DNA of 34,282 nt, from assembly GCF_030068445.1 (NCBI RefSeq), contig NZ_JAQPOK010000066.1, positions 1-34,282 on the forward strand, read 5' to 3'. Positions 1-34,282 of this stretch are shown piece after piece. Within the stretch, counting starts at the first letter, position 1. Every line of letters begins with the position of its first letter. The notes beneath the pieces were generated by a model. It was not told the origin of the DNA. It did no database searches and was given only the letters and a program-made list of their open reading frames with translations. The stretch comes from Roseofilum halophilum BLCC-M91 (GTDB lineage Bacteria; Cyanobacteriota; Cyanobacteriia; Cyanobacteriales; Desertifilaceae). The position numbers and the translations under genes are program-made.

Positions 1-35
1 GCGCGGTAATGGGTAATGGGTAATTGGTAATGGGA
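1..35 (+). repeat. GCGCGG head with GGTAATGG tandem tail, cut by window edge
   Basis: The window opens with GCGCGG followed by about four imperfect copies of GGTAATGG. The same head-plus-tail arrangement recurs at about 235-275 (minus), 8781-8835 (minus), 13647-13677 (plus) and 29651-30099 (plus). It is an intergenic repeat; the part to the left lies outside the window. Confidence 0.6.
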
Positions 36-167
36 AAACCATTTTTCACGCTATAATCCCCATTTTTCAGGCTTTTCATGGGACAACACTCTCAAGGAAC
101 ATTTCGATTACTGTACCTCATAACATCGAAAAACGCTGTAAATGATTGATCCTTATTATATGATTAA

Positions 168-224
168 GGTGGGCAGGGTATGCTGGCAAGTTTTAAATCA
201 TTTTGCTGCCTTCTCCTGCCCACC
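168..224. repeat. Inverted repeat downstream of the histidine phosphatase gene
   Basis: GGTGGGCAGG at 168-177 is the exact reverse complement of CCTGCCCACC at 215-224, enclosing a 37-nt AT-rich loop. It sits about 40 bp past the stop codon of the minus-strand gene, so it may protect or end that transcript, but no T-run follows on that strand. It looks like a dispersed cyanobacterial palindrome rather than a classical terminator. Confidence 0.55.
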
Positions 225-262
225 CTATGATAAATTACTATTACCGATTACTGCGCGAAGCG

Positions 263-1597
263 CTATAACGCTCCGGCTGCTGTGCGGTCAAAAATACCTG
301 CATTGAGATGAGAGGTAATATTATGGCATTTGAGCATCGGTTTTCCCTGTGCGCCATAGGGATAATCAATCACCGTAATTGCCCCATTTCCTTGTTTGAA
401 ATTCCAGAAATATTGGGGGTCTAAATCAAATAAATGACACACGATCGCCTTATTAATCGCATCATGAGCCGCCACCATCCCTGTGGTTCCCGGTTGAGCA
501 GATTCCAGAATACTCTTCCAAGCGGCGATCGCCCGCTCCCAAACCTGCTCTAAATTCTCCCCCTCTGGCATTTGCACCGTTTCCGGCGACTTTTGCCATT
601 GTGCTAACATCCCCGGATAAGCCGCTTCAATCTCGCTCTCTAACATCCCTTCCCACAACCCATGGCTAATTTCTGCCAAGAGCGGATTAAGCTGTAACTC
701 CACTCCAGGATGGTTCTCTAAAATCAATTCTGCTGTTTCCTTCGGGCGCAATAACGGACTACTGACCGCAAAATCTAAACGCACATCTTTCAAAAACTCT
801 GCCGCTTTGCGTCCCTGTTCTTTCCCCGTTTCATTTAAGGGAATATCCTTAATCCCTTGAAAACGCTTATCCCGGTTCCATTGGGTTTCCCCATGACGTA
901 CCAACAACAGGCGAATCCCTTCCGGTTGATTAAATTTCGGTAACGAAACCCCTAAATGGCTGGTCAGATTCATCGATTCTAATTGCGCCCCATCTCCCCA
1001 ACCTCCAGGAAAATTGAGGACACTAATACCACAATTAGATTGCAAAATAGACTGATAATAAGCTGGAGAAATATTCAGCGCCGTACTCAACAAACAGCGA
1101 TTAATGCCATTATGGGCCACTACAACCACGGTTTGTCCTTGATGCTTGGCTAAAAGATCTTGCCAAAACTGTTTCGCTTGTTCATGCATCGCCACCACCG
1201 GATAATGCTCCTTGGGGCCTTCTGGGGTAGAAATCACCATTTTGAAGGCTTCCGGTTGACGCTTCCAAACCTCATATTCTGAGGCAAATTGGGTTTGCAC
1301 ATCTTTTCTGTGCATCCCTTGCCATAGGGGAAGATCGACTTCTAACAAGGTTTCTGGGCTTTCGATGGTGAGGGAAGAGCCAAGATGAGTGACAATTTCT
1401 TCAGCCGTCTGTCGAGCGCGTTGCAAGGGACTCGAATAAATGGCATCTAGGGATATGTCTTGGAGTGCAGCCGCCACCAACTTAGCATCAGCTTTGCCTT
1501 GTTCCGTGAGTACGGAGTCATCAAGACGGCCTTGAATGCGTTGCTGGGCATTATAACTGCTTTGACCGTGGCGGACGAGGATAACACGGGTAGTCAT
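263..1597 (-). CDS. Two-domain histidine phosphatase (phosphoglycerate mutase-like)
   Basis: A 444-residue protein made of two tandem histidine-phosphatase (GpmB/PGAM-like) domains. The phosphohistidine signature RHG appears at residues 9-11 and again at 234-236. Each is followed by the usual Q/R-rich substrate loop, and the later catalytic His motifs are visible as AHNG and AHDA. Both halves keep the catalytic His, so both could be active. Homologues in cyanobacteria are annotated as phosphoglycerate mutase; the Synechocystis relative was reported as a phosphoserine phosphatase in serine synthesis. Which substrate applies here is inference. No membrane segment or signal peptide is seen, so it should be cytosolic. 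It is divergent from the S9 peptidase gene with 122 bp between the starts. Confidence 0.9.
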   Translation of the reverse strand: MTTRVILVRHGQSSYNAQQRIQGRLDDSVLTEQGKADAKLVAAALQDISLDAIYSSPLQRARQTAEEIVTHLGSSLTIESPETLLEVDLPLWQGMHRKDVQTQFASEYEVWKRQPEAFKMVISTPEGPKEHYPVVAMHEQAKQFWQDLLAKHQGQTVVVVAHNGINRCLLSTALNISPAYYQSILQSNCGISVLNFPGGWGDGAQLESMNLTSHLGVSLPKFNQPEGIRLLLVRHGETQWNRDKRFQGIKDIPLNETGKEQGRKAAEFLKDVRLDFAVSSPLLRPKETAELILENHPGVELQLNPLLAEISHGLWEGMLESEIEAAYPGMLAQWQKSPETVQMPEGENLEQVWERAIAAWKSILESAQPGTTGMVAAHDAINKAIVCHLFDLDPQYFWNFKQGNGAITVIDYPYGAQGKPMLKCHNITSHLNAGIFDRTAAGAL

Positions 1598-1719
1598 GAG
1601 GTTTTACTCGATCTGTTGCGGTCTGCATTTTACCCCATAATCTGGGTGGATGGGGAGGATGTCAACAAGACCCATTCCCGATTACCATAGGTCTTGCAGA
1701 CCTTATTTCCCTCTCCCCT

Positions 1720-3642
1720 ATGACTGAACCCCAAATGAGTCCCTACGGATCTTGGAAATCTCCCATTACCTCAGACTTAATTGTGGCAGGTGCGATCGCC
1801 CTCGGCAGCCCTCGTATTGATGGAGATGACCTCTACTGGTCAGAAGGTCGCCCCAGTGAAGGAGGACGCAGTGTCATTGTCCAACGCACTCCAGACGGAC
1901 AAACCCAGGACATTACCCCCGCGTCCTACAATGTGCGAACCAGGGTTCATGAATATGGGGGAGGCTCCTATTTAATAGACGAACGAGCAGTCTATTTTGT
2001 GAATTTTGCCGATCAACAGCTCTATCGGCAACCCGTGGGCGAAGATCCCCAACCCTTGACGGGGGAAAGTCCATGCCGTTATGCTGACTTTCGCTTAGAC
2101 TCGCGCCGCAACTGTCTGATTTCTGTGCAAGAAGACCATAGCGCAGAAGGAGAACCCGTTAACCGCATTGTCAGCATTGACCTAGAAACGGGTAACCCCA
2201 CCACCCTGACTGAAGGCTATGATTTTTACGCCTGTCCCCGGTTAAGTCCCGATGGTTCCCAACTCTGCTGGATCTGCTGGAATCATCCGAATATGCCTTG
2301 GGACGGGACCCAGTTATGGGTTGCGCCGGTGAATGAGGATGGCACATTAGGCACGGCGACCTTGGTGGCGGGAAGTACGACGGAATCGATCTTTCAACCC
2401 GAATGGTCTCCGGATGGGGTATTGTATTTTGTGAGCGACTCGACCAACTGGTGGAACCTCTATCGCTGGAAGGGTAGCTCTATAGACCCGCTCTTCCCCA
2501 AAAACGCCGAGTTTGGGCTTCCCCAATGGGTCTTTGGCATGAGTACCTACACCTTTGCTGATGCAGAAACGATCATTTGCATCTATTCGGAAAAGGGGAA
2601 TGATACGCTGGCTAAAGTCAACACCCGCAGCAAAACCCTAACAGTTATTCCGACTCCCTACAGCAGTTTATCTGCTCCTCAAGTGCGCGGAAATCAGATT
2701 ATCCTGTCAGCAGCATCAGCCACCCAACCGAGCGCCTTAATTCAACTGGATATATCGGGGGAAAATCTAGAGATTATCTATAAGTCTAGCCAGCTCGAAA
2801 TTGATCCCGGTTATCTTTCCGTTCCAGAGTCCATTTCCTTCCCCACGGAAAACGGCTTAACCGCTTATGGCTTCTATTATCCGCCCCAAAATAAAGACTA
2901 TCAAGCGCCAGAAGGGGAAAAACCACCTTTATTGGTGAAAAGTCATGGAGGGCCGACAGCAGCAACATCGAGTAGATTTAATCTGAAGCTGCAATATTGG
3001 ACAAGTCGCGGCTTTGCTATCCTCGATGTCAATTATGGGGGAAGCACTGGATATGGTCGGGAGTATCGCCAACGGTTGAATGGCTCCTGGGGTATTGTGG
3101 ATGTGGATGATTGCGCCAATGGAGCCAAGTATCTGGCCGAACAGGGTAAGGTAGATGAAAATCGGTTAGCTATCTCTGGGGGAAGCGCGGGAGGATATAC
3201 GACATTATGCGCTCTGACATTCCGGGATACGTTTCAGGCGGGCGCGAGTTACTATGGAGTGAGCGATTTAGAAGCTCTAGCCACGGATACCCATAAGTTT
3301 GAATCGCGCTATTTGGATGGCTTGATCGGGCCTTATCCAGAACGTAAAGATGTTTATGTTGAGCGATCGCCCATTCATTTTACCGCACAACTTTCCTGTC
3401 CCGTCGCCTTCTTCCAAGGACTCGAAGATAAAATCGTTCCCCCCAACCAAGCGGAAATGATGGTCAATGCCTTAAAAGAAAAGGGGTTACCCGTTGCTTA
3501 TGTCACCTTTGAAGGCGAGCAACATGGTTTCCGCAAAGCGGAAAACATTAAACGCGCTCTTGATGGCGAATTTTACTTTTATTCCCGCGTCTTTGGCTAT
3601 GAGGTGGCTGACAAGGGGGGAGAAATTGAGATTGAGGGTTGA
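1720..3642 (+). CDS. S9 family peptidase (prolyl oligopeptidase/acylaminoacyl-peptidase type)
   Basis: A 640-residue serine peptidase. The first roughly 370 residues form a WD/beta-propeller-like region with repeated SPDG-type blades, which in this family screens substrates for small peptides. The C-terminal third is an alpha/beta hydrolase with nucleophile elbow GGSAGG (Ser489), acid Asp570 in LEDKIVPP and His602 in EQHGF: a complete catalytic triad. The length is normal for the family. There is no signal peptide, so it is probably cytosolic and trims or recycles peptides. The final 40 bp of the gene are repeated almost exactly 4.3 kb downstream (7935-7974), so the 3' end marks the left edge of an accessory patch. 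A second in-frame ATG at 1735 is a possible alternative start. Confidence 0.92.
   Translation: MTEPQMSPYGSWKSPITSDLIVAGAIALGSPRIDGDDLYWSEGRPSEGGRSVIVQRTPDGQTQDITPASYNVRTRVHEYGGGSYLIDERAVYFVNFADQQLYRQPVGEDPQPLTGESPCRYADFRLDSRRNCLISVQEDHSAEGEPVNRIVSIDLETGNPTTLTEGYDFYACPRLSPDGSQLCWICWNHPNMPWDGTQLWVAPVNEDGTLGTATLVAGSTTESIFQPEWSPDGVLYFVSDSTNWWNLYRWKGSSIDPLFPKNAEFGLPQWVFGMSTYTFADAETIICIYSEKGNDTLAKVNTRSKTLTVIPTPYSSLSAPQVRGNQIILSAASATQPSALIQLDISGENLEIIYKSSQLEIDPGYLSVPESISFPTENGLTAYGFYYPPQNKDYQAPEGEKPPLLVKSHGGPTAATSSRFNLKLQYWTSRGFAILDVNYGGSTGYGREYRQRLNGSWGIVDVDDCANGAKYLAEQGKVDENRLAISGGSAGGYTTLCALTFRDTFQAGASYYGVSDLEALATDTHKFESRYLDGLIGPYPERKDVYVERSPIHFTAQLSCPVAFFQGLEDKIVPPNQAEMMVNALKEKGLPVAYVTFEGEQHGFRKAENIKRALDGEFYFYSRVFGYEVADKGGEIEIEG
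3601..3640 (+). repeat. Left copy of 40-bp direct repeat flanking an accessory patch
   Basis: The last codons of the S9 peptidase gene (3601-3640) reappear at 7935-7974 in the same orientation with one difference (G at 3606, A at 7940). Sequence to either side of the copies does not match. The pair encloses the HTH/PIN pair, the zinc-ribbon genes, the CDC48 remnant and the HTH gene. Confidence 0.9.
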
Positions 3643-3669
3643 TTGGTTTTAGAATCAGACATAGCTGTA

Positions 3670-3711
3670 GGGGCGAAAAATTTTTCGCCCCCTCTCCCAC
3701 GGGAGAGGGGG
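3670..3711. repeat. Two adjacent palindromes after the S9 peptidase gene
   Basis: 3670-3691 is a perfect 22-bp palindrome (GGGGCGAAAAA and its complement). It runs into a second perfect inverted repeat, CCCCCTCTCCC / GGGAGAGGGGG, at 3688-3711. The first motif recurs between hpsB and hpsC at 22343-22368. Both are dispersed intergenic repeats of the kind common in cyanobacteria and could fold at the 3' end of the peptidase mRNA. No strong T-run follows the second one. Confidence 0.7.
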
Positions 3712-3778
3712 TTGGGGGTGAGGGCTATACTTCAGGCAAAAGAAAAAGGCTATACTACTAACTAAAATATCCTGTAGG

Positions 3779-3784
3779 TATAAT
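3779..3784 (+). promoter_or_regulatory. Candidate -10 box of the HTH/PIN operon
   Basis: A perfect TATAAT lies 59 bp upstream of the ATG at 3844. No convincing TTGACA is found 16-18 bp further up, so the call rests on the -10 hexamer and position only. Confidence 0.4.
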
Positions 3785-3843
3785 TAAAACTACGGGGTAC
3801 TTTTGGATGAAAATTTTAGTCGAGACTAATGAGGTTTAGTTGC

Positions 3844-4293
3844 ATGAAAGAACCTATTCAGCCTAGTAAGAATGATATTCGTCTGGCTGCGGAAACAGCA
3901 CAGAAACTGGCAGCTTATGCAGAAAATGAGGTTCTGAAAATCCGTATTATAGAAGAGGGATCTGACACTATCCCCGTTGAAATACCAGCACCAGCCGTCA
4001 GTTTACTGATTGATTTACTTCAAGAAATGAGCAAAGGTAATGCAGTCACGCTCATTCCCTACCATGCTCAATTGACAACCCAGAAAGCAGCAGATTTTCT
4101 CAATGTCTCCGAGCCTTTTGTGGTTGAATTATGCAATAAGGGTGAACTGCCTTACTCTCGTCTTGGCAAGCACCGAATGATTGACTTTGCTGATTTAATT
4201 GAGTTCAAACGTAAGAGTCTTGTGGAGAGTCACCAAGCTCTTGATGAACTGGCCGCTTTGCATCAGGAGATGGGTGGATACTCTATATCATGA
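3844..4293 (+). CDS. Excisionase-type HTH protein, probable antitoxin of a PIN toxin
   Basis: Encodes 149 residues from the ATG at 3844. That start is preferred over the in-frame ATG at 3829 because GAGG (3831-3834) sits about 9 nt before it as a Shine-Dalgarno site. The C-terminal half holds a MerR/excisionase-like helix-turn-helix: LTTQKAADFLNVSEPFVVEL, then GELPYSRLGKHRMI, the usual wing. The N-terminal part is helical and of unknown role. The stop codon overlaps the start of the PIN gene by 4 bp (ATGA), which implies translational coupling. Proteins of this shape next to PIN genes are annotated as antitoxins that bind their own promoter and the toxin; that role is inferred from family and context. 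Confidence 0.82.
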   Translation: MKEPIQPSKNDIRLAAETAQKLAAYAENEVLKIRIIEEGSDTIPVEIPAPAVSLLIDLLQEMSKGNAVTLIPYHAQLTTQKAADFLNVSEPFVVELCNKGELPYSRLGKHRMIDFADLIEFKRKSLVESHQALDELAALHQEMGGYSIS

Positions 4294-4877
4294 GCCAATT
4301 GATTGTTCTCTATGATGCGTGCGTCCTGTACCCAATGCCCCTGTGCGATTTGCTTTTACAGCTTGCTTTGACCGGAACGTTTCAGGCTAGATGGTCAGAT
4401 GCTATTCATGAAGAATGGATCAGAGCTGTTAAGAAGAATCGCCCTGAGATTTCTGATAGTATGATTGCTCGTAAACGTCGCGCTATGGATGCTGCGGTTA
4501 AGGACGCTCTGGTGACAAACTACGAACCGATTATTCCCAGCCTTGAGCTTCCAGATCCAGATGACCTCCATGTACTTGCGGCCGCGATCGCTGGCCATGC
4601 TGATGTTATTGTTACTTATAATCTCAAGGACTTTCCCAACGATATACTGGCTCCTTGGGGCATCCAAGCTCAACACCCAGATCAATTTATAGTTAATCTT
4701 CTGGAGTTATATCCTAGTGCGGTGTGCCGGGCTATCAAAATTGTTCGTACCCGTCTAAAGAATCCACCTATGACCCTCAATGATTACCTGGCTAATCTGG
4801 AATCTCTTAGCCTGACTGAAACGGCGGCTACTCTGAGGAACTATACATCAGATTTGACTGAAAGCGATTCAACGTAA
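4290..4877 (+). CDS. PIN-domain protein, probable VapC-like ribonuclease toxin
   Basis: A 195-residue protein with a PIN fold in the first 115 or so residues. Asp9 follows a hydrophobic strand (LIVLYDACVLYP), acidic Glu41/Glu42 lie in the next helix, Asp91/Asp92 in DPDDLHVLAAA, and the domain closes with VTYNLKDFP. This is the normal set of metal-binding acids for a Mg-dependent RNase, so it looks catalytically intact. The C-terminal 80 residues (LNDYLANLESLSLTETAATL) are typical of the longer PIN subfamily found with excisionase-like antitoxins. It overlaps the upstream HTH gene by 4 bp. RNA target unknown. Confidence 0.85.
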   Translation: MSQLIVLYDACVLYPMPLCDLLLQLALTGTFQARWSDAIHEEWIRAVKKNRPEISDSMIARKRRAMDAAVKDALVTNYEPIIPSLELPDPDDLHVLAAAIAGHADVIVTYNLKDFPNDILAPWGIQAQHPDQFIVNLLELYPSAVCRAIKIVRTRLKNPPMTLNDYLANLESLSLTETAATLRNYTSDLTESDST

Positions 4878-4897
4878 GGCGATCGCAGCGATCGCCT
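4877..4897. repeat. Palindrome of two overlapping HIP1 octamers after the PIN gene
   Basis: AGGCGATCGC and GCGATCGCCT flank a single A, giving a 21-bp inverted repeat made of two HIP1 octamers, starting at the stop codon of the PIN gene. It may fold as a hairpin between the converging PIN and zinc-ribbon genes. HIP1 is so frequent here that chance is possible. Confidence 0.5.
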
Positions 4898-4954
4898 CTT
4901 GTTGGTTATAGACACTTCCCAACCAAGCGAAAAGATGGTTACAAGTTTCCCTCG

Positions 4955-5293
4955 TTATTCCTCCTCCGTAAAGCGACTCAGAAATTCTCTCAGCCATTTT
5001 GCCCCAGCTATACTTGCGATCTGACCACCAAATGATGTCACAGATGGCATATCTAGCCGCTTGACTTCGGGAGCATTTTCTGAGAGATGCGTTTCATCTC
5101 TGATGTACCAAGTCAATGCTGATTCCTGTATCTTGCATTTCTCGCAACGAATTGTGCCATCATTTCCAATCTGAAGGGGATTTTCACATTGGAAATGTAA
5201 CCATTGGTACTGCTCTGTCGGTTCTGACCCAGGAGGATAGGCAACTAAGTCATGATATTCAACGGTTATGGGTTGATCTTGATCTGTAGACAT
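4955..5293 (-). CDS. Small zinc-ribbon-like protein, paralogue of the upstream gene
   Basis: A 112-residue protein of unrecognised family. It has a probable metal site: one Cys in WLHFQC, then CEKC about 20 residues later, followed by a region ending in GGQIASIAGAKWLREFL. The same order (Cys, IQIGDD-like turn, CxxC, then QVTSIAGRQWLIKLL) occurs in the gene immediately upstream, so the two are tandem paralogues. Only three Cys are obvious, so the fourth ligand would be a His. It starts 6 bp after the upstream stop codon with no clear Shine-Dalgarno site, suggesting coupled translation. No signal peptide. Function unknown; linkage to the CDC48 remnant suggests an adaptor or substrate-recognition role, which is inference. 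Confidence 0.7.
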   Translation of the reverse strand: MSTDQDQPITVEYHDLVAYPPGSEPTEQYQWLHFQCENPLQIGNDGTIRCEKCKIQESALTWYIRDETHLSENAPEVKRLDMPSVTSFGGQIASIAGAKWLREFLSRFTEEE

Positions 5294-5299
5294 CGTTAT

Positions 5300-5770
5300 T
5301 TACCAATCCTCTCCCATGTTTTCGAGCAGCTTGATCAGCCATTGTCTTCCAGCAATGCTTGTGACCTGACCTGCTGTAGAAATAGCACTAGCAAAGTGTG
5401 CTGGTGTAGTTTTTCTATAATCAGTGTGATAACCTTCGTGTGCATATCGTGCAACTTTTAGGTGAAAAGCCTCCCCACAACTAGCACACTTCATTTGTGC
5501 ATCGTCCCCAATCTGAATCTTACCATTACAACCAGGTTTTGAGTGATACCATTGGGAAGCCGGTCCCGGTTCCTTGTTATCAGCGAGAGCAGACTCTTGT
5601 ATATTTCCTTTGTCTTTATGTCGATCTAGGCGGGTAGCAACTGCATTGGGACTCTGCTGACCTTCAGTTACTTGTTCCAAACGTTCCAATGCACAAAGTA
5701 AGCGTTCCCATGTATCATCAGTTATCTGAAGATTAAACTGAAGTTGCTCTTGTTGTTGTCGTTGATTCAT
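5300..5770 (-). CDS. Zinc-ribbon-like hypothetical protein
   Basis: Encodes 156 residues from the ATG at 5770. That start has AGGA about 9 nt upstream and is better than the non-supported start at 5818. The N-terminal 60 residues are Gln/Glu-rich and helical, with a possible coiled coil (NQRQQQEQLQFNLQ, then ERLLCALERLEQVTE). The C-terminal half carries a candidate zinc ribbon (GCNGKIQIGDDAQMKCASC) and His residues in YAHEGYH, then the shared tail QVTSIAGRQWLIKLLENM. It resembles the next gene along its C-terminal half. It follows the CDC48 remnant by 35 bp in the same direction and is likely cotranscribed with it. I do not recognise a named family. Confidence 0.72.
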   Translation of the reverse strand: MNQRQQQEQLQFNLQITDDTWERLLCALERLEQVTEGQQSPNAVATRLDRHKDKGNIQESALADNKEPGPASQWYHSKPGCNGKIQIGDDAQMKCASCGEAFHLKVARYAHEGYHTDYRKTTPAHFASAISTAGQVTSIAGRQWLIKLLENMGEDW

Positions 5771-5805
5771 TATCTTTCGTCCTATTGAGTTAACAATTGT
5801 TGTAA

Positions 5806-6891
5806 TTAGGGCGAACAAATCGCCGCTTTACTCTCTTTTACGATTTGGGCAGCTTTCTTGAAATCATCAAGACTTGCTGTACCATTTCTCAGAGACATTC
5901 TCAAACACTCTTCACAAACATAAATGACCTCTCCACTATTTAAACCTTTCACAGCTTTTACTAAGTCCCTGTACTCTATGTCAGATCTGAAGTAGTTACC
6001 CAGTTTGGATCGGATAATCACTTCATAATCCTCCTGGGCAGGAATGGGTATATAAAGGACATGACCGAATACAGAGGGATCGAGCAAAATTTGTGGTAAA
6101 CCTTCAACTGTTCTGGCTGTAGCAATGACAAATACATTTTCATACAGCCGATTTCTTCTTATTTCATCGACTAAATCCTCCGCGAACAAAAAGCTTTCTC
6201 TTGTTTCTCTAAACTGTGTAGAGAATACTAGGTCTATTTTGTCTAGCAAAATAATAGCTGGCGCTGATAACCTAGCTTTACGAAATATCTCTCCCAGGGT
6301 TGGCAGTGAGTTATTAGGGTCTGGATGGATAAAATCCAAGCTTTTGACAGAAAGGCACTGAATATTGAGTTTAGCGGCTAGAGCTAAAGCTAAAGACTTC
6401 TTTCCAGATTGAGGAGAACCCACTAAAAGCACTCCTGTTGGTGGTGTTAATCCTATCTCTTTGAGTTGCTCTGGAGTATTAATCGGTGGCTCTATCAGAG
6501 TTAAAAGTCTATTTTTAATGCTAGTCAAGCCTAGCAGTTCATCCCATGATTTAGGATCGGACTGACTGGGTAAACCTCTTAAAGTGGTAGGCTGTAACTC
6601 TTTGAATGCTTCTGAAAAGTCTTGATTGGTGATACAAACTTCTCCAATTTGAGCATAATTTCCTGTTGGGGTAAGCTGAAACACTCGCCTTAAACAACGA
6701 ATAGCTGATTCTCTTGCCAAAGCTGCTAAATCTGCTCCAACATAACCAGAAGTTTTCTTAGCCCAGGATTGTAGATTAATGTCTGGATTTAAATCCATAC
6801 CTCTGACATATTTTTGCAAAATGTCTAGTCGATAAATCGGCTGTCTTTGGCTAAGATTACATCCCCTCCTAGGATGCGATTTTTGACACAT
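5806..6891 (-). pseudogene. CDC48-type AAA+ ATPase remnant: D1 tail plus degenerate D2 domain
   Basis: The 361-residue frame aligns by eye with p97/CDC48 from the D1 small-helical lid onward: RLDILQKYVRGMDL, then GYVGADLAALARESAIRCLRR. A full D2-like domain follows (SWDELLGLTSIKNRLLTLIEP onward). The D2 catalytic motifs are damaged. Walker A is GSPQSGKK (residues 158-165; Lys where Ser/Thr is needed). Walker B ends LLDK (Asp217-Lys218, Glu lost). Sensor 1 reads ATA instead of ATN. The arginine-finger stretch RPGR is replaced by a shorter PSVFGH. The D1 core (Walker A and B) is absent. The first 18 residues overlap the 3' end of the N-domain fragment in another frame and look non-native. ATP hydrolysis is therefore very unlikely; it could still be expressed as a scaffold. 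Confidence 0.75.
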
Positions 6892-7286
6892 TCTAAGTCT
6901 TCTTCGGTCTGGATTTTATCCTTGTTTTCACCGAGTACCTGTACTTCTAAGCTGATGGCATTTTGAATTTCATCTGTTCTCAAGGCTCTTAATTGAACCA
7001 CATCCCCCGGACTGACTAAGCAAGTATCCATCAAGGTTGGCTCTAGTCCGATCGCCCACCGATCGGTGCTAGGATTCTCCAAATGCTCGTTTTCTTCATA
7101 CCAGGCATAGCCATAAGCTATCGTACCGTTAGGAACTGATGTGATTTCCACAAAAACAGGATCGGCGCTACAAACCTGACGCAGCTTGTCCAGCAGAGAT
7201 TGAGGCAGTAAAGTGAGATTCAAACCACTGTGCTTGGGCTGATGTCCAAAAACTTTACACTCTGTTACTTTTGCCATGTTTTCCAT
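6825..7286 (-). pseudogene. CDC48-type N-domain fragment
   Basis: Encodes about 153 residues from the ATG at 7286 (AGGG about 6 nt upstream); the longer reading from a GTG at 7337 has less support. The fragment resembles the substrate/adaptor-binding N domain of CDC48. A double-psi-barrel-like part (SGLNLTLLPQSLLDKL, then VSPGDVVQLRALR) is followed by a second lobe ending ECVKNRILGGDVI. In an intact CDC48 the D1 ATPase domain would follow, but the frame stops at 6825. The next frame picks up at the D1 lid around 6840. About 500 bp encoding the D1 core therefore appear to be missing and the frame shifted at the joint. Confidence that both pieces were once one gene is good; whether they are still translated is unknown. 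Confidence 0.7.
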
Positions 7287-7458
7287 GTTTACCCTGTCTT
7301 TGGCTGCCTTTGAGCGATCGCCCCCAAAAAAAGTCACTTAGACTAAAGATAGACTGGTCGCCACTACCTATGTTAAGCTAGTTACTACTATTCAACGACT
7401 AACCGAGACTGTAACTTTTGGTTAGGATAACACTATCAACATACTTCAAACCCTGGCA

Positions 7459-7941
7459 ATGTCTAGTGATGAGATGTTTTCTGAGGCAGCAGATCGTTGG
7501 GATCTCGAACGACTGTACCGAGATTTGGCAGAAGCAAAACGACTCTGTTCCCCTCGTGCTAGAAAGGGATTGACTGAACGGGAAAAGCTTTATTTGCGCG
7601 GGTTATTGTGTGGTTGTAGTCCTAGGGAGATAGCAAAGAAACTGGTTCAAAGCGAAAAGGGGGTTGAAGTCTATGTTTGTAAAACCTTATATCCATACCT
7701 AAAACAACTCCCGGATGTACCGAGCCGGAAGATCGAGAACTGGAGAAATATCGATCACTTGCTGGAAGATGCGGGATACAAAAGGCAATCTCGATCTTCT
7801 GTAACATCTAAGACTAATTCTTCTGTACCTATTGAACCATTAGTCAAAATTGTCAATTTAGGGGTTGAACAACACACCATCTCCATTGATATCAATATCA
7901 AGTTAGCCTTACCTTCAGATGCTGAAGATGAAAAGAGGTAG
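7459..7941 (+). CDS. Helix-turn-helix protein of the cyanobacterial LuxR-like type
   Basis: A 160-residue protein divergent from the CDC48 remnant. Residues 39-85 form a LuxR/GerE-like helix-turn-helix: LTEREKLYLRGLLCG, then CSPREIAKKL as the turn, then the recognition-helix region VEVYVCKTLYPYLKQL. Similar modules occur, to my knowledge, at the N-termini of large cyanobacterial STAND/NACHT and effector-type proteins, followed by a NWRNIDHLLEDAGYK-like segment as here. In this gene the module is followed only by a polar linker and a short beta-rich tail (KIVNLGVEQHTISIDINIKL). The stop codon lies inside the right copy of the 40-bp repeat, so the original C-terminus may have been replaced. It could regulate the patch or be a stand-alone signalling part. 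Confidence 0.7.
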   Translation: MSSDEMFSEAADRWDLERLYRDLAEAKRLCSPRARKGLTEREKLYLRGLLCGCSPREIAKKLVQSEKGVEVYVCKTLYPYLKQLPDVPSRKIENWRNIDHLLEDAGYKRQSRSSVTSKTNSSVPIEPLVKIVNLGVEQHTISIDINIKLALPSDAEDEKR

Positions 7942-7974
7942 CTGACAAGGGGGGAGAAATTGAGATTGAGGGTT
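7935..7974 (+). repeat. Right copy of 40-bp direct repeat
   Basis: Matches 3601-3640 (the 3' end of the S9 peptidase gene) at 39 of 40 positions in the same orientation. The stop codon of the HTH gene (7939-7941) falls inside it. It is followed at 7975-7989 by the small inverted repeat AGAAACC-G-GGTTTCT. It marks the right edge of the accessory patch. Confidence 0.9.
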
Positions 7975-7993
7975 AGAAACCGGGTTTCTGCGT

Positions 7994-8374
7994 TCACTTT
8001 TGGTTGGGTGTCGAAGGCGATCGATTTTCTAACTCCTGAATACAAGTTTCTACTTGAGTTTTTAAGTCAGGTAATTTATCAGGATTATGGATAATATTCC
8101 AGACGGTTTCTAAATCAATTGCCCAATAATGATGAGCGAGAATATTTCTAAAGTCTGTAATATCCCGCCAAGGTACTGAAGGATACTGATTTTTTAATTC
8201 ATCAGGGAGTTTATTGGCTGCTTCACCAATAATTTCTAGTTCACGAAGTACAGCCATTTTTACTGTTCGATTGGTTAAAAAACTTTCTTTCCCGTGCTGA
8301 ATATGAATGGCGATCGCTTCAATAGATTCTTTAATGTGATAAAGAAAAAATAGAGGAGATTTTTGTTTATTCAT
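7994..8374 (-). CDS. hepT: HepT-like HEPN ribonuclease toxin
   Basis: A 126-residue HEPN protein of the MNT/HEPN toxin-antitoxin type. The signature RX4HXY is intact: Arg76, His81 and Tyr83 in FRNILAHHYW. In this family Arg and His form the RNase site and the Tyr is the residue that the partner nucleotidyltransferase AMPylates to silence the toxin. The helical repeats around it (GEAANKLPDELKNQYPSVPWRDI) are characteristic. The gene overlaps mntA by 4 bp (8371-8374) and is read after it, the usual order. The conserved motif suggests a live system. Confidence 0.9.
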   Translation of the reverse strand: MNKQKSPLFFLYHIKESIEAIAIHIQHGKESFLTNRTVKMAVLRELEIIGEAANKLPDELKNQYPSVPWRDITDFRNILAHHYWAIDLETVWNIIHNPDKLPDLKTQVETCIQELENRSPSTPNQK

Positions 8375-8658
8375 AGGGGAATTGCCGAAGATAAAACTTC
8401 CTGTTTAATGGTATGATGTAATGCTGTACTATGCACAATATCAACATCACATTTCAGCAATTCTTGTAATGCTCTTCGTAAGCGAATGACATCAAATAAA
8501 TCTTGTTCTGGGGTGGGATCGATCAGAAAATCAATGTCACTATTTTCAGTGTTTTCACCTTTAGCCACTGAACCAAATACTTTAATATTAGTAGAGTGAT
8601 ATTGTTCAGCTAATTTTATAATGTTAGAGCGGTATTGTTTTAATTGCTGTAAGTTCAT
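8371..8658 (-). CDS. mntA: MntA-like nucleotidyltransferase antitoxin
   Basis: A 95-residue minimal nucleotidyltransferase. The active-site motif GSX10DXD is complete: Gly29-Ser30, then Asp41 and Asp43 (NSDIDFLID). This enzyme class transfers AMP from ATP to a Tyr of the partner HepT toxin and so neutralises it. The ATG at 8658 has AAGG 9 nt upstream. It is the first gene of a two-gene operon with hepT. Confidence 0.9.
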   Translation of the reverse strand: MNLQQLKQYRSNIIKLAEQYHSTNIKVFGSVAKGENTENSDIDFLIDPTPEQDLFDVIRLRRALQELLKCDVDIVHSTALHHTIKQEVLSSAIPL

Positions 8659-8780
8659 GGTGAATTACCTTGATGGATTTGGTCAGTTAATCAAATTGTA
8701 GCAGATTTGCTTTTATACTGTCGGGTGTGTTTTTGTAAATAATGCCATCATCTATTCTTAACATTCAACACTTCTGCCTA

Positions 8781-8835
8781 TTACCCATTACCTATTACCG
8801 CGCGTTTCATGTCTGCGAAGCAGAAAGCGCTATAA
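8781..8835 (-). repeat. Head-plus-tail repeat with GCGC head and GGTAATGG tail
   Basis: On the minus strand this reads TATAGCGCTTT, a small hairpin (TCTGC-GAA-GCAGA), AAACGCGC, then three or so GGTAATGG-type units. The hairpin core (8805-8826 on plus) recurs at 29235-29255 in the other orientation with a compensating base-pair change. It fills much of the 225-bp gap between mntA and the polyphosphate gene, where no gene is seen. Confidence 0.6.
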
Positions 8836-8883
8836 TTTCAATTAAAAAGTTGAAATTTTGATACCTTGCCCAATCTGTAAACG

Positions 8884-10368
8884 TTAATGTCTCAAACCGA
8901 GTTCGATCGCCTCAATCACCGATTCTAATACCTTGACTCGCGCATAGAGCTTATCGTTGCCAGCGACCACTGTCCAAGGAGCATTGGGGGTATGGGTGCG
9001 GCCAATGGTCTGATTGACTGCGACTTCGTATAATCCCCATTTTTCTCGGTTACGCCAATCTTCATCGGTTAATTTATAGCGCTTAAAGGGGTCATCCTGA
9101 CGGGACTCAAATCGCCTTAACTGTTCTTCTGGACTCACATGGAGCCAAAATTTAACTAAAACATACCCAGCATTGGTGAGCATGGCTTCAAATTCATTAA
9201 TTTCCCGATAGGCCCTGCGCCATTGGGTATCGGTGGCAAAGCCTTCAATGCGTTCGACTAAGACGCGACCATACCAGGTGCGGTCAAAAATACCAATTTT
9301 GCCGGCCGTGGGTAAATCCCGCCAAAACCGCCACAGATAATGATGCATTTTTTCCTCTGCGCTGGGTGCAGAAAATGCTCTCACTTCATAACTGCGAGGG
9401 TCTAGATTATTGGTGAGGCGTTTAATGGCTCCTCCTTTTCCGGCGGCATCCCATCCTTCAAACAGGGCTAATACGGGCAATTTAGCCTTAAAAATCTTCA
9501 GTTGCAATTCCTGTAATCTGACTTGGGCTTTTTTCAGCCGTTTCTTATACTCTTTCTTGGATAAAGATGCACTCAGATCGACCCGCGCTAGAAAATCGGG
9601 TTCTGTGGGTTCTAATTGCTCTTGGGGAGGTAAGGGAGCGGGAATGAGCTGGCTTTGGCGACGGTCTAGGGCTTCTCGCAGGGTAGCGGCGACGGTTTGT
9701 AAGACTTTGACTTGGGCCCAGCGTTGACAGTTGCCTTCGACTAATGTCCAGGGGGCAAACCCGGTGCTGGTTTGAACGATCATTTCTTCTGCCAGCATCC
9801 GATAGTTGTGATACCGTTTTACCTGCTGCCAATCTTCTTCCCTGACTCGCCAAGCATTGAGCCGGTCTTTGGCATAGGCTTTAAGCCGTTGTTTGAGTTC
9901 TTTTTTACTCAGATGAATCCAAAATTTGGCGATCGCACAGCCATCATCGCTCATTTGCCGCTCAAAGGCATTAATATGGCGCATTAGGGCGGGGACTTGG
10001 GATTCTTGGACGCGATCGAATAGCCGGTCTTCGAGGACATGGGTATACCAACTATGGTAAAACAGGCCAATGCTGCCGTAGTGGGGAATTTTGTGCCAAA
10101 ATCGCCAGAGGAAAGGATAGTTTCTTTCTTCGGCATTGGGGGGCCAAATGGGATGGACTGCAAATCCTCTAGGGTCCATATAACCGATCACTTTTTTGAC
10201 CAGAGGGCCTTTACCGGCCGCTGCCCAGCCTTCTAGCACGATGATCATAGGTAATTTTTTTTCCCAACAGGCATGTTGAAGCGATCGCAACTGTTGCATC
10301 AGATCTTCTATTTCTGTTTTGTAGCGGTGCTTGTCGAGAGACCGATCCAGATTCAGTTGCTTGAGCAT
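8884..10368 (-). CDS. pap: Polyphosphate:AMP phosphotransferase (two-domain PPK2)
   Basis: A 494-residue protein with two fused PPK2 domains. The N-terminal domain has Walker A EGWAAAGKG (Lys53) and DPRGFAV. The C-terminal domain has EGWDAAGKGG (Lys311), DPRSYEV, the lid-like WRFWRDLP and FDRTWYGRVLVERIEGF. Two-domain PPK2 proteins are class II enzymes that phosphorylate AMP to ADP from polyphosphate; in characterised members the C-terminal half is the active one, which fits the more canonical motif there. It should link polyphosphate stores to adenylate charge in the cytosol. Transcribed alone; length is normal for the class. Confidence 0.92.
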   Translation of the reverse strand: MLKQLNLDRSLDKHRYKTEIEDLMQQLRSLQHACWEKKLPMIIVLEGWAAAGKGPLVKKVIGYMDPRGFAVHPIWPPNAEERNYPFLWRFWHKIPHYGSIGLFYHSWYTHVLEDRLFDRVQESQVPALMRHINAFERQMSDDGCAIAKFWIHLSKKELKQRLKAYAKDRLNAWRVREEDWQQVKRYHNYRMLAEEMIVQTSTGFAPWTLVEGNCQRWAQVKVLQTVAATLREALDRRQSQLIPAPLPPQEQLEPTEPDFLARVDLSASLSKKEYKKRLKKAQVRLQELQLKIFKAKLPVLALFEGWDAAGKGGAIKRLTNNLDPRSYEVRAFSAPSAEEKMHHYLWRFWRDLPTAGKIGIFDRTWYGRVLVERIEGFATDTQWRRAYREINEFEAMLTNAGYVLVKFWLHVSPEEQLRRFESRQDDPFKRYKLTDEDWRNREKWGLYEVAVNQTIGRTHTPNAPWTVVAGNDKLYARVKVLESVIEAIELGLRH

Positions 10369-10476
10369 TCCTGTATACGTCCTGAATAGAGTTGTTCTGA
10401 ATATGATCGGCGATCGCTTCCTAATTTTAGCAATCCTTTGGTTTATTTTTAACTTTGAACTCTAGGCCGCAAGAGA

Positions 10477-11493
10477 TTAGTCACTTAAAGCTTCGACTAA
10501 ATTAGTCGCATTCTCTTCCATCCTTCTCAAATAAACCGTCGGTTGAGTGCTGGTTGTTTCTCCAATGGCAATGGGATCAAAAATGCTAACTTTGATTTTG
10601 AGATCTTGAGCTAACGTTTCAAAGGCTTTAGTCCCTATTCCTGGTTCTTGCAGCAAGGCTTTGATCTGTTCGGCTTGCACAATTTCGATCAAACGACGCA
10701 CATCTTCTGGAGAGGGGTTTTCTGCGGGGATGTCTACCAAAAATTCAGCCCTGAGACCATAGCTCTGGGCGAAATAACTGGCGAAATCATGGAATGTGAT
10801 AAAGGTTTGGCCGGCGTAAGGTTGCAGTTTTTCGGTAATTTGAGCATCTAAGGCTTTGAGTTGCTCGATAAATGCCGCAGCATTTTGAGTATAAATTTCT
10901 TGTCCTTCTGGATCGGCGGCAATTAAACCATCACGGATGTTTTCGACTTGCTGAATGGCTCGTTTGGGATCGAGCCAAATATGGGGATCGAATTCTCCAT
11001 GATCGTGAGCAGGGTTGTGGTCATGTTCATGGTCATGGTTATGGTCATGATCGTGGTCATGGTCATGCTCATGGTCTTTTTCTGCCAACCTCAAGGGTTC
11101 AATACCAGAACTTGAATCAACGATGATTAAATCGCTATTCTCGGCATTGTTAATCATGTCATCCAAGTAAAATTCTAGTTCTAAGCCATTTTTGATTAAA
11201 ATATCCGCTTGGGCGATCGCCTGAACATCCGCAGGTTTGGCTTGGTAGTCATGGGGGCCGACGTTCGCTGGTAGTAATTGTGTGACTTCTGCGCGATCGC
11301 CAACCACTGCTTTCGTAAATTGGGTCATCGGCAAAAATGTGGTTACCACCTCCAAGTTGTCTTGCTCTTCCACAACGGCTGTATTTTCCCCTGTAGCGGT
11401 TTCCGTGCTGGAGTTGGAAGCACAACTGACTACAGATAGGGCCGTGAAAACGGCGATCGCCAACGGACTGACCTTCTTTCCTAGAATCATCAT
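10477..11493 (-). CDS. znuA: Zinc ABC transporter substrate-binding lipoprotein, ZnuA-like
   Basis: A 338-residue cluster A-1 metal-binding protein. The N-terminal 24 residues are a lipoprotein signal with lipobox LSVVSC (Cys24), so it is anchored outside the plasma membrane. It has the ZnuA metal ligands in VGPHDYQ, DPHIWLDP and TFHDFASYFA and a final Asp in IFDPI. Between the first two is a long His/Asp-rich loop (HDHDHDHDHNHDHEHDH), a hallmark of zinc rather than manganese carriers. It should pass Zn(II) to a ZnuBC permease, but no permease or ATPase gene is next to it. A Fur/Zur-type palindrome lies just upstream of the start. Confidence 0.92.
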   Translation of the reverse strand: MMILGKKVSPLAIAVFTALSVVSCASNSSTETATGENTAVVEEQDNLEVVTTFLPMTQFTKAVVGDRAEVTQLLPANVGPHDYQAKPADVQAIAQADILIKNGLELEFYLDDMINNAENSDLIIVDSSSGIEPLRLAEKDHEHDHDHDHDHNHDHEHDHNPAHDHGEFDPHIWLDPKRAIQQVENIRDGLIAADPEGQEIYTQNAAAFIEQLKALDAQITEKLQPYAGQTFITFHDFASYFAQSYGLRAEFLVDIPAENPSPEDVRRLIEIVQAEQIKALLQEPGIGTKAFETLAQDLKIKVSIFDPIAIGETTSTQPTVYLRRMEENATNLVEALSD

Positions 11494-11503
11494 GGACTTT
11501 TAC

Positions 11504-11522
11504 TAGAATGATTATCATTTTT
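11504..11522 (-). promoter_or_regulatory. Fur/Zur-type operator upstream of znuA
   Basis: On the minus strand this 19-mer reads AAAAATGATAATCATTCTA. It matches the classical Fur 19-mer at 15 of 19 positions and the cyanobacterial Zur core TGATAATNATTATCA at about 11 of 14. It ends 10 bp before the znuA start codon. Given the target gene, Zur repression under zinc sufficiency is the natural reading. Confidence 0.65.
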
Positions 11523-11584
11523 ATTTTAGAGCAAACCTGTATTTTAGGGCAAATCTAGGAAAAAAGACTAGAGCGATTTGAAAT

Positions 11585-11648
11585 GGTGCGTTATGCGGAC
11601 ATACCATTGATTTGTAACCATTCGCATTTTCTGACCGCATAACACACC
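11585..11648. repeat. Imperfect inverted repeat between pepA and znuA
   Basis: GGTGCGTTATGCGG (11585-11598) pairs with CCGCATAACACACC (11635-11648) with one mismatch. A further GCAACGCACCC piece follows at 11676-11690. This looks like remains of a short non-coding repeat element. No gene is visible in the 201-bp gap. Confidence 0.5.
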
Positions 11649-11694
11649 CTACCTATGATGGTGTCGCCCCCGGTAGCAACGCACCCTACCTAAC

Positions 11695-13170
11695 TTAACT
11701 CAACACCCAATTCACCAAAGAGCGAACGGGGAAACCGGTTGCACCGGCACTATGGTAACGGTCATCTTTATCCGTCCAAACGGGGGCAGCAATATCTAAA
11801 TGCATCCAAGGGGTTTCCTTAATAAATTGCTTCAAAAACAGGGCCGCAGAAATGGAACCGCCTGCCCTTGCTCCGGTGTTTTTCATGTCAGCAACAACGG
11901 ATTTCATGCTGTCAAAATAGCTCTCTTCTAAGGGCATCCGCCAAAACTGTTCTCCAGCCAGTTCGGAGGCACTCATAAAGTCGGCGGCTAGGGTGTCATC
12001 GGCTGTCCATAACCCGGCAATTTTATTGCCCAAGGCAACGACACAAGCGCCGGTTAAAGTGGCAAGATCGACGATCGCCTCTACCTCCAGTTTTTCGGCA
12101 AATACCAGGGCATCCGCCAGAGTCAGACGACCTTCAGCATCGGTATTATTGACCTCGATGGTTTTGCCATTGGAGGCTTTGAGGATATCCCCTGGATGCA
12201 TGGCATGGCCGCTAATCATATTTTCGGTGGCGGCGGAGATAAAATGAACTTCAACATCGGGTTTTAACTGGGCGATCGCCTTGGCTGCGCCTAATGTAGC
12301 TCCTGCGCCTCCCATGTCAGTTTTCATCATCTCGATGCTACTGCCTGCGCCAGCTTTAATATTCAAGCCGCCAGAGTCAAAAGTTAGACCCTTACCCACA
12401 ATAGCCAACTTGCGGCGCGGTGTGCCTTGGGGTTTGTAGGTGAGATGGATAAACTGGGGGGGCAGATCGGAGGCTTGAGCCACGCCCAAAAATGCGCCCA
12501 TTCCCAGGTCTTCGCATTCTTTTTGCCCTAAAACTTCGATTTCTAAACCATAGTCAGAGGCGATCGCCTTTGCCGTTTCTGCTAAGGTAACCGGGGTGAC
12601 CTCATTGGCGGGAGCTGCCACCAATTCCCGTGCTAAAATCACCCCAGAACAAATCATTTTCGCCTTCTCTAGGGCTGCTTCCGTACCGCCTAAGCCTAAC
12701 AGCGCCACCGTTTGCAACTCTGGAGGTTTCTCCTCTGGTTCCGACTTAAAGCGAGTATCCTGGTGTAAGCCTAACTCAATGCCTTCGGCGATCGCCTGAG
12801 CCGTTAACGGGCGATCCTCATTCAACAGGGGTAAACTGATACCCAAAGTTTGACAGCGTTCCTTTTGCGCCAACTTCGCGGCGGCTGCTCCCCCTTGACG
12901 CAGGGTATCTGCACTCAACTTTTCCCCTTTCCCCAACCCCACCAAAATCAGTTTGCGGATGGGGTATCTTTTCCCTAACCGGATAAAAATCGTGCTACCG
13001 TCTTTACCTTTAAACTCCGTATCTTCAATCAACTCAGCCAGAGCGCCGTCTAGCTTCTCATCGAGTTGCGTCAGATCTGCACTCAGTTCCACCGCATCTT
13101 CAAAAAAGCCCAGAGCAAGGGCATCTCCCGTCCAATCTAACCGTGGCGTATCTGTAGGTTGAAATTCCAT
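11695..13170 (-). CDS. pepA: Leucyl aminopeptidase (cytosol aminopeptidase, M17)
   Basis: From the ATG at 13170 this is a 491-residue M17 aminopeptidase. The frame is open to 13278, but the extra 36 residues do not look conserved and would run into the upstream gene. The signature [15 protein letters not shown], the metal ligands ([15 protein letters not shown], with Lys and Asp) and MKTDMGGA are all intact. The enzyme is a di-metal hexamer that removes N-terminal residues from peptides in the cytosol. Together with the S9 peptidase at 1720 it would support peptide turnover. A second ATG directly before (13173) is also possible. Confidence 0.93.
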
Positions 13171-13240
13171 CATTATTAATAATAGTGTACCGTTTCCTTC
13201 GATCAGTATAGTGCCCTTGGCGCTGTGGCGGATCTGAAAC

Positions 13241-13630
13241 CTAACCACCTTTGAGTTGGGCAATGAGTCCGGGTTCATCCCAATAGGACGCTAAGGCTGT
13301 TATTTTACCGGCTTCATTCAAGTCAAATACGCTAATTCCTTCTGCTTGGGCGGTTTTTCCGTTTTTAGCAACAACGTTCATTTGCCATTTGACGGCTGCC
13401 CCTGTACCGGAAATAAATGGGGTTTCGGGGGTGATTTCTAGGCGGTGGTAAAATTGGGCTAGAAATTGGAAAAAAGCGGTGGCTTTTTGATGGGCGATAA
13501 CTGGAGGTTTGCCTACGGGATCGGCAATTGTAGCATCGAGGGTAAAGAGTTCAGCCCACCCTTCGGGGTTCATGGCACTCATTTGGGTGAAGTAACTGTT
13601 GAGGGTGGTTTGTATGAGTTCAGGAGACAT
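13241..13630 (-). CDS. NTF2-like (SnoaL/ketosteroid isomerase fold) protein
   Basis: A 129-residue NTF2-like protein: an N-terminal helix pair ([21 protein letters not shown]), [12 protein letters not shown], then the beta sheet with [14 protein letters not shown] and [18 protein letters not shown]. Such small cone-shaped proteins bind small ligands or act as isomerases, but no catalytic residue can be assigned here. It lies 70 bp upstream of pepA in the same direction and may share its transcript. Confidence 0.8.
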
Positions 13631-13646
13631 GGCAATATGGTGCTTT

Positions 13647-13677
13647 GCGCGGTAGAAGGGTAATGGGTAATGGGTTA
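13647..13677 (+). repeat. Short GCGCGG plus GGTAATGG repeat
   Basis: Reads TTGCGCGGTAGAAGGGTAAT and then further GGGTAATGG units, another copy of the head-plus-tail element seen at the window start. It occupies the gap between the CPBP and NTF2-like genes. Confidence 0.55.
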
Positions 13678-13685
13678 AGTTAAGA

Positions 13686-15227
13686 TCAGTTACTGCCTAG
13701 GAGAAATAAACTTAACAGGGTATTTCCATTCCATAAACTATGGAGGAGAATGGGGGCGAGTAAGTTACCGGAACGAGTATAGACGATTCCCATGATCGTG
13801 CCCAAGGTGGTGAGGGGAATGACTTCTGATAAACTCAGGTGAGCGATCGCAAAAACCAACCCGCTCAAGGCAATAGCTAACCACACTGGAACATAGCGAG
13901 TGAGGGAGGGAAGTAGAAAACCACGAAACATAATTTCTTCAAACACCGGTGCAGCAACGGAAGCGGTAAAGGCGAAACAGGCGATCGCCACCCAATCATT
14001 GCCTTGCAGGGCTAAGGGTAAAATCGGATTGCTCCCCCCTTGACCTTGCCATAGGGTTTGATTAATTAACGACACTAATAATACCACGGGGATGGCTACC
14101 AGAAACCCGCCGATTCCCCAAGCGATTCCCGATCCTTTGATTTCAAACTTAAACCAGTTTTGGGGTAGGGGACGAAAGGGATTCACTGCCACATATAACA
14201 CCCCCAACGCTCCGGCACTGCTGACTAAATAGGACATTAAAATAATCACGGCATCGGCGCGAATACCACTGCCACGGGTGAAGGAAAACAGACTTAAGAA
14301 TTCCCGGAAAATGACCGGAGAAATGAGTTGGCCAATGAAGAAAAAGCCAGCGACTATGACTAATAAAATGGTTTCCCAATTCCAGGGAACTTCAGTGACA
14401 CCCTGATTTTGGGATAACCAAGAGTCTTTGCGTTGAATGAGCCATTGCACGGCTATGAAGGCTAATAAGGCAGTTCCTAGGAATATGCCGACTGACTGCA
14501 CCCCAGCTACAATCAGGAGTTTGCGGATGGCGTGGAAGGCGATCGCCTGTTGCTGATTCTCTAACTCTTTTAAGGCTAATTCTTCACCCTGGACTTGATA
14601 AAGTTGCGTCAATGCCTGATAGCGAAACCATCCGGATAACTCCCCATCTAGCATCAACTCGGCATCGGAGAGAATCTGGGGCGGATCTTGCCATAACTCG
14701 ATTAAAACCTCTGCCGTATCTCCCTTCACTGATTTGGGATCGTCGGCTAGTGTTTGCCAGAGTTGCAATGCTTCTGGAACTTCGTCTACCTGGGTTTTTA
14801 AAAGACCCAAATTGAGATCGATCTTCTCTAAAGACTCTTCGGTAGTGGCGATCGCCTGTTGTAGGGTTTGCTGCTGGGTTGGATTGGCGATCGGTTGCTG
14901 GATTAGCTCGGTCAATTCCCGATCCGTTTTCTGGAGATTCTTTTGGCTATCTTGGCGAGCGTCTTCATATTGGGCGATCGCCGTTGATACCGGTTCAACC
15001 CCGATCAGGGTTTGGCGCAACACTCCTTGGGTTTGGGGGTCTAGATTTTCACCTTTCCATGTAGAGGCATTTAGCAGTAGATTCGTCTGATAGAGTTCTA
15101 ACTGACCTTGAAACTGGGGTTGACTCCAACTGTTGTACAGAAATAGAGTCACCAGACTCAGGGCGATCGCCGTTAAGAACAATAGCCCAATTTGCTTAAT
15201 CGTCAGAGGTTGCTTTTCAGAGGTCAT
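13686..15227 (-). CDS. CPBP family intramembrane glutamic protease with long N-terminal domain
   Basis: A 513-residue membrane protein. One membrane segment lies at residues 11-31. A hydrophilic, Gln/Leu-rich, partly coiled-coil region follows to about residue 230, and then about seven membrane helices. The CPBP (Abi/Rce1) motifs are complete: EExxxR at Glu430-Glu431-Arg435, FxxxH at Phe459-His463, and HxxxN at His496-Asn500. These residues form the catalytic site in Rce1-type glutamic proteases. Typical CPBP proteins are 200-300 residues, so the large N-terminal domain is an addition. Substrate unknown. Confidence 0.88.
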   Translation of the reverse strand: MTSEKQPLTIKQIGLLFLTAIALSLVTLFLYNSWSQPQFQGQLELYQTNLLLNASTWKGENLDPQTQGVLRQTLIGVEPVSTAIAQYEDARQDSQKNLQKTDRELTELIQQPIANPTQQQTLQQAIATTEESLEKIDLNLGLLKTQVDEVPEALQLWQTLADDPKSVKGDTAEVLIELWQDPPQILSDAELMLDGELSGWFRYQALTQLYQVQGEELALKELENQQQAIAFHAIRKLLIVAGVQSVGIFLGTALLAFIAVQWLIQRKDSWLSQNQGVTEVPWNWETILLVIVAGFFFIGQLISPVIFREFLSLFSFTRGSGIRADAVIILMSYLVSSAGALGVLYVAVNPFRPLPQNWFKFEIKGSGIAWGIGGFLVAIPVVLLVSLINQTLWQGQGGSNPILPLALQGNDWVAIACFAFTASVAAPVFEEIMFRGFLLPSLTRYVPVWLAIALSGLVFAIAHLSLSEVIPLTTLGTIMGIVYTRSGNLLAPILLHSLWNGNTLLSLFLLGSN

Positions 15228-15335
15228 AGAACACTTCTAGGTGGCATGGCAAGATCCCATTGTATAAGGGAATCGGGCATAGGGAATGGGGAATAGAAAT
15301 ATGTTCAGTTGCAGCTTTGAGTTGATGGTTAGTGC

Positions 15336-15369
15336 AAAAACTGCTGTAAAAGTGAGCGCTCACAGCAGT
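15336..15369 (-). terminator. Rho-independent terminator of the HxlR gene
   Basis: On the minus strand ACTGCTGT and ACAGCAGT form an 8-bp stem around a 14-nt loop, directly followed by TTTT. It starts 28 bp after the stop codon of the HxlR gene. The loop contains the palindrome GTGAGCGCTCAC, which offers an alternative fold. Confidence 0.65.
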
Positions 15370-15396
15370 CTATGGGAAATTGAACGCTGAGGTTCA

Positions 15397-15789
15397 TCAA
15401 CTGTTACTGATGCGATCGCACGAACAAGATTGTTCTAACCATCGCTCTCCAAGTTCTTTCAGAGAAAGTAAAACCGGCTTGAGTTCTCGGCCTTTGTCGG
15501 TCAGGGAATATTCCACATGGGGCGGAATTTCTGGGTATACGGTGCGTTTGATCAATCCATGCTGTTCTAGTTCTCGCAAACGCAGGGTGAGGGTTTTAGA
15601 ACTAATACCCGGTAAGGCATCCAGAAGAGCATGGGTGCGGCGATCGCCCTGGAACAGTTCCCGCAAAATCAACACTGACCATTTAGAACTAATCAAGTCC
15701 AGCACAAACTGAATGGGACAACTGGGTACAAAACAGGGAGACTCTGGGATAGAGACATCTGCTTCTACTGCGTTAGGTTGATAGTTCAT
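15397..15789 (-). CDS. HxlR family winged-helix transcriptional regulator
   Basis: A 130-residue HxlR-type regulator. It has the typical CPIQFVLDLISSKWSVLILR start of the winged helix, ISSKTLTLRLRELEQHGLIK as recognition helix, and a wing with VEYSLTDKGRELKPVLLSL. Two Cys lie just before the helix (CFVPSC), and some HxlR proteins sense oxidants or aldehydes through such a Cys. It is divergent from ppsA with a 395-bp gap, so it may control itself and possibly ppsA; that link is inferred from position only. Confidence 0.88.
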   Translation of the reverse strand: MNYQPNAVEADVSIPESPCFVPSCPIQFVLDLISSKWSVLILRELFQGDRRTHALLDALPGISSKTLTLRLRELEQHGLIKRTVYPEIPPHVEYSLTDKGRELKPVLLSLKELGERWLEQSCSCDRISNS

Positions 15790-16184
15790 ACGCGAATATC
15801 ACTCACCTTAATGTTTATTTAAAGATGTTTGTATCCCTGACCACATCCTATTTTTTCCCTTTGGGTAAGTAAGGATTCAGGGCGTAACTATCTTGTAATT
15901 TTAATAGAAAGTAATAGCCTGTAAGAAGAGTGAATCCAGAGCCACTATCACGGGCAATTGCTCAACAGTTAACGCCAAAGCCTTAGTATATAAAGGTTTG
16001 AAGCGATCGATAACTGTTAGTTGATAGTCCAAAATTGCAGAAGTTGATACAAATCGAGAGAGAATTTAATCTCTCTTAACCTTTAAGGCAGGATACAGAA
16101 ACAAAACTCCATTAAAAAGTATGACTGTACTGTACTGCCTGACTCAATCAAATTCAATTGAAAACCCATGGAGGGTATTGAACC
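15790..16184. other. Intergenic region between hxlR and ppsA
   Basis: No gene is seen in these 395 bp. The ppsA side has an AT-rich TATATA at 15987-15992 as a possible -10 and a small inverted repeat GAGAGA-ATTTAA-TCTCTC at 16058-16075 in the probable leader. A strong Shine-Dalgarno site GGAGGGT lies at 16170-16176, 8 nt before the ppsA ATG. The long leader could carry regulation, but no known riboswitch was recognised. Confidence 0.4.
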
Positions 16185-18686
16185 ATGACTCAGACCTTAG
16201 CCGTAGGAAATATAACCAGTGAAGCCGAAAAAAATGAAGCGTTCGTTCTTTGGTTTGAACAAGTTGGAATCAGCGATATCCCCCTAGTTGGAGGAAAAAA
16301 TGCCTCCCTAGGAGAAATGATCCAACAATTGAACCCAAAAGGCGTAATTGTACCCAATGGATTTGCCACCACTGCCTATGCTTATCGCTACTTCATTAAA
16401 AACGCTGGCTTAGAAAGCAAGCTGCGTGAATTGTTTGCGGATCTTGATGTCGAAGACCTGCCCAACTTACGGCAACGGGGTAAAAAAGCCCGATCGCTCA
16501 TTCTCGACACCCCATTCCCGGAAGATCTGCAACAGGCGATCGCCAAAGCCTACGAAAGAATGTGCGAGTGGTACGGCAAAGGCGATAGCGGAGAACTCAA
16601 CGAAACAGACGTAGCCGTGCGCTCTAGCGCGACTGCCGAAGACTTGCCTGATGCCAGTTTTGCTGGACAACAAGAAACCTACCTCAACGTCTATGGTGTA
16701 GATGCCGTTCTCAAAGCGTGCCATAAATGCTTCGCCTCCATCTTCACCGATCGCGCCATCTCCTATCGTACCGTCAAAGGCTTTGACCACTTTGATGTCG
16801 CTCTATCCGTCGGCGTACAAAAAATGGTGCGCTCTGACCTAGCCTCTTCGGGTGTGATGTTCTCCATCGACACCGAAACCGGCTTCAAAAACGCAGCCCT
16901 CGTCACCGCCGCCTATGGTTTAGGGGAAAACGTCGTACAAGGCGCAGTCAACCCCGACGAATACTTCGTCTTCAAACCCACCCTCAAAGACGGCTATCGT
17001 CCCATTCTAGAAAAACGCCTGGGTACAAAAGAACTGAAAATGGTCTATGATCTCGGCGGATCGAAACTGACCAAAAACGTTTCCGTTCCCGAATCTGAAC
17101 GGGGCAAATATTGCCTGAACCACGATGAAATCCTTCAGTTAGCCAAATGGGCTTGTATTATTGAAGACCACTACTCCGAAGTGCGGGGCACTTACACCCC
17201 CATGGACATTGAATGGGCAAAAGACGGCATTACCGGCGATCTGTTCATCGTTCAAGCCCGCCCAGAAACCGTTCAATCGCAAAAATCCGGTAGTATCCTC
17301 AAAAACTTCAAACTCAAAGGCACATCAGACATCCTGGTTCGCGGTCGCGCCGTCGGTGAAATGATTGGTCAAGGAAAAGCACGAGTGATCATGGATGTTC
17401 ACCGCATCGACGAATTCCAAGCCGGTGAAGTCTTAATCACCAACAAGACCGACCCCGACTGGGAACCGATCATGAAGAGAGCCAGTGCCATCGTCACCAA
17501 CCAAGGCGGTCGGACTTGTCACGCAGCTATTATTGCACGGGAAATGGGTATTCCGGCGATCGTCGGTTGTGGAGATGCCACCCAACTGCTCACCACCGAT
17601 GAAGAGGTAACCGTATCCTGTGCCGAAGGTGAAGAAGGACGGGTTTATAAAGGTCTTGTACCCTTTGAAGTCATCGAAACCCAACTCGACAACCTACCCA
17701 AGACTCGCACCCAAATCTTGATGAACGTGGGCAACCCTGATGAAGCCTTCGGTTTATCCTCTATCCCCTGTGACGGCGTTGGACTCGCTCGCTTAGAGTT
17801 CATCATCGCCAACCACATTAAAGCTCACCCCTTGGCCCTACTGAAGTTCAACGAACTCGAAGACGAGTTAGCCAAACGGGAAATCGCCAAACTCACCGCC
17901 CTCTACGACAACAAACCCGACTTCTTCGTAGACAAACTGGCCCATGGCATCAGCATGATTGCCGCTTCCTTCTATCCCAATCCCGTGATTGTACGGATGT
18001 CGGACTTCAAGAGTAACGAATATGCCAACCTCTTAGGCGGTCGTCAGTTTGAACCCAAGGAAGAAAACCCGATGATTGGCTGGCGTGGTGCATCCCGCTA
18101 CTACGACCCCAACTATCGCGAAGCCTATGCCTTAGAGTGTAAAGCTCTCAAACGGGTTCGGGATGAAATGGGCTTAACCAACGTCATTCCCATGATTCCC
18201 TTCTGCCGCACCCCCGATGAAGGTCGCAAAGTATTGGCAGAAATGGAAAGCAACGGCTTGAAACGCGGTGAAAATGGTTTGCAAGTTTACGTGATGTGCG
18301 AATTGCCCAGTAACGTCATCTATGCCGACGAATTTGCCCAAGTCTTTGATGGCTTCTCCATCGGTTCTAACGATTTAACCCAGTTAACGTTGGGATTAGA
18401 CCGTGACTCCTCGTTGGTTGCCCATATCTTTGACGAACGCAACGAAGCCGTTCGCCGGATGGTACAAATTGCCATTAAAGCTGCCAAGAAACACAATCGC
18501 AAGATTGGTATTTGCGGTCAAGCACCGAGTGACTATCCAGAGTTCGCCCGCTTCTTGGTTGAACTCGGCATTGATTCCATGAGTTTGAACCCGGATTCTG
18601 TTCTCAAGACTATCTTGGATATCAGCAAGATGGAGCAGTCTGGAACGATTATGGATGAGGTGTTGGAAGTCGCTAAAGCTGACTGA
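16185..18686 (+). CDS. ppsA: Phosphoenolpyruvate synthase
   Basis: An 833-residue PEP synthase with the full three-part layout. The N-terminal ATP-grasp domain has VGGKNASLGEMIQQL and VRSSATAEDLPDASFAGQQE. The central phosphohistidine domain has GGRTCHAAIIAREMG (His446). The C-terminal PEP/pyruvate barrel has GIGSNDLTQL-like SIGSNDLTQLTLGLDRDS and catalytic Cys777 in IGICGQAPSD. It makes PEP from pyruvate and ATP, releasing AMP and Pi, for gluconeogenic flow. The ATG at 16185 is preceded by GGAGGGT. It is monocistronic and convergent with mobA. Confidence 0.96.
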   Translation: MTQTLAVGNITSEAEKNEAFVLWFEQVGISDIPLVGGKNASLGEMIQQLNPKGVIVPNGFATTAYAYRYFIKNAGLESKLRELFADLDVEDLPNLRQRGKKARSLILDTPFPEDLQQAIAKAYERMCEWYGKGDSGELNETDVAVRSSATAEDLPDASFAGQQETYLNVYGVDAVLKACHKCFASIFTDRAISYRTVKGFDHFDVALSVGVQKMVRSDLASSGVMFSIDTETGFKNAALVTAAYGLGENVVQGAVNPDEYFVFKPTLKDGYRPILEKRLGTKELKMVYDLGGSKLTKNVSVPESERGKYCLNHDEILQLAKWACIIEDHYSEVRGTYTPMDIEWAKDGITGDLFIVQARPETVQSQKSGSILKNFKLKGTSDILVRGRAVGEMIGQGKARVIMDVHRIDEFQAGEVLITNKTDPDWEPIMKRASAIVTNQGGRTCHAAIIAREMGIPAIVGCGDATQLLTTDEEVTVSCAEGEEGRVYKGLVPFEVIETQLDNLPKTRTQILMNVGNPDEAFGLSSIPCDGVGLARLEFIIANHIKAHPLALLKFNELEDELAKREIAKLTALYDNKPDFFVDKLAHGISMIAASFYPNPVIVRMSDFKSNEYANLLGGRQFEPKEENPMIGWRGASRYYDPNYREAYALECKALKRVRDEMGLTNVIPMIPFCRTPDEGRKVLAEMESNGLKRGENGLQVYVMCELPSNVIYADEFAQVFDGFSIGSNDLTQLTLGLDRDSSLVAHIFDERNEAVRRMVQIAIKAAKKHNRKIGICGQAPSDYPEFARFLVELGIDSMSLNPDSVLKTILDISKMEQSGTIMDEVLEVAKAD

Positions 18687-18723
18687 TCTCAAGTCCGGAA
18701 AAACAACCTTAATTAAGGAGCTA

Positions 18724-18740
18724 GGGAGCGAGACGCTCCC
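18724..18740. repeat. GGGAGCG/CGCTCCC hairpin downstream of ppsA
   Basis: A perfect 7-bp stem (GGGAGCG-AGA-CGCTCCC) about 38 bp after the ppsA stop. No T-run follows, so it is more likely a dispersed hairpin repeat than a terminator. Relatives with GCGAGCA-AGA-TGCTCGC lie at 28880-28896 and 30107-30123. Confidence 0.55.
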
Positions 18741-18868
18741 ACTCCGAAAGATCTCAGGTTGTCAGGAGTGGGGGCATCTTGCCCGCTTCTTAACTCATTA
18801 ACCGGACTCGATCCGATCACAGGTTTGGATTTTGGATTCACTCTATCTCAGCAATCTGAAATCCACAC

Positions 18869-18905
18869 AAACTGCCCTGGGGGAGAAAAACCCTGGGGCG
18901 GTTTT
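18869..18905. terminator. Probable terminator between convergent ppsA and mobA
   Basis: AAACTGCCC (18869-18877) pairs with GGGCGGTTT (18896-18904), with one G-T wobble. The right arm ends in TTTT on plus and the left arm begins with AAA, which gives T-runs on both strands. It lies between convergent genes, so it could end both transcripts. Confidence 0.55.
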
Positions 18906-18947
18906 GATGTTGGTGATTACTCTTTTTATTACTCTTTTTCTTACTCT

Positions 18948-19535
18948 TTAATTTAAATCTTCGGGTGTATTGCAGTTGTGGAGCATTTGAGCGACTCTGG
19001 CATCCACGGGCAAGGATTCTACTGGCAATGAAGATAACCAGTGTTGAAAGGCGTTACCTCCACTTTCGATAAAGGATTTTAACCGGGGTTGAAGGGTTGA
19101 ATGATAAAATCCACACAAGGGTTCCCAGTTTTTTCCCTGGCGCGGAACTACTGCTAAGGTGGATGCAGGCATCCGATCGAGTTGACCGATCCAGTGCTGT
19201 AAAAGGGTCGGGTCTAATTGGGGTAAATCACAACCCAGGAGTAAAATCCAGGGATGGTCAATATGTTGCCAAGCTTGAGAGAGGGCAACTAAGGGCCCCT
19301 TTCCAGGGTTGGACTCGCCGATCCATTGGCAATGTTGAGGGGCGATCGCCTGATAACGGTCTGGCCAGGGGGTAACGATATACACTTGATCCGTACATTG
19401 GGCCGCCACCTCCGATACCCGTTGCAGCAAAGGAACCCCATTCCAGGGGATCAGAGCCTTATCTTCTCCCATGCGGGAACTTTGACCCCCGGCTAAAATT
19501 ACACTAGCTACCATGGCATGGGGAACTCTCGACAT
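18948..19535 (-). CDS. mobA: Molybdenum cofactor guanylyltransferase
   Basis: A 195-residue MobA. It shows the nucleotide-binding signature LAGGQSSRMGEDKALIPW (from residue 14), a GESNPGKGPLVALSQAW region, and the Mg-binding LLGCDLPQLDP. It adds GMP to molybdopterin to give the bis-MGD-type cofactor used by nitrate reductase and similar enzymes. The true start may be the Met at residue 8 (19514), since conservation begins there. It begins 4 bp after the YbjQ-family gene and probably shares its transcript. Confidence 0.92.
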   Translation of the reverse strand: MSRVPHAMVASVILAGGQSSRMGEDKALIPWNGVPLLQRVSEVAAQCTDQVYIVTPWPDRYQAIAPQHCQWIGESNPGKGPLVALSQAWQHIDHPWILLLGCDLPQLDPTLLQHWIGQLDRMPASTLAVVPRQGKNWEPLCGFYHSTLQPRLKSFIESGGNAFQHWLSSLPVESLPVDARVAQMLHNCNTPEDLN

Positions 19536-19539
19536 GGAT

Positions 19540-19860
19540 TTATTGATAGCTCACAGCCGTTCCACTCGCGGCTACCATCAGCATACTACTGCCCCCAGAA
19601 ACAGTAATGGTTTCATAATCAAGATCCACACCAATAACCGCATTTGCGCCCATTTTCTGAGCCTCCGCCGTCATTTCCTTCAAGGCTGTCTCTTTTGCTT
19701 CTCGGAGCGATCGCTCATAAGCTCCCGATCGCCCACCAACAATATCACGAATCCCCGCAAAAAAATCCTTGAAGATGTTCGCCCCTAGGATCGCCTCTCC
19801 ACTGACGACACCATGGTAAGTCTTGACATAGTTAACCAAAATATAGTCAGATATAAACAA
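19540..19860 (-). CDS. YbjQ/UPF0145 family heavy-metal-binding-domain protein
   Basis: A 106-residue protein with the strongly conserved core [20 protein letters not shown], then [12 protein letters not shown] and [15 protein letters not shown], ending [11 protein letters not shown]. This defines the YbjQ family of small pentameric proteins; their function is not established. The frame begins with TTG at 19860, which gives the right length up to the conserved [11 protein letters not shown]. The usual N-terminal TT motif is replaced by FISDYILVN. No better ATG exists in frame. Confidence 0.82.
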
Positions 19861-20294
19861 GACATGGATTCCATTTCAGAAATCCCCTTCATTTTGGCTT
19901 CGAGAGATTAATTCTCCTTGGGTGAACTACGCACCTCTCTATCCCATAGCCTCTAAAGGCATTTGGGAATGCTTTTCTTAGGCTTTTCTTCAACTGATGA
20001 GAATTTTTTCGAGTCTGCCATGTTCAACAAAAGGACAAAGTTTCCCGGTTGATTAAAAGTTACAGTCTTGAACACATTTACATCTCAATCAATCTATGCT
20101 ATCTTTCCGACTCCTGCTTTTTTGGCCGAGTCAGATCGATGCAGTGACTATAATTTACTATACATAACTCTGTTTAACTATATTTTTAATTAAAGTTTAC
20201 AATACCCTTGTAGGAGTAAGTTCACTCAGATCCCCATTAAAACCTGATCGCTTCCCCGAACCTGCCCCCACCCCCAGATTCTCCCACTCAATGA
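19861..20294. other. Gene-free region between the YbjQ gene and the pseudopilin cluster
   Basis: These 434 bp hold no open frame with coding character. There is an AT-rich stretch near 20150-20210 (TATAATTTACTATACATAAC) that could contain promoter elements, but no gene starts there on plus. No tRNA or recognised small RNA was seen. It would hold the 3' ends of the hps transcript and the YbjQ promoter. Confidence 0.4.
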
Positions 20295-20996
20295 TTACGG
20301 CCAAGGCTCACAATTCGCCTCATCCTCCAGCTCCATCGCCCCCAACAACGTCTTCACCACCACACAGCGCCGCGTATTATCCACCGGTTTCGTCGGATCG
20401 TCCCCACGGGGAACAGCCACACCAATAATTAAGCCTTTATCTGTGTGATTAGGAGGAGTACCGATAGTTATATCAGGACTGGTTAAAGGATCTAAATTCC
20501 CATCTTGATCGAAAACAATCGTAACCGGGCCTTTGTTTCCCTTGGGTTTAGGGTAAGCATCTTCGGCAATGCTGTCATCTAAGTTATTCTTAGAACCATC
20601 ATTCTCTTCATCACTACTTGGCTCATTAACTTCAAGATTCGTAAACAACAATATCTGGTCTCCAGAAACTCCCTGGTCTGACCCCAAATTTTCCCACTCT
20701 CGATCCGTTAAATCATCCGCCCTACGATCCTTCTGATGAACCGCGATTTGGGGAATTCCTTCATCCGTTACTCGCACACTCACACTCTGGGCTAGTTTCG
20801 TGCTTTTCGCCTTCTGTTGTGCCCCCCGTAGGGCCAAAGATACACCATCATTAACCGCAGTCACCCGTTGTTGGCGCACAAAACCCAACCAACTCGGAGT
20901 GGCGATCGCACTTAAAATCCCAATCAGCGCCACCACAACCATTAACTCAATCAACGTAAACCCTTGTTCGCGTTTCCAATCATTCTTCCTAGCCAT
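20295..20996 (-). CDS. GspH/FimT-type pseudopilin, fourth gene of the hps cluster
   Basis: From the ATG at 20996 this encodes 233 residues; the frame is open to 21062, but the longer leader is unusual. The prepilin signature is REQGFTLIELMVVVALIGIL: cleavage after Gly, Phe+1, Glu+5, then a hydrophobic helix. It is followed by a globular domain that begins like GspH/FimT proteins (RQQRVTAVNDGVSLALRGAQ). It should be cut by the prepilin peptidase PilD and added to a pilus-like filament. It is the fourth consecutive prepilin-like gene, after hpsA, hpsB and hpsC; by position it could be hpsD, which I do not assert. Confidence 0.82.
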   Translation of the reverse strand: MARKNDWKREQGFTLIELMVVVALIGILSAIATPSWLGFVRQQRVTAVNDGVSLALRGAQQKAKSTKLAQSVSVRVTDEGIPQIAVHQKDRRADDLTDREWENLGSDQGVSGDQILLFTNLEVNEPSSDEENDGSKNNLDDSIAEDAYPKPKGNKGPVTIVFDQDGNLDPLTSPDITIGTPPNHTDKGLIIGVAVPRGDDPTKPVDNTRRCVVVKTLLGAMELEDEANCEPWP

Positions 20997-21097
20997 TGAC
21001 TGGAGCTTATGGAGCCAAGTTCTGCCCCATTTCTGTTGGATTGGTCTCACTTTCCGATTCATCTCCCTTTCCCCTAAAACTCTTCTATCATGGTTAT

Positions 21098-21135
21098 AAT
21101 TGTTAATTGTTAATTGTTAATTGTTAATTGTTAAC
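21098..21135. repeat. Heptamer tandem repeat AATTGTT
   Basis: Five perfect copies of AATTGTT plus a partial one lie between hpsC and the next pseudopilin gene and abut the hpsC stop codon (TAG, 21135-21137). Heptamer tandem repeats of this sort are common in filamentous cyanobacteria. Confidence 0.8.
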
Positions 21136-22298
21136 TACTGAACCCGTCCCCGAATTTTCGTTTGCATACTCGTCGTCGGGAAAAAGAACATCACCCGATC
21201 ATTTCCAGGCTCATATTTGTCTGGATCGGTCGGACTAATCCGAGCTAAAGCATTGCCTCGAATATAAACCTGAGCCACTCCCGCCTCGGAATCTACACAA
21301 GTAAAAAAGCTATCCGTCTTCAACCCATCAAAAGCAGTCGGAAAATCACTCGCACCATAATTCGGACTTTGCCAAGGTTCATCAGGAGCTGTAGGAGCAG
21401 GAGTAGGAGCTTCTTTGTTCGGGAAAGCAGCCTGACAATCCACAGTATTCGGAAAAGATGTATTTGTAGGCAAATCGGCTAAGGTTGTATGGTCAATGTT
21501 ATCGACTAAGACTTGTATCGGCGTTTTACTCAAGTCAAATGCCGTAGCCGTTTTCTGCCATTTATTCATCTTCTCATGTATGCTATCCCCAGATATCGAC
21601 AGGTCAAAATTGGCATATCCAGGACTAGGTTGCAGATCGTATTTAACGCTATTCACCTCTCCATCTTGAGGGTTGCCACCCGTATCCACAATCCCATCCC
21701 GAAGTTCAACCCGGCGAATCTGCATGGCATTCGACCAAGTGTTATTACTATCCCTCGTGAGATAATAGACCACTAGAGCATAGACTTGATAATCTTGGTC
21801 ATTAAAATCACCATTAGGTAACTTGACTAACTGTCCAACTTGTCTACTCGTTGGGTTTTCTTTAACCGTAACATTCAACTCTTTATCTAAAAATTTCCGC
21901 TTCCAAAAGGCTAGGACAGGTATTCCTTCCCCATCAGCAATCACTGGAATTTGGCTACAACTAGCTGGAGGCGTATAGGAACCTGGAGATTGGGGATTGG
22001 TACATTCTGTTGTACTATAATTACCCGAAATCGCCCTTAGTCCCTCTCCGTCATAGATATAGACAGCCGTCTCCAAATCTCGGCGGATATAATCGGCCGC
22101 CGATTGAATCTCTTGCTGAGTTGCAGATTTGACCTGCTCATTGCGGTCTTTCCTGACAATATCCACCATAAACCCCAGCAAGCTACTAATCATAATCGAG
22201 GAAACGACCAAAGCCACCAACAGCTCAATCAACGTAAACCCCTGATTTCTGCGCCCCTGACGGCGGCTTTTTAATAAACCATTCAGTAACATAAACAT
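21135..22298 (-). CDS. hpsC: Hormogonium polysaccharide secretion pseudopilin HpsC
   Basis: A 387-residue type IV pilin-like protein. The leader RNQG is followed by FTLIELLVALVVSSIMISSL. Next come FMVDIVRKDRNEQVKSATQQ and DYIRRDLETAVYIYDGEGL, a stretch I recognise from HpsC. The globular part is long for a pseudopilin, with four or more Cys that could form disulphides outside. It follows hpsB by 77 bp in the same direction; an ATG at 22298 has AGGGGC 8 nt upstream. In Nostoc, hps genes are needed for gliding hormogonia and polysaccharide secretion; the role here is inferred by homology. Confidence 0.8.
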   Translation of the reverse strand: MFMLLNGLLKSRRQGRRNQGFTLIELLVALVVSSIMISSLLGFMVDIVRKDRNEQVKSATQQEIQSAADYIRRDLETAVYIYDGEGLRAISGNYSTTECTNPQSPGSYTPPASCSQIPVIADGEGIPVLAFWKRKFLDKELNVTVKENPTSRQVGQLVKLPNGDFNDQDYQVYALVVYYLTRDSNNTWSNAMQIRRVELRDGIVDTGGNPQDGEVNSVKYDLQPSPGYANFDLSISGDSIHEKMNKWQKTATAFDLSKTPIQVLVDNIDHTTLADLPTNTSFPNTVDCQAAFPNKEAPTPAPTAPDEPWQSPNYGASDFPTAFDGLKTDSFFTCVDSEAGVAQVYIRGNALARISPTDPDKYEPGNDRVMFFFPTTSMQTKIRGRVQ

Positions 22299-22342
22299 CA
22301 GTATTGCCCCTAAACCTACTCAACCCTTGTCATTGCATCTGC

Positions 22343-22368
22343 TAGGGGCGAAAAATTTTTCGCCCCTA
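22343..22368. repeat. 26-bp perfect palindrome between hpsB and hpsC
   Basis: TAGGGGCGAAAAA and its exact complement, 26 bp without a spacer, in the 77-bp gap between hpsB and hpsC. In RNA it would form a hairpin and could split or stabilise the operon mRNA. The same core occurs at 3670-3691. Confidence 0.8.
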
Positions 22369-22375
22369 CTTGATA

Positions 22376-23155
22376 TTAGTCTCCACCTCCTCCATACCGA
22401 GTAGTAAAGCTATCCAGGCGATCGCTACTGCCTTGAATTTCTGTCGTCATTTCCAATAAAGGTGCTTTCGGATTCAAGCTTGTTCCAGAAGAGCGCTGTT
22501 GAACTCCATCAGTCGCCATAGTTAAGAGCGTGCCCGCATCCTTGAAAGCATCTGCTCGGTAGACTCGAATCCCCAATAAATAGCCTTGATTGAGTTGAGC
22601 TTGGTCAGTAGCTTTAGTCTTATCCGTCACGCTGCGATAGGCTTGGACGATAAAATCATTGGGACTACTGGCTTGACATCCTGCCTGATCGTCCCCATTA
22701 AAGCAATATAAGCTGACATCAGTGCCTGAAGCTTCTTTCGCATTGGCAAGGGTTTGATTTTCGCAATATCCTCCCTTCTCGTCGTCATTGGGACTAGCTG
22801 GGGGACAAGTTGCTGGGAAAGAAGATTGGGCAGGCGCAGCAGTTTTGGCAAAATCTTCCCGCTTGGATGTAAATTTTTGGGTTGTTGTATCGATTTCTTT
22901 CAGTTCAACCACAGAATTAGGAGCGGGTAAACTACCTGCTCGGACTCCATCAATATAGAATCGAGCCGCTTGAGTCCCCAGCTCTACCCGCCGCGCTTGA
23001 ATCCGGGTAGCCGTTGCCAGCACTATCACGGGGGCTATCCCCACTAACATAATCGTTAGGATAACCACTGCTACGAGCGATTCAATCAGGGTAAAGCCAG
23101 ATTCACCCCTAGGGGGGGAAGAATGGGGATGGGGTTTTCGGAGTATGGGTTTCAT
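22376..23155 (-). CDS. hpsB: Hormogonium polysaccharide secretion pseudopilin HpsB
   Basis: A 259-residue pseudopilin. The short basic leader ends in RGESG, followed by FTLIESLVAVVILTIMLVGI and the helix continuation TRIQARRVELGTQAARFYIDGVRAG. The globular part has paired Cys (CPP, GYCEN, YCFNGDDQAGC), compatible with disulphides in an exported protein. The ATG at 23155 has GAGG 7 nt upstream. It follows hpsA by 41 bp and is presumably cotranscribed. Identification rests on the pseudopilin type and its place between HpsA-like and HpsC-like genes. Confidence 0.8.
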   Translation of the reverse strand: MKPILRKPHPHSSPPRGESGFTLIESLVAVVILTIMLVGIAPVIVLATATRIQARRVELGTQAARFYIDGVRAGSLPAPNSVVELKEIDTTTQKFTSKREDFAKTAAPAQSSFPATCPPASPNDDEKGGYCENQTLANAKEASGTDVSLYCFNGDDQAGCQASSPNDFIVQAYRSVTDKTKATDQAQLNQGYLLGIRVYRADAFKDAGTLLTMATDGVQQRSSGTSLNPKAPLLEMTTEIQGSSDRLDSFTTRYGGGGD

Positions 23156-23196
23156 CGGTTGACCTCGTGAGGGTTAGGGCTTATGGTAGGTCGATC

Positions 23197-26100
23197 TTAG
23201 TTGTTAGGAACTGGGCAAGTATTCGGGCGTTGATCTGCGGAAATAGCGAACTGATAGTTAACAGCAGTGTCGTTCTCAGTAATCTTCACATCCTTATCAT
23301 AGGGGTCTCCCGCATCTTCATAGCCACCTGCTTGAGTAACGGTTTGAGTATTATCAGCAGGATTAACGCGCTTGTCGGGTTGAGCTGCACAGAGTAGGGT
23401 TTGTACCCATTCATCATCCCGTTTCACTTCCCGATAGAATTCATTGGGAGGAGTATCATCCTTAATCGCAAACCGTTGGGCAAATAGGTCAGGCGCTTGG
23501 GTTAACAGAGCGACATCAAATCCCCAAGGGCGTTTAGGTGCATTGTAGAAGGGCAGAATCCCGCTTGCGTTACCCGCAGCGTAGAATTGATCTTCATCAA
23601 ATAAACCCATTTGCTTCCCATATATTCCATTAGTTACAGTTGACTCAGAGTTCAAAACTGAATCAGTCGGGCCGGTAGCATAAACACTCCGTCCTTTTTG
23701 AATAAACGAACCGGTAATATTGGCATTCACACCCTTCCAGTCTTCTAAAAATCGAGGAAAGTTACCTAAACTTCGGTTTAACTCATCAGGTCTTCCTGGA
23801 GTATCTCCTGACACGAAGACGAGATTGAAAGTTGTTCCACCTGTATTGGCATGTTGTACCCAATCTGTTTCAAGACTGTCCTTATTGGAGTTTTTCTCAA
23901 TCGTAAAAGTCCCATTGCTGGCAATGCTGCCATCAACTTCCATCGGCCTGCCATCAGCACCACTGGTTGCTTCTGGACTTGCTGTTGGGGCATGAATTTG
24001 CAAGATGGGGATTAATAGGGGTTGTACGGTGGAGTCAGTAGACAGGTCATTCGAGTATGCTAAGTACCTCTCGCTATGATATCTCCAACCTTCATTTCCT
24101 GGAGCATTGGGAATTTTGGGGTCAGTCGGGTAGCTTGTTGTCCTAAACCACAATGCATTGCCAATTGGTTGGGGAACTCCATCTGTTACTGTTGGCTCAA
24201 ATGTTGGGGTTAGACTTAGTTCGGAGATCGCATTGCCATATTTTCCAGGTAAAACAGGTGAAGCTAATGCACCATAGGAATAGTATCCCACTTCACTAGA
24301 ACCATTAATGCCTAGAGCAATTGGTGTGTCATTTGGCCCAAAAACCAGCTCGTTATCACCATTGCGAAGAAATGCAATACGACGTGGGAATTTCACCAGA
24401 GTAGCATCTGTTGGTGGAGTAACAGTTGTTCCTGATTGTAAATCCACTTTTTTAGTTGCTATCCCTAGATACCGATCTAGGAATGGCAATTCACTGGCTT
24501 TAATCTTAATTTCGTTTTCTGCTACTGAACCACTAATCGAATTATCCTTATTGAGGTCTATTCCTAATCCATCTTCGTTAGTTACTGTACTTGGATCAAT
24601 GGTTTCTAGGGTTCCGTCATTGTTTAAAGAAATTCCAAAACTTGCTTCATCTACTGATGTCGCAGTTGTTGAAAAAGTTGCTGTATCACCACTCTGGTCT
24701 AGATCGAGTTTTAACCCCCCTATTTCGTTGATTGATGTTGTATCTACTGTTCCACTTTTATCAGCATCATAACCAATGATATGCCAATCTTTGGGTTCGC
24801 ACTCGGAGACGGGGAGTTTTTCGCAGATTTCCATCACATATTCTGGGAAGTTCACCCGACGCTGAACGGGGGTCACAAAGTTAGTGAAGTACGAACTTGG
24901 GCTTCCTCCACTGCCACTATAATCGGCATCGGTAAAGTTGCGACTAGCCGCAAAGTCATTGGTATAGAATCCATTGTTACGACGCTTGGCGATGGAGCGA
25001 GCATCTCCTTGGTTGTTGTTAAGGTCGTAGTTGCCATCGCTGCGATATCCAAACTCGAAGTTATCGGATAGGAGAGTTACAGCATCGGCAAAAACAGTCG
25101 CACTGCGCCAGGTGTCGCCATCGCCATCACAACCGGGTTGATCTTTGCGACAGGCAAATTTGGCCTCAAGGGTTGAGCGAGTGTAGAAGTTGGCATATGT
25201 TGTTTTATTTAAGTCCTCAGTAAACTCTTCAACACTTAAATCGGCTCCAGACTTATGTAAGTTAAAGTCACCTTTGATATAGACTGGCAGATCAGTCGCT
25301 AGGATAAATCCTTTTTCCTCAGCTCGATAGTCGTTTGTAGTTCCCCGGTTGAGTGCAGAGCCATTCATGAGGAGAATGCCATTGGGATGCCGGGTGGGAT
25401 CGAGTTTGAAGTCGGTACTACTTTGGGGCAGATCGGGTTCTGCATCACCCGTACGTTTAGTCGTTTCTGTGCCATCTTCAACCCAGACGGTTTGATCGGG
25501 AAGGGCATCTTCGCGTGTGGCATAGATGATGCCACTGTTGGGGAGTAAATATTCTTCAGGATCGCTGAAGCTGCCTCTTCTTTCTTGCCTCAATTGATCG
25601 AGATCGATTTGAGTGGCACGAATTTCTAAGGGATACCGTTCTTCGATGGGAAGATCGTAGCGACTGCTTAAGCTTTCGGTAATCCATCCGGTTCCATCTG
25701 CACTAATGGCTGGAGAGCTATCGGCATAAACTGCATCAGTGGTAGATACCGTAATGTTATCACCACTTATGGCCGTAATTTCTCCTCGAACAATTTTGGG
25801 AATATTCTTATCTACAGCATCAGTGCGCTGGTATTCTTCAATGGTCACCTGATCGCCGACTTCAAAATCTGGATCGGGCATTCCAGACTCCAATGTATAG
25901 ATTCCACTACCACCACCGGTAACTTTCAGGCTATGGACATCATTGGCTTTAATCTGCCGGGCATCGAGGAAGGCGACTTCTTTGATGGCATTAGCGGGAA
26001 TATTGCTACTGCTTGAGCCACCATTCATAATCATGGTGGCGCAAACGGCAGCATCAACGGCTGTTTGTTCGGCAAGGGTGCGATCGGTTGAAGAAGCTGA

Positions 26101-28707
26101 GGTACTTTTGTCTAAGGCAGAAGCAAGTAAGGGATTAACTAGGCGATCGCCTAATACGTTAGTCCCATCCTTATACACAACTCCAGGATACCGGAGCGCC
26201 GCTTGATATTGTAAGAGACTTAGATTAAACGCACTAGCGTTCCAACTGAAAACCTCACCATTTTTTGAGTTACTTGAATCACTTGTTGCATCCGTTGGAT
26301 CGTAGTAGTTAGCCACGCAAGCGAGGGGCGTTTGATGAGTTGTATCCTCTTCATAGCCATTATCCGCAAAAGCGCTATCACTGTGGTGATAAACGACTGA
26401 TGCTCGCATCCTTAGATAAGGACGAGTGGTGTTGTTTGCTGAGTCCACTGATACCGAATCCGTTGTGGGATTATTATCATGGTCAAACATAACTTCAGAA
26501 TGATTTTTAGCCACCGGGAAATAATCAGGCCAGATAACCGTATTTTTATCATCCCCTTCTTCGTCTAGAGTCGGTGCAGTTTTAGTGCTATTCGCTCCCG
26601 GTAAATAAATCCCAGCACCGGTAATCACTCTCAAACCACCGACATTATCAAATTTATCTTTTGGTGCAGTAGCTGCATCAATTTCCCATTGTCCATCCCG
26701 CGATAGGTCGCCTAAATCGGGCAAAGTCGTCACTTGAGACTGCCGAGTACGGTCTTTATCGGAGTCCTCTCCTGAACCTGACTTGCGCCATTTTACTGCT
26801 CCCGTACTATCTTTAACAACTTGCTTCGCTTGGCTTCCTGAGACCAAAAGACCGCTCTCGTTATCATAGATAGTCTCTGGTAAATTATTACCGACTAAAA
26901 CTCGGTCTCCAATCCGTTCTTCTTTACCATCGAGTTCTTCCGGATTTGTTGCTGGAATTCGAGTCAGTTCTAACTCTAGCTTTTTAGTGCTATCCGTTCT
27001 CGACACCATATAGGTTGTAGCATTGTTCTCTGGATCGACGGGGAACATCCACTGACGAGGGGGCCGCAGGGGATCAAGTCCCGTTGTATCCGGATCTGAA
27101 CCATGAGAGAGGGCAAAGAAAGTTTTTGCTTTAGCTTCTGTGTCAATTGGCACTAATATGCCGCCAGTTCCTATCCCCGTTCCACTGGAGATTGTGGGAA
27201 TAAATTTGGCATCATCCCCAGGCTGAACTTCAATGTAGGGGACTTGGCGAGTCAGTTTTTTGAAGTATTGGGTGTAGTAATCTTTAGCTTCTCGCTCGGT
27301 AACGTCGGTGGCAGCTCTACCGGCGAGAAGTTCTTTAGGATAAGCACCTGTGCCTAACTGCATGGCAGCATTGACTAAGTAGGAAATCCGTTCATTATAA
27401 GCTTTGTTATTGTATAGAGATTCTTTAGCACTTAGCGTTTCAGTAGTAACGGTGACTTCTTTACCAAAATTCTCATTAACATCCGGATCGTTGCCTTCTC
27501 CCTGAAATAGGTGAATTTCGTCTACTGGATCGGTTCCATTAGCAAACTCAAAGTCATCATAGCGGTTATTACCCACATTGCCGCCTACAAGAATTTTGCT
27601 GCTTTCTGGGTCATAGAAACAGGAGTCTTTACTGCTGACGAGGAAGAATTTAGTTTCAAAATTCTTGACATTTTTCCCTTTCCCTACCATGAGGTTAGCG
27701 TTGGTCATAATCCGACCATTGAAGAACTGGTCACTACCCGCAAACATCAGTAAATCATCTTGGTAGACTACAGCATTATTGGCTAGGGGAATGCGACTCC
27801 AGTCTTGTTGATATTCGAGGGCGGAAAATCCTTTGCTTCCTCCTGGAAAGAGTTCATATTCATTGGCATCTAGACCGGTGGGTAGTCCACCATTGGCATC
27901 TGGCCCAATGGGTACGGTGGCAGCATAAACAAAGAAGGCTTTTTTCAGTTTTTGCTCGTTGGGCAATTTAAACCAGTCGGAGTCACCCACTAAGCTGGCT
28001 CCCCCTCCGGTGTTATTGGCACATTGGGAGCTACTGGCCCCTTCCATGGGGAGGTTCCGGGCTTCTAGGGGGTTTCTTGCGCGGGTAAATTCACCTCCTG
28101 AAGTAGTGGGGTTACGGAAGAGAATGGTGTAGAGGGTGTAACTATCGAATTTCCCGTTATTGTCGGTATCGACTGGGAATTTCCAGGCGGTGTTTACGGT
28201 TTCGTCAGCCTTGGTATTTTTAGTTGCGCCACTATCTGCTTCTCCTATGTTGTCATCATCATCAATGTCAAAGGCCAACTTCAGGGGCACTTCATCCCCA
28301 AAGGTGTACGCTTCAATTCCATTGCCTAGACCTCCAAACGAACTCATAAATGCGATGTCCGATGGGGTTCCCCTAGGAATATTGGGGTCATCAAAAATAG
28401 CAGCTATCTTGGCTTTTGCTCTATCCAATGCGGGTGCGGTGGCGTTGAGGGTAGCTTCATTCACCCGGAAGTTGTGGGCGTTTTTGGCTCTGTCGGTGGA
28501 GCGCAGCAACATGGCGAGGGTGAGCAGGGAGACCACGAGCATTACCATGGTGACGGTGGGGAGGACAAAGCCAGTTTGTCTCTGATGACCGACTCCGAAG
28601 AGACCGCGTAATCCTCGTTGGATAAAACGAGAGAGGGGTCGAGTGAGGGTTTTCCCGAGGTTGAGGAAACTATTCCGGAGATGTCTGAGTAGGCGTTGGA
28701 TAGACAT
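23197..28707 (-). CDS. hpsA: Hormogonium polysaccharide biosynthesis protein HpsA
   Basis: A giant exported protein of 1836 residues from the ATG at 28707, which has AGGA 8 nt upstream; the frame runs on to a GTG at 28767. A basic N-terminus is followed by a prepilin-like segment QTGFVLPTVTMVMLVVSL, without the Glu+5 of true pilins, then a very long Asp/Asn/Ser/Thr-rich extracellular part. Several DxDxxG loops resemble EF-hand/dockerin calcium sites (DTDNNGKFD, DADKSGTVD, DLNKDNSIS). The size and N-terminal layout match HpsA of filamentous cyanobacteria, the first gene of the hps locus, needed for gliding. It leads a four-gene pseudopilin operon. Confidence 0.85.
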   Translation of the reverse strand: MSIQRLLRHLRNSFLNLGKTLTRPLSRFIQRGLRGLFGVGHQRQTGFVLPTVTMVMLVVSLLTLAMLLRSTDRAKNAHNFRVNEATLNATAPALDRAKAKIAAIFDDPNIPRGTPSDIAFMSSFGGLGNGIEAYTFGDEVPLKLAFDIDDDDNIGEADSGATKNTKADETVNTAWKFPVDTDNNGKFDSYTLYTILFRNPTTSGGEFTRARNPLEARNLPMEGASSSQCANNTGGGASLVGDSDWFKLPNEQKLKKAFFVYAATVPIGPDANGGLPTGLDANEYELFPGGSKGFSALEYQQDWSRIPLANNAVVYQDDLLMFAGSDQFFNGRIMTNANLMVGKGKNVKNFETKFFLVSSKDSCFYDPESSKILVGGNVGNNRYDDFEFANGTDPVDEIHLFQGEGNDPDVNENFGKEVTVTTETLSAKESLYNNKAYNERISYLVNAAMQLGTGAYPKELLAGRAATDVTEREAKDYYTQYFKKLTRQVPYIEVQPGDDAKFIPTISSGTGIGTGGILVPIDTEAKAKTFFALSHGSDPDTTGLDPLRPPRQWMFPVDPENNATTYMVSRTDSTKKLELELTRIPATNPEELDGKEERIGDRVLVGNNLPETIYDNESGLLVSGSQAKQVVKDSTGAVKWRKSGSGEDSDKDRTRQSQVTTLPDLGDLSRDGQWEIDAATAPKDKFDNVGGLRVITGAGIYLPGANSTKTAPTLDEEGDDKNTVIWPDYFPVAKNHSEVMFDHDNNPTTDSVSVDSANNTTRPYLRMRASVVYHHSDSAFADNGYEEDTTHQTPLACVANYYDPTDATSDSSNSKNGEVFSWNASAFNLSLLQYQAALRYPGVVYKDGTNVLGDRLVNPLLASALDKSTSASSTDRTLAEQTAVDAAVCATMIMNGGSSSSNIPANAIKEVAFLDARQIKANDVHSLKVTGGGSGIYTLESGMPDPDFEVGDQVTIEEYQRTDAVDKNIPKIVRGEITAISGDNITVSTTDAVYADSSPAISADGTGWITESLSSRYDLPIEERYPLEIRATQIDLDQLRQERRGSFSDPEEYLLPNSGIIYATREDALPDQTVWVEDGTETTKRTGDAEPDLPQSSTDFKLDPTRHPNGILLMNGSALNRGTTNDYRAEEKGFILATDLPVYIKGDFNLHKSGADLSVEEFTEDLNKTTYANFYTRSTLEAKFACRKDQPGCDGDGDTWRSATVFADAVTLLSDNFEFGYRSDGNYDLNNNQGDARSIAKRRNNGFYTNDFAASRNFTDADYSGSGGSPSSYFTNFVTPVQRRVNFPEYVMEICEKLPVSECEPKDWHIIGYDADKSGTVDTTSINEIGGLKLDLDQSGDTATFSTTATSVDEASFGISLNNDGTLETIDPSTVTNEDGLGIDLNKDNSISGSVAENEIKIKASELPFLDRYLGIATKKVDLQSGTTVTPPTDATLVKFPRRIAFLRNGDNELVFGPNDTPIALGINGSSEVGYYSYGALASPVLPGKYGNAISELSLTPTFEPTVTDGVPQPIGNALWFRTTSYPTDPKIPNAPGNEGWRYHSERYLAYSNDLSTDSTVQPLLIPILQIHAPTASPEATSGADGRPMEVDGSIASNGTFTIEKNSNKDSLETDWVQHANTGGTTFNLVFVSGDTPGRPDELNRSLGNFPRFLEDWKGVNANITGSFIQKGRSVYATGPTDSVLNSESTVTNGIYGKQMGLFDEDQFYAAGNASGILPFYNAPKRPWGFDVALLTQAPDLFAQRFAIKDDTPPNEFYREVKRDDEWVQTLLCAAQPDKRVNPADNTQTVTQAGGYEDAGDPYDKDVKITENDTAVNYQFAISADQRPNTCPVPNN

Positions 28708-29378
28708 AGAAGCTGTCCTAGACTTGGAAGAGGATAGATGCGATACAAGCCCTGATTTTTTCACCACAGGGGTTGGGAAGGGTTGAAGGCCCAGAAGAAT
28801 GGGTTCTTCTCTGTAGTGCCGTGACAGAGCTAATTGGGTACTTTAGGAATGGGAGTGTCTCGCTCGCTAGAGGAAGGCAGCGAGCAAGATGCTCGCACTA
28901 CTCGCTTTGCCTGATTTTAGGGGTGTCACGGCGGTAGGGTCTTCTAACTGAGTAGAAAGACTACGGGGTTAAGAAGAATGGAGAATCGGTATTTAGGGAT
29001 TCTCTTTATCTGTCTTAACAAATTTTTGGGGTAACCATCAACGGTAAATTCACCGTTGATGTAGCACTTGGTTCTGGTTAGGCGGTAAGGTGGGCAGTGC
29101 CAGCCTTACCTCTTGGTTGGGTTTCACTTCGTTTAACCCAACCAAGAGTTACCCTAGGTTTAGGTTACCCAGGGGGGAAGGAGAAATTAAAAGTTAGAAA
29201 TTAAAAGTTAGAAATTAAAAGCGGTGGGGGCGGGTTTCCGCTTCGCGGACATGAATACAATATTGGTTGGTGGGTGTCTTATATTTGGGTAAAACCCGCC
29301 CCTACAGGGTTTTTGGTCTGTTGCGAAGAATGATTGTTTTAGGGGGTTTGGAGACCAAACCCCTATGGGTTACGGAAA
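28708..29378. other. Repeat-rich gene-free region upstream of hpsA
   Basis: No coding frame is supported in these 671 bp; they must include the hpsA promoter. They hold an inverted pair GCCGTGACA (28818-28826) / TGTCACGGC (28924-28932) with a GCGAGCA-AGA-TGCTCGC hairpin nested at 28880-28896. A 14-bp perfect stem CTCTTGGTTGGGTT / AACCCAACCAAGAG spans 29110-29148. About three copies of AGAAATTAAAAGTT lie at 29182-29221. A GGGGTTTGG-AGA-CCAAACCCC hairpin sits at 29343-29363, just past the rpmB stop codon. Confidence 0.65.
29227..29302. repeat. 76-bp MITE-like element with 11-bp perfect terminal inverted repeats
   Basis: GGGGCGGGTTT (29227-29237) and AAACCCGCCCC (29292-29302) are perfect inverted ends. 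Inside is the hairpin core TCCGC-GAA-GCGGA (minus strand), also found as TCTGC-GAA-GCAGA near 8812-8824. No coding capacity. The form fits a miniature non-autonomous repeat. Confidence 0.6.
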
Positions 29379-29615
29379 TTAATAGTGGTTGAGGTTGATG
29401 CCAGCTTGTTTGGCCATGGCTTGGATGCCTTTGGTTTCTAGGGTTTTGATGGCTTTGGTGGAGAGTTTGAGTTTGACCCAACGGTTGCCTTCGGGCCACC
29501 AGACGCGCTTGCTCTGAAGGTTGACTTCTTGGCGTTTTTTGGTTCGTCTGTGGGAGTGGGAGATGGCGAAGCCGTTGTTGGCTTTTTTCTTTGTGAGTTG
29601 ACAGGTGCGGGACAT
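29379..29615 (-). CDS. rpmB: 50S ribosomal protein L28
   Basis: A 78-residue protein starting [20 protein letters not shown], with [20 protein letters not shown] and the ending [19 protein letters not shown]: a normal-length bacterial L28. It is a basic large-subunit protein. It is monocistronic; its upstream region runs at once into the large minisatellite at 29665-30289, leaving about 50 bp for a promoter before the repeats begin. Confidence 0.96.
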
Positions 29616-29650
29616 GGGTTACCTCTTTTTTTGCTGCAATCTCTTATTGT

Positions 29651-30099
29651 AGCGCTACGCGCTGGTAATGGGGAATGGGTAATGGGTAATGGGGAATGGG
29701 TAATGGGTGATGGGTGATGGGTAATGGGTGATGGGTGATGGGTGATGGGTGATGGGGAACGGGTGATGGGGAACGGGTGATGGGGAATGGGTGATGGGTG
29801 ATGGGGAACGGGTGATGGGTGATGGGTGATGGGTGATGGGGAACGGGTGATGGGTGATGGGTGATGGGTGATGGGGAACGGGTGATGGGGAATGGGTGAT
29901 GGGGAATTGGTGATGGGTAATGGGGAATTGGTGATGGGTGATGGGTGATGGGGAATTGGTGATGGGTAATGGGGAATTGGTGATGGGGAATTGGTGATGG
30001 GTGATGGGGAATTGGTGATGGGTAATGGGGAATTGGTGATGGGGAATTGGTGATGGGTGATGGGGAATTGGTGATGGGGAATTGGTGATGGGGAGTTGG
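29651..30099 (+). repeat. Large G-rich minisatellite (GGGTGATG / GGGGAATTGGTGATG units)
   Basis: After a GTAGCGCTACGCGC head, about 435 bp consist of variants of GGTAATGG, GGTGATGG, GGGGAACGGGTGATG and GGGGAATTGGTGATG. Frames across it (for example Ser-Pro-Ile-Thr-His repeats) are artefacts of the repeat. Runs such as GGGTGATGGGTGATGGGTGA have four closely spaced G3 tracts and meet the usual G-quadruplex pattern. Confidence 0.9.
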
Positions 30100-30123
30100 T
30101 CAACAAGCGAGCAAGATGCTCGC

Positions 30124-30289
30124 ATTCCCTCCATTCCTCCATTACCTCCATTCCTCCATTCCTCCATTCCCTCCATTCCTCCATTCCTTCATTCCCTCCA
30201 TTCCCCCCATTCCCCCCATTCCCCCATTCCTCCATTCCCCCATTCCCCCATTCCCCCATTCCCCCATTCCCCCATTCCCCTATTCTTCC
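30124..30289 (+). repeat. C-rich minisatellite (CCATTCCCC / CCATTCCT units)
   Basis: About 165 bp of CCATTCCTCC- and CCATTCCCC-type units, directly after the hairpin GCGAGCA-AGA-TGCTCGC at 30107-30123. Its complement (GGGGAATGG) is close to the units of the array to the left, so the two arrays form an imperfect giant inverted repeat. It runs up to and over the stop codon of the TPR gene (30280-30282). Confidence 0.9.
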
Positions 30290-31083
30290 TGGTTCATGAG
30301 GCGATTGATTTCGTCTTTGTATTCGGGGGGGGCGAGGGTGGTGGCGTTGGCGAAGAGGGGTTTGGCTTGGTCGGGTTTGCCTTGGCGTTGGAGGACGATC
30401 GCCTTTCCGAGCAGTGGACGAAAGTCGGTTTCATTTTCTTCGATGGCTCGATCGTAGACGGCGATCGCTTCTTCATACCTTTCTAAGTCGGCATAGACGC
30501 GCCCTAACAGGAGTTTAACGGAGGCTGTATCGATGGTTCCGGCTTGGGTTTCGTTGGCTGCGGTGGCTTTTTGCAGGGTTTCTTCTAATACCCCGATCGC
30601 CGCTTGGGGATTTTTTTGCTGGAGTTGCAGGTCAACTAACCCTTGCAGGGCGGTCATTTCTCCGGGGTTTTGGCTTAAAACTTGCCGATAGATCTGTGCG
30701 GCACTGTCGGGATGTCCAGTGTAATTCTTGGCTTCTGCTAACAGGACGTGATACTGGACATCTTGGGGGTTGAGTTGGACTAATTTTTCTAAGGGGGCGA
30801 TCGCTCCTGGAATATCCCGTAATTCTAACCGTACATCCAACAATCCCCTCAACACGCTTTGATTTTCCGGTTCCCGCTCCAAAACCAACTCATAGCCGCG
30901 TTCCTGAGCTTCTAATTTTGCTTGACGAGAGGTTAATGTTGGAGTCGGGGAAGCCTCAGAACTGGCCGAACTGGAGGCACGAAAGGCTTCTGTGATCGGG
31001 GGAATGGTTGAAACCCCCAACAGGGCGACAACCGCTAAAATCAAAATGGCATTGATTACCCAACTACTACGCTTAATCGTCAC
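30280..31083 (-). CDS. Membrane-anchored tetratricopeptide-repeat protein
   Basis: A 267-residue protein. One N-terminal membrane segment (WVINAILILAVVALLGVS, about residues 8-25) anchors it, followed by a Ser/Thr/Ala linker and four to five TPR units. Examples are ALLDVRLELRDIPGAIAPLE, then LAEAKNYTGHPDSAAQIYRQ, and EEAIAVYDRAIEENETDFRP. TPRs mediate protein-protein contact. Small anchored TPR proteins include photosystem assembly factors such as Ycf37, but this one is longer and I do not assign it. The start codon is GTG at 31083 with AGGA 7 nt upstream. Both flanks carry GGGGAATGG-type tandem repeats in inverted orientation. Confidence 0.82.
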   Translation of the reverse strand: MTIKRSSWVINAILILAVVALLGVSTIPPITEAFRASSSASSEASPTPTLTSRQAKLEAQERGYELVLEREPENQSVLRGLLDVRLELRDIPGAIAPLEKLVQLNPQDVQYHVLLAEAKNYTGHPDSAAQIYRQVLSQNPGEMTALQGLVDLQLQQKNPQAAIGVLEETLQKATAANETQAGTIDTASVKLLLGRVYADLERYEEAIAVYDRAIEENETDFRPLLGKAIVLQRQGKPDQAKPLFANATTLAPPEYKDEINRLMNQEE

Positions 31084-31111
31084 ACCAATTTCCTCGAACT
31101 CTTCTAATTAT

Positions 31112-31152
31112 TGTAAGGGAATGGGGGAATGGGGGAATGGGGAGTGGGGGAA
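31112..31152 (+). repeat. Short GGGGGAATGG tandem array upstream of the TPR gene
   Basis: Four or five copies of GGGGGAATGG-type units. They are the reverse complement of the CCATTCCCC units at 30124-30289, so the TPR gene is framed by inverted arrays of the same unit. Confidence 0.75.
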
Positions 31153-31320
31153 TGGGAAATCTTGAAAGAGTTCGGATTTACTCGGTTTGGGCTTGCATAG
31201 AAGTATGGGAAATCCAACCCCTTGTTATAATGGGCTTTTCCTGTTGGTAACCCTGGCTTTATGCTAAGGGTTTCAGTTTAACTGCCTATCTCCTATCTAC
31301 TCCTCGCCCATTGGTCAAGC

Positions 31321-32091
31321 ATGTCTTCTCATATCTCTGCATCTTCTTCCGTATCCTCAGAGCAGCAATTTCAACCCATTCCTGCTCCCTCTGAACCCTT
31401 ACAATACCGGGCTATTGGCTTAATTCGCGGCCGGTATTATCCTGGAGATCGCTTAACTCAGGGAACCCTGATCGCATCAGATGGTACAGAAATTGATGCG
31501 GTTTTGCTGGGTCGAATGATGAGCTTACTGAAAAAACATTTAGATTTGGAAGTCGAGCATCTCTGGGTCGTCTATCCCCGCACCCGGGAGAAAGACGATC
31601 CTTTACATACGCAAATTATGGGAGTCTGGGAACCAGAAACCCTGGATTCTCCCGAACTGTCGGGGCAAAGTATTCATCCTTTGATTGGTGACAATTATTT
31701 CTCGATTCGCGGGGAAGTGGTGTTCCATTCTCTGGAAACGGGAGAGGTGAAGATTAAGATTAATCAAGCTCCGCGCAAGAAAGGGGAAAAGCCGCGATCG
31801 TTTAAGCTCACCCTAAAAGGGACTCTGATGGGTAGAATTTTGCACTATTTTTGGGAGTTCCATGTGGTCAGAGAAGGAGCGGATTTGGTGATTCAGGAGG
31901 CTTTATGTATAGGGCCAGTGTCTAGGGGGAGCAAACCGCGATCGCCTCGCTCTAGTGGTCGCCGCCAAGGAGGTTATTTTAAGCCCCGTAGCTCTGGCAG
32001 TCCTAAACCGGTTTTGTCCGGGTCAGGATCGCGTCCCCAGATAGCACCTCCCAAAAGGGGCGATCGCTGCCAACCTTCGCCAGAGTCTTAA
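31321..32091 (+). CDS. Conserved cyanobacterial hypothetical protein with basic Ser/Arg/Gly tail
   Basis: A 256-residue protein with no family that I recognise. Residues 25-195 look folded: YRAIGLIRGRYYPGDRLTQG, LLGRMMSLLKKHLDLEVEHL, then FSIRGEVVFHSLETGEVKIK and FKLTLKGTLMGRILHYFWEF. The last 55 residues are low-complexity and basic (SKPRSPRSSGRRQGGYFKPR), as in nucleic-acid-binding tails. No membrane segment. It is followed after 5 bp by the next plus-strand gene, so the two form an operon. Confidence 0.8.
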   Translation: MSSHISASSSVSSEQQFQPIPAPSEPLQYRAIGLIRGRYYPGDRLTQGTLIASDGTEIDAVLLGRMMSLLKKHLDLEVEHLWVVYPRTREKDDPLHTQIMGVWEPETLDSPELSGQSIHPLIGDNYFSIRGEVVFHSLETGEVKIKINQAPRKKGEKPRSFKLTLKGTLMGRILHYFWEFHVVREGADLVIQEALCIGPVSRGSKPRSPRSSGRRQGGYFKPRSSGSPKPVLSGSGSRPQIAPPKRGDRCQPSPES

Positions 32092-32096
32092 AGACT

Positions 32097-32624
32097 ATGG
32101 CAATTGTCATTTGTCCGGGGTTTCATCCTCCCTCTTTAACGGATTGCTTCCTGGAAAGGATGGATCTGCCCGCTCCCCAAGTCATCTGCACTGGATTTCC
32201 TTTAGATGGAGGGAGCCATTTTAGGGAGTGGGTCAAAATATGGGGAAATCCCGAAAGATCGGCGTATACAATTACGGTGATTAGTTATAGTGCGGGCAGC
32301 GTAGGGGCGATCGCCGCCAGTTGGCTCTGGCATCAAGCCGGGGGTCAGATTCAAGCTTTGATTGCTGTGGATGCCTGGGGGGTAGTGTTAACGGGGCCTT
32401 TCCCCATTTATCGCCTCAGCCATGATTACTTTACCCATTGGAGTTCGAGTCTTTTGGGAACAGGAGATGGGGGATTTTATGCCGATCCGGGAGTGGATCA
32501 TTGGCAGTTATGGCGATCGCCCCATCAGGCGATCGGTTACCGTCAAATCTACCATCAGACCAGGTGGGAAAAGACCACCGCCCGTGACTTTATTCAATCC
32601 TTATCAGATCCCCTTTCTCCTTGA
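32097..32624 (+). CDS. Small alpha/beta-hydrolase-like hypothetical protein
   Basis: A 175-residue protein. It starts on a hydrophobic strand (MAIVICPGFHPP), typical of an alpha/beta hydrolase. VISYSAGSVGAIAASWLW follows, where SYSAGS looks like a nucleophile elbow with Ser in the centre, and a possible late acid/base pair is in ADPGVDHWQLW. The fold call is by eye; a full triad is not proven and the protein is shorter than most members. It sits 5 bp after the 256-residue hypothetical gene and upstream of gltA on the same strand, separated from gltA by about 180 bp. Confidence 0.72.
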   Translation: MAIVICPGFHPPSLTDCFLERMDLPAPQVICTGFPLDGGSHFREWVKIWGNPERSAYTITVISYSAGSVGAIAASWLWHQAGGQIQALIAVDAWGVVLTGPFPIYRLSHDYFTHWSSSLLGTGDGGFYADPGVDHWQLWRSPHQAIGYRQIYHQTRWEKTTARDFIQSLSDPLSP

Positions 32625-32732
32625 TGATGTGCTACTAGCCCATTATCATCTCTTCCCTTTACCCAGCAACCCTTTCAACCCATCCCCATCAGCCCTCAGT
32701 AAGGGAACATTTTCCAGAATTGGAATTTTGTG

Positions 32733-32746
32733 TAAAGGAGCATACC
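32733..32746. promoter_or_regulatory. Candidate NtcA site upstream of gltA
   Basis: GTA-AAGGAGCA-TAC exactly matches the NtcA consensus GTAN8TAC. A TAN3T-type -10 (TACTCT, 32765-32770) follows 18 bp later, slightly closer than the usual 20-24 bp. The site is 61 bp before the gltA start codon. Confidence 0.5.
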
Positions 32747-32806
32747 TTTTCTAAAAGGTTCTGGTACTCTGGGACAGTACACTTCACAGGCATGGTAAGG
32801 AAAACT

Positions 32807-33949
32807 ATGGCGACAATCGCTTGTGAGTATAAGCCAGGCTTAGAAGGCATTCCCGCAAGTCAATCCAGCATTAGCTTTGTTGATGGGGGAAAAGGACTGT
32901 TGGAATATCGAGGCATTTCCATCACCGAACTAGCCCATAAAAGCAACTTTATTGAAACTGCCTATCTCCTCATCTGGGGCCAACTCCCCACCAAAGAAGA
33001 ATTGGCGCAGTTTGAAGCCGAAATTCGTCATCATCGACGCATTAAATATCGGATTCGGGACATGATGAAATGTTTCCCCGAATCCGGACATCCGATGGAT
33101 GCTCTGCAAGCCTCAGCAGCAGCATTGGGCTTATTTTATTCCCGTCGTGCTTTAGATGACCCGCAATATATCCGAGATGCAGTGATTCGCTTAATTGCGA
33201 AGTTACCCACCATGGTGGCGGCATTTAAGTTAATGCGTAAGGGAAATGACCCCATTCAACCGCGTGATGATTTGGATTATGCGACCAACTTCTTGTATAT
33301 GTTGACGGAAGAAGTCCCCGATCCGATCGCCGCGAGGGTATTTGATGCCAGTATGATCCTTCATGCGGAACATACCATGAATGCGTCAACCTTCTCAGCC
33401 CGGGTTACTGCTTCTACCCTCACAGACCCCTATGCCGTGGTCGCTTCTGCGGTAGGAACCCTAGCCGGGCCCCTCCATGGCGGAGCCAACGAAGAAGTCT
33501 TGGCAATGTTGGAGGAGATTGGCACAGTAGACAATGTAGTTCCTTACATTGAAGACTGTATTGCCAACAAGAAAAAAATCATGGGCTTTGGCCACCGAGT
33601 TTACAAAGTTAAAGACCCCAGAGCCAAAATTCTGCAAGAATTAGCTGAACGGCTATTTAAGCAAAAAGGCTACGATCGCTATTACGATATCGCCGTTGAG
33701 GTCGAAAAGGTCGTAGAAGACAAACTAGGCGCTAAAGGTATTTATGCGAATGTAGACTTCTATTCCGGACTGGTGTATCGGAAAATGGGCATTCCCAGCG
33801 ATTTATTCACACCCCTGTTTGCCATGTCACGGGTAGCAGGTTGGTTGGCTCACTGGAAAGAACAACTGAACGAAAACCGGATTTTCCGGCCAACTCAAGT
33901 CTATGTGGGTAACCATGAGTCTGAATATCTTCCCATAGCTGAACGGTAA
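32807..33949 (+). CDS. gltA: Citrate synthase
   Basis: From the ATG at 32807 this gives 380 residues. AAGG lies 6 nt upstream, so this start is preferred to 32720 or 32792. It is a normal-length type I (short, Gram-positive/archaeal-like) citrate synthase. The active-site residues are in place: His224 in GPLHGGANEE, His263 in GFGHRVYK and Asp317 in ANVDFYSG, with the HAEHTMNASTF motif at about 189. It condenses oxaloacetate and acetyl-CoA. In cyanobacteria this feeds 2-oxoglutarate supply for ammonium assimilation, which fits a candidate NtcA site upstream. Confidence 0.95.
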   Translation: MATIACEYKPGLEGIPASQSSISFVDGGKGLLEYRGISITELAHKSNFIETAYLLIWGQLPTKEELAQFEAEIRHHRRIKYRIRDMMKCFPESGHPMDALQASAAALGLFYSRRALDDPQYIRDAVIRLIAKLPTMVAAFKLMRKGNDPIQPRDDLDYATNFLYMLTEEVPDPIAARVFDASMILHAEHTMNASTFSARVTASTLTDPYAVVASAVGTLAGPLHGGANEEVLAMLEEIGTVDNVVPYIEDCIANKKKIMGFGHRVYKVKDPRAKILQELAERLFKQKGYDRYYDIAVEVEKVVEDKLGAKGIYANVDFYSGLVYRKMGIPSDLFTPLFAMSRVAGWLAHWKEQLNENRIFRPTQVYVGNHESEYLPIAER

Positions 33950-34026
33950 CTTAGAGAAAGATCGAGTTATTAGCTTTTCTCTGTGTATACAGAATGCACA
34001 GACAACCTGTCTAGAACACCCGTATC

Positions 34027-34056
34027 TGTAGGGGCGAGCGGCCGCTCGCCCCTACA
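34027..34056. repeat. 30-bp perfect palindrome downstream of gltA
   Basis: TGTAGGGGCGAGCGG and its exact complement joined without a spacer, then AAAAA. The outer arms (TGTAGGGGCGA) resemble the TAGGGGCGAAAAA palindromes at 3670 and 22343 with a different core. It is a dispersed palindromic repeat and possibly the 3' end of the gltA mRNA. Confidence 0.75.
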
Positions 34057-34126
34057 AAAATCTCTAAACTGCTTCGGTGCGGGAGCGTCTCGCTTGTAGG
34101 GGCCGGGTTTACCAACATCTGGGTGG

Positions 34127-34282
34127 GAAAACAAGAGGGTTATTGACACTCCCCGCTCTAAAGAGACGGGGATTCTTGGTTCATTGAGATTACTTGCTTA
34201 GACAAAATCACTTCTGAAAAAGTAGAGGTATTCTCTCCCCAAGCGTTTATTGGGTCTATCCCAAAAGTTCCCGTATGCCCTA
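34127..34282 (-). ncRNA. Candidate TnpB omega/reRNA region at the transposon right end
   Basis: TnpB systems use a right-end RNA that overlaps the tnpB 3' end and runs past the element boundary into the guide. Here the tnpB stop lies inside a hairpin (CCCCG-CTCT-AA-AGAG-A-CGGGG, 34151-34171) as expected for that scaffold. TCAA on minus (34143-34146) could be the element end, and the following minus-strand bases (34142 downward) would then be the guide. This is inferred from layout; the 5' part lies outside the window. Confidence 0.4.
34158..34282 (-). CDS. tnpB: TnpB (IS200/IS605-type OrfB), C-terminal end only
   Basis: Reading the minus strand from the window edge gives 40 residues and a stop (TAG at 34158-34160). 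It begins GHTGTFGIDPINAWGE and ends SKQVISMNQESPSL. This is the familiar C-terminus of cyanobacterial TnpB proteins: the segment after the zinc finger with the NAWGE or NARGE motif and the ending NQESP. The rest of the gene lies beyond position 34282. TnpB is an RNA-guided nuclease carried by IS200/IS605 and IS607 elements. Completeness and the presence of tnpA cannot be judged. Confidence 0.85.
   Translation of the reverse strand, partial: GHTGTFGIDPINAWGENTSTFSEVILSKQVISMNQESPSL

Follow-up and report, generated by a model that had tools for sequence, protein, structure and literature searches.

The accessory genes behind the S9-type peptidase gene of the window (the whole 34,282-nt stretch of DNA that was analysed) were probably added by homologous recombination within S9 combined with an illegitimate join, by which the old S9 tail would have been shunted downstream; we give this reading a probability of about 0.6. 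It is based on an anatomy in which an intact anchor gene is followed by cargo and, beyond the cargo, by a truncated copy of the 3′ end of that gene. This anatomy was found in the genome of the window (G000), where the truncated copy is short, and in one congener (G002), where it is long and the two copies lie on separate contigs. Second truncated S9 copies are present in two of the six genomes of the genus. The five congeners (G001–G005) are among the 59 genomes in which S9 was searched, G000 included; the G000 assembly is a draft of 169 contigs. Among named relatives in the records searched, from which this genome and very close ones may be missing, S9 identity reaches no more than 68%.

Features of the S9 locus, with coordinates in the window
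Feature	Position	Strand	Remarks
S9-type peptidase gene, intact, 640 codons	1720..3642	+	match in 59 of 59 genomes searched, the matches not all being orthologues
Repeat copy 1, S9 gene end	3601..3640	+	39/40 identity to copy 2
Spacer A	3641..3775		common to G004 and G005 behind S9; contains pieces dispersed in 5 of 6 congeneric genomes
HTH_17 antitoxin-like gene	3829..4293	+	Pfam; alternative inner ATG at 3844
PIN_3 toxin-like gene	4290..4877	+	Pfam
Zinc-ribbon-like gene	4955..5293	-	CxxC motifs by eye; similar gene in G004
Zinc-ribbon-like ORF	5300..5818	-	fusion, by eye, across 947-bp deletion relative to G004
Broken CDC48-type AAA gene, C-terminal part	5806..6891	-	Pfam; intact 733-aa counterpart in G004
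Broken CDC48-type AAA gene, N-terminal part	6825..7337	-	junction with C-terminal part at 670-bp deletion near 6832
HTH gene, GerE-like	7459..7941	+	last codon and stop from S9-derived sequence
Second S9 3′ end stump and spacer B	7935..8020	+	same arrangement behind S9 in G001
Repeat copy 2	7935..7974	+	39/40 identity to copy 1
HepT-like gene	7994..8374	-	HepT-like, 5.1e-27; last codons read into spacer B
Nucleotidyltransferase (MNT) gene, HepT partner	8371..8658	-	Polbeta, 4.5e-13
Rearrangement point between HepT/MNT pair and PPK2 gene	8715..8889		contains piece dispersed in own genome

A second S9 gene end with its own spacer

The 40-bp direct repeat claimed by an earlier, sequence-only reading of this DNA was confirmed. 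Its two copies have the same orientation and a start-to-start spacing of 4334, and their identity to one another extends beyond 40 bp neither to the left nor to the right; about 6e-14 such pairs would be expected by chance in a window of this length if equal base frequencies are assumed. The repeat had been described as the last 40 bp of the S9 gene. It does lie at the S9 end, but the gene runs to 3642 and copy 1 hence terminates within the stop codon. The first bases of copy 2, GAG, are present at the same point in the HTH gene of G002, so that only some 37 bp of copy 2 need be S9-derived. A census of a 32-base core in 12 genomes, allowing up to 3 mismatches, gave two sites in G000, one in G001, where it is the end of the S9 gene, and none in the other 10 genomes. 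The S9 tails of G004 and G005 diverge beyond what this search admitted; over its first 33 bases copy 2 is 94% identical to them. The idea that the 40-bp sequence, which is specific to S9 gene ends, might be a repeat dispersed at many unrelated sites was rejected. None of the relatives shows both 40-bp copies.

Beyond the repeat, copy 1 is followed by spacer A, which also stands behind S9 in G004 and G005, and copy 2 by spacer B, as in G001 and loosely in G002; both spacers hold pieces that are dispersed in the genus. The flanks of the two copies had been called unrelated, which is correct insofar as the copies share no further identity, but the sequence to the right of copy 2 is the S9 downstream spacer of G001. 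Window positions 7935–8023 are identical to the S9 end and downstream spacer of G001 at 86 of 89 positions, and the match to the G002 spacer is looser (81% over a 75-column alignment). Since the match to G001 extends beyond the 40 bp, copy 2 can be recognised as the relic of a second S9 3′ end. The closeness to G001 only suggests relatedness, as the probability of three or fewer mismatches in 89 is 0.004 if the whole-gene rate applies and 0.07 if the rate close to the gene end does. On either side the stump ends in a join inside a gene, with a few shared bases: the final codons of the HTH gene are joined to the second S9 end, and those of the HepT gene to spacer B. This stretch represents a piece of another S9 end region rather than one of a matched pair of attachment sites.

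Contents of the patch and the congeneric loci

The accessory character that had been ascribed to the interval between the copies is borne out, and its set of toxin–antitoxin and defence-like genes varies between congeners. As to the contents themselves, the HTH_17/PIN_3 pair, the broken CDC48-type AAA gene and the HTH gene were recovered. Neither zinc-ribbon-like gene has a Pfam match, the label being given by eye from CxxC motifs, and the GerE match of the HTH gene (22.6 bits) falls just under the Pfam cut-off of 23.5. Relative to G004, and net of alignment overlap, the window has lost 947 bp between the zinc-ribbon genes and, within the CDC48-type gene, another 670 bp; the latter loss disrupts the frame and leaves pieces of 361 and 170 aa of what is a 733-aa protein in G004. 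The proposal that no integrase gene is present agrees with a Pfam scan of seven patch ORFs of the window, four patch proteins of G004 and six proteins of the G002 contig, in which no recombinase was recognised; the G004 and G002 proteins were a subset of their ORFs, and three proteins of the window, two of G004 and none of G002 lacked any Pfam match. No tRNA or tmRNA that could serve as an integration target was found in the window.

The six genomes differ in what follows S9. In G004, spacer A is followed by a different toxin–antitoxin pair, zinc-ribbon genes, the intact CDC48-type gene and the HTH gene; a second S9 copy is absent and the sequence beyond the HTH gene is unrelated. Relatives with the same genes but no second repeat copy had been named as evidence against an insertion, and G004 is such a relative in part: it has the zinc-ribbon, CDC48-type and HTH genes without copy 2, but its toxin–antitoxin pair differs. 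In G005, S9 and spacer A are followed by the HepT/MNT pair. Neither spacer was found behind S9 in G003, where S9 lies only about 450 bases from a contig end. The sequence-only reading had further proposed that an empty site, with S9 directly before the sequence beyond the repeat, would confirm an insertion. This order does exist in G001, but there the similarity runs out at 8023 and gives way to another toxin–antitoxin pair, so that G001 is not a clean empty site and spacer B may not be an undisturbed flank. In the stretches retrieved, the congeneric sequences upstream of S9 cease to be similar no farther than about 75 bp from the start codon.

The G002 locus is spread over three contigs. One of them carries the HepT/MNT pair, remnants of the toxin–antitoxin pair of the window, a ubiquitin-like set (ThiF/E1, E2, a small protein with a sub-threshold YukD match, and JAB) and the HTH gene; a truncated S9 copy starts no more than 7 bases past the HTH stop, at codon 454, and extends 347 bp to the contig end, so that its length is at least 347 bp. 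The intact S9 (codons 1–568) stops at the end of a second contig, and a third opens with an S9 tail (codons 563–639) and a B-like spacer. The same 22 bases are common to all three contigs, and either S9 copy could run into this tail and spacer. The truncated and intact copies differ at 22 of 339 bases, with 14 synonymous and 6 nonsynonymous codons among 113; no simulation, out of 5000 run under each of two mutation models, gave so few nonsynonymous codons. A similar ratio is found in pairs of intact S9 genes (for example, 19 synonymous and 6 nonsynonymous codons between G001 and G002). This mostly synonymous divergence implies that the G002 copy diverged as part of a working gene, and it would fit an allele that was brought in or displaced by recombination. 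In a tree of 341 bp the truncated copy groups with the intact S9 of G002 itself (support 0.74), and the events in G000 and G002 may therefore be separate.

Origin of the arrangement

From this anatomy we infer a source of the DNA and an order of events. Incoming DNA from a relative, made up of the 3′ part of S9, its spacer and cargo, would have recombined homologously within the resident S9, and an illegitimate join would have linked the far end of the cargo to the resident S9 tail, whether directly or by way of trimming, circularisation and a single crossover. In this way the intact S9 would gain a new downstream region, and the old tail with its own spacer would end up beyond the cargo. Later deletions would then erode the block and may have shortened the stump; a site-specific recombinase would be unnecessary. 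In G000 the cargo is joined to the anchor within the last part of the HTH gene, in G002 just past it. As some 37 bp are too short for a crossover region, G000 would need either later trimming or a direct illegitimate join: the short stump may be explained by loss of most of a longer S9 copy through the same kind of deletion as is seen in the patch, and a stump that was short from the start is also conceivable. Comparison of identity between G000 and the congeners in 120-nt steps gave no clean switch point within S9. No donor was found for DNA that may have been imported; the synonymous-biased divergence was seen in G002.

The direct orientation of the copies, the truncated second copies in the genus, the deletions in the patch and the grouping of the G002 copy with the gene of its own genome would all be expected had the S9 3′ region been duplicated in place, in a tandem (segmental) duplication whose second copy then decayed without any import of DNA. 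The different downstream spacers of the two copies mean that a plain tandem duplication does not fit, and the prevalence of synonymous changes in the G002 copy is unlike that of a decaying duplicate. We regard such an origin as unlikely; a remnant of tandem duplication and decay, which the sequence-only reading had offered as its alternative, nonetheless comes closer to the data than the attachment-site integration that it had put forward. According to the latter, a 4.3-kb element was integrated site-specifically at the S9 3′ end by a recombinase supplied elsewhere, and the 40 bp are att sites. Genomic islands placed by integrases at gene 3′ ends are flanked by direct repeats of the gene end. 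One study reportedly treats islands at ssrA (PMC3146451). The S9 locus resembles such islands in that its accessory genes lie between direct repeats of a gene end, and the position of S9 directly before spacer B in G001 is also in keeping with integration. It departs from them in that no recombinase was recognised in the patch proteins scanned, in that the extent of the repeat is not constant between species (about 37–40 bp in G000, at least 347 bp in G002, none in G004), and in that most of the cargo is present in G004 without a second copy. The start of the G002 copy at codon 454 leaves no fixed 40-bp core, and the HTH gene reads into copy 2 and ends there. Integration of the att type is thus not supported and we hold it to be very improbable. 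The locus shows how a gene end can come to be repeated in att-like fashion with no recombinase involved, and a few congeners suffice to separate the cases.

The joins with a few shared bases that bound the stump inside genes on both sides would also be left if a break between the HTH and HepT genes had been repaired with an 86-bp piece of S9 end and spacer as copied-in filler. Such a repair, for which we see only a small chance, does not predict what is found in G002, where a longer S9 piece of like orientation follows the same HTH gene. An assembly error at the repeat could be suspected in a draft of so many contigs, but the order of HTH gene and S9 3′ piece recurs in another assembly, that of G002, and 40 bases are normally shorter than a sequencing read; an error of this kind is hardly credible.

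The favoured origin, recombination within S9 with an illegitimate join, has parallels in published work on other systems. Homology-facilitated illegitimate recombination is reported for naturally competent species (PMC3240628), and in E. coli a partial lacZ duplication, attributed to single crossover by a trimmed circle, was described for 56 of 60 clones, with 109–950 bp of the lacZ 3′ end duplicated in the 14 clones sequenced (PMC3240628). The S9 locus shares with this additive integration the intact gene, the foreign DNA and the truncated 3′ copy, with one homologous and one illegitimate join; it differs in that the stump of G000 is shorter, at about 37 bp, and in that the process here is deduced from anatomy alone. 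At rhs loci, incoming ends were proposed to displace old ones (PMC2935791), and old gene ends pushed downstream persist there, as here, as dissociated fragments. S9 is not an rhs gene, however, and its coding end hardly changes, the downstream cargo being what does. Among the titles and abstract openings of the literature searched, no description of this S9 locus was apparent. The locus most likely represents ordinary genome turnover and not a new kind of element.

Neighbouring modules and wider searches

A broader, tentative reading is that the S9 3′ end might be a recurrent, integrase-free entry point in the genus, at which successive rounds of recombination within S9 import toxin–antitoxin and conflict modules from sister species, displaced tails form the record and the HTH regulator is kept while its divergent operon is swapped. 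If this were true, displaced gene tails could reveal integrase-free hot spots that are missed by mobile-element finders. When 105 S9 loci from outside the genus were searched by tblastn with 16 cargo proteins, the single match was to the HTH protein, some 5 kb upstream of S9; these loci comprise 102 different S9 sequences, with at least 1 kb of downstream sequence in 92 and at least 3 kb in 59, so that cargo lying far off or strongly diverged may have escaped the search.

The HTH gene and its upstream region (window 7331–7941; L036 6787–7421; L032 7686–8293; L254–L262) are kept where the divergent operon is swapped, this being the CDC48/zinc-ribbon genes in G000 and G004 and the ubiquitin-like set in G002. 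At nine further HTH loci, a non-random sample picked from the best matches, the divergent neighbours were ThiF/E1 (two, one by tblastn only), dynamin-like (three), AAA (two), kinase-RDD (one) and KAP NTPase (one). No phage match was obtained for the HTH protein, whose single plasmid match is to a portion of an NB-ARC protein. The CDC48-type protein matched 3050 plasmid records, with less than 60% identity at the best place in each.

To the right of the stump, the adjacent HepT-like and MNT genes form a predicted HepT–MNT toxin–antitoxin pair. This module and its flank are 97% identical between G005 (L031 12622–13638) and G002 (L036 420–1440) over 1021 bp, compared with about 87% for S9, which suggests a recent exchange. 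A stretch to the left of PPK2 is common to G001, G002 and G005 and is not shared by G003 and G004; G000 has it on a different contig. The patch is thus itself rearranged on its right side, and the downstream flank through PPK2 cannot serve as an empty-site test. In G000 this stretch (cf. window 8884–10368) corresponds to positions 52589–55627 of contig C109 and is 98% identical to G005, compared with about 91% for S9. A repeat piece to the left of PPK2 (8777–8846) is found at many other places in G000 and in the congeners. Further downstream, positions 29438–30486 of the window hold overlapping Pro/Ser-rich ORFs on both strands with short repeated motifs, as seen by eye, and are probably a repetitive stretch rather than genes.
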